From Alphaproteobacteria bacterium (GTDB taxonomy: Bacteria > Pseudomonadota > Alphaproteobacteria > MPNO01 > UBA2964): 63,307 nt of DNA. Shown piece after piece: positions 1-63,307 of this stretch. The DNA is taken from the NCBI GenBank assembly GCA_009377375.1, contig WHUE01000013.1, forward strand, positions 1 to 63,307, written 5' to 3'. The notes below the pieces were generated by a model. That model saw only the letters and a list, made by a program, of their open reading frames with translations. It made no database searches and was not told the DNA's origin. Numbering within the stretch: position 1 is the first letter of the stretch; each line of letters opens with the position of its first letter. The position numbers and the translations under genes were made by a program.

Positions 1-268
1 TCAGCAGGAGAAGCGTGGCGAACAGCGTCGGCACATTCTGTTCGACGGCTATGTTGAACAGCCGAACCAGCCCGAATATGCGGCCATGGCCGAAGCCGTA
101 GGTCATGACCAGGCCGAGTCCGTGGGCGATCAGCAGGAACGCGAGGATTCCGCACAGCGCAATGGCGACTCGTTTCGGGCTCGCGGACAGGCTGGTCACG
201 GATTTTTCACATGAAGTGGTCCGAAAAACGCGTCGCTCCCGACGCTCTGCAAAATCCGGATGGGACAT
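1..268 (-). CDS. Membrane protein, N-terminal part only (cut by window edge)
   Basis: Reading the minus strand from an ATG at 268 gives an open frame that runs off the left edge after about 89 codons. The first 30 residues are polar and Arg-rich; two hydrophobic stretches follow (around AIALCGILAFLLIAHGLGLVM and, near the edge, TLFATLLLL), so the product is a membrane protein with at least two transmembrane segments. An in-frame GTG at 199 is an alternative start that would leave the first hydrophobic segment near the N-terminus. Neither start has a convincing Shine-Dalgarno sequence. The family is not recognisable from this piece. Confidence 0.5.
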   Translation of the reverse strand, partial: MSHPDFAERRERRVFRTTSCEKSVTSLSASPKRVAIALCGILAFLLIAHGLGLVMTYGFGHGRIFGLVRLFNIAVEQNVPTLFATLLLL

Positions 269-392
269 CGTGACGCGTGACCGGATGCCCTGACTTAATT
301 CTGTAATATTTGGGAGCGACCGCTATCCGATCAAGGGAGCAGCAGGGAACGACGCCGCCTGCCGCGTGCTCCGCTCATCGGGGGACGGCGGG

Positions 393-1415
393 TCAGAAGC
401 CGCGCGCCACGGCGAAATCGACGGATTCGAGCAGGGCCTGCTTGTGTTCGCCGTCGGGAAACGGGCGCAGCGCCTCGGCGGCGCGGACGGCGTAGTCGCG
501 GGCGCGGTCGACGGTGGCGCGCAGCGCGCCGGTCTGTTCCAGCAGGTTCACCGCGCGGCGGAAATCGCCCTTCTTCTGCTCCAGATCCTCCAGCGTGCGG
601 CGCCAGAACGCCCTGGCTTCCTCGTCGGCGGCGCGGAAGGCGAGCACGATGGGCAGGGTGATCTTGCCCTCGCGGAAATCGTCGCCCACGGTCTTGCCCA
701 GCGTCGCCTGGCGGGCGGAGTAGTCCAGCACGTCGTCGATGAGCTGGAACGCCATGCCGAGATTGTGGCCGAAGGATTCGAGCGCGAGGCGCTCCGCCTC
801 CCGCCGGTCGTTCACCACGGCGCCGATCTCGCAGGCGGCGGCGAACAGCTTGGCGGTCTTGGCGCGGATGACCTCCAGATAATCCTCTTCCAGCGTCTCG
901 GTGTCGTTGGCGGTCACCAGCTGGTGGACCTCGCCCTCGGCGATGACGCTGGAGGCACGCGAGAGAATGCGCAGCACCTCCAGCGATCCGTCCGCCACCA
1001 TCAGCTCGAAGGCGCGCGCGAACAGGAAGTCGCCGACCAGCACGCTGGACTTGTTGCCCCACACGGCGTTGGCGGTGGCCGCGCCGCGCCGCAGGTCGCT
1101 CTCGTCGACCACGTCGTCGTGCAGCAGCGTGGCGGTATGGATGAATTCGACGCAGGCGGCGAGGCCCACATGCCGCGTGCCCCCGTAGCCGCAGAGCCTT
1201 GCGGCGCTGAGGGTCAGCATCGGCCGCAGCCGCTTGCCGCCCGCGGCGATGATGTGGCCGGCGAGCTGCGGGATCAGCAGCACCGGGCTCTGCATCTGCT
1301 CGAGGATCACCGCGTTCACCTGCGCGAGATCGGCGGCGGTCAGTCCCACCAGCCGGTCCAGCGACGGGGGCTTTATTTCTTCACGCTTCTCGTTCAGGTT
1401 GACGATTGCGCTCAC
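393..1415 (-). CDS. ispB: Polyprenyl (octaprenyl/decaprenyl) diphosphate synthase
   Basis: A 340-residue trans-prenyltransferase that elongates FPP or GPP with isopentenyl diphosphate to make the ubiquinone side chain; cytosolic. Both Asp-rich metal-binding motifs are present: DDVVD at about residues 100-104 (first, FARM region) and DDVLD at about 227-231 (second, SARM). The GGKRLRPML substrate motif and the LGKTVGDDFREGKITLP segment typical of the family are also visible. The start is taken as GTG at 1415 (VSAIVNLNEK) because the longer open frame upstream has low-complexity shadow-type sequence and because this gives the normal family length. The gene is divergent from the DUF2007-type gene at 1546, with about 130 bp between them. 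Product chain length (C40 versus C50) cannot be told from the sequence. Confidence 0.93.
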   Translation of the reverse strand: MSAIVNLNEKREEIKPPSLDRLVGLTAADLAQVNAVILEQMQSPVLLIPQLAGHIIAAGGKRLRPMLTLSAARLCGYGGTRHVGLAACVEFIHTATLLHDDVVDESDLRRGAATANAVWGNKSSVLVGDFLFARAFELMVADGSLEVLRILSRASSVIAEGEVHQLVTANDTETLEEDYLEVIRAKTAKLFAAACEIGAVVNDRREAERLALESFGHNLGMAFQLIDDVLDYSARQATLGKTVGDDFREGKITLPIVLAFRAADEEARAFWRRTLEDLEQKKGDFRRAVNLLEQTGALRATVDRARDYAVRAAEALRPFPDGEHKQALLESVDFAVARGF

Positions 1416-1545
1416 GGCGACGTCTCGATTCTGGATTCGGCGGCAGGGAGCGTGAAACATAGAGCAACGCCCGGCGCGGTCAAGGACCCCGGCCCGCCGC
1501 GGACAGTTTGTCACGCCGATCCAACGGGGGCAGGGCGAGCGGGCG

Positions 1546-1764
1546 ATGAAGGAGCTGGTGCGCACCAACGACCCGGTCCTGCTGTCTTTCCTGCAGGCGC
1601 TGCTGCACGACGCGGGAATCGAGGCCATCGTGTTCGACACCCATACCAGCATCCTGGAAGGCAGCGCGGGCGCGATCCCGCGCCGGCTCATGGTGATCGC
1701 CGACGACTACGGCCCGGCGCGCGCGCTGATCGAGCAGGCCGGGCACGGGCAGGAGCTTGTCTGA
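1546..1764 (+). CDS. DUF2007-type small protein
   Basis: A 72-residue cytosolic protein beginning MKELVRTNDPVLLSFLQALL. The pattern (a short beta strand, a helix picking a position, AGIEAIVFD, then a hydrophobic strand RRLMVIADDYGPARALIEQ) matches the DUF2007 family, annotated as putative signal-transducing proteins with a ferredoxin-like fold; no biochemical role is established. Its stop lies inside the start region of the next gene (overlap of 8 bases if that gene starts at 1757), so the two are very likely co-transcribed and translationally coupled. This DUF2007/TrmN6-type methyltransferase/S49 protease order beside a polyprenyl synthase is familiar from alphaproteobacteria. Confidence 0.75.
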   Translation: MKELVRTNDPVLLSFLQALLHDAGIEAIVFDTHTSILEGSAGAIPRRLMVIADDYGPARALIEQAGHGQELV

Positions 1765-2506
1765 GCCCGCCCCCGGCGTGACCGAGGACCGGCTGCTCGG
1801 CGGCCGGCTGACGCTGCGCCAGCCGCGCGACGGATTCCGTGTCGCCGTCGATACCGTGCTGCTGGCCGCCGCCGTGCCGGCGCAGGAGGGCGAGCGCGTG
1901 TTCGAGCCCGGCGCGGGCGTCGGCGCCGCCGCGCTGTGCCTCGCCGCCCGCGTGGCGGGGGTGCGCGTCGCCGGGATCGAGCCGCAGGCCGATCTGGTGC
2001 GGCTGGCGGGCGAGAACGCCCGGCTGAACGGGATGCAGGGCGCGGTCGACATCATGATCGGGGCGGTCGGCGGCGCGCTGCCGCCGCGTCTCGGCGGCCA
2101 GTTCGACCACGTCATGGCCAACCCGCCATTTCTGGAGGAGGCGCGCGCCCAGCGCCCGCGCAACGACGCCCGCGCCGCCGCGCATGTGGAAGGGGAGGCG
2201 GGGCTCGCCGACTGGGTTGCCTGCGCCGCCGGCGCGCTGCGGCGCGGCGGCACGCTGACCCTGATCCACCGGGCCGACCGGCTGAATGCGGTGCTGGCCG
2301 CGCTCGGCGGCGGGTTCGGCGAGATCGTCGTCTATCCGTTCTGGCCGCGCGCCGGACAGGCGGCGCGGCGCTTCGTCCTGCGCGCCGTGAAGGGATCGCG
2401 CGCGCCGCTGATCCTCGCCGCCGGCATGACGCTGCACGAGGCGGACGGCAGCGGCTTCACGCCCGAGGCGGACGCGGTGCTGCGCGGCGCGGCGCTGGAG
2501 ATATGA
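1757..2506 (+). CDS. TrmN6-like N6-adenine methyltransferase
   Basis: A class I SAM-dependent methyltransferase of 249 residues. The N-terminal EDRLLGGRLTLRQPRDGFR is characteristic of the TrmN6/YfiC group that methylates A37 of tRNA-Val. Motif I is seen as FEPGAGVGAAALCLAARV, and the catalytic N6-amine motif as NPPF (in MANPPFLEEA). The start chosen is TTG at 1757, overlapping the previous gene; an AGGAG at 1751 is too close to serve it well, so GTG at 1778 (VTEDRLLGG) is an equally possible start. The substrate (tRNA versus another N6-adenine target) is inferred from family only. Confidence 0.8.
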   Translation: MSEPAPGVTEDRLLGGRLTLRQPRDGFRVAVDTVLLAAAVPAQEGERVFEPGAGVGAAALCLAARVAGVRVAGIEPQADLVRLAGENARLNGMQGAVDIMIGAVGGALPPRLGGQFDHVMANPPFLEEARAQRPRNDARAAAHVEGEAGLADWVACAAGALRRGGTLTLIHRADRLNAVLAALGGGFGEIVVYPFWPRAGQAARRFVLRAVKGSRAPLILAAGMTLHEADGSGFTPEADAVLRGAALEI

Positions 2507-2644
2507 GCGGCAGGAATCGCCCCGCCGTTTCCGGCGGGCGCGAACCGCGGACAGGCCGCCGGCGTGTTTCGGAGGCGCCCCATGGCCACCCGGATGCTCA
2601 GCGGGGCGTATCGTCTTCCAGCAGAGAGATCGTATAGTGCAGCC

Positions 2645-3520
2645 ATGACGTTGGACGATTTCACCGCCTGGTGCCGTGCCCGGCTTGCCCGGCTGCCGAT
2701 CCGCGCGTTCCGCGACCCCGCGCCGGTGGTCAGCGTGCTGCGGCTTTCCGGTGTGATCGGGCGCATCGGCCCCGCCGGGTCCGGCATGACGCTCGCGGGG
2801 ATGGAGCGCGCCATCGAGCGCGCCTTCCGCGGCGGCAGGCTGAAGGCGGTGGCACTGGCCATCAACTCGCCCGGCGGCGCGCCGGTGCAGGCCTCGCTGA
2901 TCGCCCGGCGCATCCGCGCGCTTGCCGAGGGGAAGGAGCTGCCGGTGATCGCCTTCGCCGAGGACGTCGCGGCGTCGGGCGGCTACTGGCTCGCCTGCGC
3001 GGCGGACGAGATTTACGCGGACGAGAGCTCGGTGATCGGTTCCATCGGCGTGGTCTCCAGCGGTTTCGGCTTTCCGGATCTGCTGGCCCGGGCCGGGGTG
3101 GAGCGGCGGGTGCATTCTTCCGGCCGGCGCAAGGCGATGCTGGACCCGTTCCGGGCGGAGGAGCCCGAGGACGTCGCCCGGCTGCACTCGATCCAGGCCG
3201 ACATCCACGAAAGCTTCAAGCGCCACGTGCGGCTGCGCCGCGGCGACCGGTTGACCGCGCCCGAATCCGAGCTGTTCGAAGGCGACATCTGGACCGGCAG
3301 CCAGGCGCTGGCGCTGGGGCTGATCGACGGCATCGGGGATGTGCGCGGCGTGCTCCGCGAACGGTTCGGCGAGCGGGTGAAACTGCGCCCCGTTTCCGTG
3401 CGCGTCAGCCCGCTGGCCCGGCTGTTCGGACGCGGGCGGGGCGGGGCGGCGGCCGAGGGCGCAAATGCGGTGATCGCCGCGCTGGAAGACTGGGCCCGCT
3501 GGCGCCGTTTCGGGCTTTAG
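2645..3520 (+). CDS. S49-family (SppA/SohB-like) serine peptidase
   Basis: A 291-residue member of the S49 peptidases, which degrade signal peptides or membrane-protein fragments using a Ser-Lys dyad. The nucleophile is Ser about residue 111 in VAASGGYWLACAADEIYA and the general base is Lys about residue 163 in SSGRRKAMLDPFR, the 52-residue spacing of single-domain SppA-type enzymes. The oxyanion region INSPGGAPVQAS is intact. No clear signal peptide or transmembrane segment precedes the domain, so the protein may be peripheral. Start ATG at 2645 was chosen over an upstream ATG at 2564 because the extra 27 residues look non-coding. Confidence 0.88.
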   Translation: MTLDDFTAWCRARLARLPIRAFRDPAPVVSVLRLSGVIGRIGPAGSGMTLAGMERAIERAFRGGRLKAVALAINSPGGAPVQASLIARRIRALAEGKELPVIAFAEDVAASGGYWLACAADEIYADESSVIGSIGVVSSGFGFPDLLARAGVERRVHSSGRRKAMLDPFRAEEPEDVARLHSIQADIHESFKRHVRLRRGDRLTAPESELFEGDIWTGSQALALGLIDGIGDVRGVLRERFGERVKLRPVSVRVSPLARLFGRGRGGAAAEGANAVIAALEDWARWRRFGL

Positions 3521-3586
3521 CCGACGCGGTGGCGGGCGCGGGGGCCGGAACCCATGTGGTGTGGGCGCCCGGCCCGCCTCGCGATC

Positions 3587-4735
3587 TCAGAATATCCGGT
3601 CGACAGGCAGCCCCAGCGCCATGCTGCCGGTGTACTCGGCCTGCGCGCCCGACCGCAGCGGATGATAGCGGGCGGCCTGAATATCGCGGAACCTCCTTTC
3701 CAGACCGGCAGAACGATAGAACCCGGCGCCTCCCGCCAGTTCCATCGCATGTTCGACAGCCGCAATGGCGTGTCGCGCCACCAGCTGCCGCCCGATCATC
3801 ACGCTGTTGATGGTTTCCGCCGACGGCGTGTCGAGGCGAACGGCCGCCAGCATGAACTCGTGCGCCAGCCGCGCCGCCGTCAGCTCCGTCTCCATGCGCC
3901 CGGTGAGGCCGATCGCGTGCGGGTCGGGTGTCTTCCGCTGGGCGAGGCCGATCGCGATGTCTCGTGCGCTCTCAGCCACGCCCAGATAGACCGCGTATAT
4001 GAGCGGGAACGCGATCGTGCCGATAAGGTGAAAACCCGCATTCCATTCGCCCGCAGGGCGCCTCATGGCCACTGCGGCCTCCGGCACGACATGGCCATCG
4101 ATCTGCACATCGTGCGAGCCGGTTCCGCGCATGCCGAGCGCGCGCCAGGTGTCGAGCACCTTCACATGCGGGGAAGTCATGGGAATGCCGAAATGCAGCA
4201 CCGCCGGCGGTTCGCCATCCGTCTCGAGCACTGCCCCGGTCATCAGGACATCGCCCGTAGGGGCGCCCGAGGTAAATATCTTGCGCGCGGCGATGCGGTA
4301 GCCGCCCTCCACCTTTTCCGCTTTGCCGGAGCCTGCTATCCAGTCCGACCCGCCGCTCGAAAGCAGGAGGATGCGCTCGCCGGCAATCCGCTTCAAAAGC
4401 GGCTCGACGGCGGCCGCCTTCTGGTGCTTCCATCGCCAGGCCGGAACGGCGACCTGATGGGTGTGCATCGCGAAGGCGAGCCCGGTGGAGCCGCAGTGAT
4501 AGGCCAGCATTCGCAGCATGGCTGCCAGTTCGTCGACGTCGGCTCCTCCGCCTCCCAGCTCGCGCGGCACGCCCGCCTCCACGAGACCGGATGTTTTCAG
4601 CAGCGCCATGTTGTCCGCGACGTACCTGTCTTCATCGGTCGATGCGTTGGCGCGCTCGGCCAGTATCGGACCCAGGCCGCGCGCGATCTCGGCTGCACTG
4701 CGCGTCGCAGTCTTCAACGCTGAAGTCGTGCTCAT
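3587..4735 (-). CDS. Acyl-CoA dehydrogenase family protein
   Basis: A 382-residue flavoprotein of the acyl-CoA dehydrogenase superfamily. The N-terminal helical domain is followed by the middle beta-domain (GERILLLSSGGSDWIAG, FTSGAPTGDVLMTGAV, GMRGTGSHDVQIDGHVVPE) and a C-terminal helical domain with the ELAGGAGFYRSAGLERRFRDIQAARYHPL segment. The GTGSHDV motif is typical of the type 2 C-terminal group that also includes flavin-dependent monooxygenases of the DszC kind, so oxidation of an acyl-CoA is likely but not certain. Start ATG at 4735 has GGGAG nine bases upstream. It is divergent from an HxlR-type regulator, which probably controls it. Confidence 0.88.
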   Translation of the reverse strand: MSTTSALKTATRSAAEIARGLGPILAERANASTDEDRYVADNMALLKTSGLVEAGVPRELGGGGADVDELAAMLRMLAYHCGSTGLAFAMHTHQVAVPAWRWKHQKAAAVEPLLKRIAGERILLLSSGGSDWIAGSGKAEKVEGGYRIAARKIFTSGAPTGDVLMTGAVLETDGEPPAVLHFGIPMTSPHVKVLDTWRALGMRGTGSHDVQIDGHVVPEAAVAMRRPAGEWNAGFHLIGTIAFPLIYAVYLGVAESARDIAIGLAQRKTPDPHAIGLTGRMETELTAARLAHEFMLAAVRLDTPSAETINSVMIGRQLVARHAIAAVEHAMELAGGAGFYRSAGLERRFRDIQAARYHPLRSGAQAEYTGSMALGLPVDRIF

Positions 4736-4918
4736 GACAATCTCCCTTTCGAGCCTGAACCGGCTGAATGCCGGCAAGGGGCGATCATCGCGCGGCGTTA
4801 CGCACCTCTCCAGTCATCGAAGTGTATCGAGGTGCGGGGGAGACGCGCCGGGGGCTATGCGCCGCCCGCGTCGGGGATGACGTCCCAGTTCCGATCCACT
4901 ACAATATCTGTACTCCTT

Positions 4919-4930
4919 GTCCGATCGGAC
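4919..4930. promoter_or_regulatory. Perfect 12-bp palindrome in the HxlR/acyl-CoA dehydrogenase divergent promoter
   Basis: GTCCGATCGGAC is a perfect inverted repeat lying 38 bases before the ATG of the HxlR-type regulator, in the 232-bp region shared with the divergent acyl-CoA dehydrogenase. The surrounding bases (ACAATATCTGTACTCCTTGT before it, CTTTATTTATCGG after it) are the most AT-rich part of this spacer and probably hold promoter elements. Use as the autoregulatory operator is an inference from position and symmetry. Confidence 0.4.
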
Positions 4931-4967
4931 CTTTATTTATCGGTCTTGCCGGCTTCGGGGGAACGTC

Positions 4968-5675
4968 ATGTCCAAACGTCAGGATCTAGGGAGCTACGGC
5001 CAGTTCTGCCCGGTTGCGATGGCGGCGGAAGTCCTCTGCTCGCGCTGGACCCTGCTGGTTCTCCGCGAACTGCTCTGCGGCACCACGCGGTTCAACGACC
5101 TGCGGCGCGGCGTGCCGCTCATGTCGCCCACTCTCCTCTCCAAGCGGCTGAAGGAGCTTGAGAAGGCGGGGGTGATCGCGGCCGTGCCGACCGCTCAGCC
5201 GGGGGTCTTCGAGTACAGGCTGACCGAGGCGGGCGAGGATTTGCGCCCTGTCGTCATGTCCTTCGGCAGCTGGGGGCAGCGTTGGGTGGAATCCTCGCTG
5301 TCGCTCAGGAATCTCGATCCTTCGCTGCTGATGTGGGACATGCGGCGCCGCCTGGACGTGACGCCGTTGCCGCTGCGGCGATGCGTCATCAATTTCCTTT
5401 TCCCGGAGGTCAACTCCGCCAAGCGTTCCTGGTGGCTGGTCGTGGACGGCGGCAGCGTCGATCTGTGCGCAACCAACCCCGGATTCGATATCGATCTGTT
5501 CGTGCGCAGCTCGCTCAGAAGCATGACGGCCGTCTGGATGGGCGTCTCCACTGTGCAGAAGGAGATCGAGGCCCGCCAGATCGAGCTGATCGGCGACAAG
5601 GATCTCGCCCATTCGATGCAGCAATGGCTGGGGCTCAGTCTCTTCGCGAAGGAAAAATCCCGCGTCTCGCCCTGA
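4968..5675 (+). CDS. HxlR-family winged-helix regulator with SCP2-like C-terminal domain
   Basis: A 235-residue DNA-binding protein. Residues about 10-100 form the HxlR/MarR-like winged helix (CPVAMAAEVLCSRWTLLVLRELLCG, then FNDLRRGVPLMSPTLLSKRLKELEKAGVI). The remaining part (about 110-235) resembles the SCP2 sterol-carrier-like domain found fused to many HxlR proteins and thought to bind a lipid or acyl ligand. The start ATG at 4968 (MSKRQDLGS) has GGGGGA close upstream. Divergent orientation from an acyl-CoA dehydrogenase suggests it controls that gene in response to an acyl-type ligand (inference). Confidence 0.88.
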   Translation: MSKRQDLGSYGQFCPVAMAAEVLCSRWTLLVLRELLCGTTRFNDLRRGVPLMSPTLLSKRLKELEKAGVIAAVPTAQPGVFEYRLTEAGEDLRPVVMSFGSWGQRWVESSLSLRNLDPSLLMWDMRRRLDVTPLPLRRCVINFLFPEVNSAKRSWWLVVDGGSVDLCATNPGFDIDLFVRSSLRSMTAVWMGVSTVQKEIEARQIELIGDKDLAHSMQQWLGLSLFAKEKSRVSP

Positions 5676-5743
5676 CCGCGTGCCATACCGGCCTCCGGAG
5701 TTCGGCGTTCCACGCCCCGCCGAAATCCGGTAGAACCGGTTTC

Positions 5744-5983
5744 ATGCTCGGATTCAGCCTCCCGAAACTCATCGTGCTCGCCCTGATCGTCTGGGGCGTC
5801 TGGTACGCTTTCAAGCTGGTGGCGCGCCGCAACAGGCTGCGCACGCGCGAGGCCGCGCGGGAGGCGGAGGCCGCGCCGCGCCCCGCCATCGAAGACATGA
5901 CCAAATGCCCCGCCTGCGGCACCTTCGTCCCGGCCGCCGGCGCCCGGGACTGCGGCCGGAAGGGGTGCCCGTTCCCGGTCTGA
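5744..5983 (+). CDS. Small single-TM protein with a C-terminal zinc-ribbon-like motif
   Basis: A 79-residue protein starting MLGFSLPKLIVLALIVWGVW. One hydrophobic segment (residues about 8-25) is followed by a basic stretch (RRNRLRTREAAREAE) and a short Cys-rich tail, CPAC at 55-58 and DCGRKGC near 69-75, giving four cysteines suited to bind one zinc ion on the cytoplasmic side. Small membrane proteins of this design occur just upstream of glyQ in related alphaproteobacteria; their role is unknown. It ends about 100 bases before glyQ. An apparent longer open frame reaching back into the regulator gene is a shadow. Confidence 0.7.
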   Translation: MLGFSLPKLIVLALIVWGVWYAFKLVARRNRLRTREAAREAEAAPRPAIEDMTKCPACGTFVPAAGARDCGRKGCPFPV

Positions 5984-6082
5984 CCCGCGCAATCCCGCAC
6001 GACTTGGTCACATGCGGGTTTCTTGACCCCCGGGCAGGGCGCCGCGTATGTTTCGCGCGCGAATTCGCGGTCCGGAGCTCCG

Positions 6083-6967
6083 ATGAACGATTCCAGCAAT
6101 CGTGACAACGCCTTCCAGAATCTGATTCTCCGGTTGCACGATTACTGGAGCCGTCAGGGCTGTGCGATCCTGCAGCCCTATGACATGGAGGTGGGCGCGG
6201 GCACGTTCCATCCGGCGACGACGCTGCGCGCGCTGGGACCCGACCCGTGGCGCGCCGCCTATGTGCAGCCCTCGCGCCGCCCGGCCGACGGGCGCTACGG
6301 CGACAATCCCAACCGGCTGCAGCACTACTACCAGTACCAGGTGATCCTGAAGCCGTCGCCCGCCGACAGCCAGGATCTCTATCTGAAGAGCCTGGAGGCG
6401 CTGGGCATCGACGCGTCGGTCCACGACATCCGCTTCGTCGAGGACGACTGGGAAAGCCCGACCCTGGGCGCGGCCGGTCTCGGCTGGGAGGTCTGGTGCG
6501 ACGGCATGGAAGTCACCCAGTTCACCTATTTCCAGCAGGTCGGCGGCATCGAATGCGATCCGGTCGCGGTGGAGCTGACCTACGGGCTGGAGCGGCTGGC
6601 GATGTACATCCAGGGCGTGGAGAACGTCTACGACCTGGATTTCAACGGGTTTGGGCTGAGCTACGGCGATGTGTTCCTGCGCAACGAGCGTGAGCAGTCG
6701 GCCTATAATTTCGAACACGCGACGGTGGACCGGCTGCGTACCCAGTTCGGCTACGCCGAGGACGAGTGCCGCAAGTTGCTCGACGCCGGGCTGGCGCTGC
6801 CGGCTTATGACCAGTGCATCAAGTCCAGCCACCTGTTCAACCTGCTGGACGCGCGCGGCGCGATCAGCGTGACGGAGCGCCAGGCCTTCATCGGCCGGGT
6901 CCGGGGGCTGGCGCGGGGCTGCTGCGAGGCCTGGCTTGCCGGCGCTGCCGTCGCCGGCGGGGGCTGA
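6083..6967 (+). CDS. glyQ: Glycine--tRNA ligase alpha subunit
   Basis: A 294-residue catalytic alpha subunit of the bacterial alpha2beta2 glycyl-tRNA synthetase, which charges tRNA-Gly in the cytosol. Hallmarks are seen in order: [29 protein letters not shown] near the N-terminus, [56 protein letters not shown], and [12 protein letters not shown] (motif 3 region). Start ATG at 6083 (MNDSSNRDN) follows GGAG at the right distance. Three bases separate its stop from the glyS start, so the two are co-translated. Confidence 0.97.
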
Positions 6968-6970
6968 ACG

Positions 6971-9198
6971 ATGCAGCTCCTGCTGGAACTGCTTTCCGAG
7001 GAAATTCCCGCCCGCATGCAGCCGCGTGCCGGCGAGGATCTGAAGCGGCTGGTCTCGGAGGCGCTGACCGTCGCGGGCGTGGGCTTCGACGCGGCGACCG
7101 CTTATGCCGGCCCGCGCCGCATTGCGCTCGTGGTCGACGGTCTCCCCGAATCGCAGAAGGACACGGTGGAGGAAAGACGCGGGCCGCGGGCCGACGCGCC
7201 GATGCAAGCGGTTCAGGGCTTCGCTGGAAGCTTGGGGATACCTCCGATACAAGGCAAACAGATCCACGATGCGGACTTGGGCAGCAAGCCAGGAGAAAAA
7301 ATAGAATTCGATAATATTATATTTGAATCTAGAACAACTGAGAATGGGAAATTTTATTTTTCTGTCGTTGAACGAAAGGGTTGCAAGACAATTGACGTCT
7401 TAGGGGGGCTCCTTGGCGACGTCATTAAAAAGATGACTTGGCCAAAATCCATGCGCTGGGGTAACGGGCAGTTGCGTTGGGTGCGGCCGCTTAAAGGAAT
7501 ATTGGCTCTTCTTGACGGAGATGTAGTTCCGTTCGCAATCGATACGGTTGCGCCAGATGTCGAATTTGATCCCAGCATGGGGAGCCTGGAGGATAGTTAT
7601 TCAAAAGACTACCAAGAAAAATTTGGCACCATAGTCGCCGGCAACCAGACCCGCGGGCACCGCTTCCATTCCCCCGACGCGTTCGAGGTCGGCTTCTTCA
7701 AGGATTATGCCGCTACGCTGCACCGCAACAAGGTGATTGTCGACGCGGCGGAGCGCAGCGCGATCATCCGCGAGGATGCCAAGAAGCTCGCCGAGGACGC
7801 CGGGTTCCGGCTGCGCCGCGACCATCCGCTCCGCGCGGAAGTCGCCGGGCTGGTCGAATGGCCGGTCTGCCTGATGGGCAGGATCGATCCGGCGTATATG
7901 GCGCTGCCGGACGAGGTGCTGATCACCTCGATGCGCACCCATCAGAAATACTTCGCGGTGGAGACCGCGGATGGCCGGCTCGCGCCGCATTTCGTCGTCG
8001 TCGCCAATATCGAGGCCGCCGACGGCGGCGCCGCCATCGTGGCCGGCAACGAGCGCGTGCTGCGCGCGCGGCTCGCCGACGCGAAGTTCTTCTGGGACCA
8101 GGACCGGAAGGTGACGCTGGAGGACCGCGTGGCCGCCCTGGCCGACGTGGTGTTCCACGCGAAGCTCGGCACGCTGGCGGAGAAGGTCGCGCGCGTCGAG
8201 GAGCTGGCGAGCGGGCTGATCGTCCACGTCCCGGGCGCGGAGCTGGAGCCGGTGCGCCGTGCCGCGACCCTGGCCAAGGCGGATCTGACCACCGCGATGG
8301 TGGGCGAGTTTCCCGAGCTTCAGGGCGTGATGGGCCGCTACTACGCGCTCGAGGAAAACGAACCGCCGGAGGTCGCCGAGGCCGTTGCGCGGCATTACTC
8401 CCCGACGGGGGCGGGCGACGACTGCCCGACCGCGCCGGTCACGGTCGCCGTCGCGCTGGCCGACCGGCTGGACACGCTGGCCGGGTTCTGGGCCATCGGC
8501 GAGACGCCGACGGGATCGCGCGACCCCTACGCGCTCCGCCGCGCGGCGCTGGGCGTCATCCGGCTGGTGCTGGAGAACAGGCTGCGCCTGCCGCTGCGCG
8601 AAGCCTTCGCCGAAGCGTTGCGGCGCTACCCCGAGGCAGTGCGCGCCGGTCGCGACGCGGAGATCGTCGACGGGCTGCTGGAGTTCTTCATCGACCGGAT
8701 GAAGGTGCACCTGCGCGACAAAGGGGTGCGTCACGATCTGGTCGCCGCGGTTTTCGCGCTGGACGGACAGGACGATTTGCGCCTCATCGTCGACCGCGTC
8801 GAGGCCTTGCAGGATTTTCTCGAGGGAGAGGACGGCCGGAACCTGCTCTCCGCCTACCGCCGGGCCGCCAACATCGTGGCGATCGAGGAAAAGAAGGACG
8901 GCCGCGCCTATGATGGCGACGTGCGCGCGGACCTGTTGCAGCAGGCGGAGGAAAGCACGTTCTACAGGCACGTGGACGAGGTCCTCTCCGCGGCCGCCGA
9001 GGCGATGTCGGCGGAGGATTTTCGCGGCGCGATGACGTCGATGGCGACGCTGCGCGGGCCTGTTGACGCATTTTTCGACAAGGTTACGGTCAATGCCGAC
9101 GATCCCGCGCTGCGTGAAAACAGGCTGATGCTGCTGTCGCGGTTCCGTTCGGCGCTCAATCGTGTGGCGGATTTCAGCCGTATCGAAGGCAGGCAGGA

Positions 9199-9202
<4 letters not shown>
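6971..9202 (+). CDS. glyS: Glycine--tRNA ligase beta subunit (mosaic gene)
   Basis: A 743-residue beta subunit that recognises and binds tRNA-Gly. The N-terminus LLLELLSEEIPARMQ, the conserved WPKSMRWG (near residue 158), NQTRGHRF, SMRTHQKYFAV, DAKFFWDQDRK, HAKLGTLAEKVARVEELA, and the C-terminal anticodon-binding DALR-like part are all intact. It is longer than the roughly 690-700 residues usual in alphaproteobacteria. Codons for residues about 78-222 are strikingly AT-rich while both flanks use GC-rich codons (see separate entry); extra segments near residues 95-115 and 190-215 account for the length. The frame stays open and key motifs are kept, so the gene is probably functional. Its stop overlaps the ppdK start by ATGA. 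Confidence 0.96.
7205..7640 (+). other. AT-rich recombinant-looking tract inside glyS
   Basis: Base composition changes abruptly inside the gene. For example 20 of the 60 bases at 7321-7380 are G or C, against 45 of 60 at 7801-7860. Codons such as ATA, TTA, AGA, AAA, TTT and TAT cluster here and are rare elsewhere in the window. The edges lie near 7205 and 7640 (approximate, judged by eye). The encoded segment carries the conserved WPKSMRW motif, so it replaces rather than interrupts the native part. The simplest reading is homologous replacement by DNA from a low-GC donor; an assembly chimera is the main alternative. Confidence 0.75.
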
Positions 9203-11874
<2,672 letters not shown>

Positions 11875-12084
11875 CCCAGCGCGCGGTCACCGCACGGGGC
11901 AATCCTTCTTCGTGCGAGGGTTCCCATCCGGCGAGAATTGTCGTTCGATGGGCCATCGACGCAAGGGCCGGGTCAGGTATTGTCGCCCGCCAGCGTCCTT
12001 GCGGTGCGGATGCCAATCGGGGCGCCGCCATGGGGACGGTTTCCGAAAACGCCATAAGGCGGGGAACCGTAGGGTGAAGGCGTT

Positions 12085-15000
12085 ATGACGTTTCGGGCAG
12101 GGATGTGCTTGTTTCTGTCTGCGCTGTTCCTGTCCGCGCCGGCGGAGGCGCAGCCCGTGGAGCCCGGCGTCGGCGCCGCCGACTGGGCAGCCGGCCTTGC
12201 GCTCGCCGCGTTGCTGGGTGCGGCGGCCGTCGGCGGGCTCTGGCTCCTGTGGAGCCGGCGCGCCGGCCGCACGCTGAAGGAAAGCGAAAGCCGTTTCCGC
12301 GTGCTGATGGATGCCTCTCCCGACGGCATCCTGGTCCATCAGGACGACACCGTTGTCTACGCCAACGCCGCCATGGCCGACATGCTGGGTTACGACTCGC
12401 CGGAGGAGATCGTCGGCCTCGGCGCATATGAGTTCATTCCGCCGGAAGAACGCGAAGAGACCGCCGCCCGCCGTGCGCGGCGGGAAGCGGGCGAGACCGT
12501 CGGGCTGTTCGAGAGCCGGATCGTGCGGCGCGACAGAGTCCAGGTCGAGTCGGAGCGGTCGGGTGCCCTCACGACCTGGAACGGACGTCTCGCCCATCTG
12601 CTGCTGGTGCGCGACATTTCCGGGCGCAAGGCCGGGGAGTTCGTGCGCGAGCAGTTCCTCGACGCGCTCGAACACCTGCCCAGCGCCGTCGCCCTGTTCG
12701 ATGCGGAGGAGCGCCTGGTCGCCTGGAACAGCCGCTTCTCCCGCATGCCCGAGGCAGCCAGGCCTCTTCTGCGGCGCGGCGCCACCATGGAGGAAATCCT
12801 GCGCGGCCGCGCCGCGTGCGGCGATGCGCCGGCGGAAGCGCTGCAGTCGCCGGAAGCGGCCGAGGCGTGGGTCGCGGCGCGGATGGAGCTTTTCCGCAAC
12901 AAGTCCGGCCCGTTCGAGATGTTCATGCGCGGAGAGTGGCGGCTCGCGCTGAACGAGCGGCTGCCCGACGGCGGCACGGTGCTGATTTCATCCGACATCA
13001 GCGCGCTCAAGGCGCGCGAACAGGCGCTGCGGGAAAGCGAGGCCCAGTTCCGCGGCGTGTTCGAAGCGAGCGGCTCGGGCATCGTGCTGATCGACAACCG
13101 CGTCGGATACGTGCGCGTGAACCGCGCCTTCTGCGACTTCGTCGGTTACGAGGAGTACGAGTTGGTCGGCATGGCGCCCTCCGATTTCGCCCTGCCGGAG
13201 GATGCGGAGCGCGTGAAGTCGCGCGTGACGGCGGTGCTGAACGGCGAGATTTCGGGCTACCAGGACGAGCGCCGCTACGTTCACCGCAGCGGCCAGCTGC
13301 GATGGGCGCTGGTCACCGTGCGTGCGATAGAGACCGAAGGCGACCGGCGCATGTTCGTCGGCATCGTTCAGGACATCACCGCCCGCAAGCGCACGGAGCA
13401 GGCACTGGTCGCCAGCGAAGCCCGGTTCCGCAGCGTCTTCGAGGCCGGCGGCGCGGGGATCAACCTCGTCGGCACGGACAGACGCTTCATCGCGGCGAAC
13501 CGGGCGTTCTGCGAGTTCACCGGATACTCCGAGGAAGAGCTGAGGGCGATGACGCCTGTCGCTCTCGCCGTCCCCGACGAGCAGGAGGCCCTGGCGGAGC
13601 GGCTCCAGGCCATGAGGAGCGGGACCAGGAGCGGCTATGAGCTGGAGCGTCGCTACGTTCACAGGAGCGGCCGCATTCTTTGGGGCGTGGCCTATATTTC
13701 CGTCCTGACGCAGGCGGACCCGGACGAAACCGTCATCATCAGCGTCGTCCAGGACATCACCGCGCGCAAGCAGATGGAAGAGGCGCTGACGCTCAGCGAG
13801 GCCCGCTTCAGGGATTTCGCCGAGGCGACGTCGGACTCCTTCTGGGAGATGGGAACGGATTTCCGGTTTTCCTGGCTTTCGGAAGGCCGGGACCAGTTCG
13901 GCGGTTTCGCCACGTCGGATTGGATCGGCCGGTCGCGCTGGGATCTCGCGGATCCGGAAGATCTGCGTACCCATGCGCATAAATGGGCCGATCACCGCGC
14001 CGATCTGGAGGCCCATCGTCCGTTCCGCGACTTTCAGTACCCCGCCCGCGCTCCGGACGGGCGCCTGCGGTATCTCTCGGTGAGCGGCCGGCCGGTCTTC
14101 GCCGAGGACGGTGCGTTCCAGGGCTTTCGCGGCACCGCCACAGACATCACCGAACGCATGCAGGCGATGGAGGAGACCCGCCGGCTTTTCGATGCCATCG
14201 AGGCAATGGACGAGAGCGTGCTGCTGCTCGATCCCGACGACCTCATCGTCTACAGCAACTCCGTCTTCCGCCGGCGCAACCGGCCGATGGAATCCTATCT
14301 GGCGCCGGGCACGTCCTTCCGCGATTTCCTGCGCGTGTTCGTCCGCCGGGGCGGCGTGGTGGAGGCCGTCGGGCGCGAGGAGGAGTGGCTCCAGGAACGC
14401 ATGCGGTGGCACGCCGATCCGTACGGTCGGTTCGAAATGCGGTCCTTCGACGGTACGCCGCTGCTGGTTACCGAGAAGCGGCTTGCCAATGGCGGAACGG
14501 TCATCATCGCTATGGACATCAGCACGCTGAAGCATACCGAGGCGCAGCTCGTCCAGTCGCAGAAGATGGAGGCGGTGGGCCAGCTCACCGGCGGGGTGGC
14601 GCATGACTTCAACAATCTGCTGACGGTGGTCCTCGGCAATCTGAACCTGCTGCGCGAGCGCATGAACCGCGACTCGCCGGAGTACAAGATGGTGCAGCCG
14701 GCGATCCGGGCGGCGGAGCGCGGCGCGACGCTCACCGCCCGGCTGCTGGCGTTCTCGCGCCGCCAGGCGCTGACTCCCAGCATCATCAATGCCGGCAAGG
14801 TGATCGCCGAGATGACGGCGCTGATGCGCCGCGTGCTGGGCGAGAACATCGAGATCGAAACCGTCGTCGACGGCGGGCTGTGGTCGTGCGAGGTCGACCC
14901 CACCCAGCTGGAGAACGCCCTGCTGAACATGGCGCTGAACGCCCGTGACGCCATGCCGGAGGGCGGCAAGCTGACCGTCGAGGCCGGCAACGCGCGGCTC

Positions 15001-15711
15001 GACGACGAGTACGCGGCCAGCCAGCTCGAGGTCTCGCCCGGCCGCTATGTCATGCTCTCCGTGACCGATACCGGGATCGGCATGTCGCCGGAGGTGCGCA
15101 GCCGCGTTTTCGACCCGTTCTTCACGACAAAGGAAGTCGGCCGCGGCACCGGGCTGGGGCTCTCGATGGTCTACGGCTTCGTCAAGCAGTCGGGCGGCCA
15201 CATCGCGGTCTACAGCGAGCCCGGCGAAGGGACGACGTTCAAGATTTACCTGCCGCGCGTGATCGCCCGGGAGGACAGGTCGCGCAGCGTGGCATCCGCG
15301 CAGGGCGACGAGCGGGGACGCGGCGAGCTGGTTCTCGTGGTCGAGGACGACGCGGATGTGCGCGCCCTGACGGTGGTCATGCTGGAGGATCTGGGATACA
15401 GGGTCGTTGCTGCCGAGTCGGCGGAATCGGCGCAGGAACGTCTCGCGGCGGAACCGGACATCGCGCTGCTGCTGACCGACGTGGTGCTGCCCGGCGGCAC
15501 CAGCGGCCGCACCCTGGCCGAAAATCTGGTCGAGGCCAGGCCAGGCCTTCGCGTGCTCTATATGTCGGGCTACACCGAGAACGCGATCATCCATCACGGG
15601 CGGCTGGACGAGGGCATCCAGCTTCTGCAGAAGCCGTTCCGCAGGGCGGATCTCCAGCGCAAGGTCCGCCGCGCCCTCGACCGGGGATCCGACGACGAGG
15701 CCGGCGCCTGA
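12085..15711 (+). CDS. Membrane multi-PAS hybrid sensor histidine kinase
   Basis: A 1208-residue sensor. A hydrophobic signal-like N-terminus (residues 1-22, ending SAPAEA) and a transmembrane segment (about 33-57) are followed by about six PAS-type modules between residues 65 and 810; two end with the PAC signature [23 protein letters not shown] and a third with [12 protein letters not shown]. The kinase core has the H-box [11 protein letters not shown] with phospho-His about residue 840, N-box [17 protein letters not shown]1 VTDTGIGM and [18 protein letters not shown] receiver domain ends the protein, with phospho-Asp about residue 1132 in [11 protein letters not shown] and the conserved Lys in LLQKPFR. 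No response regulator sits beside it. The signal is not predictable. Start ATG at 12085 is preceded by AAGG. Confidence 0.92.
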
Positions 15712-15734
15712 TCCGCTTGCGGCTGTATCATGTT

Positions 15735-16301
15735 CTAATTGATATCCGTGTTCTCCGGCACCGGGTCGTTCCTGCCGGGCCGGTCGTAGCCCTGCTCGGC
15801 GATGATCCGGCCGCGCGTTTTCAGCGCGTCCGCCTCCAGCGAGAGTCCGTGACCCTCGACCACGCGGTTCATGAAGTTGAACAGGGCGCAGACCATGATC
15901 GCGTCGTGCAGCGCCGCCTCGTCCCAGCCGGCATCGAACACCGCCTCGGCATCCGCAGGGATCATGCGGGCGGGGCTCAGCGTCAGCTTGCGCACATAGC
16001 CGAGCACCGGCTTCAGCTTTTCATCCACCGGCGCGGCCTGCGGATCGTCCGCCAGCGACTGCAGCAGCGCCGGGTCCACGCCGAAAGCCTGCGCCGTCTG
16101 GCTGTGCACGCCGATGCAGTAGCGGCAGGCGTTGCAGGCGGACACGCAGGCGGCGATCAGCTCGCGCTCGCCGGGGCTGAAGGGCGACGGGCCGCGCATG
16201 ATCGCCTCGGAAAGCTGCGGCAGGCTCCGCGCCTTGTCGGGAAAGCGTCGCCAGACATCGGACGTCGCGGCGGTTCCGGGCAGTGAGGGAAACAGCGGCA
16301 C
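15735..16301 (-). CDS. AhpD-like / peroxidase-related carboxymuconolactone decarboxylase-family protein
   Basis: A 188-residue all-helical protein of the AhpD-like superfamily. The redox motif CxxCxxxH is present as CRYCIGVHS around residues 54-62, and the following HGLSLE and FNFMNRVVEGHG segments match the peroxidase-related (uncharacterised, often called alkylhydroperoxidase) branch. It probably acts as a thiol-dependent peroxidase or its partner in the cytosol. GTG at 16301 is taken as the start because GGAGGAGAG lies just upstream. About 26 bases separate it from the end of ygfZ on the same strand, so the two probably form an operon. Confidence 0.85.
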   Translation of the reverse strand: MPLFPSLPGTAATSDVWRRFPDKARSLPQLSEAIMRGPSPFSPGERELIAACVSACNACRYCIGVHSQTAQAFGVDPALLQSLADDPQAAPVDEKLKPVLGYVRKLTLSPARMIPADAEAVFDAGWDEAALHDAIMVCALFNFMNRVVEGHGLSLEADALKTRGRIIAEQGYDRPGRNDPVPENTDIN

Positions 16302-16327
16302 GGACTCTCCTCCTGGCTGCGGTTGCG

Positions 16328-17209
16328 TCAGAAACGCGTCCAGCCGGGCCTTTCCGGCGTGAGCCGGGCGTCTCCGGCCGTCAGCGTTCCGTGATCCGCC
16401 TCGGCCCGCTTCAGCGCGTCCAGTTTCATCATGGCGATGGCCGCGTTCCCGCGCACGACGCGCAGCTCGCCCACCTTGGTTTCGCCGAGGCGGATGGCGG
16501 TGTCGGGCGAGGGTGCGACGCCGTCGATGCGCACCGGCACCATGCGGTTGCGCACCAGCCCGCGCGACTTCATCCGCGCTGTGACCTCCTGTCCGACATA
16601 GCAACCCTTGTCGAAGGCGATCGCGTGCAGGTCGTCGAGCCCGGCCTCCAGCGGCAGCGCGCGGCCCACCGCCAGCTCGCGCCCCTCGGCGATGCCCAGC
16701 CCGATCCGGCGGGCGTCGTAGACGTCGTGCGGCGCGGAGTCGAATGCCTCGGGCGCGGTGTCCCTCGGCAGGCAGAGCCGTACCCCCATTCCGGCGCATC
16801 GCGGATCGACATAGGCGACGCCGCCGGAGAAGGCGCCGGCGGCGCCCTCGGCTGCCGCAAGCCCGACCGCCGCCGGCGCGTCCGCGTGGGGCAGGGCGGT
16901 CACGGCCAGCGCGGCGCTGACGTCCTCGATCGTCACGTCGGCGCGGAGCCGGTACATCGAAAGCCGCTTGACCAGCGCCTCCGCCCCCTCCGCCGCGCAG
17001 TCGAGATGCAGCGCGCCGCCGTACTCGAACACGAAGAAGTCGAACAGGGTCTTCCCCTGCGGCGTCAGCAGCGCGGCATAGACCGCGCGGTCGGCGGCGA
17101 CGTCGCCGACGTCGTTGGTGATCAACCCCTGTAGGAAGCGGCGCGCGTCGTCTCCGCCCAGTGCGACGATGGCGCGGTCCTCCAGCGGGACGGCTCGTAT
17201 TTCGGCCAT
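16328..17209 (-). CDS. ygfZ: Folate-binding YgfZ/IBA57-type Fe-S assembly protein
   Basis: A 293-residue cytosolic protein of the aminomethyltransferase (GcvT)-like fold. The diagnostic YgfZ motif K-G-C-Y-x-G-Q-E is present as DKGCYVGQEVTARMKSRG. The N-terminal LEDRAIVALGGDDARRFLQGLITNDV and LLTPQGKTLFDFFVFE are typical. YgfZ supports assembly or repair of certain [4Fe-4S] enzymes with tetrahydrofolate. Start ATG at 17209 (MAEIRAVPLED) gives family length. It is divergent from the glycosyltransferase operon, with a 160-bp spacer. Confidence 0.92.
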   Translation of the reverse strand: MAEIRAVPLEDRAIVALGGDDARRFLQGLITNDVGDVAADRAVYAALLTPQGKTLFDFFVFEYGGALHLDCAAEGAEALVKRLSMYRLRADVTIEDVSAALAVTALPHADAPAAVGLAAAEGAAGAFSGGVAYVDPRCAGMGVRLCLPRDTAPEAFDSAPHDVYDARRIGLGIAEGRELAVGRALPLEAGLDDLHAIAFDKGCYVGQEVTARMKSRGLVRNRMVPVRIDGVAPSPDTAIRLGETKVGELRVVRGNAAIAMMKLDALKRAEADHGTLTAGDARLTPERPGWTRF

Positions 17210-17369
17210 GAGGGGGTGATGGGCTCCCTGAACCCGTTGATTCCGTTGCGGAACCATAAGGTGGTATAGCCGCGGCGGCTTGGCAAGCCGGCATGCGCAA
17301 CTGTATAACCCACCGGCAAGGGGGACGTCCCGGTCCGGCGAGGCCGCGGCGCCGCCGGAAAGCGCGGGC

Positions 17370-18329
17370 ATGAAAATCCTTTTCGTCACCTCCACCCGCA
17401 TCGGGGACGCCGTCATGTCCACGGGCCTGCTGTCCCATCTGGCTTCGGCCTATCCGGGCGCCCGTTTCACCATCGCCTGCGGCCCGCTGCCGGCGCCGCT
17501 CTTCGCCGCCGTGCCGGGGGTGGACCGGGTGATCGCGATGGACAAGAAGCCGCTGGGGCGGCACTGGCTGGCGCTGTGGGCGACGACGGCGACGGAGTTC
17601 TGGGATCTGGTGATCGATTTGCGCGGCTCGGCGCTGGGCTGGCTGCTGCCCGCGCGGTCGCGCAAGGTGCTGCGTAGCCCGCGAAACAACCGGACGCACC
17701 GCGCGCGCGAGCTCGGCGCGCTGTTCGGCCTGAAGACGCCGCCCGCTCCCCATATATGGCACACGCCCGAGGCCCTGGCCGACGCGGCCCGGCTGATACC
17801 CGGCGGGGGGCCGGTGCTCGGGCTCGGCCCGACCGCGAACTGGGCGCCCAAGATCTGGCCGGCCGACCGCTTCGCCGCGCTTGCCCACCGCCTCACCGCG
17901 CCCGACGGCATGCTTCCCGGCGCGAGGATCGCCGTGTTCGGCGGTCCGGGAGAGAGCGCCGTCGCGCGGCCTTTGCTGGACGCGCTGCCGGCGGAGCGCA
18001 CCGTCGATCTCGTCGGCCGTCTCGGCCTGCCGGGCGCGGCGGCGTGCCTGGCCCGCTGCGCTTTCTATATCGGTAACGATTCGGGACTGATGCACCTGGC
18101 CGCGGCCTGCGGCACGCCGACGCTGGGACTGTTCGGCCCCAGCCCGCCGGCGCGCTACGCGCCTTGGGGAGACCATGCGGCGTTCGTCGACACCGAGACG
18201 CCGTTCGAGGCGCTGGTCGGCGCGCCCGGTTTCGATCACCGGCGCGGCGACAACCTGATGCAGAGCCTGTCCGTCGAGCGCGTCGAGGCCGCCGCCAGGG
18301 CGCTCTGGCAGCGCGGGCAGGCGGCGTGA
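17370..18329 (+). CDS. Glycosyltransferase family 9 (heptosyltransferase-like)
   Basis: A 319-residue GT-B enzyme of the ADP-heptose:LPS heptosyltransferase family. It begins with MKILFVTSTRIGDAVMSTGLLSHL, the classical GT9 N-terminus, and has the donor-side motif IGNDSGLMHLAAACGTPTLGLFGPSPP near residues 230-260. It is expected to act at the cytoplasmic face of the inner membrane, adding a heptose or another sugar to LPS core or a related glycan. It is first of five overlapping genes (its TGA overlaps the next GTG), strongly suggesting one glycan operon. Confidence 0.9.
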   Translation: MKILFVTSTRIGDAVMSTGLLSHLASAYPGARFTIACGPLPAPLFAAVPGVDRVIAMDKKPLGRHWLALWATTATEFWDLVIDLRGSALGWLLPARSRKVLRSPRNNRTHRARELGALFGLKTPPAPHIWHTPEALADAARLIPGGGPVLGLGPTANWAPKIWPADRFAALAHRLTAPDGMLPGARIAVFGGPGESAVARPLLDALPAERTVDLVGRLGLPGAAACLARCAFYIGNDSGLMHLAAACGTPTLGLFGPSPPARYAPWGDHAAFVDTETPFEALVGAPGFDHRRGDNLMQSLSVERVEAAARALWQRGQAA

Positions 18330-19096
18330 CGGCGATGGCGGGATGCGTGCTGTCGGCGCTGGTGGTCGCGCATAACGAGGCGGAGCAGCTCGACGCCTGT
18401 CTCGCGACGCTCGGCTTCGCGGACGAGATCGTCGCGGTGCTCGACCGCTGCACGGACGGCTCGGCGGAGATCGCGAGACGGCGCGGCGCGCGCGTGATCG
18501 AAGGCGCATGGCCGATCGAGGGCGACCGGCGCAACGAAGGCATCGCCGCCTGCGAAGGCCGCTGGATATTCGAGGTCGATGCCGACGAGCGGGTGCCGGA
18601 GGCGCTGGGCGCCGCGGCCCGCGCGGTGGCCGAGGCGGACGGGCCCGGCGACTGGCATCTCGTGCCGGTGCACAACCATATCGGCGCGCGCCTGGTGCGC
18701 CACGGCTGGGGCGCCTCGTTCGGGCGGGGCGCGCATGCCGCGCTGTTCCGCAAGGGCGCCAAGCGCTGGGGGCGCGAACGCGTCCACCCGAAGCTCGCCT
18801 TCACCGGGCGGGAAGGCGGGCGGCTGGCCACTCCCATCGTGCACTACGTGGACCGCGACATCTCCGGGCTGATCCGCAAGCTCGACGCCTATTCGACCGC
18901 GCGCGCGAAGGACCTGCGGGAGTCGGGCGACATCGGCAGCTTCGGCCATAACGTCCGGCGCATATTCTCCCGCTTCTGGAAGTGCTATGTCGGGCGTCGG
19001 GGCTACCGCGAAGGCCCCTGTGGATTTCTCATTGCGCTGCTGGCGGGGATGTATCCGATCCTGTCCTATCTCAAGGCCCGGCTCGAGGACGAATGA
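18326..19096 (+). CDS. Glycosyltransferase family 2, WaaE/KdtX-like
   Basis: A 256-residue GT-A protein. LSALVVAHNEAEQLDACLATLGFADEIVAVLDRCTDGSAEIA matches the WaaE/KdtX group (inner-core beta-glucosyltransferases), and EVDADERVPE is the DxD-type metal/nucleotide-sugar motif. The tail has an amphipathic/hydrophobic segment (FLIALLAGMYPILSYLKA) that would anchor it to the membrane. Start is GTG at 18326, overlapping the previous stop (GTGA); ATG at 18335 is an alternative. Its TGA overlaps the next gene start. Confidence 0.88.
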   Translation: MTAMAGCVLSALVVAHNEAEQLDACLATLGFADEIVAVLDRCTDGSAEIARRRGARVIEGAWPIEGDRRNEGIAACEGRWIFEVDADERVPEALGAAARAVAEADGPGDWHLVPVHNHIGARLVRHGWGASFGRGAHAALFRKGAKRWGRERVHPKLAFTGREGGRLATPIVHYVDRDISGLIRKLDAYSTARAKDLRESGDIGSFGHNVRRIFSRFWKCYVGRRGYREGPCGFLIALLAGMYPILSYLKARLEDE

Positions 19097-20130
19097 TGGC
19101 CGCCGTCGTGATGACCGATGACGGCATCGCCTTCGACGGCGACTCGCTGACGGCGGGTCCGCTCGGCGGGGCGGAGACCGCCTTCGCTTCGCTCGCCCAG
19201 GCGCTGGCGGCGCGCGGCCACGACGTCGTCGTTCGCAACGGCTGCATCTCGCCGATGCGGCGCGGCGGCGTGTCCTGGGCGCCGCTGTCGGAAGGAGTGC
19301 CCGACCGCTGCGATCTCTATATCGCCAACCGCAGCGACAAGCTGCTGCTGCGAGCGCCGCACGCGAGCGCCGCCGCGTTCTGGATCCACAACCCGGCGCG
19401 CTATCTGCTCAAGGCGCGCTATCTGTGGAAGCTCGCCTGGCGGCGCATGCCGATCGTGTTTTCCGGCGCGCACCATGCCGCCACCTATCCCGGCTGGGCG
19501 CCGGACGGCGGCCGCATGATCGTTCCCTACGGAATCTCCGAGGCGTTCCGGAACGCCTCGCCGCCGGACGCGCCGCCGCCGCCGCGCGCGGTGTTCACCT
19601 CCAATCCGCAGCGCGGGCTCGACTGGCTGCTCGACCTCTGGCAGCGCGCGATCCGGCCGCGCTGCGCCGGCGCGGAGCTGCATCTGTTCTCGGGCGCCGC
19701 CACCTACGGCGCGCACGGCGCGGCGCGGGAAGGGCGGATGCGGGCGGTGCTCGACCGCGCGCGCGGCATGGCCGATCAGGGCGTGGTGCTGCGAGAGCCG
19801 GTGCCGAAGGCGCAGCTCGCCGCCGAGCTCGCCGCCGCCCGGGTGCTGCTCTATCGCGGCGACGTGGGCGAGACGTTCTGCCTCGCCGTGGGCGAGGCGC
19901 AGGCCGCCGGCGTGCCTGCCGTGGTGCAGGATATCGGCTGCGTCGCCGAACGCGTGGCCGATGGCGAGACGGGCTATGTCGCCGCGGACGACGATGTCTT
20001 CGCCGACCGCGCCGTTTCGCTGCTGACAGACGACGCCCTGTGGCGGCGCATGAGCGCCGCTTCGGTCGCCCGCCAGCGCGGCTGGGGCTGGAACGAGGCC
20101 GCGGCCGCATTCGAGGAGCTGATGCCCTGA
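19093..20130 (+). CDS. Glycosyltransferase family 4-type protein
   Basis: A 345-residue GT-B protein. The N-terminal part has the acceptor-side loop GGAETAFASLAQALAARGHDV; the C-terminal half has LLYRGDVGETFCLAVGEAQAAGVPAVVQDIGCVAE, the GT4 region in which the conserved EX7E glutamates fall (E in GETFCLAVGE). It is likely to add a hexose to a growing glycan. The start is ATG at 19093, overlapping the previous stop as ATGA; a second ATG follows directly at 19096. The next gene begins within its stop codon. Confidence 0.85.
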   Translation: MMAAVVMTDDGIAFDGDSLTAGPLGGAETAFASLAQALAARGHDVVVRNGCISPMRRGGVSWAPLSEGVPDRCDLYIANRSDKLLLRAPHASAAAFWIHNPARYLLKARYLWKLAWRRMPIVFSGAHHAATYPGWAPDGGRMIVPYGISEAFRNASPPDAPPPPRAVFTSNPQRGLDWLLDLWQRAIRPRCAGAELHLFSGAATYGAHGAAREGRMRAVLDRARGMADQGVVLREPVPKAQLAAELAAARVLLYRGDVGETFCLAVGEAQAAGVPAVVQDIGCVAERVADGETGYVAADDDVFADRAVSLLTDDALWRRMSAASVARQRGWGWNEAAAAFEELMP

Positions 20131-21173
20131 TGCGCGTATTGCAGGCGATGGCGGGCGCGCCGGTCGGCGGGGCGGAAACGTTCTTCACCCGGCTCACGCT
20201 CGCGCTGCACCGCGCGGGGCTCGACCAGCATCTGCTGATCCGCCCCGACGATGCGCGCGAGGAGACGCTGCGCGCGGCCGGGCTGGGGGTTTCGACGGCC
20301 CGGTTCGGCGGACGGCTCGACATCGCCACGACCCCGCGCTTCCGCCGCGAGATCGCCGCGTTCCGTCCCGACATCGTGATGACCTGGATGAACCGGGCCA
20401 CCGCGTTCTGTCCGCCCGCGGGGCGGAGGGGGCTGCCGCGCTTCGTCCATCTCGGCACGCCGCGCGGCTATTACGATGCGAAGTACTACGCGGCCTGCGA
20501 CCATCTGGTGGTGACGACGGACGATCTGGTGTCGTTCTACGTCGCCGGCGGCTGGCCGGAGGACCGCATCGACAGCATCCCCAATTTCGTGCCGGAGACG
20601 CCGCCGGCGGAGCCGGCCTCGCGCGTCGCGTTCGACACCCCGGCGGACGCGCCCCTCATGCTCGCGCTGGGACGGCTGCACGTCAACAAGGGATTCGACA
20701 CGCTGCTCGACGCCGTGGCGGCGCTGCCGGGGCATTTTCTCTGGATCGGCGGGGCGGGACCGGAGGAGGCCGCGCTGAAGCGCCAGGCCGAGCTGCTCCG
20801 CGTGGACGATCGGGTGCGCTTCCTCGGCTGGCAGCCGGATACGGCGCCGCTGTTCGCCGCCGCCGACGTCTTCGTCTGCTCGTCGCGTCACGAGCCGTTC
20901 GGGAATATCGTGGTCGAGGCCTGGGCCCACCGCACCCCGATCGTCGCCACGGCATCGCAGGGGCCGGGGGCGTTGATCGTCGACGGGCGGAGCGGACTGC
21001 TGGTTCCGGTCGACGACGCCGACGCGCTGGCCGTGGCGATCCGCCGCGCGGCGGGCGAGCCCGGCCTGGCGGAGAGGCTCTCCGCCGGCGGGCGCGCCGC
21101 CTGGCAGGCCGGCTATACCGAAGAGATCGTGACCGGGCGCTACCTCGCGCTGCTCGAAAGGCTGGCCGGCTGA
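20130..21173 (+). CDS. Glycosyltransferase family 4
   Basis: A 347-residue GT-B enzyme. It starts MRVLQAMAGAPVGGAETFFTRLTLAL and has the GT4 core LMLALGRLHVNKGFDTLLDAVAAL, FLGWQPDTAPLFAAADVFVCSSRHEPFGNIVVEAWAHRTPIVAT with the EX7E motif (E in HEPFGNIVVE). Its sequence layout resembles the neighbouring gene at 19093, so the two may have arisen by duplication (inference from motif layout only). ATG at 20130 shares a base with the previous TGA (TGATG), and its own stop does the same with the next gene. Confidence 0.9.
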   Translation: MRVLQAMAGAPVGGAETFFTRLTLALHRAGLDQHLLIRPDDAREETLRAAGLGVSTARFGGRLDIATTPRFRREIAAFRPDIVMTWMNRATAFCPPAGRRGLPRFVHLGTPRGYYDAKYYAACDHLVVTTDDLVSFYVAGGWPEDRIDSIPNFVPETPPAEPASRVAFDTPADAPLMLALGRLHVNKGFDTLLDAVAALPGHFLWIGGAGPEEAALKRQAELLRVDDRVRFLGWQPDTAPLFAAADVFVCSSRHEPFGNIVVEAWAHRTPIVATASQGPGALIVDGRSGLLVPVDDADALAVAIRRAAGEPGLAERLSAGGRAAWQAGYTEEIVTGRYLALLERLAG

Positions 21174-22936
21174 TGTGCGGGATCGCCGGCATCATGACCG
21201 CCTCGGGCGCGCCGCCGGACCGGCAGGCGATTTCCGCGATGCAGCGCGCGCTGGTCCATCGCGGCCCGGACGGCGAGGGCAGCCATTTCCGCGAAGGCGT
21301 CGGCATGGCCCAGACCCGGCTCGCCATCATCGACCTGGAGACCGGGAACCAGCCCTTCACGCTCGCCGACGGCACGGCGCTGATCGCCAATGCCGAGATC
21401 TACAACTACATCGAGCTCAAGGCGGAAATGCGGGACGTCGCCTTCGCCTCCGCATCGGACTGCGAGGTGCCGCTGCATCTCTATGCGCGCGACGGCGACC
21501 GGTTCGCCGAACGCTTGCGGGGCATGTACGCCATCGCCATTCACGACCCGGGCGCGCGGCGGCTGGTGCTGGCCCGCGACCCGTTCGGCATCAAGCAGCT
21601 CTACTACGCCGAGGGCGATTTCGGCTTCGCCTTCGCCTCCGAGCCCCAGGCGCTGATCGCCGCCGGGCTGGTGAAGCCGCGTCTGCGCGCGGACAAGGGG
21701 GCGGAGCTGCTGCAGCTCCAGTTCACCACCGGGCCGGCGACGATGTTCGAAGGCATCTGGCGCGTGCTGCCCGGCGAGACGCTGGTCGTGGAATCGGGGC
21801 GCATCGCCCGCCGGCTGCGCCGCGCCGCGCTGCCCGAGGGCGGCGAGGAGGTGCTGGGCGAGGCCGAGGCGCTGGCGCGGCTGGACGCGGCGCTGACCGA
21901 CAGCGTCATGGTGCACCAGCGCTCCGACGTGCCCTACGGCATGTTCCTTTCCGGCGGGGTGGATTCGACCGCCGTGCTGGCGCTGATGGCGCGGCTCAAC
22001 GACCGGCCGGTCAAGGCCTACACGGTAGGGTTCTCCGACACCCGCGCGGCGGACGAGCGCGCGCATGCCCGCGCCGTGGCCGCGGCGCTGGGCGCCAAGC
22101 ATGTCGAGGTCGATTTCACCGAGCAGGATTTCTGGCGCGCGCTGCCCGGCATCGCCCGCGCGGTGGACGACCCGGTGGCGGATTACGCAGAGTTGCCGAC
22201 CTGGAAGCTGGCGGAGGTGGCGAGGCGCGACGACATCAAGGTCATCCTGTGCGGCGAGGGCGGCGACGAGCTGTTCGCCGGGTATGGCCGCTACCGCGCC
22301 ATGACCCGCCCGTGGTGGCGATACCGCCGCGCCATGCGCAGCCACGGCGCCGTCGAGGGGCTGGGGCTGCTGCGCGAAGAGAACCGCGAATGGCGTGCGG
22401 GCATCGCCGCCGCCGAGTCTGCCGCCGCGCTGCCGGGCCGTAGCCGTCTCCAGATCGCGCAGGCCATCGATTGCGCCGACTGGCTGGCGCACGACCTGCT
22501 GATCAAGCTCGACCGTTGCCTGATGGCGCACGGGGTGGAAGGGCGCACGCCGCTGCTCGACCCGGCGGTCGCCGAGGCGGCCTACCGGCTGCCGGCGCGG
22601 CTCAAGCTGCGCGGGCGGACGGGCAAGTACCTGCTGCGCAAGTGGCTCTCCGATACGGCGCCCGTGTCGCAGCCGTTCTCACGCAAGCGCGGCTTCACCG
22701 TGCCGGTGGGCGAATGGATCGTCCGCCGCGGCGCCGCCATCGGTCCGCTGGTCGCCCGCCAGGCCGGCATTCAGGCGCTGTGCCGCCCGGGTGCGGTCGA
22801 ATCCGTTTTCCGCGCCCGCGGCCGCCGCGCCGGATTCGCCGCCTGGGTGCTGCTGTTCTATGCCCTCTGGCATCGCTGTCACATCGAGGGCCGCGCGCTT
22901 GCAGGCGACGCCTTCGACGCGCTGGCGGACCGGTAG
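21173..22936 (+). CDS. asnB: Asparagine-synthetase-type glutamine amidotransferase (glycan operon)
   Basis: A 587-residue AsnB-family protein. Cys2 after the initiator Met is the glutaminase nucleophile (MCGIAGIM), with HRGPDGEG and the ARDPFGIKQLYY segment; the synthetase half has the PP-loop SGGVDST at about residues 260-266 and GEGGDELFAGYGRYR. True AsnB makes asparagine, but members inside polysaccharide operons amidate sugar carboxylates or similar acids. Because this gene is last in an overlapping set of four glycosyltransferase genes (TGATG junction), amidation of a uronic acid or other glycan component is a reasonable alternative. Confidence 0.9.
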   Translation: MCGIAGIMTASGAPPDRQAISAMQRALVHRGPDGEGSHFREGVGMAQTRLAIIDLETGNQPFTLADGTALIANAEIYNYIELKAEMRDVAFASASDCEVPLHLYARDGDRFAERLRGMYAIAIHDPGARRLVLARDPFGIKQLYYAEGDFGFAFASEPQALIAAGLVKPRLRADKGAELLQLQFTTGPATMFEGIWRVLPGETLVVESGRIARRLRRAALPEGGEEVLGEAEALARLDAALTDSVMVHQRSDVPYGMFLSGGVDSTAVLALMARLNDRPVKAYTVGFSDTRAADERAHARAVAAALGAKHVEVDFTEQDFWRALPGIARAVDDPVADYAELPTWKLAEVARRDDIKVILCGEGGDELFAGYGRYRAMTRPWWRYRRAMRSHGAVEGLGLLREENREWRAGIAAAESAAALPGRSRLQIAQAIDCADWLAHDLLIKLDRCLMAHGVEGRTPLLDPAVAEAAYRLPARLKLRGRTGKYLLRKWLSDTAPVSQPFSRKRGFTVPVGEWIVRRGAAIGPLVARQAGIQALCRPGAVESVFRARGRRAGFAAWVLLFYALWHRCHIEGRALAGDAFDALADR

Positions 22937-22957
22937 GAGCGGCGCGTCCCCGCCGCA

Positions 22958-22972
22958 TTAATGGCGGATTAA
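22958..22972. promoter_or_regulatory. CtrA-type box upstream of small lipoprotein gene
   Basis: TTAA-TGGCGGA-TTAA followed by C is an exact match to the alphaproteobacterial CtrA consensus TTAA-N7-TTAA. It lies 89 bases upstream of the lipoprotein ATG at 23061 in a 124-bp gap after the glycan operon. Binding by the cell-cycle/motility regulator CtrA is inferred from the motif; the same motif occurs in front of cckA in this window. Confidence 0.6.
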
Positions 22973-23060
22973 CGCCTGCGTGGCAGGATGGACCCTGCCG
23001 CGCCGCGTGCGTGTGCCATGGGCACGGCAGGAGGCCGCCTCCCGGGAAAGGCATGACGCC

Positions 23061-23330
23061 ATGAAAGCCAGCTTCTACGCCCCGCTGACCGCCGCGCTGC
23101 TGCTGGCCGTGCTGTTCCTCGCCGGCTGCGAGTCCGTAGACCGCTTCACGGCCCGCCACGGCTGGACCGAGGAGAAGATGCTGGCGATGGGCTGGCTGGG
23201 CGGACGCTACATTCCGGCGAAGACGATCTATTGCTACCACACGATCGGCCAGCCCGAGTGCTTCGAAACGATCCAGCCGGCGGAACGGTCGCGGCTGATC
23301 GGCTATTTCGACGACGGCATCGCCTACTGA
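23061..23330 (+). CDS. Small conserved-type lipoprotein
   Basis: An 89-residue protein with a lipoprotein signal peptide: MKASFYAPLTAALLLAVLFLAGCES, lipobox LAGC, Cys about residue 24. The mature part is only about 65 residues and contains a pair of Cys (IYCYHTIGQPECFET) followed by a Pro-containing, basic stretch and RLIGYFDD. Short alphaproteobacterial lipoproteins with a C-Y-x-T-x-G-x-x-x-C motif of this kind are common and have no known function. Start ATG at 23061 follows GGGAAAGG. A CtrA-type box lies upstream. Confidence 0.8.
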   Translation: MKASFYAPLTAALLLAVLFLAGCESVDRFTARHGWTEEKMLAMGWLGGRYIPAKTIYCYHTIGQPECFETIQPAERSRLIGYFDDGIAY

Positions 23331-23414
23331 CCGCGGCTGATCGGAGCCCCGGCAAGACGATTCGCCTCCCGCCAAGCTAGACTTTCCCTCGCATCGCACT
23401 CGCGAGGGCAGCCG

Positions 23415-24092
23415 ATGACGTTCAAGCCCCTGGTCGCCGCGCTCGCGTTCGCCATCCTGGCGGGCGGTGCGGAGGCTGCGGATCCCCCGGCCACATACGG
23501 CGACGCCATGCGCTGGTACGAGCGCGCGGCCGCCGAAGGCTCGGCCAGGGCGCAGTTCCTGCTGGGGAGGATGTACGAGGAGGGCGCGGCGGGCCGGCCG
23601 CGCGATCCCGCCAGGGCCGCGTCGCTGTATCGCCAGGCGGCGGAGCAGGGTCACGCCCTTGCGCAGTTCAGCCTCGGCGCGCTCTACCTGAGCGGACGCG
23701 GCGTCGCCCGCGACCCGGCGGCGGCCGCCGGCTGGTTCGCCCGCGCGGCGGAGCAGGGTCTGCGTGAGGCCCAGTTCAATCTCGGCTATCTGTTCGACCG
23801 CGGCATCGGCGTCGGATCCGACAGGGAGACCGCCGAGAAATGGTATCGCGCCGCCGCGAGGCAGGGCATGGCGCGGGCGCAGATTAACCTGGCGCTGGTG
23901 CTGGTGGCGGCCGGCCCGGGCGCGCGCGACTCACTCGTCGAGGCTTGGGCCTGGTTCAGCCTGGCGGCCGCGCACGGCGAGGAGCATGCGCGGCCGCTGG
24001 CCGACGACCTGGGCGCCAAGCTGGACGGCGACGAAAAGGCGCGGGCCGAAGCCGCGCTCGAAAAGCTGAAGGTCGATGTGCCGGCGCGCTGA
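23415..24092 (+). CDS. Exported Sel1-repeat protein
   Basis: A 225-residue secreted protein. A cleavable signal peptide (MTFKPLVAALAFAILAGGAEA, about residues 1-21) precedes four to five Sel1/TPR-like helical repeats, e.g. AMRWYERAAAEGSARAQFLLG, AASLYRQAAEQGHALAQFSLG, AAGWFARAAEQGLREAQFNLG and AEKWYRAAARQGMARAQINLA. Such solenoids mediate protein-protein contacts in the periplasm, often in envelope stress or signalling. It follows the small lipoprotein by 84 bases on the same strand and may be co-transcribed with it. Confidence 0.88.
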   Translation: MTFKPLVAALAFAILAGGAEAADPPATYGDAMRWYERAAAEGSARAQFLLGRMYEEGAAGRPRDPARAASLYRQAAEQGHALAQFSLGALYLSGRGVARDPAAAAGWFARAAEQGLREAQFNLGYLFDRGIGVGSDRETAEKWYRAAARQGMARAQINLALVLVAAGPGARDSLVEAWAWFSLAAAHGEEHARPLADDLGAKLDGDEKARAEAALEKLKVDVPAR

Positions 24093-24095
24093 GCG

Positions 24096-24317
24096 TCAGG
24101 CCGCCTGCTCGTCGCGCAGCGCGGCGAGCCGCTTCGCCGCGTCATGGATGAAGGCCACGTTCTCCCGCTTGTCCGGGTTGTCCTGGCCGCCCTGGCGGGT
24201 CAGCACGAGCTCCAGCGTGCGGTAGAGCGCCTCCGCGACCTCGATGTCGCGCTTGTCGCACGCCATGTCGAAGGCGTCGATGATCCGGTCGCTGAGGCGG
24301 CGTCCCTTGCCTTCCAT
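24096..24317 (-). CDS. Small helical protein of unknown function
   Basis: A 73-residue charged, helical cytosolic protein (MEGKGRRLSDRIIDAFDMAC, then ALYRTLELVLTRQGGQDNPDKRENVAFIHDAAKRLAALRDEQ). No signal peptide, membrane segment or catalytic motif is visible. The ATG at 24317 has GGAGA upstream, and codon use is typical of the window, so it looks real. Similar short proteins occur in alphaproteobacteria, but no function is known to me. A near-CtrA box (24370-24384) stands about 53 bases upstream of its start. Confidence 0.7.
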   Translation of the reverse strand: MEGKGRRLSDRIIDAFDMACDKRDIEVAEALYRTLELVLTRQGGQDNPDKRENVAFIHDAAKRLAALRDEQAA

Positions 24318-24369
24318 CTCGGTCTCCGCCGGCTGGGTGCAGGATGGTTAACGGTTTACGCCGGAATCC

Positions 24370-24384
24370 TTAACGTCCGGTAAA
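24370..24384 (-). promoter_or_regulatory. Near-consensus CtrA box upstream of the 73-residue protein
   Basis: On the plus strand the sequence is TTAA-CGTCCGG-TAAA; on the minus strand TTTA-CCGGACG-TTAA. This has the TTAA-N7-TTAA layout with one mismatch. A further TTAACGGTTTAC lies at about 24347-24358. An almost identical arrangement (TTTA-CCGTTTG-TTAA) precedes the unknown gene at 49498-50004. Assignment to CtrA is inferred. Confidence 0.35.
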
Positions 24385-24385
24385 G

Positions 24386-25972
24386 CTATAGCTGCCGCTC
24401 GATGGGCAGCAGGCCGATCATCCAGCTGGCGAAGTCCTTCCACAACGTCGCGCCCGGTTCCTCGGTCAGCCGCAAAGGCGCGCCGTCGCGCGTGGTGTTC
24501 CAGACGATCTCCCCGTCCTCGAGCGTCAGCCGGTATGCGTTTTCGGGCGACATCCCGTCCTCGATGAAGCGCGCGGCCGCCTCGGCGAGAGGCCGGCTGT
24601 CCACCAGCAGCGCGATCTCGGTGTTGAGGTACACGGAGCGGGGGTCCAGGTTGAACGAGCCGACGAAGGTGTAGCGCCGGTCGAACACGGCGGCCTTCGT
24701 ATGGAGATTGGCGATGCTGCTGTCCCCCGCGCGGCGCGCCTCGAGGAGGATTTTCGCGCCGCGACGCATCTCATAGAGCTGCACGCCGCATTCGAGAAGC
24801 GGGCGCCTGTAGATACGGTAGCCGGCATAGGCGGTGATCACGTCGCTCGAGGACAGCGAGTTGGTGAGGACGCGCACGTCCATTCCCGCCTTCACGAAGC
24901 CGCAAAGAATCCTGACGCCGTTCTCCGCCGGGATGAAATAGGCCGCTTCGATGAGCAGCCCCTTTTCCAGCCGTCCGGAGAGCCGGGCGAAGAGTTCCTC
25001 GAGCAGCTTCGGGTTCTTCGTCTGCGGCTTGTCGTGGGAATCGGCCACGATCGCCGTCCTGCGGCTCCAGATGAGCCCGGAAAAAACCCGCGCGGCATAC
25101 TCTGCGGGCGCGATCTCGTTCGCTTCGATCGTGCGGGCATAGCGGGCGGCCGTGCGCTTCAGCCTCTCGACCATCTCGCGGACGCCCGCCGCCGTCTCGT
25201 GTCCGTCATCCAGCGCGTCGATCGAAACGCTCCAGGGGCTGTTCCAGAACGCGTCGAAATGTCGCGACAGCGCGCGCGCGGCGTGCCCCGCGGCGTGGAT
25301 GTCCAGGTCGCGGTAGCTGGCCTCCTCGTCCTTCGAAAAATACCGGTCGCCGATATTGCGTCCGCCGATGACCGCGACGGTATTGTCGGCGATGAACAGC
25401 TTGTTGTGCATGCGGTGCGTGACCCGCCGGAAGTCGACCAGCGCGTCCACCAGCCGGCTGGTGCGGCTCGCGAACGGATTGAATATCCGGATCTCGAAAT
25501 TGGGCAGCGCATTCAGCCGCGCGAGCTCGCCGTCCTCCCATTTCGTGTCCATGTCGTCGAGCAGCAGACGCACACGGACACCGCCGCTGGCGGCATCGAC
25601 GAGATCCGACAGCACAAGCCGTCCGGATTCGTCGCCGCGCCAGATATAGTATTGAAGATCCAGCGTCTTTTCGGCGAGGGCGATGAAGCTCCTCAGGGAT
25701 CTCAGCGCGTCGGGTCCCGGCACGATCAGCGAGAAGCCCGACTGCCGGTCCCGCGCCTGATCGTGCCTGAGCAGCATGCGACCCAGACGTGTGGTTTCCG
25801 GATCGGCCAGGGCGTGGCTTGGGGCCCGGTCGACGGGCGCCGGCGCCGGCGGCTCGACGCAGCCGGCGGGAAGGAACAGGACTCCCAGTGCCGCCAGGAC
25901 GCCCCACTTCCGGCGGAGCCTGGGCAGGGAACGCGGTCGTCCGCGCCGCCTGCTGTAACGTCGGAGGATCAT
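24386..25972 (-). CDS. Phospholipase D-family lipoprotein (cardiolipin-synthase-like)
   Basis: A 528-residue protein with a basic N-terminus, a hydrophobic segment and lipobox LPAGC (Cys about residue 38), so it is probably a periplasm-facing lipoprotein. Two PLD HxK catalytic motifs are complete: HNKLFIADN with His about 189, followed by IGGRNIGDRYF, and HTKAAVFDRR with His about 424, followed by VGSFNLDPRS. This layout matches the YmdC/ClsC-like group of phosphatidyltransferases or phospholipases. The start ATG at 25972 was preferred to a GTG at 26080, which lies in an AT-rich promoter-like stretch. Confidence 0.87.
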   Translation of the reverse strand: MILRRYSRRRGRPRSLPRLRRKWGVLAALGVLFLPAGCVEPPAPAPVDRAPSHALADPETTRLGRMLLRHDQARDRQSGFSLIVPGPDALRSLRSFIALAEKTLDLQYYIWRGDESGRLVLSDLVDAASGGVRVRLLLDDMDTKWEDGELARLNALPNFEIRIFNPFASRTSRLVDALVDFRRVTHRMHNKLFIADNTVAVIGGRNIGDRYFSKDEEASYRDLDIHAAGHAARALSRHFDAFWNSPWSVSIDALDDGHETAAGVREMVERLKRTAARYARTIEANEIAPAEYAARVFSGLIWSRRTAIVADSHDKPQTKNPKLLEELFARLSGRLEKGLLIEAAYFIPAENGVRILCGFVKAGMDVRVLTNSLSSSDVITAYAGYRIYRRPLLECGVQLYEMRRGAKILLEARRAGDSSIANLHTKAAVFDRRYTFVGSFNLDPRSVYLNTEIALLVDSRPLAEAAARFIEDGMSPENAYRLTLEDGEIVWNTTRDGAPLRLTEEPGATLWKDFASWMIGLLPIERQL

Positions 25973-26220
25973 GCCGGCTGTGCCCGTGTCTGCCGTCCGT
26001 TTGCGGGAACGCGCCCCGAATTCCACCGGAGCATCGTCTGCAGGGTTGTTGGTCCGGCCAATAATAATATATATATCCACCTGTCGCCGATGCCATTGGT
26101 GGATCGTACTAACCCGATGGCGCGCAGGCCCAACCAGCCCCGTGGGGCCGACGCCCGGTGTATACGCGCCGTATGGCGGGGAATGCCGGGGTTGGCAGTT
26201 TCTGATACGGGAAGAGTCGC

Positions 26221-26979
26221 TTGAAGGTTATTAGCTGGAATCTGCTGCGGCGCACCGGCGCCGCGGTCAAGGATTTGACTGCGCTGGTCGAACGCGAGCG
26301 CCCCGACCTGCTGCTCCTGCAGGAGGCGATGGAGCCGGTAAAATCCCTGCCGGACCTCATCGGAGGGCAGGTCCATCACGATCTGCTGCCCGGCCGCGTC
26401 CACGGGCTCGCGGTCTGGACTCCGCACATCGTGCTGCCGCCGGACGTGCTGTTCCTGCCGGTGTCGCGCATGCCCGGCCGGCTGCCGCCGCGGATCGCAC
26501 AGATCGTGCGGATCGACGGCGTTGCCTTCTCGAACGTGCACCTCTCGCACGGGCAGCTTCTCAACCGCCGCCAGCTGTATCGGATCGCGCGCGCCGTCGA
26601 GGGGCCGATGGCGATCGTGGGCGACTACAACGCCGTCGGGCCGACCGTGCTGCCGGGGTTTCACGATGTCGGGCCGCGGCGCGTGACGCATGTCGCCAGC
26701 AACGTCATTCCGTTCCGGCTGGACCGCTGCCTGGCGCGCGAGCTGGATTGCTTCGAGGCGCGCGTGCTCGCCCGCGGGCCCTCCGATCACTGTCCGATCA
26801 TGCTGGATCTCCGCGCTGCGCTCGACGCGGCGCAACCCCTGGCGGGCGGTCTCCGGGCCACGGCCATGGACGAGGCGCCGCGGCGGACGATCCGGTCGCT
26901 CCGGCACAGCCTGATGGGCCGCACGCCGCTGCCGGCCAGGCGCTTCGCCCGCATCCGGTCCGGCCGAACCTCGACCTGA
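26221..26979 (+). CDS. Endonuclease/exonuclease/phosphatase (EEP)-family protein
   Basis: A 252-residue metal-dependent phosphohydrolase. EEP motifs are in order: VISWNLLRR (metal ligand Asn), LLLLQEAME (catalytic Glu), FSNVHLSHG (His), MAIVGDYNAVG (Asp/Asn), and PSDHCPIMLDL (terminal Asp-His). About 55 residues of basic, Arg-rich tail follow the fold (RTIRSLRHSLMGRTPLPARR). There is no signal peptide. Start is TTG at 26221 with GGAAGAG upstream. It is divergent from the PLD-family lipoprotein, with a 248-bp gap containing an AT-rich island (about 26061-26080), and the pair may act in lipid or nucleic acid turnover (speculative). Confidence 0.87.
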   Translation: MKVISWNLLRRTGAAVKDLTALVERERPDLLLLQEAMEPVKSLPDLIGGQVHHDLLPGRVHGLAVWTPHIVLPPDVLFLPVSRMPGRLPPRIAQIVRIDGVAFSNVHLSHGQLLNRRQLYRIARAVEGPMAIVGDYNAVGPTVLPGFHDVGPRRVTHVASNVIPFRLDRCLARELDCFEARVLARGPSDHCPIMLDLRAALDAAQPLAGGLRATAMDEAPRRTIRSLRHSLMGRTPLPARRFARIRSGRTST

Positions 26980-27063
26980 CGCGCGGCCGCCCTGCGGTCT
27001 TTTCCCCTGCGCCCCGGTGAATTACTGTGCGGCTCTGGCCAGAAAACACAGGGAGCGGTATTC

Positions 27064-27588
27064 ATGAGCGATGTCCCCGACATGCAGATCGGCCATGTTG
27101 GCCTCTATGTCTGCGATCTTCAGAAGATGCGCGATTTCTACGGCCGGGTGATGGGCTTCAGGGTCACCGATGCGGGCGAGGGGCGCAACGCGGAGATGGT
27201 GTTCATGTCGCGCAGCCCGGAGGAGCACCATCAGGTGGTCCTGGCGACAGGCCGTCCGCCGAACACGTTCAGCGTAGTCAACCAGATATCCTTCCGTGTG
27301 AAGACGCTGGGCGAGCTGCGCGCCATGCACGAACGGCTGGTGGCGGCCGGGGTGGAGCAGATCCGGCCCATCGATCACGGCAATTCCTGGTCGGTCTATT
27401 TCCTCGACCCCGAGGGCAACCGGCTGGAGGTCTATCTCGCGACCCCCTGGTACGTGAACCAGCCCTATGCCGTGCCGCTGGACCTCGACAAACCCGACGA
27501 CGACCTCTTCGCCTATTGTGAGGCCAAGGCCAAGGCCGATCCCGGCTACATGCCGGTGGAGGAGTGGCGCGCCGGCTTCCCCGCCTGA
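27064..27588 (+). CDS. VOC-family (glyoxalase/extradiol dioxygenase-like) protein
   Basis: A 174-residue protein of the vicinal-oxygen-chelate fold with two beta-alpha-beta-beta-beta modules. Metal ligands are suggested by His in MQIGHVGLYVCDLQKMRDFYGRVMGF, His in EEHHQVVLATG and Glu in YFLDPEGNRLEVYLATPWY. The pattern is closest to biphenyl-2,3-diol dioxygenase-like VOC proteins. AGGAG stands just upstream of the ATG. A truncated relative of the second module lies at 56392-56727. The substrate is unknown. Confidence 0.85.
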   Translation: MSDVPDMQIGHVGLYVCDLQKMRDFYGRVMGFRVTDAGEGRNAEMVFMSRSPEEHHQVVLATGRPPNTFSVVNQISFRVKTLGELRAMHERLVAAGVEQIRPIDHGNSWSVYFLDPEGNRLEVYLATPWYVNQPYAVPLDLDKPDDDLFAYCEAKAKADPGYMPVEEWRAGFPA

Positions 27589-27594
27589 TCGCCA

Positions 27595-27622
27595 GCGCCG
27601 ATGCCCGTATTGCAATCGGCGC
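27595..27622 (+). terminator. Hairpin after the VOC gene
   Basis: GCGCCGAT (27595-27602) and ATCGGCGC (27615-27622) form a perfect 8-bp stem with a 12-base loop starting seven bases after the VOC stop codon. There is no T-rich run after it, so it may act as a weak or Rho-assisted terminator, insulating the following iron-regulated gene. Confidence 0.4.
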
Positions 27623-27639
27623 GCTTCCCCGCTAGAACG

Positions 27640-27660
27640 AATTGAGAATCATTCGCAATT
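27640..27660. promoter_or_regulatory. Fur box upstream of ECF sigma factor gene
   Basis: The core TTGAGAATCATTCGCAA, flanked by AATTG/CAATT symmetry, matches the classic proteobacterial Fur-binding pattern (inverted GAGAATCATTCGCA type). It lies about 54 bases before the TTG start of the ECF sigma gene, so iron-replete Fur would repress the sigma factor and through it the receptor gene downstream. The motif is seen directly; regulation is inferred. Confidence 0.75.
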
Positions 27661-27713
27661 CATGAGCCGGCGGCCGGTCGGCCGCCGGCCGAAGCCGGAA
27701 GAGAGAGCCTGTT

Positions 27714-28220
27714 TTGGCGCGGAACGAGATCGCACTGGCGACGTTCACGGAGAACCGTGCCGCTCTCGTGGATTACGCCGCGGGAATCGTGGGCAGCCGG
27801 GACAGCGCCGAGGACGTGGTGCAGGAAGCATGGCTGCGTCTCGATGCCGTCGCGGGCGCCCGCACGCTCGACCATCCGCTCGGCTATCTCTATCGCATCG
27901 TGCGCAACCTCGCGTTCGATCTGATGCGCCGTGCGTCGTTCGAGCGTCGGCATTTCGAGTCCGGGCCCGGCTCGGAGCGCGTGGCGGAGGACCGCCCGTC
28001 GCAGGAAGACACGCTGCGCCATCGCCAGGAGCTGGAAATCGTCATGCTGGCGTTGCAGGAGTTGCCCGAACGCACGCGGATCGCGGTCGAGCTGCACCGG
28101 TTCGGGGGCTGCAAGCTGAAGGAAATTGCAGAACGGCTCGGCATATCCGTCGCCCTGGCGCATGCGCTCGTCTATGACGGGCTGGACCATTGCCGCCACC
28201 GGGTGCGCCGCGGCATGTAG
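27714..28220 (+). CDS. FecI-like ECF RNA polymerase sigma factor
   Basis: A 168-residue sigma-70-family ECF factor. Region 2 is seen as LVDYAAGIVGSRDSAEDVVQEAWLRL and LYRIVRNLAFDLMRR; region 4 as ALQELPERTRIAVELHRFGGCKLKEIAERLGISVALAHALVYDGLDHCR. It is followed by a FecR-like regulator and a TonB-dependent receptor with a signalling domain, the standard FecI-FecR-receptor surface-signalling set. The start is TTG at 27714, preceded by GGAAGAGAG. A Fur box lies immediately upstream, giving iron control. Confidence 0.93.
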   Translation: MARNEIALATFTENRAALVDYAAGIVGSRDSAEDVVQEAWLRLDAVAGARTLDHPLGYLYRIVRNLAFDLMRRASFERRHFESGPGSERVAEDRPSQEDTLRHRQELEIVMLALQELPERTRIAVELHRFGGCKLKEIAERLGISVALAHALVYDGLDHCRHRVRRGM

Positions 28221-28322
28221 GCCCGGCGGGGAATCCGCGATAACATTTCTGAAGTTTGCGATACTTCATGCGTCTGACAGGCAGGGGACGACTCCCTTAC
28301 CGCTTCCACCGGCAGGAAACGC

Positions 28323-29297
28323 ATGACCCGTCCTTCCAGCAGCAATGATGCCGGCGATCCGTCCGCGGCCGCGCTGAACTGGCTGATCGCGCTGCAGGAG
28401 GAGCCGCACCAGCCTGAGCTGAAGGCGCGGTTCGACGCCTGGCTGGCGGAGAGCCCGCAGCACCGTGAGGCGTGGAACGAGGCGCGGAAGGTCTGGTCGC
28501 TGGTGGGGCGCGCGACGCCCGTCCATGTCGATGCGCCCGCGACCGCGGCGGCGACGTCTGGCCGGATGGCGGGACGGCGGCGGCTCAGACCCGCCTTGGG
28601 CGCGGCGGCGCTGGCGGCGAGCCTGCTGATAGCTCTGCTGCCCGGCTTGCCGATGCGCCTCGCGGCCGATGCCGTCACCGCCACCGGCGAGACGCGGCGG
28701 ATGACGCTCGCGGACGGCAGCACGCTCCATCTCGGCGCGGGCAGCGCGGTGGACATCGCCTACAGCGACCATGCCCGCCGTGTCCGCCTGCTCGCCGGCA
28801 CGATCTTCGTCGAGGTGAAGCCCGATCCGGGCCGCCCCTTCGGTGTCGTCGCCAACGGGCTCGAGAGCACCGCGCTGGGCACGGCTTACGAAGTCCGCAG
28901 CCTGAGGGGCGGAACCGCGGTGGCCGTAGCGCACGGAACCGTCTCCGCCGAGTATCCGCCCACCGCGCTGTCGATGCGCCTGCGTGCGGGCGAATGGGTC
29001 CGCGTCGGCCGGGACGGCGTGGTGACCGGGCGCGGCGTGTCCTCGGCCGAACGGGTCGCCGCCTGGCGGGACGGCCGGCTGGCCGTCAGCGACTGGGCGG
29101 TGAGCGATGTCGTCGGGGCCCTCCGCCCCTATTTCCACGGCGCGATACTCGTCCTCGACGACGCGCTTTCGGCGCGGCGCGTGACCGGAGTCTACGATCT
29201 CTCCGACCCCGTCGGGGCGCTGCGCGCCGCCGTCTACCCCCACGACGCCTCCGTCCGCCGGATCACGCCCTGGGTGCTGGTCGTGTCCGCACGCTGA
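28323..29297 (+). CDS. FecR-like sigma regulator (anti-sigma/transducer)
   Basis: A 324-residue inner-membrane protein. The N-terminal cytosolic DUF4880-like anti-sigma part (ALNWLIALQEEPHQPELKARFDAWLAESPQHREAWNEA) is followed by a transmembrane segment at about residues 95-113 (LGAAALAASLLIALLPGLP) and the periplasmic FecR domain (GETRRMTLADGSTLHLGAGSAVDI, LLAGTIFVEVKPDPGRPFGV). The C-terminal stretch (LRAAVYPHDASVRRITPWVLVV) would contact the receptor signalling domain. It relays the occupied-receptor signal to the ECF factor encoded just upstream. Confidence 0.92.
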   Translation: MTRPSSSNDAGDPSAAALNWLIALQEEPHQPELKARFDAWLAESPQHREAWNEARKVWSLVGRATPVHVDAPATAAATSGRMAGRRRLRPALGAAALAASLLIALLPGLPMRLAADAVTATGETRRMTLADGSTLHLGAGSAVDIAYSDHARRVRLLAGTIFVEVKPDPGRPFGVVANGLESTALGTAYEVRSLRGGTAVAVAHGTVSAEYPPTALSMRLRAGEWVRVGRDGVVTGRGVSSAERVAAWRDGRLAVSDWAVSDVVGALRPYFHGAILVLDDALSARRVTGVYDLSDPVGALRAAVYPHDASVRRITPWVLVVSAR

Positions 29298-29379
29298 CCC
29301 GTCGCCGGACGATTTTTCCCGAACCGCATTTTTTTCTGAAACGGCGCGACGCCCATCCGTTCCACCACTATGGATGCAA

Positions 29380-29396
29380 ATGCGACGCAATCGCAT
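29380..29396. promoter_or_regulatory. 17-bp perfect inverted repeat upstream of the TonB-dependent receptor
   Basis: ATGCGA-CGCAA-TCGCAT is a perfect 6-5-6 inverted repeat 40 bases before the receptor ATG at 29436. Overlapping GATGC/GCATC copies extend the symmetry on one side. It could be an operator for a dedicated regulator in addition to the ECF promoter. It does not match the Fur pattern. Function is inferred from position only. Confidence 0.35.
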
Positions 29397-29435
29397 CGAT
29401 GTCATCCGCGGCAAGGAACATGAGAGGACGGGACG

Positions 29436-31955
29436 ATGGGAAGCGTCGGGGAACGGGACAAGGCAGGGCGGCAAAGCCCGTGGAAGCCGGCGGTCAGGCG
29501 CCTGGGCGCGGGTGCGGCGCTCGCCGTTCTTGTCGCGGCCGGTCCGGTGGGCGCGGCGGGTAGCGGCCTTTCCGGCGACGGCGCGGGGGCCGGTGAGACC
29601 CAGCCCCGGCGGCAACTCGCCCAGTCCCGGGAGGCGCGCCGGTTCGACATCCCCGCCCAGCCCTTGGCGGACGCGCTGACCGTCTTCGGCCGCCAGGCCG
29701 GGCTTCAGGTCACGCTGGATGCCGCCATCGCGGCGGGACGGTCCGCGCCGGCGGTGGCGGGCACCATGCCGCCGCAGGAGGCGCTGCGCCGCCTGCTGGC
29801 CGGCAGCGGCATCACCTGGCATTTCAGCGACGGCAACACGGTCGCGCTGGAACGGCCGGGGGCCGGGGCCGGATCGGCCGCCGTCGTGCTGGACCCGATC
29901 CAGGTGGAGGGCAGGGGGGCCGCGCCGCCCACGGCGGATATCGGCGCCCTGCCGCCGGAATATGCCGGCGGCCAGGTGGCGCGGGGCGGCAGGCTCGGCG
30001 TTCTGGGCAACCAGGATATGATGGACGTGCCGTTCAGCATGACGAGCTACACCGATACGACGATACGCAACCAGCAGGCCGAGACGATCGCCGACGTGAT
30101 GGCGAACGATCCCTCCGTCCGCACCGGCTACGGGTTCGGCAATTTTTCCGAGCGGTTCGTCATCCGCGGCTTCCCGCTCTTCGGCGAGGACGTCGCCATC
30201 GACGGGCTGTACGGCAACGCGCCGCGCCAGATCGTCGGCATCGAGATGTTCGAGCGCGTCGAGGTGATGAAGGGCGCGAACGCCTTCCTCAACGGGGTGG
30301 GGCCGGGCAGCACCGGCGTCGGCGGCGGGATCAACCTGGTGCCCAAGCGCGCCGGCGACGCGCCGCTGACGCGGCTGACCGGCAACTATGCCCAGAACAG
30401 CCGGGTCGGCGCCCATGCCGATCTCGGCCGGCGCTTCGGCCGCGACGGCGCGTTCGGCGTGCGGGTGAACGCCGCGGCGCGCGACGGCGAGACCTCGATC
30501 GACGACGAGGAGCGCTATTACCACCTCGCCTCGGTGGCGCTCGACTACCGGGGCGACCGCACCAGGGTGACGCTCGATGGCGGCACCCAGCGCCAGCGTA
30601 TCCAGAAGGGGCGGCCGGTGGTGTTCGCCACCGCGCCGGTCGTGCCTGACGCGCCGTCGGCCAGCAGCAACTACTCGCCGGCCTACGCGTATTCCGACCT
30701 GGAGGACAGCTTCCTGCAGGCGCGCGCCGAATACGACCTCGCGCCGAAATTCACGATCCACGCCGCGCTCGGCGTCCGCGACATGCGCGAGGACGGCGAC
30801 TACGCCTCGCCCACGGTCACCGACAGCGCCGGCAACGCGACCGTCAGCCGCCTGACCGTGCCGCGCGAGGACGACAACCAGAGCGGCCAGCTCGGCTTCC
30901 GGGGCGAGGTCGCGTCCGGCGCCGTCATCCATCGCTTCAACGGCGGCGTCGCGGCGCTTCACACGGTCAACCGCAACGCCTTCGAATTCAGCGGGGCGGA
31001 GGCGACGAACATCTATAACCCGGCCTCGCTCGGCCGCCCGCCGACGACCTTTGCCGGCGGCGATTTCGACCATCTGCCGAAGGTTAGCGAGAGCACGCTG
31101 CGCAGCGTCTACCTGTCCGATACGCTGTCGTTCAATGACGACCAGGTGCTCGCGACGGTGGGCGTCCGGCACCAGAAGCTGCACGCGCGGGGATTCGACC
31201 GTACGACCTTCCAGGAGAGCTCGAACTACAACGAGGAGGCAGTCACCCCGGTCCTCGGCCTCGTGGTGAAGCCGGTCTCGACGGTCGCCCTCTACGCCAA
31301 CCGCATCGAGGGGCTCGCGCAGGGGCCGACCGCGCCGGGAACATCCGCGAATCCCGGCGAAATCTTTCCGCCCTTCACCTCGGTCCAGTACGAGGTCGGC
31401 GGCAAGCTGGATCTCGGCACGTTCGGCGCCGGGATGACCTTCTTCCAGACCACCCAGCCCAGCAGCGTCACCGATCCGGTCACGAATATTTTCAGCGTCG
31501 ACGGCGAGCAGGTGAACCGCGGGGTCGAGCTGACGATGTTCGGCGAACCCGCCCCGGGGCTGCGGCTGCTGGGCGGCGTCACGCTGACCAGCGCGGTCCT
31601 GGAAAAGACCGCCGGCGGCACGAACGACGGCAACCATGCGGTCGGCGTGCCGCTGTACCAGGCCAATCTCGGCGCGGAATGGGACCTGCCGTTCCTGAAC
31701 AGGGTTACCCTGTCGGCGCGTCTGCTGCATACCGCCCCGCAATATCTCGACGCGGCCAACACGCAGGAAGTGCCGCGCTGGACCCGGCTCGATATCGGCG
31801 CCCGCGTGACGCGCACGATAGAAGGCCGGGACGTCGTGTTCCGCGCGAATGTCGAGAACATCACCGACGAGGCGTACTGGGCGTCCGCGCAGGGCGGATA
31901 CCTGACGCAGGGCAATCCGCTGACGGCGAAGGTCTCCGTGGCGCTGGATTTCTGA
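29436..31955 (+). CDS. TonB-dependent siderophore receptor with STN signalling domain
   Basis: An 839-residue outer-membrane protein. After a signal region (about residues 20-41, ending VGAAG) comes an STN (secretin/TonB N-terminal) domain at about 67-130: RFDIPAQPLADALTVFGRQAG and the usual GTMPPQEALRRLLAGSG. The plug domain follows (MDVPFSMTSYTDTTIRNQQ, RFVIRGFP, ERVEVMKGANAFLNG, GGGINLVPKRA), then a 22-strand beta barrel ending in Phe (KVSVALDF). The STN domain fits the adjacent FecI/FecR pair, so it both imports a ferric siderophore and signals its presence. The siderophore is not identifiable and no biosynthesis genes are nearby. Confidence 0.93.
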   Translation: MGSVGERDKAGRQSPWKPAVRRLGAGAALAVLVAAGPVGAAGSGLSGDGAGAGETQPRRQLAQSREARRFDIPAQPLADALTVFGRQAGLQVTLDAAIAAGRSAPAVAGTMPPQEALRRLLAGSGITWHFSDGNTVALERPGAGAGSAAVVLDPIQVEGRGAAPPTADIGALPPEYAGGQVARGGRLGVLGNQDMMDVPFSMTSYTDTTIRNQQAETIADVMANDPSVRTGYGFGNFSERFVIRGFPLFGEDVAIDGLYGNAPRQIVGIEMFERVEVMKGANAFLNGVGPGSTGVGGGINLVPKRAGDAPLTRLTGNYAQNSRVGAHADLGRRFGRDGAFGVRVNAAARDGETSIDDEERYYHLASVALDYRGDRTRVTLDGGTQRQRIQKGRPVVFATAPVVPDAPSASSNYSPAYAYSDLEDSFLQARAEYDLAPKFTIHAALGVRDMREDGDYASPTVTDSAGNATVSRLTVPREDDNQSGQLGFRGEVASGAVIHRFNGGVAALHTVNRNAFEFSGAEATNIYNPASLGRPPTTFAGGDFDHLPKVSESTLRSVYLSDTLSFNDDQVLATVGVRHQKLHARGFDRTTFQESSNYNEEAVTPVLGLVVKPVSTVALYANRIEGLAQGPTAPGTSANPGEIFPPFTSVQYEVGGKLDLGTFGAGMTFFQTTQPSSVTDPVTNIFSVDGEQVNRGVELTMFGEPAPGLRLLGGVTLTSAVLEKTAGGTNDGNHAVGVPLYQANLGAEWDLPFLNRVTLSARLLHTAPQYLDAANTQEVPRWTRLDIGARVTRTIEGRDVVFRANVENITDEAYWASAQGGYLTQGNPLTAKVSVALDF

Positions 31956-31976
31956 CCGGCGGGGACGGGGTAGACG

Positions 31977-33134
31977 TTGACGAGCCGGACGATCAGGGCC
32001 TGGTATCTCGTCCACAAATGGACGAGCCTCGTCTGCACGGCGTTCATGCTGCTGCTGTGCCTGACCGGCCTGCCGCTGATCTTCCACGACGAGATCGACG
32101 CGCTGCTCGACGACGGCCCGGCGCTCGCCGACCGTCCGGCGGACGCGCCGCTTAAGACGCTCGACCAGGCGCTGGCGACCGCGCTGGCCGCGTTTCCGGG
32201 CGAGCGCGGGCTGTTCATGAGCTTCGACACCGACCGTCCGGTGGTCAACGTCACCACGGGGCCGACGGCGGATGCGACCGTCGAGCAGATGCACATCACC
32301 GCCATCGACCTGCGGACGGCGGAGATCGTCGGCTCCATCAAGGAGGAGGGGATCATGCATGTGATCCTCCGGCTGCACGTCGACATGTTCGCGGGGCTGC
32401 CGGGCGAGCTGTTCCTCGGCTTCATGGGGATGCTGCTGTTCGCCGCGGTGGTCTCCGGCGTCGTCGTCTACGCGCCGTTCATGCGCCGGCTGCGCTTCGG
32501 CACGGTCCGCGCCTCGCGCAGCGCCCGCACGAAGTGGCTCGACCTTCACAACCTGCTCGGCATCGTCACGCTGATGTGGCTCAGCGTGGTCGGACTCACC
32601 GGCGTCATCAACACGCTGTCGACGCCGCTGGTCTCGCTGTGGCGCAACGACCAGCTTGCCGAGATGATCGCGCCCTATGCCGGCCGGACGCCGCCGGCGC
32701 GATACGCGTCGCTGCACGAGGCGGTGGCGACCGCGCGGCGGGCGGCGCCGGGCACCGCCCCGCAATTCGTCGCCTTCCCCGGCGTCCGCTTCAGCAGCGA
32801 CCACCACTACGCAGTCTGGCTGCGCGGCGCGACCCCGGCGACGGAGCGGCTGCTGACGCCGGCGCTGGTCGACGCGGAGACCGGCGCGCTCAGCGCGATG
32901 CGGACGATGCCGTGGTACATGACCGTGCTGCGGCTGTCCCAGCCGCTGCATTTCGGCGACTATGGCGGCTTGCCGCTGAAGATTCTCTGGGCGCTGCTCG
33001 ATATCGTCGCGATCCTGATCCTCGGCAGCGGGCTCTATCTCTGGCTGGTGCGCCGCGGCGCGCCGATCGAGGCGCGGCTGCAGGAAATCGTCACGGGCGG
33101 GCGGCGGCCGGCCGGGCCGGAGACGGTCCCGTGA
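31977..33134 (+). CDS. PepSY-associated transmembrane protein (iron-uptake locus)
   Basis: A 385-residue inner-membrane protein of the PepSY_TM family, often encoded with TonB-dependent receptors and proposed to act as a ferric-siderophore reductase. Four hydrophobic segments are visible: AFMLLLCLTGLPLIF (near residue 25), FLGFMGMLLFAAVVSGVVVY (about 145-165), LLGIVTLMWLSVVGLTGVI (about 193-212) and LWALLDIVAILILGSGLYLWLV (about 340-362). PepSY-type periplasmic parts lie between, with several His residues (HKW, HVDMF, HNLLG, HF) that could bind haem. Start is TTG at 31977, 21 bases after the receptor stop, so it is in the same operon. Confidence 0.87.
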   Translation: MTSRTIRAWYLVHKWTSLVCTAFMLLLCLTGLPLIFHDEIDALLDDGPALADRPADAPLKTLDQALATALAAFPGERGLFMSFDTDRPVVNVTTGPTADATVEQMHITAIDLRTAEIVGSIKEEGIMHVILRLHVDMFAGLPGELFLGFMGMLLFAAVVSGVVVYAPFMRRLRFGTVRASRSARTKWLDLHNLLGIVTLMWLSVVGLTGVINTLSTPLVSLWRNDQLAEMIAPYAGRTPPARYASLHEAVATARRAAPGTAPQFVAFPGVRFSSDHHYAVWLRGATPATERLLTPALVDAETGALSAMRTMPWYMTVLRLSQPLHFGDYGGLPLKILWALLDIVAILILGSGLYLWLVRRGAPIEARLQEIVTGGRRPAGPETVP

Positions 33135-33316
33135 AGCGCCCCGCCCCGGTCCCGTTCCTGCATGTCTTCGGAATCCCCGTCCTCGTCGCGCTGATCAGCA
33201 TCGTCGGGCTGGTGGCCGCGCTGCTCGGCGACGGGCCGATGGACGCGATTTCCTGGATCGGGCTGCTCGTGCCCCTGCTCCTGATCCTCTGGGCGCTGCG
33301 CTACCGCCGCCGCTGA
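33131..33316 (+). CDS. Small two-TM membrane protein at the end of the iron locus
   Basis: A 61-residue protein starting at GTG 33131, overlapping the PepSY gene stop (GTGA). It is mostly hydrophobic: segment one about residues 14-33 (IPVLVALISIVGLVAALLGD), a short polar turn, segment two about 39-55 (ISWIGLLVPLLLILWAL), and a basic end RYRRR. The overlap implies co-translation with the PepSY protein, so it may be a subunit or assembly partner of that membrane protein. Small proteins of this kind often follow PepSY genes but have no assigned role. Confidence 0.75.
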   Translation: MKRPAPVPFLHVFGIPVLVALISIVGLVAALLGDGPMDAISWIGLLVPLLLILWALRYRRR

Positions 33317-33325
33317 GGCCGGCGT

Positions 33326-33823
33326 CTACAGCTTGCCGTACAGCCCGCGCTCCCTGTGCCAGTCCTCGATGCCGGTATCGGCGTATTGCCGGTGATGGGT
33401 CTCGCCGGGCCCTTCGGCGACCTCCACCCAGGGCTGCTTGTGCATCAGCATGGTGTGGCGGTGTTCCGGCGCAATGGGGAGCGGCGTGTCGATGCAGGAC
33501 GCGAACGGGTAGATCCACTGGGCGTAGAGCGGGTTGTGGTTCCACAGCATCGTGCCGCAGGTCTTGCAGAAATGCCGGCGCGAATAGCCCCGCCCGTCCT
33601 CCTCGTACCGGCCGCGGTCGTTGAGCGCGGAGCGGTAGACGGCGATGTTCTCCTCGCCCTCGACCTTCAGCGTCCCGGCCTCGGCCATGATGTTGATGGT
33701 GTATCCACCGCCGCCGTTGAGCTTGCGGCAGGTGGAGCAGTAGCAGCGCGAGAACGGGTAGGGGGTGTTCGACTCCACCGAGAATTTCACCGCGCCGCAA
33801 TGGCATGAGCCCTGCAGTTTCAT
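33326..33823 (-). CDS. GFA-family (glutathione-dependent formaldehyde-activating-like) zinc protein
   Basis: A 165-residue protein of the GFA/CENP-V fold. Zinc-binding cysteines are visible: GSCHCGAV near residues 6-11, CYCSTCRKLNGGGG near 27-37, and CKTCGTMLW in the middle. The family was named for S-hydroxymethylglutathione formation, but most members have unknown activity. ATG at 33823 has GGGAGA upstream. It converges with the iron operon and is divergent from the CPA1 antiporter gene. Confidence 0.87.
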   Translation of the reverse strand: MKLQGSCHCGAVKFSVESNTPYPFSRCYCSTCRKLNGGGGYTINIMAEAGTLKVEGEENIAVYRSALNDRGRYEEDGRGYSRRHFCKTCGTMLWNHNPLYAQWIYPFASCIDTPLPIAPEHRHTMLMHKQPWVEVAEGPGETHHRQYADTGIEDWHRERGLYGKL

Positions 33824-33954
33824 CGGATGTCTCCCTGGTTTGCGACAGCCTGTTCGGTCGCTTCCGCGTCGATGAGGCATTCTGCCAGTTCATGTGCCGT
33901 CGCGCACGGGTCGCACTTGTATGCTCGGTCGGCTTCCCATACCGTCGCAATGAA

Positions 33955-35829
33955 ATGGATATCGCTAACCAGCTCATTCTCGTAGGCGCGGGACTCGTTG
34001 CCCTGAGCGTCGTCGTGGGGCTGGTTTCCTCGCGTTTCGGGGCGCCGCTGCTGCTGGTGTTCCTGGTGCTCGGCATGCTGGCGGGAGAGGAGGGGCCGGG
34101 CGGAATCGATTTCGACGATTTTCACGCCGCCTATCTCGTCGGCAGCATCGCGCTCGCCATCATCCTGTTCGATGGCGGGCTGAGGACCAGCACGCGCGAC
34201 CTTCGCAGGGCGATCGCGCCCGCCGGGCTGCTGGCGACCGTGGGCGTGGTGGTCACCGCGGGGATCACCGGCGCCGGGGCGAAATGGCTGCTGGGCACGA
34301 CCTGGCTCGAAGGGCTTCTGGTCGGTTCCATCGTGGCGTCGACGGATGCGGCCGCCGTGTTCCTGCTGCTGCATTCGCGAGGCATGAGGCTCAAGGATCG
34401 GCCGAGATCGACGCTGGAGATCGAGGCCGGGCTGAACGACCCCATGGCGGTGTTCCTGACAGTCTCCTGCGTCGGGCTGCTGACGGCGGTGGAGATCGGG
34501 CCGGGCGCGGACGATGTCGGCGCGCTTGCGACGCGGTTCGCGGTCCAGGCCCTGGGCGGGAGTGGGATCGGGGTGGCGGCGGGATTCATGCTCCTGTGGC
34601 TGACCAACCGGCTCAACGTCGCCTCCGGCCTGTATCCGGTGTTTGCCGTGGCGATGGCGCTGCTGATCTTTTCCGGCGCGCAGGAGGTGGGGGCGAGCGG
34701 ATTCCTCGCCGCCTACCTGGCGGGAATCGTGTTCGGCAGCCGACGGCACCGGGCGACCCAGATCATCAACCGCTTCCATGACGGGCTTGCCTGGCTCAGC
34801 CAGATCACGCTGTTCCTGATGCTCGGCCTGCTGGTTACGCCGTCCGCGCTGCTGCCCAACATCCTGCCGGCGCTGGGCGTGGCCCTGGTGCTCATCTTCG
34901 TCGGCCGGCCCGTGGCCGGTCTCCTCTGTCTGCTGCCGTTCCGTGTGGGGCGGGCGGAGATCGGCTTCGTGTCCTGGGTGGGCCTGCGCGGCGCGGTGCC
35001 GATCTATCTCGGCACGATCCCGGTGCTGGCCGGTCTCGAGAACGCACGACTGTTCTTCGATGTCGTATACGTCGTCGTCATCGTTTCCCTCGTCGTGCAG
35101 GGCTGGTCGATCGCGGCGGCCGCACGCCGGTTCGGCATGACCTTGCCGCCGCGCCCGCAAACACCGCCGCGGCTCGATATCGACATGCCTGCCGAGGTGG
35201 GCCGCGACATCTCGGTCTACACGGTGCAGCCGTCCAGCCTCGCGCTGCGGCGGACCCTCGGCCGCATGCCGCTGCCGCCTGGCACGGACGTCGTCTCCGT
35301 CTATCGCGACGGCGAAATGAGATCGCCCGGCGGTCTCGACCGTCTGGCCCCCGGCGACCATGTGCTGCTGATGGCGAAGGTCGACCAGCTTCCGGTTCTG
35401 GACCGGCTGTTCGGCAGGAAGCCGCCGGCGTCGCACGGGCTCGATGCGGCGCTTCTGGGCGAGTTCGTCTTTCCCGGCGAAACGACGACCGGCGCCATCG
35501 CGGACATGTACGAGTTCCGCGTGCCCGCCCGATGCCGCGACCTGCCGGTCCGCGCGTTTCTGCGCGGCAACCTGATTGGCGTGCCGCGTCCCGGCCGCCG
35601 CATCCGCCTCGACGCGGTCGAGCTCGTGGTCCGGGAGGTCGCGGAGGGGGAGATCGTCAGCGTCGCCATAGAGCTGGAGCCGGACGAAAGGTCGCTCCAC
35701 CGTCTCGATCCGGCGCTGGTCTGGCTTCGGGCCCTGCTGTGGGACCCGGTGCGGGAACGGACCGTCTCGGCGACGCGGGCGGCCGCCGCCCGCTGGCCCT
35801 GGGTGCGGCGGGACGCAGGCTCCCGCTGA
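33955..35829 (+). CDS. CPA1-family K+(Na+)/H+ antiporter, NhaP2/CvrA type
   Basis: A 624-residue inner-membrane antiporter. Around 12 transmembrane segments fill residues 1-390; the CPA1 ion-binding motif Asn-Asp is present in EIEAGLNDPMAVFLT (near residue 160), with AIILFDGGLRT and IVASTDAAAVFLLL preceding it. A cytosolic C-terminal region (about 415-624) includes a TrkA-C/RCK-like module (MPLPPGTDVVSVYRDGEMRSPGGLDRLAPGDHVLLMA) and a second beta-rich domain (ADMYEFRVPARCRDLPVRAFL), as in NhaP2 proteins that control cytosolic K+ and pH. Start ATG at 33955 gives the normal family N-terminus. Confidence 0.9.
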   Translation: MDIANQLILVGAGLVALSVVVGLVSSRFGAPLLLVFLVLGMLAGEEGPGGIDFDDFHAAYLVGSIALAIILFDGGLRTSTRDLRRAIAPAGLLATVGVVVTAGITGAGAKWLLGTTWLEGLLVGSIVASTDAAAVFLLLHSRGMRLKDRPRSTLEIEAGLNDPMAVFLTVSCVGLLTAVEIGPGADDVGALATRFAVQALGGSGIGVAAGFMLLWLTNRLNVASGLYPVFAVAMALLIFSGAQEVGASGFLAAYLAGIVFGSRRHRATQIINRFHDGLAWLSQITLFLMLGLLVTPSALLPNILPALGVALVLIFVGRPVAGLLCLLPFRVGRAEIGFVSWVGLRGAVPIYLGTIPVLAGLENARLFFDVVYVVVIVSLVVQGWSIAAAARRFGMTLPPRPQTPPRLDIDMPAEVGRDISVYTVQPSSLALRRTLGRMPLPPGTDVVSVYRDGEMRSPGGLDRLAPGDHVLLMAKVDQLPVLDRLFGRKPPASHGLDAALLGEFVFPGETTTGAIADMYEFRVPARCRDLPVRAFLRGNLIGVPRPGRRIRLDAVELVVREVAEGEIVSVAIELEPDERSLHRLDPALVWLRALLWDPVRERTVSATRAAAARWPWVRRDAGSR

Positions 35830-35856
35830 ACGCTCCTGCCGTGCCGAACGATACGG

Positions 35857-35871
35857 TTAAGGTGGTGTTAA
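35857..35871. promoter_or_regulatory. CtrA-type box upstream of cckA
   Basis: TTAA-GGTGGTG-TTAA, followed by CC, is an exact TTAA-N7-TTAA match. It stands 123 bases before the preferred cckA start (GTG 35994), or 21 bases before the alternative ATG at 35892. A half-site TTAAAC follows at 35949. CckA feeds phosphate to CtrA, so the site suggests feedback of the pathway on its own kinase (inference). Confidence 0.65.
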
Positions 35872-35993
35872 CCGCAATGAACGAACACTGAATGGAACAG
35901 GAGCCAAGGCACGCTCCGCGCCGTTATTTCAGGACCTTGCGCATTGTGTTAAACAGGCAATCCTCGGGTTCGGGGGATGCGACGGGAGGGTAT

Positions 35994-38510
35994 GTGACAG
36001 CGTTTTCCACCCTGCGCGGGGCTTTCGCCCGCCGATACCGGCCGATGGCGGCGGCGCTGCCCTGGCTGGCGCTGGCCGGCGCCGCGGGCCGGGCCGAGGC
36101 CGCGACCCTGTCCCCGGCCTATTCCATGCTCGGATGGTCCCTGGCGGGCGCGCTGGCGGTGGCCTGCGCGGCGCTGGCTTTCCTCTGGCTCCACTCTCGG
36201 CGCAGGACGCGCGCGCACGGGGTGGAGCCGCTGCATCTTCAGGCGCTGAATGCGCTGCCGACGGGCGCGCTGGTCGCCGACGGCGCCGGCAAGCCGGTCT
36301 GGTGCAACGCCGCATGGCGGCGCATGGCGGGCAACATCCATGGCGATGTCGCCGCCGCGATCGAGGCCAGTCTCGACGACGGGACGCGCCCGGACGCGGC
36401 GCCGCTGCGCGACGCGGCTGCGCATCATGCGGCGGCGTCTGCGGAGCTGCGGTTCCGCGGTCGGGCCGGCGCAGGGCCGGCGCCGTACAGGGTCGAGGTC
36501 CGTCCCCTGTCCGGCGCGTCGCGCATGACGCTGTGGACCCTCGACGCCGCCGCGCAGGCGGCGGTTCCCGAGAGGGTGGAGGAGCACCACGTCGCCGAAT
36601 TCCTAGGCGACGCCCCGCTGGGCTTTTACGCGGTTGACGGCGACGGGCGTTTCGTCGCCGTCAACGACACGATGGCGCGCTGGATCGGCCGGGACCGGGC
36701 GGCGCTGATCGACAGCGGCGTACGGCTGGCCGACATTATCGCCGAGGGCGTGCGTCCCGGCGCGCCGGCCCATGCCCCGTTCGCCGCAGACGGCGACGAG
36801 AGCCGCGGCGAGGTGGCCCTCCTCGGCGCCGACGGTCGCCGCTTCCAGGCATCCGTCATACAGAACGTCTTCCGCGAGCCCGGCGGCGGCGTGCGACATG
36901 CCCGGGCGCTGGTGCGCGACCTGACCGCGGAGCAGGACTGGGCCGAGGCGCTGCGCCGGTCCGACGAACGGTTCCACCGCTTCTTCGACGAGGCGCCGGT
37001 CGGCATCGTGCTGGTGGACGCGAGGGGGACGATCACGGAGTTCAGCACGGCGTTCGGCGAGATGATCGGCCGTCCCGGCGACGACATCGTCGGCCGCGGC
37101 CTCGCCGCCTGCGCCATCCAGGAGGATCGCGACCGCATCGCCCAGTGGATGGCCGGTGCGGTGGCGGGCAAGGATACGCAGCCGTTGCAGGCGACTCTGG
37201 CCGGCGCGAAGAAGGTCAACGCCTCGCTGTTCGCGCGGCGCATCGAGAGCCGCGACGGCGCCTGCGAGGGGCTGGTGGTCCACACCCTCGACCAGACCGA
37301 GCAGCGCAACCTTGAGACCCAGTTCTTCCAGTCGCAGAAGATGGACCTGGTCGGCAAGCTGGCCGGCGGCATCGCGCACGATTTCAACAACCTGCTGACC
37401 GCGATGATCGGGTTCTGCGACCTGCTGCTGCAGCGATACTCCGCCAAGGACCAGTCCTTCGGCGACATCATGCAGATCAAGCAGAACGCGAACCGGGCGG
37501 CCAATCTGGTGCGCCAGCTTCTCGCATTCTCGCGCCAGCAGACGCTGCAGCCGCGCGTGCTCGGCCTGACCGACATCCTGGCGGAGCTGTCGCATCTGCT
37601 GCGCCGGCTGATCGGCGCCAATATCACGCTGGATCTCGTGCATGGCCGCGACCTCGGGCTGATCAAGGCGGACCAGAGCCAGCTCGAGCAGGTCATCATC
37701 AACCTGGCGGTCAACGCCCGCGATGCGATGGACGGCGGCGGCACGCTGACCATCCGCACCCGCGCCGTGCTGGCCGCCGAGCTGGCCGGGCTGCCGCACG
37801 GCCCGCTGCCGCCGGGCGAATACGTGATGCTGGCGGTGACCGATACGGGCTGCGGCATCTCGAAGGAGCACCTGGGCCAGATCTTCGAGCCCTTCTTCAC
37901 AACCAAGGCGGTCGGATCGGGAACCGGGCTCGGGCTCTCCACCGTCTACGGCATCGTCAAGCAGACCGGCGGGCATATCTTCGTCGACAGCGCGCCGGGC
38001 GACGGCGCGACCTTCACCGTCTACCTGCCGCGCGTGGCCGCAGCCGAAGCCACGGTCGACGCCGACGATCAGGCGGAGGAAGCCCGCGCCGCCGCGCGCC
38101 GCGACCTTACAGGCGCCGGGACTGTGATGCTGGTGGAGGACGAGGACGCGGTGCGCATGTTCGGCGCGCGCGCGCTGCGCAACAAGGGCTATACCGTGGT
38201 CGAGGCCCCCTCGGGCGAGGAGGCGCTGGCGATGCTGCGCGAGGGAGACCGGGCCAGCACCATCGATGTGCTGATCACCGATGTCGTGATGCCTGGCATG
38301 GACGGCCCGGCCATGATCCGCCAGGTGCGCGAAACCCATCCCGACATGAAGGTCATCTTCATCTCGGGCTACACCGAGGATTCGTTCCGCCAGCGGCTCG
38401 ACGATTCCGAGGACATCCACTTCCTGCCCAAGCCCTTCACCCTCCAGCAGCTCGCCGGCAAGGTGAAGGAGATCATGAACGGGGAGACCGGCACCGGCGC
38501 CGCCGCCTGA
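35994..38510 (+). CDS. cckA: Hybrid histidine kinase CckA
   Basis: A membrane hybrid kinase/phosphatase that, through the phosphotransferase ChpT, controls CtrA. N-terminal hydrophobic segments (AAALPWLALAGAA and GWSLAGALAVACAALAFLWL) precede PAS domains (GDAPLGFYAVDGDGRFVAVNDTMARWIG; FFDEAPVGIVLVDARGTITEFS). The kinase core is of CckA type: [22 protein letters not shown] with phospho-His about residue 462, QVIINLAVNARDAM, FFTTKAVGSGTGLGLSTVYGIV. The receiver domain has phospho-Asp about 763 in VLITDVVMPGMDGP and LPKPFTLQQLAGKVKEIM. Start GTG at 35994 has GGGAGGG four bases upstream; the frame is open back to ATG 35892, which lacks a ribosome site. Confidence 0.9.
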   Translation: MTAFSTLRGAFARRYRPMAAALPWLALAGAAGRAEAATLSPAYSMLGWSLAGALAVACAALAFLWLHSRRRTRAHGVEPLHLQALNALPTGALVADGAGKPVWCNAAWRRMAGNIHGDVAAAIEASLDDGTRPDAAPLRDAAAHHAAASAELRFRGRAGAGPAPYRVEVRPLSGASRMTLWTLDAAAQAAVPERVEEHHVAEFLGDAPLGFYAVDGDGRFVAVNDTMARWIGRDRAALIDSGVRLADIIAEGVRPGAPAHAPFAADGDESRGEVALLGADGRRFQASVIQNVFREPGGGVRHARALVRDLTAEQDWAEALRRSDERFHRFFDEAPVGIVLVDARGTITEFSTAFGEMIGRPGDDIVGRGLAACAIQEDRDRIAQWMAGAVAGKDTQPLQATLAGAKKVNASLFARRIESRDGACEGLVVHTLDQTEQRNLETQFFQSQKMDLVGKLAGGIAHDFNNLLTAMIGFCDLLLQRYSAKDQSFGDIMQIKQNANRAANLVRQLLAFSRQQTLQPRVLGLTDILAELSHLLRRLIGANITLDLVHGRDLGLIKADQSQLEQVIINLAVNARDAMDGGGTLTIRTRAVLAAELAGLPHGPLPPGEYVMLAVTDTGCGISKEHLGQIFEPFFTTKAVGSGTGLGLSTVYGIVKQTGGHIFVDSAPGDGATFTVYLPRVAAAEATVDADDQAEEARAAARRDLTGAGTVMLVEDEDAVRMFGARALRNKGYTVVEAPSGEEALAMLREGDRASTIDVLITDVVMPGMDGPAMIRQVRETHPDMKVIFISGYTEDSFRQRLDDSEDIHFLPKPFTLQQLAGKVKEIMNGETGTGAAA

Positions 38511-38527
38511 GCGGGTCGGTCAGCGGT

Positions 38528-39898
38528 TCACGCGCCCCACGGCTTCACGCTGTCCCTGAGCGCCTTGTAGCCCTCGAGGAAGCCGGGTCGCTTGCCGCCG
38601 TAGATCCCGTCGAACTTCGCGATCGCCGCATCGAGGAAGGCGGCAAGCTCCCTGTTGCCGGGATTGGCGTCGAGATAGGCGTCGCGGATCAGCACGAAAT
38701 GGATGCGCGGGTCGTAGGGCTGCTTGGTGCCGCCGACGGATTCGTCGCCGTCCAGCAGGCGCAGCAGCATGGCGTCGGCCGAGCCCAGCGTCTGCTCGTG
38801 GATCGCCGGGCCCTTCATGCGGTGCATCACCGAGGTCATGTCGCGGCCGTTGCCGGTGGTATAGCCCATCTCGGTCCAGACCTTCGCCATGTCGGCCTCC
38901 TTGCCGAGATGCTTCGCCACCTTGCCGCCGAAGGCGCGCAGCGGGTCGGAGACGTCGGCCAGCAGGTCGGTCAGCCGGTCGCCGTCGAGGTCGGTCGCGA
39001 GGATGATGCAGTCGCGCTTCTCGATCAGGTCCCAGAGCAGCAGGCCGTAATTGGTGTCGGCGATGTGCTGCTCGATGCGGCCGCCCCAGCTTTCCATGCC
39101 GGCCTTGAAGTCCTTCGGCAGCAGGGCGATGATCTTGTCGATCTCGCCCTTCAGCTCCTCGTACGGGTCTACCGCGTAGGTGCGGCCGGTTTCGAACTTC
39201 GTGCCCTTCAGCATCCAGGAATGCAGCCCGGCATTGATGCCGTCCTCCTGCGCCTGGGTCGGCTTCATGGCGACGCGGCCGAGCTTGCCGGTCTCGTGCA
39301 CCATCTTGAGGAACAGCCGGTTGGCGTAGGCCATCTGCACGCCGGGGGAGTTCATCTCCGTGTGGACGTTGCCGGTCTTGGCATCGACGCCGAACACGGC
39401 CTTGTTCTGCGAATAGGGCAGGCAGGGCATGCAGCGGACGACGGTGATCGGCCCGTAGGGGCGGACGTTGCAATAGACGCCGGCCTGGGTGCGCAGCGGC
39501 GCGTTGCCCGACTTGCCCATGACGACGACCTTGCCGCCCTTGCCGTCGTTGACATAGGCGTCGCCCGCCGTGGACCACTTGATCGAGATGCAGGGCATGT
39601 TGCCGAACCAGGCGAGCGGCTCCAGCTTCCGGTCGTGGCGGAACTGGGACCACATCGGCACCGCGTAGAACGGCAGGCCCAGCACGTCGATCGCCTCCAG
39701 CGTGCCCAGCAGCGCGAAGGCGTCGGTCAGCGAATGCGCGACCGGATTGACCTTCCCGTCATGCTTTCCGCCCTTCCAGACCACGGCATCCGGATAGCCC
39801 TCGGGGCGGACGTCGGCGGGCTCGAACATCCCGTCGAAGATGCCGAACAGCTCGCCGCCTTCGGCTTCGGCTCGGGCAATGGACATCAGATCGATCAT
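38528..39898 (-). CDS. Unrecognised 456-residue cytosolic protein
   Basis: Not recognised as a known family. The protein (MIDLMSIARAEAEGGELFGI onward) is soluble, without signal peptide or transmembrane segments. It has several residue clusters that look conserved or catalytic: GGKHDGKVNPVAHSLTDAF near residue 45, a Cys-rich stretch VYCNVRPYGP...VRCMPCLPYSQNK around 145-165, HETGKLGR, LATDLDGDRLTDLL near 305, and HRMKGPAIHEQTLGSADAMLLRLLDGDES near 370. LDGDxL and DxDG-type segments hint at metal or phosphate handling but prove nothing. ATG at 39898 has GAGG upstream; codon use matches the chromosome. It converges with cckA (17-base gap) and is divergent from recA. Confidence 0.75.
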   Translation of the reverse strand: MIDLMSIARAEAEGGELFGIFDGMFEPADVRPEGYPDAVVWKGGKHDGKVNPVAHSLTDAFALLGTLEAIDVLGLPFYAVPMWSQFRHDRKLEPLAWFGNMPCISIKWSTAGDAYVNDGKGGKVVVMGKSGNAPLRTQAGVYCNVRPYGPITVVRCMPCLPYSQNKAVFGVDAKTGNVHTEMNSPGVQMAYANRLFLKMVHETGKLGRVAMKPTQAQEDGINAGLHSWMLKGTKFETGRTYAVDPYEELKGEIDKIIALLPKDFKAGMESWGGRIEQHIADTNYGLLLWDLIEKRDCIILATDLDGDRLTDLLADVSDPLRAFGGKVAKHLGKEADMAKVWTEMGYTTGNGRDMTSVMHRMKGPAIHEQTLGSADAMLLRLLDGDESVGGTKQPYDPRIHFVLIRDAYLDANPGNRELAAFLDAAIAKFDGIYGGKRPGFLEGYKALRDSVKPWGA

Positions 39899-40108
39899 TT
39901 GGGCCTCATGCGATGCAGTGTTCGTGGACGCGGCGACGGCCGCTCGGGCGGGCGGCGTCCGCCCCTTGCGGCCGCCTCCGGAATGCGGCCATAAAATGCT
40001 GGGTCGCGCCCGATCTGTAAAGGGCGGGATGGGACGGGGCGGGGACGCCCGCCGGCCGGCGTCGGCCGCGGTGAGGCCGCCGCTTGCGCCTTGGGCCGGA
40101 TTTCTCAG

Positions 40109-40123
40109 GTACAAAAAAAGAAC
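40109..40123. promoter_or_regulatory. LexA-like box 1 upstream of recA
   Basis: GTAC-AAAAAAA-GAAC fits the alphaproteobacterial LexA (SOS) pattern GAAC-N7-GAAC with one mismatch. It lies about 145 bases before the recA ATG. The direct-repeat form with a seven-base spacer is characteristic of alphaproteobacteria. LexA control is inferred from motif and position. Confidence 0.5.
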
Positions 40124-40175
40124 ATATAGGATCAAGGCACTGAAAATACGTGATAAAAAATCCTGTTGCCAACGA

Positions 40176-40190
40176 GAACAAAACATGTAC
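40176..40190. promoter_or_regulatory. LexA-like box 2 upstream of recA
   Basis: GAAC-AAAACAT-GTAC is a second one-mismatch version of GAAC-N7-GAAC, 67 bases downstream of box 1 and 64 bases before the recA ATG. The mismatching half-site (GTAC) is on the opposite side from that in box 1. It is the better placed of the two to repress a recA promoter. Confidence 0.55.
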
Positions 40191-40254
40191 ATTAGTGCCT
40201 ACGGATGACGTCCGATTGAACGAATCCGGTGGCTGTGGAATAAGGAGGCATTCG

Positions 40255-41352
<1,098 letters not shown>

Positions 41353-41404
41353 CCCCGCCCCGAACCCCCCGACGCCGGGCCGCCTCGCCCGGCGCCCCTC
41401 GCAC

Positions 41405-41434
41405 GCGGCCCCGGGCTTGTCCGACCGGGGCCGC
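41405..41434 (+). terminator. Strong GC hairpin after recA
   Basis: GCGGCCCCGG (41405-41414) pairs perfectly with CCGGGGCCGC (41425-41434) across a 10-base loop, about 50 bases after the recA stop. A second GC hairpin (CCGCGCC/GGCGCGG) follows directly. No T run is present, so this is a structural terminator candidate in the recA-alaS gap rather than a textbook intrinsic terminator. Confidence 0.5.
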
Positions 41435-41649
41435 GCCGCGTTCGGCGCGGGGCTGCCGCGCGGCTGGACAGGCTCGGCGGGGGCGGGGTAAAACTCTCGG
41501 CTTTTCGCGCCCGGCCCCTACCTTGGGCGGGCGCGCATCCGCCCTACATATAAGACGTGTCCGGGGATGGACATATCCAGGGTGAAACGGATGGAGACCG
41601 ATACGGGCGCGCGGACGGATTCCGGCGCCGACGGGACAGACGCACGCAC

Positions 41650-44295
<2,646 letters not shown>

Positions 44296-44335
44296 CGTTC
44301 GCGCCCGCGCAAGGGGATCGGAATCCAGCCACCCT

Positions 44336-45094
44336 TCACGCCGCCTTGGCGCAGAGATATACCTCCTCGTTCGTGTTGACGCCCAGCCGCTCCGCCGCGC
44401 CGCCCGGCATCGCGCGGGCAGGGCGCGTGACGGTCACGCTAAAGCCCGCGCCGCGCAGCCGGTCGGGGAAATCGCGCCCGTAGACGCGGACATGATCGCA
44501 CTGGCCGAACAGCTTGCGCCGCAACGCCGGGTCCTCGATGGACGGATCCTCGAAGGTCTCCTCGCGGCCGATCGGCACCTGCAGGATGGCCCAGCCGCCG
44601 GGACGCAGCACACGATGGAATTCCTCCATCGCCTGCCGGTCGTCCGCCACGTGCTCGAGGACGTGGCTGCAGTAAAGCCCGCCGAGGGATTCGCCGGCGA
44701 AGGGCAGGGCGGTGATGTCGGAGCGCGTCGTCACCTCCGGGCGCTCCAGATCGGTCGATATGTAGTCCGCGCCGGGCAGGCTGCGGAGCTGGCGTTCGAT
44801 GCCGGGCTCGGGCGCCACATGCAGCAGGGGGCCCGGATTCATCAGTCGGGTCATGTTGCGACGCAGGAACAGCGAGACGAGGCGGTGGCGCTCCAGCGCG
44901 CCGCAGACAGGACAGAGCGCCTCCGGCCGCGGCGCCTCGCCATAGGGCGCGAAGCGTCGAACCCGGCTGTTGCAGCACAGGCAGTAGCGTCCCGTGCCGT
45001 AATGGGCCACGCGGTATCCGGCAAGGCGCACGGACTGGTGGAAGCGTTCGGGGATCAGCGCCTTCAGGGCGCGCTTGGGCAAACACGTGGTCAT
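44336..45094 (-). CDS. Class I SAM methyltransferase with N-terminal Cys-rich segment
   Basis: A 252-residue methyltransferase. The N-terminal part contains CLCC and CPVC pairs (residues about 38-63), probably a zinc site. The catalytic domain has a methyltransferase-11-like layout: LLHVAPEPGIERQL, ADYISTDLERPEV, SDITALPFAGESLGGLYCSHVLEHVADD, VLRPGGWAILQVP. The substrate is not predictable; similar proteins with the Cys-rich start occur near glycosyltransferases and act on sugars or lipids. ATG at 45094 has GGAGAG upstream. Confidence 0.85.
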   Translation of the reverse strand: MTTCLPKRALKALIPERFHQSVRLAGYRVAHYGTGRYCLCCNSRVRRFAPYGEAPRPEALCPVCGALERHRLVSLFLRRNMTRLMNPGPLLHVAPEPGIERQLRSLPGADYISTDLERPEVTTRSDITALPFAGESLGGLYCSHVLEHVADDRQAMEEFHRVLRPGGWAILQVPIGREETFEDPSIEDPALRRKLFGQCDHVRVYGRDFPDRLRGAGFSVTVTRPARAMPGGAAERLGVNTNEEVYLCAKAA

Positions 45095-45290
45095 AACTCT
45101 CCTATGGCGGGAACTGCCCGCATATGCGTTTCAGATAGAAGGCGCCGCTCCGCCCACGCGCCGCCGGTGTGACAGTTGGGACGAACGAACGCGCGAAACA
45201 TTCCATAAAAAGTTCGGAATCAGGGACATACGACGCCGCGACGGCGGGCGGGAAGCGACGGAACCCGCGCCTACCGCGCCGCCGATGCGG

Positions 45291-46514
45291 CTACCAGTCG
45301 GCCATTTTCGCCTGCAGGCGTCCGTCCAGCGAATCCAGGAACTCGCGCGTGTTCATCCACAGCTGGTCGGGACCGATCAGCAAGGCGAGGTCCTTGGTCA
45401 TCTCACCGGCCTCGACGGCCTCGATGCAGACCTGCTCGAGCGTGTCGGCGAACTTCACCACCTCCGGCGTCCCGTCGAACGTGCCGCGATAATGCAGCCC
45501 GCGCGTCCAGGCGAAGATCGAGGCGATCGGGTTGGTCGAGGTCTGCCGCCCCTGCTGATGCTGGCGGAAGTGGCGGGTGACCGTGCCGTGCGCCGCCTCG
45601 GCCTCCACCGTCCTGCCGTCCGGGGTCATCAGCACCGAGGTCATGAGCCCCAGCGAGCCGAAGCCCTGCGCCGCCGTGTCGGACTGCACGTCGCCGTCGT
45701 AGTTCTTGCACGCCCAGACATAGCCGCCCGCCCATTTGAGCGAGGCAGCGACCATGTCGTCGATCAGCCGGTGCTCGTAGTATATGTTCCTGGCCCTGAA
45801 CGCCTCGGCGAACTCCTCGTCGAACACCTTCTGGAACAGGTCCTTGAAGCGGCCGTCATAGACCTTGAGGATGGTGTTCTTGGTCGAAAGGTAGACCGGC
45901 CAGCCGCGCAGCAGCCCGTAGTTCATGCAAGCCCGGGCGAAGCCGACGATCGAGTCGTCCAGGTTGAACATGCTCATGCCGACGCCGGGGCCGGGAAAGT
46001 CGAACACCTCGCGCTCCATCGCCTCGCCGCCGTCTTCGGGCACGAAGCGCAGATAGAGCTTCCCCCGGCCCGGGATCAGCATGTCGGTCGCGCGGTACTG
46101 GTCGCCATAGGCGTGACGGCCGATCACGAAGGGCCGGGTCCAGCCCGGCACCAGCCGCGGCACGTTCTGAATCACGATCGGTTCGCGGAAGATGGTGCCG
46201 CCGAGGATGTTGCGGATCGTGCCGTTGGGCGAAGGGTACATCGCCTTCAGGCCGAACTCCTTTACCCGCGCCTCGTCCGGGGTGATGGTCGCGCATTTGA
46301 CGGCGACGCCGTATTTCCTCGTGGCCTCCGCGGCGTCGGCGGTGATCCGGTCGTCGGTCTCGTCCCGTCTCTGGATACTCAGGTCGTAGTATTTCAGATC
46401 CAGGTCGAGATAGGGGAGGATCAGCTTCTCCTTGATGAAGGCCCAGATGATCCGGGTCATCTCGTCGCCGTCCATCTCGACGACCGGATTGGCCACCTCG
46501 ATCTTCTTCGCCAT
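45291..46514 (-). CDS. icd: NADP-dependent isocitrate dehydrogenase
   Basis: A 407-residue homodimer-type (eukaryote-like, type II) isocitrate dehydrogenase of the TCA cycle, as usual in alphaproteobacteria. It begins [23 protein letters not shown] and shows [36 protein letters not shown] (phosphate/isocitrate binding), [44 protein letters not shown] (metal Asp residues) and [12 protein letters not shown] (NADP binding). ATG at 46514 follows GGGAG. The LOG-family gene lies 35 bases upstream on the same strand. Confidence 0.97.
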
Positions 46515-46549
46515 GCATTCGCTCCCGATGTTCCCGTCGCGTGTGTTGT

Positions 46550-47134
46550 TCAGAGCCGGCCGGGCGCGTCCGGCAGCGCGGGGGCCGGCAGGCGGGCGAT
46601 GGTCGGCAGGACCGCCTCCGGCCCGTCGGCGACCGCGTAGAGCCGGCGCGTCGCCGGCGCGCAGAACCCGTCCTCGGTCATCTGCGCGATCAGCCCGTTG
46701 AAACCCCGCCAGTAACCGCCGACATCCACGATCACCACCGGCTTGTCGTGGAGGGCGAGCTGCTTCCAGGTGACGATCTCGAACGTCTCGTCCAGCGTGC
46801 CGATGCCGCCGGGCAGCACGGCGAAGGCGTCGGAAATCTCGAACATCTTCTGCTTGCGGGCATGCATGGTCTCGACCACCAGCAGCTCGTCCACCCCGGT
46901 ATGGCCATGCTCCGCCCGCATCAGATGGCCGGGAATAACGCCGGTGACCGCGCCGCCGGCGCCGAGCGCCGCATCCGCCAGCGCCCCCATCATGCCGGCG
47001 CGGCCGCCGCCGAAGACCAGCCGCACGCCGGATTCGGCCAGCAGCCGCCCGAGGGTGCGGGCGCTTTCGATGTAGCGCGGATCGCCGCCGGGCCTGGAGC
47101 CGCAGAAGACGCAGAGCGAGGTGATGGCGGGCAA
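46550..47134 (-). CDS. LOG-family protein (nucleoside 5'-monophosphate phosphoribohydrolase)
   Basis: A 194-residue Rossmann-fold enzyme of the Lonely Guy/TIGR00730 group, which hydrolyses cytokinin or purine nucleoside monophosphates to free base and ribose phosphate. The motifs [20 protein letters not shown] and [16 protein letters not shown] (the PGGxGTxxE signature) are intact. The start is TTG at 47134, with GGAGG six to ten bases upstream. It is followed by icd on the same strand, so the two may be co-transcribed. Confidence 0.9.
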
Positions 47135-47341
47135 GGAAACCTCCGGAAACGGAAACGGACTGCGCAGATATTTACTTGACCTCGGCCGGCTAAGGTAGGA
47201 AATCTGCCCCCGTCCTCAAACCGCCCGGCGCGGACCGCGCGCCGCAGGCGGCCGAAGGAGTAGCGAGATCGGTATGCATTTCCGCCCAGTATCCCTCGTT
47301 TTCGCAGCAGCGCTGCCGGACGTCTCTGCCGGGGCCGGTGC

Positions 47342-48226
47342 ATGGGGATGAAGGGGGCGGTCCTCTGCGTCGCCGCGGCGCTGTATGCCGCCGCTGTCCA
47401 GCCGGCGTCGGCGCAGGAGACGGCGTCGCCGTCGCGCGGCGCGGCGCTCTACGGCGCGGGCGGGTGCGCGAACTGCCATACCGACGTGCGCGGCAAGGGA
47501 CCGGAAGCGGCCGGCGGGCGCGCGCTGAAGACTCCGTTCGGCACGTTCTTCAGCCCCAATATCACCCCCGATCCGCAGCACGGCATCGGCGGGTGGTCCG
47601 ACGCCGACTTCATCCGCGCGATGCGCGAAGGCACGGCGCCGGACGGATCGCACTATTTCCCGGTGTTTCCGTTCACGTCGTTCACCCTGATGACCGACGA
47701 CGACCTGAAGGCGCTGAAGGCCCATCTCTTCACGCTGAAGCCGGTGGCCAGGGAAAACCGCGCGCACGACGTGCCGTTCCCGTTCAGCATGCGCTGGCTG
47801 CAGTTCGGATGGAAGCTGCTCTTCTTCGACGAGGGGCCGTTCCGCGCCGATCCGAAGCAATCGGCAGAATGGAACCAGGGCGCCTATCTGGCGACCGCCG
47901 TGGTCCATTGCGGTGAATGCCACACGCCGCGCAACGTCTTCGGCGCGATCGACCGCGACCGCTGGTTTGCCGGATCGACCGATGGCGCGGAAGGCGAGCC
48001 GGTTCCGAACATCACGCCGTTGCCCGACGGCGGCCTCGGCAAGTGGACCGACGAACAACTCGTCAGCTACCTGGCGACCGGCGAGACGCCGGACGGCGAC
48101 TTCGCCGGATCGCTGATGGCGGAGGTGATCGAGAAGGGCACCGCCCTGCTGTCTGATGCCGACCGCCAGGCGATTGTCGTCTACCTGCGGTCGCTGAAGC
48201 CGATTCGCGGGCCCAGGCGGGACTAG
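47342..48226 (+). CDS. Exported di-haem cytochrome c
   Basis: A 294-residue periplasmic protein with a signal peptide (about residues 1-24, ending PASAQ) and two cytochrome c domains. Haem-binding motifs are CANCH (near residue 42) and CGECH (near 190). Each domain has a candidate Met ligand region further on. The two-domain form with NITPDPQHGIGGWSDADFIRAMREG resembles the cytochrome c subunits of membrane alcohol/gluconate dehydrogenases, but no dehydrogenase gene adjoins it. It probably passes electrons from an unlinked periplasmic dehydrogenase to the respiratory chain. ATG at 47348 is an alternative start. Confidence 0.88.
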   Translation: MGMKGAVLCVAAALYAAAVQPASAQETASPSRGAALYGAGGCANCHTDVRGKGPEAAGGRALKTPFGTFFSPNITPDPQHGIGGWSDADFIRAMREGTAPDGSHYFPVFPFTSFTLMTDDDLKALKAHLFTLKPVARENRAHDVPFPFSMRWLQFGWKLLFFDEGPFRADPKQSAEWNQGAYLATAVVHCGECHTPRNVFGAIDRDRWFAGSTDGAEGEPVPNITPLPDGGLGKWTDEQLVSYLATGETPDGDFAGSLMAEVIEKGTALLSDADRQAIVVYLRSLKPIRGPRRD

Positions 48227-48374
48227 CGGTCTTTGTCCTCTCGGCGTCCAAGACACTGATGACAGGGGATTTTCCCGCCCCGCGCGAGACGGCGGCGGTT
48301 ATTGCGTCCCTATCGGGTGCATACTACGCTGTTCGTCTGGTGCTCGAGGCGCCCCAAGCTGAGCGGAGGCCGGC

Positions 48375-49487
48375 ATGAACCGCCCTCTCATTATTGGTAT
48401 TGTCGGCGGGCTGATCGCCGTTGCATCGATCGCCCTGACCTTCCTGCTCGACCGTGGGACGGAGCCCGCTGACGCGCCCGCGCCGCAGGTGGCCCGGCCC
48501 GGCCCTCCGCCCTCCGGCGCCCCGGACGATGAACGGCCGGCTCTGGCCGCGCCCGCCAGGGTCGAGCAGCCCACCCGTCCCAGCTTCGATGTCGTTCGCG
48601 TGAACCCGCAGGGCGACATGGTCATCGCCGGTCGCGCGGCGCCCAACGCCGAGGTGACCGTGACCGAGGGCAAGGTGGAGATCGGGAAGGTCAGGGCCGA
48701 TTCCCGCGGGGAATGGGTGCTCATACCCAAGAAGCCGCTGGCGCCGGGCAGCCGCGAACTCGACCTGAGCGCCATCGGTCCGGACGGCGGCAAGTCGGAA
48801 GCCGACCAGAAGGTGCTGCTCGTGGTGCCGGGGCGCGGCAAGGACATCGCCGGCCGCGAGTCTTCCGACGACACCCAGTCGCTGGCGCTGCTGGTGCCCA
48901 AGGACGGCGGGGCGCCGACGGTGCTCCAGAAGCCGGGCGCGGGTCCGGCGCCGATGCCGCCGCGGATCGGCGCTCCCGGTCCGGTGGACGGGCTGGTGGG
49001 CAGGGCGATGCCGGGCGCGCCGCCGGCGCAGCCGGGGGACGTGCCGCTGAGCCTGGACGCGGTGGACTACGACGAGTCCGGCCGCGCGACCCTCAGCGGC
49101 AAGGCGCCCGAGCGTTCGCTGGTGCGCGCCTATATCGACAACCGGCTTGTCGGCACCGATACGGTGGATGAGCGCGGGGTCTGGCAGGTCGCGCCCGACT
49201 TCCGGATCGAGCCCGGCTATTACACGCTGCGCATCGACCAGGTGGACGCGGCGGGCAAGGTGCTCTCGCGCGTCGAGACGCCGTTCGCCCGTTCGGGTCC
49301 GCTCGAAGCCCTGCCGGACGGGATGTTGGTCCGTGTACAGCCCGGCAACAGCCTGTGGCGGATCGCGCGGCATTCCTATGGCAGCGGGCCGCGCTTTACG
49401 GTCATTTTCGACGCCAACCGCGAACAGATCCGCGACCCGGACCTGATCTATCCGGGGCAGGTGTTCATGCTGCCGCGCGTGAATTAG
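48375..49487 (+). CDS. Membrane-anchored LysM protein with Ig-like segments
   Basis: A 370-residue envelope protein. An N-terminal signal anchor (residues 6-25, IIGIVGGLIAVASIALTFLL) is followed by a Pro-rich linker, a bacterial Ig-like segment (about 75-130, VRVNPQGDMVIAGRAAPNAEVTV), a second Pro/Gly-rich linker, another Ig-like segment (about 218-305) and a C-terminal LysM domain (about 318-368, VRVQPGNSLWRIARHSYG to YPGQVFMLP). LysM binds peptidoglycan glycan chains, so the protein likely links the inner membrane to the wall. ATG at 48375 has GGAG upstream. Confidence 0.88.
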   Translation: MNRPLIIGIVGGLIAVASIALTFLLDRGTEPADAPAPQVARPGPPPSGAPDDERPALAAPARVEQPTRPSFDVVRVNPQGDMVIAGRAAPNAEVTVTEGKVEIGKVRADSRGEWVLIPKKPLAPGSRELDLSAIGPDGGKSEADQKVLLVVPGRGKDIAGRESSDDTQSLALLVPKDGGAPTVLQKPGAGPAPMPPRIGAPGPVDGLVGRAMPGAPPAQPGDVPLSLDAVDYDESGRATLSGKAPERSLVRAYIDNRLVGTDTVDERGVWQVAPDFRIEPGYYTLRIDQVDAAGKVLSRVETPFARSGPLEALPDGMLVRVQPGNSLWRIARHSYGSGPRFTVIFDANREQIRDPDLIYPGQVFMLPRVN

Positions 49488-49497
49488 GGAGAAACGG

Positions 49498-50004
49498 TCA
49501 GGCCGTCTCCGCCGTCTCCCACGCCATGGCGCGGCAGGCGGCGATCAGGTCGAGGACCGGCTTCGACGCCAGCACGATGGCCGACGTCCCGGCGGCGACC
49601 AGCGCTGGCGACGGATGCCTCGGAAACTCCATCGCACCGCGCACGGTGATGGTCTGGGTTTTCGACAGGGTGATGGTGGCGTGCGGCAGGTCGCGGCCGG
49701 CATCCACCACCGCGCGCAGATAGCGGCGCGCGGTCCTGGATTCCGCGGAATAGGGCATGGTGCCGAGATCGCCGCGCACCAGCAGCCTCGCCGCAGCCTT
49801 TTCGTCGCGCACAACCACCGCGTCGAACCTCACCCCGTAGCAGTCGAACGAGAAGGTGGCCGGCACCACGATGCCGTGCGACATGAGCAGGGTGGGGGTC
49901 GCGGCGCCTGACGCGCCGGACGATTTCGAGGCGGTTGTTGCGGACTGGTTCGGCACGGTCTGGAATCCCGATATGATGCGCGTGCGGGAGGCCGGACCCG
50001 CCAC
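49498..50004 (-). CDS. Unknown small protein downstream of a CtrA-like box
   Basis: A 168-residue soluble protein of unrecognised family. After about 40 low-complexity residues rich in Ser/Thr/Ala, the rest is a compact alpha/beta-looking domain: GIVVPATFSFDCYGVRFDAVVVRDEKAAARLLVRGDLGTMPYSAES, ARRYLRAVVDAG, and a C-terminal helix LDLIAACRAMAWE. Start GTG at 50004 is preferred as the CtrA-like box (50029-50043) stands 25 bases upstream; ATG at about 49884 (MSHGIVVPA) is an alternative. It converges with the LysM gene, only ten bases apart. Confidence 0.65.
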   Translation of the reverse strand: MAGPASRTRIISGFQTVPNQSATTASKSSGASGAATPTLLMSHGIVVPATFSFDCYGVRFDAVVVRDEKAAARLLVRGDLGTMPYSAESRTARRYLRAVVDAGRDLPHATITLSKTQTITVRGAMEFPRHPSPALVAAGTSAIVLASKPVLDLIAACRAMAWETAETA

Positions 50005-50028
50005 CGGCAGAGCGTATCGCCGCCGGGC

Positions 50029-50043
50029 TTAACAAACGGTAAA
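50029..50043 (-). promoter_or_regulatory. Near-consensus CtrA box
   Basis: TTAA-CAAACGG-TAAA on the plus strand, which is TTTA-CCGTTTG-TTAA on the minus strand, has the CtrA spacing with one mismatch. It sits 25 bases upstream of the GTG of the unknown gene at 49498-50004. The same TTTACCG-N4-TTAAG pattern precedes the unknown gene at 24096-24317. Function is inferred. Confidence 0.35.
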
Positions 50044-50087
50044 ACCGCGCCGTCCGCTTGGCGAATTTTCCCCGAAAACCACGGTAC

Positions 50088-51671
50088 TCAGCCCGCGCTA
50101 TGCTCCTTCGCCCACAGGATCTTCAGGTCGTCGCGCCGCACCTTGCCGCGGTCCGACTTCGGCAGCGCGTCCACCATATAGGCGTGTTTCGGAGCCTTGA
50201 ACGGCGGCAGCTTGCCCTTGCAGTGCTGGAGCACGTCATCCTCCTTCAGCGTCTCGCCCGGCTTGGGCACGACGTAGCAGACGACCTCCTCGCCGTAGAT
50301 AGGATCTGGCACGCCGACTGCTGCGGCTTCCGCGATGCGCGGGTTCTCCATCAGGACGTTGTCGATCTCCAGCGGCGCGATGTTGACGCCGCCGCGGATG
50401 ATCAGGTCCTTGGTCCGGCCGGTGACGGTGACGAAACCGTCCTCGTCCATCACCGCCAGGTCGCCGGTCCGCATGCGCCGGTTCGCTTCGTCCTGCCATT
50501 CGCCTTCCGGGGTGATGGTGGCGATGCAGGTCTGCGGCCCGCCGATCTCCACCTCGCCCTCGACGCCGGCCGGGCACGGCTTGCCGTCGCTGTCGACGAT
50601 GGCGAATTCCTGGTGCCGCGCCGGCGGGCCGACGGTGCCCATGCGGCGCCGGTAATGGCGGTTGCCGCAGATCCATCCGGCTTCGGACATGCCGTAGAGC
50701 TGCAGCAGGGTGACGCCGTACATCTCCTCGAACCGCTTCCACTGCTCCGGCGAGAGCGGTGCGGTCGAGCAGGTCATCAGGCGCAGGGACGGGATATCGT
50801 CCGCCGTCATCCCGGCAGGCTCGTTGAGCAGCATGTTGATCACCGTCGGCACTCCGGCGGCGAAGGTGATCTCATGCGCCTTGATCCAGTCGAAGAAGCG
50901 CGAGCGCGAAAACCGCCTGGCGATATACATCGACAGCCCGGTGACGATCCACGGGCCCAGCGAAAGCACCTGCGCGGAGTTCCAGCCGAACGAGCGGTAT
51001 TCCAGCGTGCGGTCCTCCGCCGTCAGCCCCAGGAAGTCGATCGTGTTCAGCCCGTTCAGCCAGTAGGCGAGGTAGTTGTAGACCACGCATTTGGGGCGCG
51101 ACGTGGTGCCCGAGGTGCAGAAGATGCAGGAGACGTCGTTCGGGCCGTTCTCGCTCGTCACTTCCGGCGTCGCGCCGGTCGCCATGATCTGATGGAAGAA
51201 TTCGTCCGATCCGGCGTCGTCGGCGAGGTCCGGCGTCCAGCAGCTCCCGAACCGCACGATCTCGCAATCCACGCCGCCGGTCAGCGCCGCGGCGTCGAGC
51301 GCCTCGTGAACGAAGGTAAGCTTCGGCGCGATGCTGGCCAGCAGCTCGCGGATGTGGGATTCGTTGATCTCCACGTTCAGGGGGCAGACGGTGGCGCCCA
51401 GGCGCCACACGCCCATCCAGACGATCATCTTTTCCAGCCCCTCGTCGGACAGCAGCCCGACCCGGTCGCCCTTCGCGATGCCGCGCGCCGCCAGCCAGTT
51501 CGCGACGCGGTTGGCCATCTCGTGCAGCTGTCCCCAGTCGATTCCCTTGTCCTGGTCCAGGTCGAACAGCGCGATCTTGTCCGGATGCCGTTCGCGGTAG
51601 GTATTCAACACGCTGGCGATCGAACGGAACGGCGCCGCCGGTTCGGGCTGGGTGAAGGTGATCGGGGTCAT
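50088..51671 (-). CDS. AMP-dependent acyl-CoA synthetase/ligase
   Basis: A 527-residue ANL-superfamily enzyme that activates a carboxylic acid through an acyl-adenylate and transfers it to CoA. The P-loop-like motif CTSGTTSRPKCV, the adenylate-binding YGMSEAG, the hinge/ATP region RTGDLAVMDEDGFVTVTGRTKDLIIRGGVNIAP and the catalytic Lys in KSDRGKVRRDDL are all intact. The substrate is unknown. ATG at 51671 has AGGGAGA upstream. About 115 bases separate it from the RND pump operon ending at 51787 on the same strand. Confidence 0.9.
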   Translation of the reverse strand: MTPITFTQPEPAAPFRSIASVLNTYRERHPDKIALFDLDQDKGIDWGQLHEMANRVANWLAARGIAKGDRVGLLSDEGLEKMIVWMGVWRLGATVCPLNVEINESHIRELLASIAPKLTFVHEALDAAALTGGVDCEIVRFGSCWTPDLADDAGSDEFFHQIMATGATPEVTSENGPNDVSCIFCTSGTTSRPKCVVYNYLAYWLNGLNTIDFLGLTAEDRTLEYRSFGWNSAQVLSLGPWIVTGLSMYIARRFSRSRFFDWIKAHEITFAAGVPTVINMLLNEPAGMTADDIPSLRLMTCSTAPLSPEQWKRFEEMYGVTLLQLYGMSEAGWICGNRHYRRRMGTVGPPARHQEFAIVDSDGKPCPAGVEGEVEIGGPQTCIATITPEGEWQDEANRRMRTGDLAVMDEDGFVTVTGRTKDLIIRGGVNIAPLEIDNVLMENPRIAEAAAVGVPDPIYGEEVVCYVVPKPGETLKEDDVLQHCKGKLPPFKAPKHAYMVDALPKSDRGKVRRDDLKILWAKEHSAG

Positions 51672-51786
51672 CGCGGTCGTCTCCCTGCAGGCCGGCGCCG
51701 GTTTTTTCCGTGCGCGCCGCCTTGTCAATACCACGCCCCCGGCGGCCCGGGGAGGCGGACATAAGGACGCGGCGAAGTCCCCCGGT

Positions 51787-54700
51787 TCAGGCGCGGCCCG
51801 AAGCCTGCGCGGCGCGACCGTCCCGCCGCCGGTCCCGCCATGCCGCGAGATTCGCCCGCAGCATCAGCGCGCTGGGGGTGACGATCAGCGTCAGCAGCGT
51901 GGCGAAGCCGAGCCCGAAGGCGATGGCGGTGGATATCTGCATCCACCACTGAGTGGACGGCGCGCCGTGCGTCACTTCGCGGGTGATGAAGTCGATATTG
52001 AGCTGAAGCGTCATCGGCAGCACGCCGAGCACGGTGGTGGCCGCCGTCAGCAGCACCGGCCGGAGGCGCTGCGCTCCGGTCAGCAGGATCGCCTCCACCG
52101 GGTCGCCCAGCTCGGCCAGCAGCCGGTCATGGGTGTCGATCAGGACGATATTGTTGTTGACCACGATCCCGGCCAGAGCGATCACGCCGATGCCGCTCAT
52201 CACGATGCCGAAGGGCTGGCCGATCGCCAGCAGCCCGAGCATCACCCCCACCGTGGACATGACGACCGCCGACAGGATCAGGAAGGTGGAATAGAAGCTG
52301 TTGAACTGGGTCACCAGGATGATTCCCATCACCGCCAGCGCCACGACGAAGGCGGTGCCGAGAAACGCCTGCGCCTTCTTCTGCTCCTCGTCCTCGCCCT
52401 TGAAGGCGACCTCCACGCGGGGGTCCAGCCCGGCGCCCAGTATCCAGGACCGGATCTCGCCCACCTTGCTGTCGGCCTGCACGCCGGGCAGCAGGTCGGC
52501 CTTGACCGTCATCGCACGCAGCCCGTCGATGCGCAGCAGCTCGCCCGTCTTCTGTTTCGCCATGCGCTGGACGAAGTTGCCGATCGGCACATGGCCCTGG
52601 CCGGTTTCGATCCGGATCTGATCGAGCTGGTCGATCGTGCGCCATTCGCGCGGGAACCGGGCGACGATGTCGACTTCCTCGTCGGAATCGTCGGGCCGGT
52701 ACTCGCTGAACTTCAGCCCCTTGGTGACGAGCTGGATGGCGCTGCCGATGGACTCGACGTCGGCGCCGAACTTGGCCGCCTGGGCGCGGTCCACGGCGAT
52801 CTGCCATTCGATACCGGGGACGGGGCGCGAATCCTCGATGTCTTTCAGCCCGCTCATGCCTTCCAGATGGGCGCGGATCTTCGCGACCGCCGGGAGTAGC
52901 GCCTCGGACGCGCGGGAGGTGAGCTGGATATGGATCGGCTTTCCGACCTGCGGGCCCGCCTCCTGCTTCCGGGTCTCGATCTCGATCCCGGCCAGGTGCC
53001 GGGTGCGCTGGCGGATTTCGGCGAGGATCTGGTCCGCCGGGCGCCGGCGGTCCCATTCGGCGAATTCCAGCCTGACCCTGCCGATCACGTCCTCAGGCTC
53101 GTTGTCCCGCCGCTCCAGCTCGCCGGCGACCATATTGATGGTGCGGAACTCCCCGCGCTCGCGCTGCATGGCCAGGACCTCGCGCTCCACCTGGATGACC
53201 AGCCGGTGCTTCTCGTCCACCGACAGGTTGCCGCGCGCGTGGACCTGGAGGATCGACTGTTCGGGCTCCACCTCCGGGAAGAACTCGATCCCCTTGCCGA
53301 AGTTGAAATAAAGCGCCCAGGCGGCGACCAGCGTCGCCATCGACAGGGCCAGCACCTTGCCCGGATGGCGCAGCGCGCCGCGCAGCCCCCCGACATAGGT
53401 GCCGGTGAAGCCGGTCAGGCTGCGCGAATCCGTAAATTCCTGCTGCGGGCTGGCATTGGCGGGGCGGCCGAAACGCGCCCCCAGCACGGGTATGAAGATC
53501 AGCGCCATCGCCAGCGAGGCGGCCAGCGTGGCGATCAGCGTGATGGGCAGGAACTTCATGAACTCGCCGACGATGCCGGGCCAGAACAGCAGCGGCATGA
53601 ATGCCGCCAACGTCGTCGCCGTCGACGCGATGATCGGCCACGCCATGCGCCGGGCCGCGGCCGAGTAGGCTTCGCGCCTGCCGGCCCCTTCCCGCATCCT
53701 GCGCTCGGCGAACTCGGTGACGACGATGGCGCCGTCGACCAGCATGCCGACGGCGAGGATCAGGCTGAACAGAACGACGATGTTGATCGTGAAGCCCAGC
53801 GTCGCCAGCACCAGCACCCCGGCGAGGAACGAGCCCGGAATGGCGACGCCCACCATCAGTCCCGATCGCAGCCCCAGCGCGCCGACCACCACGATCATCA
53901 CCAGCAGGATGGCGCTGGTGACGTTGTTCTGCAGGTCCCGAAGCATGGCGCGGATATCGCGCGACTTGTCCTGCGAGAAGCCGACCTCGACGCTCTCCGG
54001 CCAGGTGGCGGCCTCCGCGTTCACCAGCGCGCGGACCCGTTCGGTGGTCTCGATGATGTTCTCGCCCGTGCGCTTGGAGACCTCTATGGAGATCGCCGGC
54101 CGCCCGTCGGCGCGGGCGTATGAGGTGCGGTCCTTGAAGGTGCGGCGCACGCTGGCGATATCCGCGATCCGCACCGCCGAATCCCCGCTGACCTTGATCG
54201 GCATGTTCAGGATGTCGGCGGCGTCCTCGAACAGGCCCGGCACCTTGATTGCGAAACGTCCGGCGCCGGTGTCCAGCGTGCCCGCGGCGATCAGCCGGTT
54301 CGACCGCGACACCACCTCGATCACCTCGCGCGCGTTGATCGCGTAGCTTTGCAGCAGGGCGGGATCGATCACGATCTCGACCTGTTCCTCTCGGTCGCCG
54401 TTGATCCTGGCTTCCAGAATCGCCGGAATGCCCTCGATCTTGTCGCGCAGGTCGCGCGCCAGGCGGAGCAGGGCGCGTTCCTCCACATGTCCGCCGAGGC
54501 TGACCACCAGCACGGGGAACAGGCTGAGATTGACTTCGTGAACGGCGGGCTCGTCGGTCTCGGAGGGCAGTTCCGGCTTGGCCATGTCCACCTTCTCGCG
54601 CACGTCGTTCAGCGCGCGGTCGGCGTCGAACCCCGCCTCGAACTCCAGCAGCACCGTTGCCGAGCCCTGATAGGCGGTGGAGCGCATCTCCTTCACGCCC

Positions 54701-54924
54701 TCGATGGTCTGGAGCTCCTTTTCCATCGGGCGGACCAGCAGGCGCTCGGCGTCCTCGGGCGAGATGCCCTCATGCGTCATGCGCACATAGATGATCGGGA
54801 TGTTGACGTCGGGCTCTGCCTCCTTGGGGATGTTGATATAGGCGGAGAGCCCCATGCCGAGGATCAGCAGCAGCAGGAAAATCGCCGCGCGCGACCGCGA
54901 TATCGCGGCGTCGATGAGGCTCAA
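51787..54924 (-). CDS. RND-family efflux pump permease (AcrB-like)
   Basis: A 1045-residue inner-membrane proton antiporter of the RND superfamily. Twelve transmembrane helices in the usual 1+5+1+5 arrangement are interrupted by two large periplasmic loops. The N-terminus (AIFLLLLILGMGLSAYINIPKEAEPDVNIP) and the TM4 segment with the proton-relay Asp (LILAVGMLVDGAIVVTEFAERRM) identify it; the sequence is nearer to the ACR_tran hydrophobe/amphiphile exporters than to heavy-metal types. The start is TTG at 54924 overlapping the adaptor gene stop (TTGA), so the two are translationally coupled. No outer-membrane channel gene is adjacent. Confidence 0.94.
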   Translation of the reverse strand: MSLIDAAISRSRAAIFLLLLILGMGLSAYINIPKEAEPDVNIPIIYVRMTHEGISPEDAERLLVRPMEKELQTIEGVKEMRSTAYQGSATVLLEFEAGFDADRALNDVREKVDMAKPELPSETDEPAVHEVNLSLFPVLVVSLGGHVEERALLRLARDLRDKIEGIPAILEARINGDREEQVEIVIDPALLQSYAINAREVIEVVSRSNRLIAAGTLDTGAGRFAIKVPGLFEDAADILNMPIKVSGDSAVRIADIASVRRTFKDRTSYARADGRPAISIEVSKRTGENIIETTERVRALVNAEAATWPESVEVGFSQDKSRDIRAMLRDLQNNVTSAILLVMIVVVGALGLRSGLMVGVAIPGSFLAGVLVLATLGFTINIVVLFSLILAVGMLVDGAIVVTEFAERRMREGAGRREAYSAAARRMAWPIIASTATTLAAFMPLLFWPGIVGEFMKFLPITLIATLAASLAMALIFIPVLGARFGRPANASPQQEFTDSRSLTGFTGTYVGGLRGALRHPGKVLALSMATLVAAWALYFNFGKGIEFFPEVEPEQSILQVHARGNLSVDEKHRLVIQVEREVLAMQRERGEFRTINMVAGELERRDNEPEDVIGRVRLEFAEWDRRRPADQILAEIRQRTRHLAGIEIETRKQEAGPQVGKPIHIQLTSRASEALLPAVAKIRAHLEGMSGLKDIEDSRPVPGIEWQIAVDRAQAAKFGADVESIGSAIQLVTKGLKFSEYRPDDSDEEVDIVARFPREWRTIDQLDQIRIETGQGHVPIGNFVQRMAKQKTGELLRIDGLRAMTVKADLLPGVQADSKVGEIRSWILGAGLDPRVEVAFKGEDEEQKKAQAFLGTAFVVALAVMGIILVTQFNSFYSTFLILSAVVMSTVGVMLGLLAIGQPFGIVMSGIGVIALAGIVVNNNIVLIDTHDRLLAELGDPVEAILLTGAQRLRPVLLTAATTVLGVLPMTLQLNIDFITREVTHGAPSTQWWMQISTAIAFGLGFATLLTLIVTPSALMLRANLAAWRDRRRDGRAAQASGRA

Positions 54925-56000
54925 GACGCCCGCTCCACGGACTCCGCCACCGGCCGCACGCGCTCGCCGTCGCGGACATAGCCCTGGCCGACCGCGATCA
55001 CGGTTACCGCGCCGTCCAGCCCTCCGATCCAGATTCCCTCCGGCGTGTCGGCGAGAAACTCGACCGGCATGAAGCGCACACGGCTCTCCGCCGTCACGAT
55101 CTTCACGCCCATGCGCCCCTCATCGTCCAGGGTCAGCGCGGACGGCGCCACGAAATGGGCCATCGTCTCGGACAGCGGCAGCCGGATCTGGCTGGTCACG
55201 CCGTGGCGGACCGCATGATCGGGGTTGGGAATCTCCACCTCGAACCGGAAGGTGCGGGTGGCCGTGTCGGCGACGCTGGCGACATAGCGTATGCGGCCCT
55301 CAAGCTTCTCGCCGGTGACCAGCGCAGCCGTAGCGGGCGCGCCCACTGCAAGCGCGCCGATCTCGCGCTCGGTGACGCTGCCGACGACCAGGACCGGGTC
55401 CAGGTCGACCACCGTGGCGACGTCGTCGCCCTCCTTCACATAGTCGCCGAGCTCCACGGCGCGGGTGTCGAGCGCGCCCTCGAACGGCGCGCCGATGCGG
55501 GTGCGTGCGATGTCGGTCTCGATCCGGGCGATCCGCGACCGCGCGGCGTCGAGTTCCGCCGCGGAGGCGGCAAGCTGGGTTTCCGCGCGGAAACCCTTCC
55601 GGCTCAGCGAACGGGCGGCCTCGTACTCCATCTCGCGCTGCCGCAGCAGGGCGCGCGCCTCGGCAAGCTGCGCCGGGCGGTCGGCGGCGTCGATCTCCGC
55701 GATCAGCGCGCCGGTCTTCACCTTCTGGCCCTTGTCGGCGCCGATGCGGACAATGCGTCCGCCGGTCTCGGCCCGGATCTTCACGCTGCGCGTCGCCTCG
55801 GTGCGGCCGTGCGCGATGATCTGGCGCTGCCAGGGGCGGGGCTCGACGCGCCGCACCCGGACTTCCCGCGGTGCGGGGGCGACCGGTTCCGCGGCCATGT
55901 CGGCCCGGGCCGGACGGTCGTCGCGCCCGATCTGGCCGGACAGAATCCACCCCGCCGCGGCGAGTGCGACGACGGTGGCGATGACAAGCGATCTGTTCAT
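54921..56000 (-). CDS. RND efflux periplasmic adaptor (membrane fusion protein)
   Basis: A 359-residue adaptor of the HlyD/AcrA family. An N-terminal anchor (MNRSLVIATVVALAAAGWILSG) is followed by beta-barrel and lipoyl parts (RTEATRSVKIRAETGGRIVRIGADKGQKVKTGALIAEID), a long helical hairpin (about 110-165, LAEARALLRQREMEYEAARSLSRKGFRAETQ), and the second half of the lipoyl domain (TRIGAPFEGALDTRAVELGDYVKEGDDVATVVDLDPVLV). It bridges the RND pump to an outer-membrane channel. ATG at 56000 is preferred; ATG at 56033 is possible. Its stop overlaps the pump start. Confidence 0.93.
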   Translation of the reverse strand: MNRSLVIATVVALAAAGWILSGQIGRDDRPARADMAAEPVAPAPREVRVRRVEPRPWQRQIIAHGRTEATRSVKIRAETGGRIVRIGADKGQKVKTGALIAEIDAADRPAQLAEARALLRQREMEYEAARSLSRKGFRAETQLAASAAELDAARSRIARIETDIARTRIGAPFEGALDTRAVELGDYVKEGDDVATVVDLDPVLVVGSVTEREIGALAVGAPATAALVTGEKLEGRIRYVASVADTATRTFRFEVEIPNPDHAVRHGVTSQIRLPLSETMAHFVAPSALTLDDEGRMGVKIVTAESRVRFMPVEFLADTPEGIWIGGLDGAVTVIAVGQGYVRDGERVRPVAESVERAS

Positions 56001-56218
56001 GAGGCGGCCGGTCGTTCGATCTGCCCGAAACATGGGTATACGGGCCGGGGATTACAGGTCCGGCGGCCGGACTACAACCATTCCGTGCCTCGGCGGACGG
56101 GGCCTGACCGGCCCGATCGGGCGAGGGAGCCGGCGCCCGGTGTCGGAAATTTTTACAATCCGGCGGCCTTTCTCCCCCGTGGTTATTTATCCCATTGATT
56201 CCAAAGGAGAAAAGGAAC
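56001..56218. other. Spacer between efflux operon and sigma-54 promoter
   Basis: No gene seen. The region should hold the efflux-operon promoter (minus strand) and any upstream activator sites for the sigma-54 promoter at 56219. An AT-rich stretch lies at about 56149-56195. TGT and ACA occur 11 bases apart at 56141-56157, close to but not matching the TGT-N10-ACA spacing of NifA sites. No NtrC-like GCAC/GGTGC dyad was found. Confidence 0.4.
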
Positions 56219-56234
56219 TGGCACGCATTTTGCA
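56219..56234 (+). promoter_or_regulatory. Sigma-54 (RpoN) -24/-12 promoter
   Basis: TGGCACG-CATT-TTGCA is an exact match to the RpoN consensus TGGCACG-N4-TTGCA, with the invariant GG and GC exactly ten bases apart. Transcription should start about 12 bases after the GC, near 56245, rightwards. It needs a sigma-54 activator; none is encoded in this window. What follows is not a protein gene but a short structured, terminated segment. Confidence 0.8.
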
Positions 56235-56244
56235 TAAAGGATGA

Positions 56245-56364
56245 AATCGCAAGCGGCGCGGCTTCGCTTTGTTTCATGAGGCGCCGTAAACGAATTGCCT
56301 GACGCCAACCCCGGGTAATTCGTTTCAAGGGCGGCGGTCCGGGTAACCGGGCCGCCGTTCCTTT
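56245..56364 (+). ncRNA. Candidate sigma-54-dependent structured small RNA (~120 nt)
   Basis: From the predicted start (about 56245) to the T-rich end (56364) the transcript would fold into three consecutive stems. Stem 1: CGGCGC (56254-56259) with GCGCCG (56281-56286). Stem 2: AAACGAATT (56288-56296) with AATTCGTTT (56317-56325), nine perfect pairs, extended by GCC/GGT. Stem 3 is a terminator hairpin with a GTAA loop. No ORF with a ribosome site lies inside the predicted RNA: a 12-codon ATG frame at 56241 begins before the expected start site. The family is not recognised. Promoter plus terminator plus compact folding support an sRNA; expression is unproven. Confidence 0.55.
56332..56364 (+). 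terminator. Intrinsic terminator of the candidate sRNA
   Basis: CGGCGG-T-CCGG (56332-56342) pairs with CCGG-G-CCGCCG (56347-56357): eleven pairs including one G-T, closed by a GTAA (GNRA-type) tetraloop and followed by TTCCTTT. It stands about 28 bases before the truncated VOC frame. Confidence 0.65.
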
Positions 56365-56391
56365 GTCCGGGCCGATCCTCCCGGCCTCCGC

Positions 56392-56727
56392 TTGCGGGCG
56401 CCGGGGGACCGGGTCGCTAGCCTCGACGACCTGCGGGCCTTGAGCCGGATCGTCGACGGGCGCGACGATGTCAGCGACATCCAGCCCGTGAACCACGGCA
56501 ACGCCTGGTCGTTCTGCTTCCGCGATCCGGAAGAGAACCGTATCGAGCTCTATCTCGACACGCCCCGGCAATGCACCCAGCCGCACCGCGAACGGCTGGA
56601 TCTGTCTCCCGACGACGAAGAAATTCTCCGCGTCACCGACGACCGCCTGCAGGACGATCCGAGCCGGAAGCCGGCCGGGGACCGGGCGCGGGAAATCGCG
56701 GCGCGGCTGACCGCCGGGGCCGGCTGA
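56392..56727 (+). pseudogene. Truncated VOC-family gene (C-terminal module only)
   Basis: A 111-codon frame (TTG at 56392) whose translation RVASLDDLRAL, then QPVNHGNAWSFCFRDPEENRIELYLDTPRQ, aligns with the second half of the intact VOC protein at 27064-27588 (there FRVKTLGELRAM, PIDHGNSWSVYFLDPEGNRLEVYLATP). The first module, with the N-terminal metal ligand, is missing, and the sequence upstream is the candidate sRNA instead. No ribosome site is evident. It is best read as a decayed remnant; a functional single-module VOC protein is less likely. Confidence 0.7.
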
Positions 56728-56796
56728 CTCCCCGGACCGGGTGCGAAGGCGGCCCCGGCGTACGGGATATGTGCCGGGGCCTTCCTCGGACAGCCC

Positions 56797-57675
56797 TTAC
56801 TGGGGCTTCACGATCTCGATCACGACGCGGCGGTTCCGCGCCTCCACCACGCCGTCCGGGGTGGGCACCGCCGGTTCGCGCTCGCCGAGCGCTGCGGTCC
56901 CGATGGCCGTCTTTGCGATGCCGCCGGCGGCAAGCTCGTCGAGCACCGACTGCACCCTCCGGGAGGAGAGCTTGTCGTTATAGGCGTCCGGTCCCGCGCG
57001 GTCGGCATGGCCGGACACATAGACGACCGCATTCCTGTTCCCCGCCAGTTCCTTCTCGATGCCGTTCAGCTTCGCCCGCGCGTCCGATGTCAGCTCAGCC
57101 GCATTCAGCCTGAAATAGACGACGTGTCGGACCTTCTGCGCCTTCGCCGGTATCTCCGCCGTCCTCGGCGGTGGCGGTGTTTCCGCTGCCGCAGTCCGCG
57201 GCGTCATCGCCCTGTCAACCTCCGACATCGCGAGTGTGAACCGGCTTTTGCATCCCGCGATATCGTCCGGCTGGAGGTTTTCCTCCGCTTCCTGCATCCA
57301 GCAGTCGAAGGCAACCTGCGCCTTCGCCGCGTCGGCGGGCGCCCTGGCGGGTGCGCCGCCGTCAAGCGCCGTCGTCAGGCGGGCGCGGGCCTCCGACAGC
57401 TCGCCGGCGTGGATCGCCGGGAGTTTCCGCGCGCCCAGCGACTCGGGCGACGGCGGCGCGCCCAGCGCCGACTGGCGCGCCCGTTCGGTAAAGACCCTGC
57501 CGTCCTTTATGTCGGTTTCGTCGTATTCCGCTTCAGCGAGGGCGAGATAGCCGGAATAAAGCCCTTGGTCGAAGCTGGAACCTTCCGCCGTCATTTTGCG
57601 AACGTCGGACGAAACGCATGCTGCAACGCTTCCGGCAAGTGCGGTGGCGATAGCCAGGGTGAGAGGTGTTTTCAT
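56797..57675 (-). CDS. OmpA-family peptidoglycan-binding lipoprotein
   Basis: A 292-residue envelope protein. A lipoprotein signal peptide (MKTPLTLAIATALAGSVAAC, Cys about residue 20) leads to a helical region with two further Cys (FDCWMQEAEENLQPDDIAGC) and a Pro-rich linker, then a C-terminal OmpA-like domain (about 178-290): VVYFRLNAAELTSDARAKLN, VYVSGHADRAGPDAYNDKLSSRRVQSVLDEL, and EARNRRVVIEI, with the Asp and Arg that bind diaminopimelate. ATG at 57675 has AGGAGG upstream. It tethers the outer membrane to peptidoglycan. An AT-rich repeat region upstream (57815-57842) is its likely promoter/operator. Confidence 0.9.
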   Translation of the reverse strand: MKTPLTLAIATALAGSVAACVSSDVRKMTAEGSSFDQGLYSGYLALAEAEYDETDIKDGRVFTERARQSALGAPPSPESLGARKLPAIHAGELSEARARLTTALDGGAPARAPADAAKAQVAFDCWMQEAEENLQPDDIAGCKSRFTLAMSEVDRAMTPRTAAAETPPPPRTAEIPAKAQKVRHVVYFRLNAAELTSDARAKLNGIEKELAGNRNAVVYVSGHADRAGPDAYNDKLSSRRVQSVLDELAAGGIAKTAIGTAALGEREPAVPTPDGVVEARNRRVVIEIVKPQ

Positions 57676-58045
57676 TTTTCCGGTCCTCCTGAAAAAGCCG
57701 AGATACGGCCCGCGACTCCGTCGCGGACAAGCCGGGCGCTCTTCCTTAACTGGGGAAACCTGCGGGAACGGCAACCCGTGGATGGGGGAGGAAGCGGTTT
57801 TGCAACGTAAATTTATATGTTCAAATACAATATGTTACATATCGACATTCGATCCGATTATCAGAAACTGCGGGGCATGGCGGCTGCTGCCGAACATGAA
57901 AACGCCTACGCGCGCATCGTTCCGGGGATGAGCCGCACCCCCTGACTGCGGGGTAAGGCCCGGCGGCGGCGCAGGAAAGCGGTTGCGATCGTTCCGTTCT
58001 TCCGAACCGTTCGCATCACCGCCCATCTCGACGCGGCATCCGGTT
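57676..58045. other. 370-bp intergenic region between the OmpA-like gene and tRNA-Gln
   Basis: No protein gene is supported. The first 100 bases are GC-rich leader of the OmpA-like gene; 57797-57860 is strongly AT-rich and holds repeated ATATGTT elements; the last 150 bases, downstream of the tRNA on its strand, are ordinary GC-rich sequence without a clear terminator. Confidence 0.45.
57815..57842. promoter_or_regulatory. AT-rich repeat/palindrome upstream of the OmpA-like gene
   Basis: ATATGTT occurs at 57815-57821 and again at 57830-57836, 15 bases apart, and the second copy is part of a perfect palindrome ATATGT-T-ACATAT (57830-57842). The stretch lies 140-167 bases upstream of the OmpA-like ATG in a run that is unusually AT-rich for this genome. 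A regulator-binding site plus promoter is a reasonable reading; no known consensus is matched. Confidence 0.35.
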
Positions 58046-58119
58046 TGGCTGGGGGACCTGGATTCGAACCAGGACTAAGCGGGTCAGAGCCGCTCGTTCT
58101 ACCGTTAAACTATCCCCCA
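58046..58119 (-). tRNA. tRNA-Gln (anticodon CUG)
   Basis: On the minus strand the 74-base sequence begins TGGGGGATAGTTTAACGGTA and ends TCCCCCAGCCA. The acceptor stem (TGGGGGA with TCCCCCA), D-arm, anticodon arm AGCGG-CTCTGAC-CCGCT with anticodon CTG, and T-arm CTGG-TTCGAAT-CCAG are complete; the terminal CCA is encoded. CTG reads the Gln codon CAG, and the T1-A72 first pair is typical of bacterial tRNA-Gln. Confidence 0.95.
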
Positions 58120-58246
58120 TCAGGGCGCGGCCGGGGACCCGGCCGGGAGTGCCCGTTGCTTAACACAACGCGGCGCGGCGGGACAAGCGGTAGCGTGCGG
58201 CCGCGTATGGCATTCGCGCTTTCGATACCTGCGCTATCGGTCTACC

Positions 58247-59380
58247 ATGACGCAGAAAAAGCAGCGACACCGCGCCCCCCGGAGGCCGGGGTGCGCAGGG
58301 GAGGAAGAGTTGGCAGTCGTCCAATCGCTTCGCGGAACGCGATCGCGCCGCGGACGCCGGCCCGGTGCCGGCGAGCGGCGGGGCGCGGCCGGTTTCGTGC
58401 CCGCCATCGCGGCGCTCGATCTCGGCACCAACAACTGCCGGCTGCTGATCGCGCGGCCCCATCCCGGCGGCTTCCGGGTCATCGACGGGTTCTCGCGCAT
58501 CGTGCGGCTGGGCGAGGGCGTCGCGGCCAGCGGTGAGCTTTCCGAGGCCGCGATGGCGCGCGCCATCGACGCGCTCTCGGTCTGCGCCGAGAAGATCGCG
58601 CGCCGGCAGGTCGAGCGCGGGCGCTACGTCGCCACCGAGGCCTGCCGCCGGGCCGGGAACGGGCCGGAATTCCTGCGCCGGGTGCGCGAGGCCACCGGGA
58701 TCGCGCTGGAGACCATACCGTCGCGCGAGGAGGCGGAACTGACCCTGGCCGGCTGCCTGCCGCTGCTCGACCCCGCGACGCCCTATGCGCTGACCTTCGA
58801 CGTCGGCGGCGGCAGCGCCGAGATCCTGTGGGTCCGGCTGAGTCCCGGCGCCGATCCGGAAATCGAGGGCTGGATATCCTTGCCCTGCGGGGTGGTCACG
58901 ATGACCGAACGCTACGGCAGCGCGGAGTTCACCCCTGCCGAATACGAGGCCATGGTCGACGATATCGAGGCGATGCTGCGCCCGTTCGACGAGGCCTACG
59001 GCATAGGCGGCGCCATCGCCCGCGGCGAGGTGCAGATGCTGGGCACGGCGGGCACGGTGACGACCATCGCCGGGATCAACCTGGGGCTGACGCGCTATAA
59101 CCGCGCGATGGTCGACGGCTGCTGGCTGGATTTCGACGCGGTGCACGAGGTCAGCCGGATGCTGGCCGGCGCCAGCTTCGACGAGCGCGCCGCCCATGCC
59201 TGCATCGGCGAGGGGCGGGCCGAGCTGGTGGTCGCCGGTTGCGGCGTGCTGGAGGCGGTCTGCCGCCTCTGGCCGGCGGGCCGTCTTCGGGTTGCCGACC
59301 GCGGCGTGCGCGAGGGCATCCTGATCGCGCTGACCGACGAGTACCTGCAGGAAGGGGCGCAGCAGCCGGCGGTCCAATGA
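58247..59380 (+). CDS. Ppx/GppA-family phosphatase
   Basis: A 377-residue ASKHA-fold enzyme that hydrolyses polyphosphate and/or pppGpp. After a 50-residue Arg-rich, poorly conserved N-terminus come the nucleotide-binding motifs AALDLGTNNCRLLIA (phosphate 1), ATEACRRAGNGPEFL, SREEAELTLAG and TFDVGGGSAEILW (phosphate 2), and LGTAGTVTTIAGI (adenosine region). It lacks the long C-terminal HD-like domain, as in the short alphaproteobacterial forms. Its stop overlaps the rlmE ATG (ATGA), so the genes are translationally coupled. Confidence 0.92.
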   Translation: MTQKKQRHRAPRRPGCAGEEELAVVQSLRGTRSRRGRRPGAGERRGAAGFVPAIAALDLGTNNCRLLIARPHPGGFRVIDGFSRIVRLGEGVAASGELSEAAMARAIDALSVCAEKIARRQVERGRYVATEACRRAGNGPEFLRRVREATGIALETIPSREEAELTLAGCLPLLDPATPYALTFDVGGGSAEILWVRLSPGADPEIEGWISLPCGVVTMTERYGSAEFTPAEYEAMVDDIEAMLRPFDEAYGIGGAIARGEVQMLGTAGTVTTIAGINLGLTRYNRAMVDGCWLDFDAVHEVSRMLAGASFDERAAHACIGEGRAELVVAGCGVLEAVCRLWPAGRLRVADRGVREGILIALTDEYLQEGAQQPAVQ

Positions 59381-60096
59381 GCGGACGCAAACCGGGCTCC
59401 AGATCGGGCGGACGCGGGCTTACCGTCCGGGTTCGCACCGCGCGCGGCCGCAAGCCGTCCTCGACGCGCTGGCTGCAGCGCCAGCTCAACGATCCCTACG
59501 TCGCCGAGGCCCGCCGCAGCGGCTACCGCTCGCGCGCGGCCTTCAAGCTGCTGGAGCTGGACGACCGGTGCAAGCTGCTGCGTCCCGGCCTGTCGGTCGT
59601 CGACCTCGGTGCCGCGCCGGGCGGCTGGACGCAGGTGGCGGTGGAGCGGACCGGGGCGGGAACGTCGGGCAGGGCGCGGGTGCTGGCGGTCGACGTGCTG
59701 GAGATGGAGCCGGTGGCGGGTGCCGAGACGATGGTGCTCGACATCCGCGACGCCGATGCGCCCGAACGGCTGCGCGCGGCGCTGGACGGTCCCGTCGATG
59801 TGGTGCTCAGCGACATGGCGGCGCCCACCACCGGTCACCGCCAGACCGACCATCTGCGCACCATGGCGCTGTGCGAGGCCGCGGCCGATTTCGCCGCCGG
59901 TGTGCTGGCGCCGGGCGGCGCGCTGGTGCTCAAGGCCTTCCAGGGCGGGGCGGAGGCGGGGCTTCTGGCGTTGCTCAAGCGCGACTACGCCCGGGTCCGC
60001 CACGTCAAGCCGCCCGCCAGCCGGGACGAGTCGCCCGAAACGTATCTCGTGGCGACCGGGTTCAGACGCGGGATCAAGAACGATAAGAAATCATAG
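59377..60096 (+). CDS. rlmE: 23S rRNA 2'-O-ribose U2552 methyltransferase RlmE (FtsJ)
   Basis: A 239-residue SAM-dependent 2'-O-methyltransferase that modifies U2552 during late 50S assembly. The K-D-K-E tetrad is visible: Lys in SRAAFKLLELDD, Asp in LSDMAAPTTGHRQTDH, Lys in LVLKAFQGG, and Glu in SRDESPETYLVA. The SAM site is VVDLGAAPGGWTQVA. A basic N-terminal tail (SGRKPGSRSGGRGLTVRVRTARGRK) precedes the fold. ATG at 59377 overlaps the phosphatase gene stop. Confidence 0.95.
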   Translation: MSGRKPGSRSGGRGLTVRVRTARGRKPSSTRWLQRQLNDPYVAEARRSGYRSRAAFKLLELDDRCKLLRPGLSVVDLGAAPGGWTQVAVERTGAGTSGRARVLAVDVLEMEPVAGAETMVLDIRDADAPERLRAALDGPVDVVLSDMAAPTTGHRQTDHLRTMALCEAAADFAAGVLAPGGALVLKAFQGGAEAGLLALLKRDYARVRHVKPPASRDESPETYLVATGFRRGIKNDKKS

Positions 60097-60142
60097 TTAT
60101 ATCAACATATTGATATAATGAACTTGATGTTCTGATATAACT
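60095..60142. repeat. Nested AT-rich palindrome between rlmE and the host-attachment-family gene
   Basis: AGTTATATCA (60095-60104) and TGATATAACT (60133-60142) form a perfect 10-bp inverted repeat. Inside, TATATCAA and TTGATATA pair across four bases (about 60098-60117), and GAAC-TTGAT-GTTC forms a third dyad (60120-60132). The run starts one base before the end of rlmE's stop region and fills the gap to the convergent gene. It could be a bidirectional terminator or a protein-binding site; the composition is very unlike the surrounding DNA. Confidence 0.6.
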
Positions 60143-60151
60143 AAAGCGTCA

Positions 60152-62203
<2,052 letters not shown>

Positions 62204-62204
<1 letters not shown>

Positions 62205-62791
62205 TGGGCGGGGACGGCCCGGACGACGCCGGGGGCGCGCGGATCGTCATCCGCCGCGCGCGGGTCGAGGACGCGGCCGCCATCGCCCGCGTCCATGTGG
62301 ACTCCTGGCGGTCCACCTATGCCGGGATGCTGCCGGAGAAGATGCTGCTGCGGCTGTCCAGCGCCAGCCACGAGCAGCGCTGGTGGCGGCATGTGCTCGG
62401 CCGGTTCCGCAACCGGCATTACGTCTATGTCGTCGAGGACGAGGCCGAGGGCGTCGTCGGCTTCGCCAGCGGCGGACGGGCCCGGGACCACGGGCTCGCC
62501 TTCCGGGGGGAGATCTACGCGCTCTACCTGCTGGACGAGTATCACGGCCGGGGTCTGGGGCGGGCGCTGTTCGTGCGCCTCGCCGCGCGGCTGCTGCGCG
62601 AATGCGGGACCACGCTGGTCGTCTGGGTGCTGGCGACCAACCCGTCGCGCTTCTTCTACGAGGCGATGGGTGGGGCGCGGGCCGCGACCCGCACCGACCG
62701 CATGGGCGGCGCCCGGGTCGACGAGGTGGCCTATGGCTGGGACGACCTGGAGCAGCTCGTCGCCGTCGGCCGTTCGGGCGAAGCAGGTTAG
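62204..62791 (+). CDS. GNAT-family N-acetyltransferase
   Basis: A 195-residue acyl-CoA-dependent acetyltransferase. The N-terminal strand/helix IRRARVEDAAAIARVHVDSWRSTYAGMLPE is typical of RimI-like GNATs; the acetyl-CoA pyrophosphate loop is LYLLDEYHGRGLGRALFVRLAA (motif A, R/Q-x-x-G-x-G/A as HGRGLG), followed by VWVLATNPSRFFYEAMGG. The substrate is unknown. ATG shares a base with the guaB stop and guaA starts 16 bases after its end, so it is co-expressed with GMP synthesis genes. Confidence 0.9.
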
Positions 62792-62806
62792 GCGAGAGGT
62801 CCCGGC

Positions 62807-63307
62807 TTGGCGGACACCGTCCTGATCCTCGATTTCGGCTCTCAGGTGACCCAGCTTATCGCCCGCCGCGTGCGGGAAAGCGGCGTCTACTGCGAGATCC
62901 ACCCCTTCAACAAGGGCGACGAGGCGCTGGCGGCGCTGAAGCCGTCCGCGGTGATCCTCTCCGGCGGGCCGGCCTCGGTCACCTCGGCGGAGACGCCGCG
63001 CGCCCCCGATGCGGTATTCGCGCTCGGCGTGCCCGTGCTCGGCATCTGCTACGGCCAGCAGACCATGTGCGCCCAGCTCGGCGGGTCGGTGGAGCCGTCG
63101 GAGCACCGCGAATTCGGCCGCGCCTTCCTCGAGGTCCGGGAGACGTGCCGCCTGTTCGACGGGCTGTGGGCCCCCGGTGACCGCGAGCAGGTGTGGATGA
63201 GCCACGGCGACCGCGTGATGCGGCTGCCCGAGGGGTTCCGCGCGGTGGGAGTCAGCGACGGCGCGCCCTTCGCCGCCATCGCCGACGATGCGCGCCGCTT
63301 CTACGGC
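62807..63307 (+). CDS. guaA: GMP synthase (glutamine-hydrolysing), N-terminal part
   Basis: The first 167 codons of guaA, cut by the right edge. The start is TTG at 62807 ([24 protein letters not shown]) with GAGAGG upstream. The class I glutamine amidotransferase domain is visible, including the oxyanion strand [10 protein letters not shown], the nucleophile Cys in [10 protein letters not shown] and VWMSHGDRV. The ATP-pyrophosphatase and dimerisation domains lie outside the window. It completes XMP to GMP conversion after GuaB. Confidence 0.96.

Follow-up and report, generated by a model that had tools for sequence, protein, structure and literature searches.

Positions 56245-56366 of the window, by which we mean the whole stretch of 63,307 nucleotides analyzed here, are best read as specifying a stand-alone, PrsR/sigma-54-induced RNA related to the 3' ends of PEP-CTERM mRNAs. 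Judged by sequence comparison, it most probably represents a new family of small RNAs linked to the PEP-CTERM regulon, and on balance we lean toward a free-standing small regulatory RNA that is part of the PEP-CTERM/PrsR/sigma-54 regulon and acts by its loop. The features of the locus are collected in Table 1.

Table 1. Features of the candidate RNA locus and the neighboring efflux operon (window positions)
Feature	Position	Strand	Remarks
RND gene of the efflux operon	51787-54924		Pfam ACR_tran
Divergent HlyD-type membrane fusion protein gene, first of the RND efflux operon, outside the RNA	54921-56033	-	Pfam HlyD_D23
Enhancer-like motif 1, TGTCGGAAATTTTTACA, predicted PrsR site	56141-56157	+	Sole copy in the window; matches motif 1 of Haft 2006
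Sigma-54 (-24/-12) promoter, TGGCACGCATTTTGCA	56219-56234	+	Exact match; genome family of 20 vs. 0 reversed controls
Predicted non-coding transcript, about 120 nt	56245-56366	+	Start placed from the -12 element; fold z -4.5; no ORF of at least 10 codons
First stem, 7 bp (56253-56259/56281-56287)	56253-56287	+	Fold only
Relic-like frame MRRRKRIA*, like arginine-rich PEP-CTERM protein ends	56276-56302	+	Stop TGA runs into the loop
Decaloop hairpin, 14 bp with G-U pairs (56288-56301/56312-56325)	56288-56325	+	Loop ACGCCAACCC at 56302-56311
Intrinsic terminator, 11 bp GC hairpin (56332-56342/56347-56357)	56332-56363	+	GUAA loop, then UUCCUUU

The exact RpoN consensus match reported in the preliminary description is confirmed letter for letter, with TGGCACG (56219-56225) and TTGCA (56230-56234) separated by CATT, and it is the single match in the window to a looser sigma-54 pattern. 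Because the 4.36 Mb genome contains 20 copies of TGGCACGNNNNTTGCA and none of the reversed pattern, the site in the window is not a chance occurrence. The -12 element lies at 56233 and the transcript is therefore expected to start at about 56245.

This site carries the -24 GG/-12 GC motif of PrsR/sigma-54 (PEP-CTERM) regulon promoters, and TGTCGGAAATTTTTACA lies upstream of it across a 61-nt spacer. Haft et al. (2006; PMC1569441) describe this layout ahead of proteobacterial PEP-CTERM genes: a 17-nt motif 1 ending in TTTACA, then a spacer with a mean length of 63 nt, then a sigma-54 motif 2, with PrsR predicted as the binder. Across the genome, YGTCGG-N5-YTTAC[AG] is found 77-80 nt upstream of the -24 motif at 17 of the 30 TGGCACGNNNNTTGC sites, whereas about 7% of random 29-nt stretches taken from the same DNA contain GTCGG; motif 1 stands at this fixed distance at all solo loci as well. 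The genome encodes PrsR (TIGR02915, 690 bits against a cut-off of 502.6) and contains 25 PEP-CTERM ORFs over the cut-off, many of them directly behind such promoters. With motif 1 at this spacing and both PrsR and PEP-CTERM genes in the genome, we infer that the window promoter belongs to the PEP-CTERM regulon and that PrsR would bind at 56141-56157. In Desulfovibrio vulgaris, the regulator predicted for PEP-CTERM genes binds PEP-CTERM promoters in vitro (PMC3333781), and a PEP-CTERM gene of Aquincola requires RpoN, experimental control of this type coming only from that other bacterium (PMC9850573). A response to nitrogen or carbon status, as had been suggested, is not evident; motif 1 and PrsR place the promoter in the PEP-CTERM/PrsR regulon (exopolysaccharide, floc), and exopolysaccharide/PEP-CTERM control of the RNA is the likelier. 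The locus thus resembles the PEP-CTERM/PrsK-PrsR/sigma-54 region of Haft et al. in motif 1, the spacer of about 63 nt, motif 2 and the presence of PrsR in the genome, but the sites in the available portion of that paper precede PEP-CTERM and a few other genes, with RNA unmentioned there, whereas here a structured, predicted non-coding transcript follows (PMC1569441).

The predicted transcript folds at -62 kcal/mol, a value that none of 200 shuffles matched, whereas nothing unusual is seen on the opposite strand (-45.4, z -1.0), and the strand was assigned accordingly. All three of the stems first described do fold, the middle one being longer than noted (14 bp rather than 9-12), but comparison bears out only stems 2 and 3; stem 1 is absent from the relatives and has no comparative support. 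At the middle stem the R3 hairpin model scores 45 bits, its only match in the window. The terminator hairpin is conserved and covaries among relatives, and its tail in the window, UUCCUUUG, is modest, with an interrupted U-tract weaker than that of most relatives. No PEP-CTERM sorting signal ORF lies between promoter and terminator, and the window is not among the TIGR02595 matches.

The lack of a supported ORF reported earlier holds, and it bears on whether the transcript could be a small mRNA for a short peptide. Related loci lend this idea some substance: the solo copies of G003 and G005 contain ORFs of 33 and 43 codons, and ORFs of 50-odd codons lie ahead of a related hairpin at G017:C339 and G001:C180, both behind PrsR-type promoters. 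However, the RNAs of G001:C3 and G015 have no ORF of at least 10 codons, the ORFs are not conserved between the copies of genus g4, and we consider a small mRNA highly improbable because the window RNA itself has no such ORF.

The family to which the RNA belongs, as defined here, combines a hairpin, with a stem of 12-14 bp and a 10-nt loop reading A-Y-GCC-W-ACCC, and a GC-rich terminator after it. The window has the covarying stem, the AYGCCWACCC loop and the terminator directly downstream, and this hairpin and terminator recur at about a dozen loci, spread over eight genomes from a single uncultured order of Alphaproteobacteria. Compensatory base changes, named at the outset as the test of the structure, are found in stems 2 and 3 far beyond the shuffles. 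A nine-member alignment (A1) has 11 pairs changed on both sides, a figure reached in 0 of 500 shuffles, and an 18-member alignment (A2), which was fitted to the model, has two-sided changes in 16 of 26 pairs. When 13 hairpins are aligned without gaps (A4), all 12 pairs show two-sided changes, again reached in 0 of 500 shuffles, and 92% of cells are paired, against 31-44% with the helix slid; covariation collapses on sliding the helix by one base. The loop is nearly invariant overall (A-GCC-ACCC without exception). A conserved loop on a stem that changes in compensating pairs therefore looks like a previously undescribed RNA family, and a stand-alone RpoN-driven, terminated small RNA at 56245-56366, as originally proposed, is supported by the covariation of stems 2 and 3, the enhancer at fixed spacing and a syntenic solo copy.

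The hairpin always precedes the terminator, in mRNA ends and solo RNAs alike, which would suit a mere 3'-end stabilizer, or one half of a bipartite terminator serving transcripts of the PrsR regulon, that does not act in trans. Such a role would require the stem, however, but no invariance of the 10-nt loop. In the RNA of G017, two of the three hairpins are not adjacent to the terminator, and a transcript standing by itself carries no message in need of protection. We regard this explanation as quite unlikely.

The distribution of the family is narrow. The hairpin model retrieved 15 hairpins in eight genomes, followed by chance matches; weak matches came up in G006:C6, G007, G014, G015, G025 and G020, and the first five proved on reading to be chance. 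Among the 58 matches of a pattern scan over 84,980 species, seven have the stem or promoter and all of these fall in one alphaproteobacterial group, the remainder lacking both and being attributable to chance. A class-wide covariance search of 385 genomes gave 79-101 bits within the order and at most 39 elsewhere, nothing outside the order being comparable. Low-scoring matches examined within the order were mostly terminators, and since terminators are common the E-values of this search are too optimistic. By the names in the genome scan, the family belongs to uncultured Alphaproteobacteria (UBA830, UBA2964, “Rhodospirillaceae” SP3 and others). In the class-wide search it was confined to one order and not spread across the Rhodospirillales.

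Kinship with PEP-CTERM mRNAs is apparent at the 3' ends. When 97 relatives were searched at the DNA level, a single short match came up, to the 3' end of a PEP-CTERM gene in G019, and the same hairpin ends the PEP-CTERM genes at G003:C15, G019:C13, G017:C340 and G019:C118, with weaker forms at G017:C222, G017:C297 and G001:C69. In these genes the stop codon TGA spans the final two paired positions of the 5' arm and the first loop base, and PEP-CTERM genes with homologous hairpins end in RRKRTA*, RRRKTV* and RRRRAI*. PEP-CTERM-like last codons are kept in solo copies, as MRRRKRIA* in the window and VRCRRAV* in frame in the g4 copies. From this we infer that the solo RNAs descend from PEP-CTERM 3' ends or that exchange has continued. 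Two loci show related arrangements. At L183 (G019:C118:3439-3528, minus strand), TAA interrupts a PEP-CTERM ORF just before its arginine tail (GLA*MRHRKIV*) and the 3' hairpin is intact. At L253 (G017:C339), a PrsR-type promoter precedes a 54-aa ORF, with a likely membrane segment and no Pfam match, whose stop codon lies within a GAGCCAACCCC hairpin loop.

Solo copies with motif 1 and a sigma-54 site were found in the window and at G000:C22, G001:C3, G003:C7, G005, G006, G008 (-12 element one base off) and G017:C281. Two copies of the conserved core TGACGCCAACCC are present in the window's own genome; at the second (C22:50138), the stem is unrelated (GGACAGGCUGUUUG/CGGACAGUCUGUCC) but the loop is the same, and a sigma-54 site and a terminator are present. 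The solo copies of the window and of G017, which belongs to another family of the order, are syntenic: both diverge from the HlyD-RND operon, in which RND is 65% identical, and both are flanked by Ppx-RlmE on the opposite side. The G017 RNA is about 300 nt long compared with 122 in the window. It contains three hairpins in tandem whose stems are unrelated and whose loops read AUGCCUACCC, AUGCCUACCC and ACGCCUACCC. Within genus g4, a second solo locus has been conserved. The region from promoter to hairpin is not conserved between loci, and several relatives that have the efflux operon have no RNA beside it. Directly 3' of the terminator in the window, a 111-aa ORF (56392-56727, plus strand) resembles by eye the C-terminal half of a glyoxalase/VOC protein; it has no Pfam match and is possibly a truncated gene.

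The resemblance to gene ends raises the question of whether the locus is a functionless remnant, left when the body of a PEP-CTERM gene was deleted and only the sigma-54 promoter, last codons and terminator stayed behind. The match in G019 first gave rise to this suspicion, and it is in keeping with the MRRRKRIA* frame, with the hairpin-terminator shared with PEP-CTERM gene ends and with the ..VRCRRAV* retained in frame in the g4 solo copies. However, enhancer, promoter, hairpin and terminator are all retained at several loci with compensating changes, solo copies sit at orthologous places across genera or families, and the hairpin has been multiplied in G017. A dead remnant is unlikely because of the compensating changes and the conserved promoters.

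We return to a regulatory RNA acting by its loop, for which the following course of events may be envisaged. PrsR at 56141-56157 would activate RNA polymerase-sigma-54 at 56219-56234, and the RNA would be induced along with exopolysaccharide/PEP-CTERM genes. The transcript is predicted to fold into a hairpin exposing the unpaired, C-rich 10-nt loop and to end at the GC hairpin terminator. The loop would be the working part, its sequence being kept while the stem drifts in compensating pairs, and it most likely pairs with G-rich stretches of target mRNAs, of the type 5'-GGGUUGGCGU-3', when the exopolysaccharide/PEP-CTERM program is on. The module probably either originated in PEP-CTERM mRNA 3' ends, where the stop codon lies at the loop, or is common to them and the solo RNAs. 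By analogy, the C-rich loop probably acts by base-pairing, as does the seed in other C-rich-loop alphaproteobacterial small RNAs; this rests on analogy because a search for loop complements upstream of ATG was swamped by chance matches (15-41 matches per genome, many of the form GGG-TTG-GCG-ATG, like coding sequence). An exact decaloop complement, CCGGGGTTGGCGTC, lies in a short hairpin before a terminator at L191 (G001:C301:4336-4417, minus strand), and may be chance, an inverted copy or an antisense partner.

The main rival to base-pairing is protein titration, in which AYGCCWACCC is bound by a protein that also binds PEP-CTERM mRNA 3' ends and is titrated by the solo RNA in the manner of CsrB or CrcZ. 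The near invariance of the loop, independent of stem sequence, would fit such a decoy, as would its presence in regulon mRNAs and the three tandem hairpins of the G017 RNA, an arrangement typical of titrating RNAs. Most solo copies, the window included, nonetheless have a single hairpin, the loop presents neither the GGA nor the A-rich (AANAANAA) motif of known titrators, and no candidate protein emerged; we hold this reading to be doubtful.

Compared with known RNAs, the window RNA stands apart. In the Rfam search the only match in the window was a tRNA and permissive matches in the RNA region fell far below gathering scores, so that the family, unrecognized at the start, reaches no Rfam threshold; CcsR1 (RF02791) scored 20.9 bits against a gathering score of 65.3, and CrcZ, GlmY and other Rfam small RNAs gave no match at gathering score. 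CrcZ, GlmY and NrsZ are gammaproteobacterial sigma-54 small RNAs with a stand-alone promoter and terminator, as predicted for the window RNA, which differs in having no Rfam match, a different activator and no A-rich Crc/Hfq motifs. The C-rich hairpin loop is shared with CcsR1-4 and other alphaproteobacterial small RNAs, and a tie to mRNA 3' ends is a further likeness, CcsR1-4 deriving from a 3' UTR (PMC8625941), but the loop of the window RNA is ACGCCAACCC rather than CCUCCUCCC and its promoter is of the sigma-54 type. GlnZ is an RpoN-dependent small RNA of the nitrogen regulon, cut from the glnA 3' UTR, and is alike in its sigma-54 regulon and in a 3'-end module adjoining a stop codon with seed and terminator (PMC9731577); unlike GlnZ, the window RNA has its own promoter and an unrelated sequence. 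No paper on a PEP-CTERM small RNA was found in the literature searched. The kind of RNA is thus known, a sigma-54 small RNA that is kin to mRNA 3' ends, while the family and its link to the exosortase appear to be new in the libraries and papers searched.

Other short RNAs were seen behind sigma-54 sites. At L187 (G001:C264:4650-4830), a PrsR-type promoter precedes a short RNA with the repeated unit GCYSAUCCGCAAGCUGAMCCCA and a terminator. At L258 (G015:C178, in a fourth family; sigma-54 at locus position 847), a short, terminated RNA whose loops are C-rich (AGCCCCCAACCACCCUCCAAC) lies behind a motif-1/sigma-54 promoter, the same design in a different sequence. At L030 (G000:C255:9036-9120), a site that resembles a sigma-54 promoter but has no proper motif 1 stands ahead of a short RNA with a terminator, the hairpin loop ACCUCCUCCCC and a sub-threshold Rfam match to anti-hemB (29.8 bits against 49.5).

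The PEP-CTERM/exosortase system is needed for floc formation in cultured bacteria, and no RNA regulator for it turned up in the searches made here. With an activator, a promoter and an active loop all predicted, the RNA family defined here lends itself to direct tests in any culturable relative. It also offers a clear case in which mRNA 3' ends and stand-alone small RNAs share a module, with intermediates within one order. More tentatively, the mRNA ends and solo RNAs may form a new RNA arm of the exosortase/PEP-CTERM system, sharing and competing for one partner, whether RNA or protein. If true, a shared decaloop partner would couple surface-protein output to the exopolysaccharide state.
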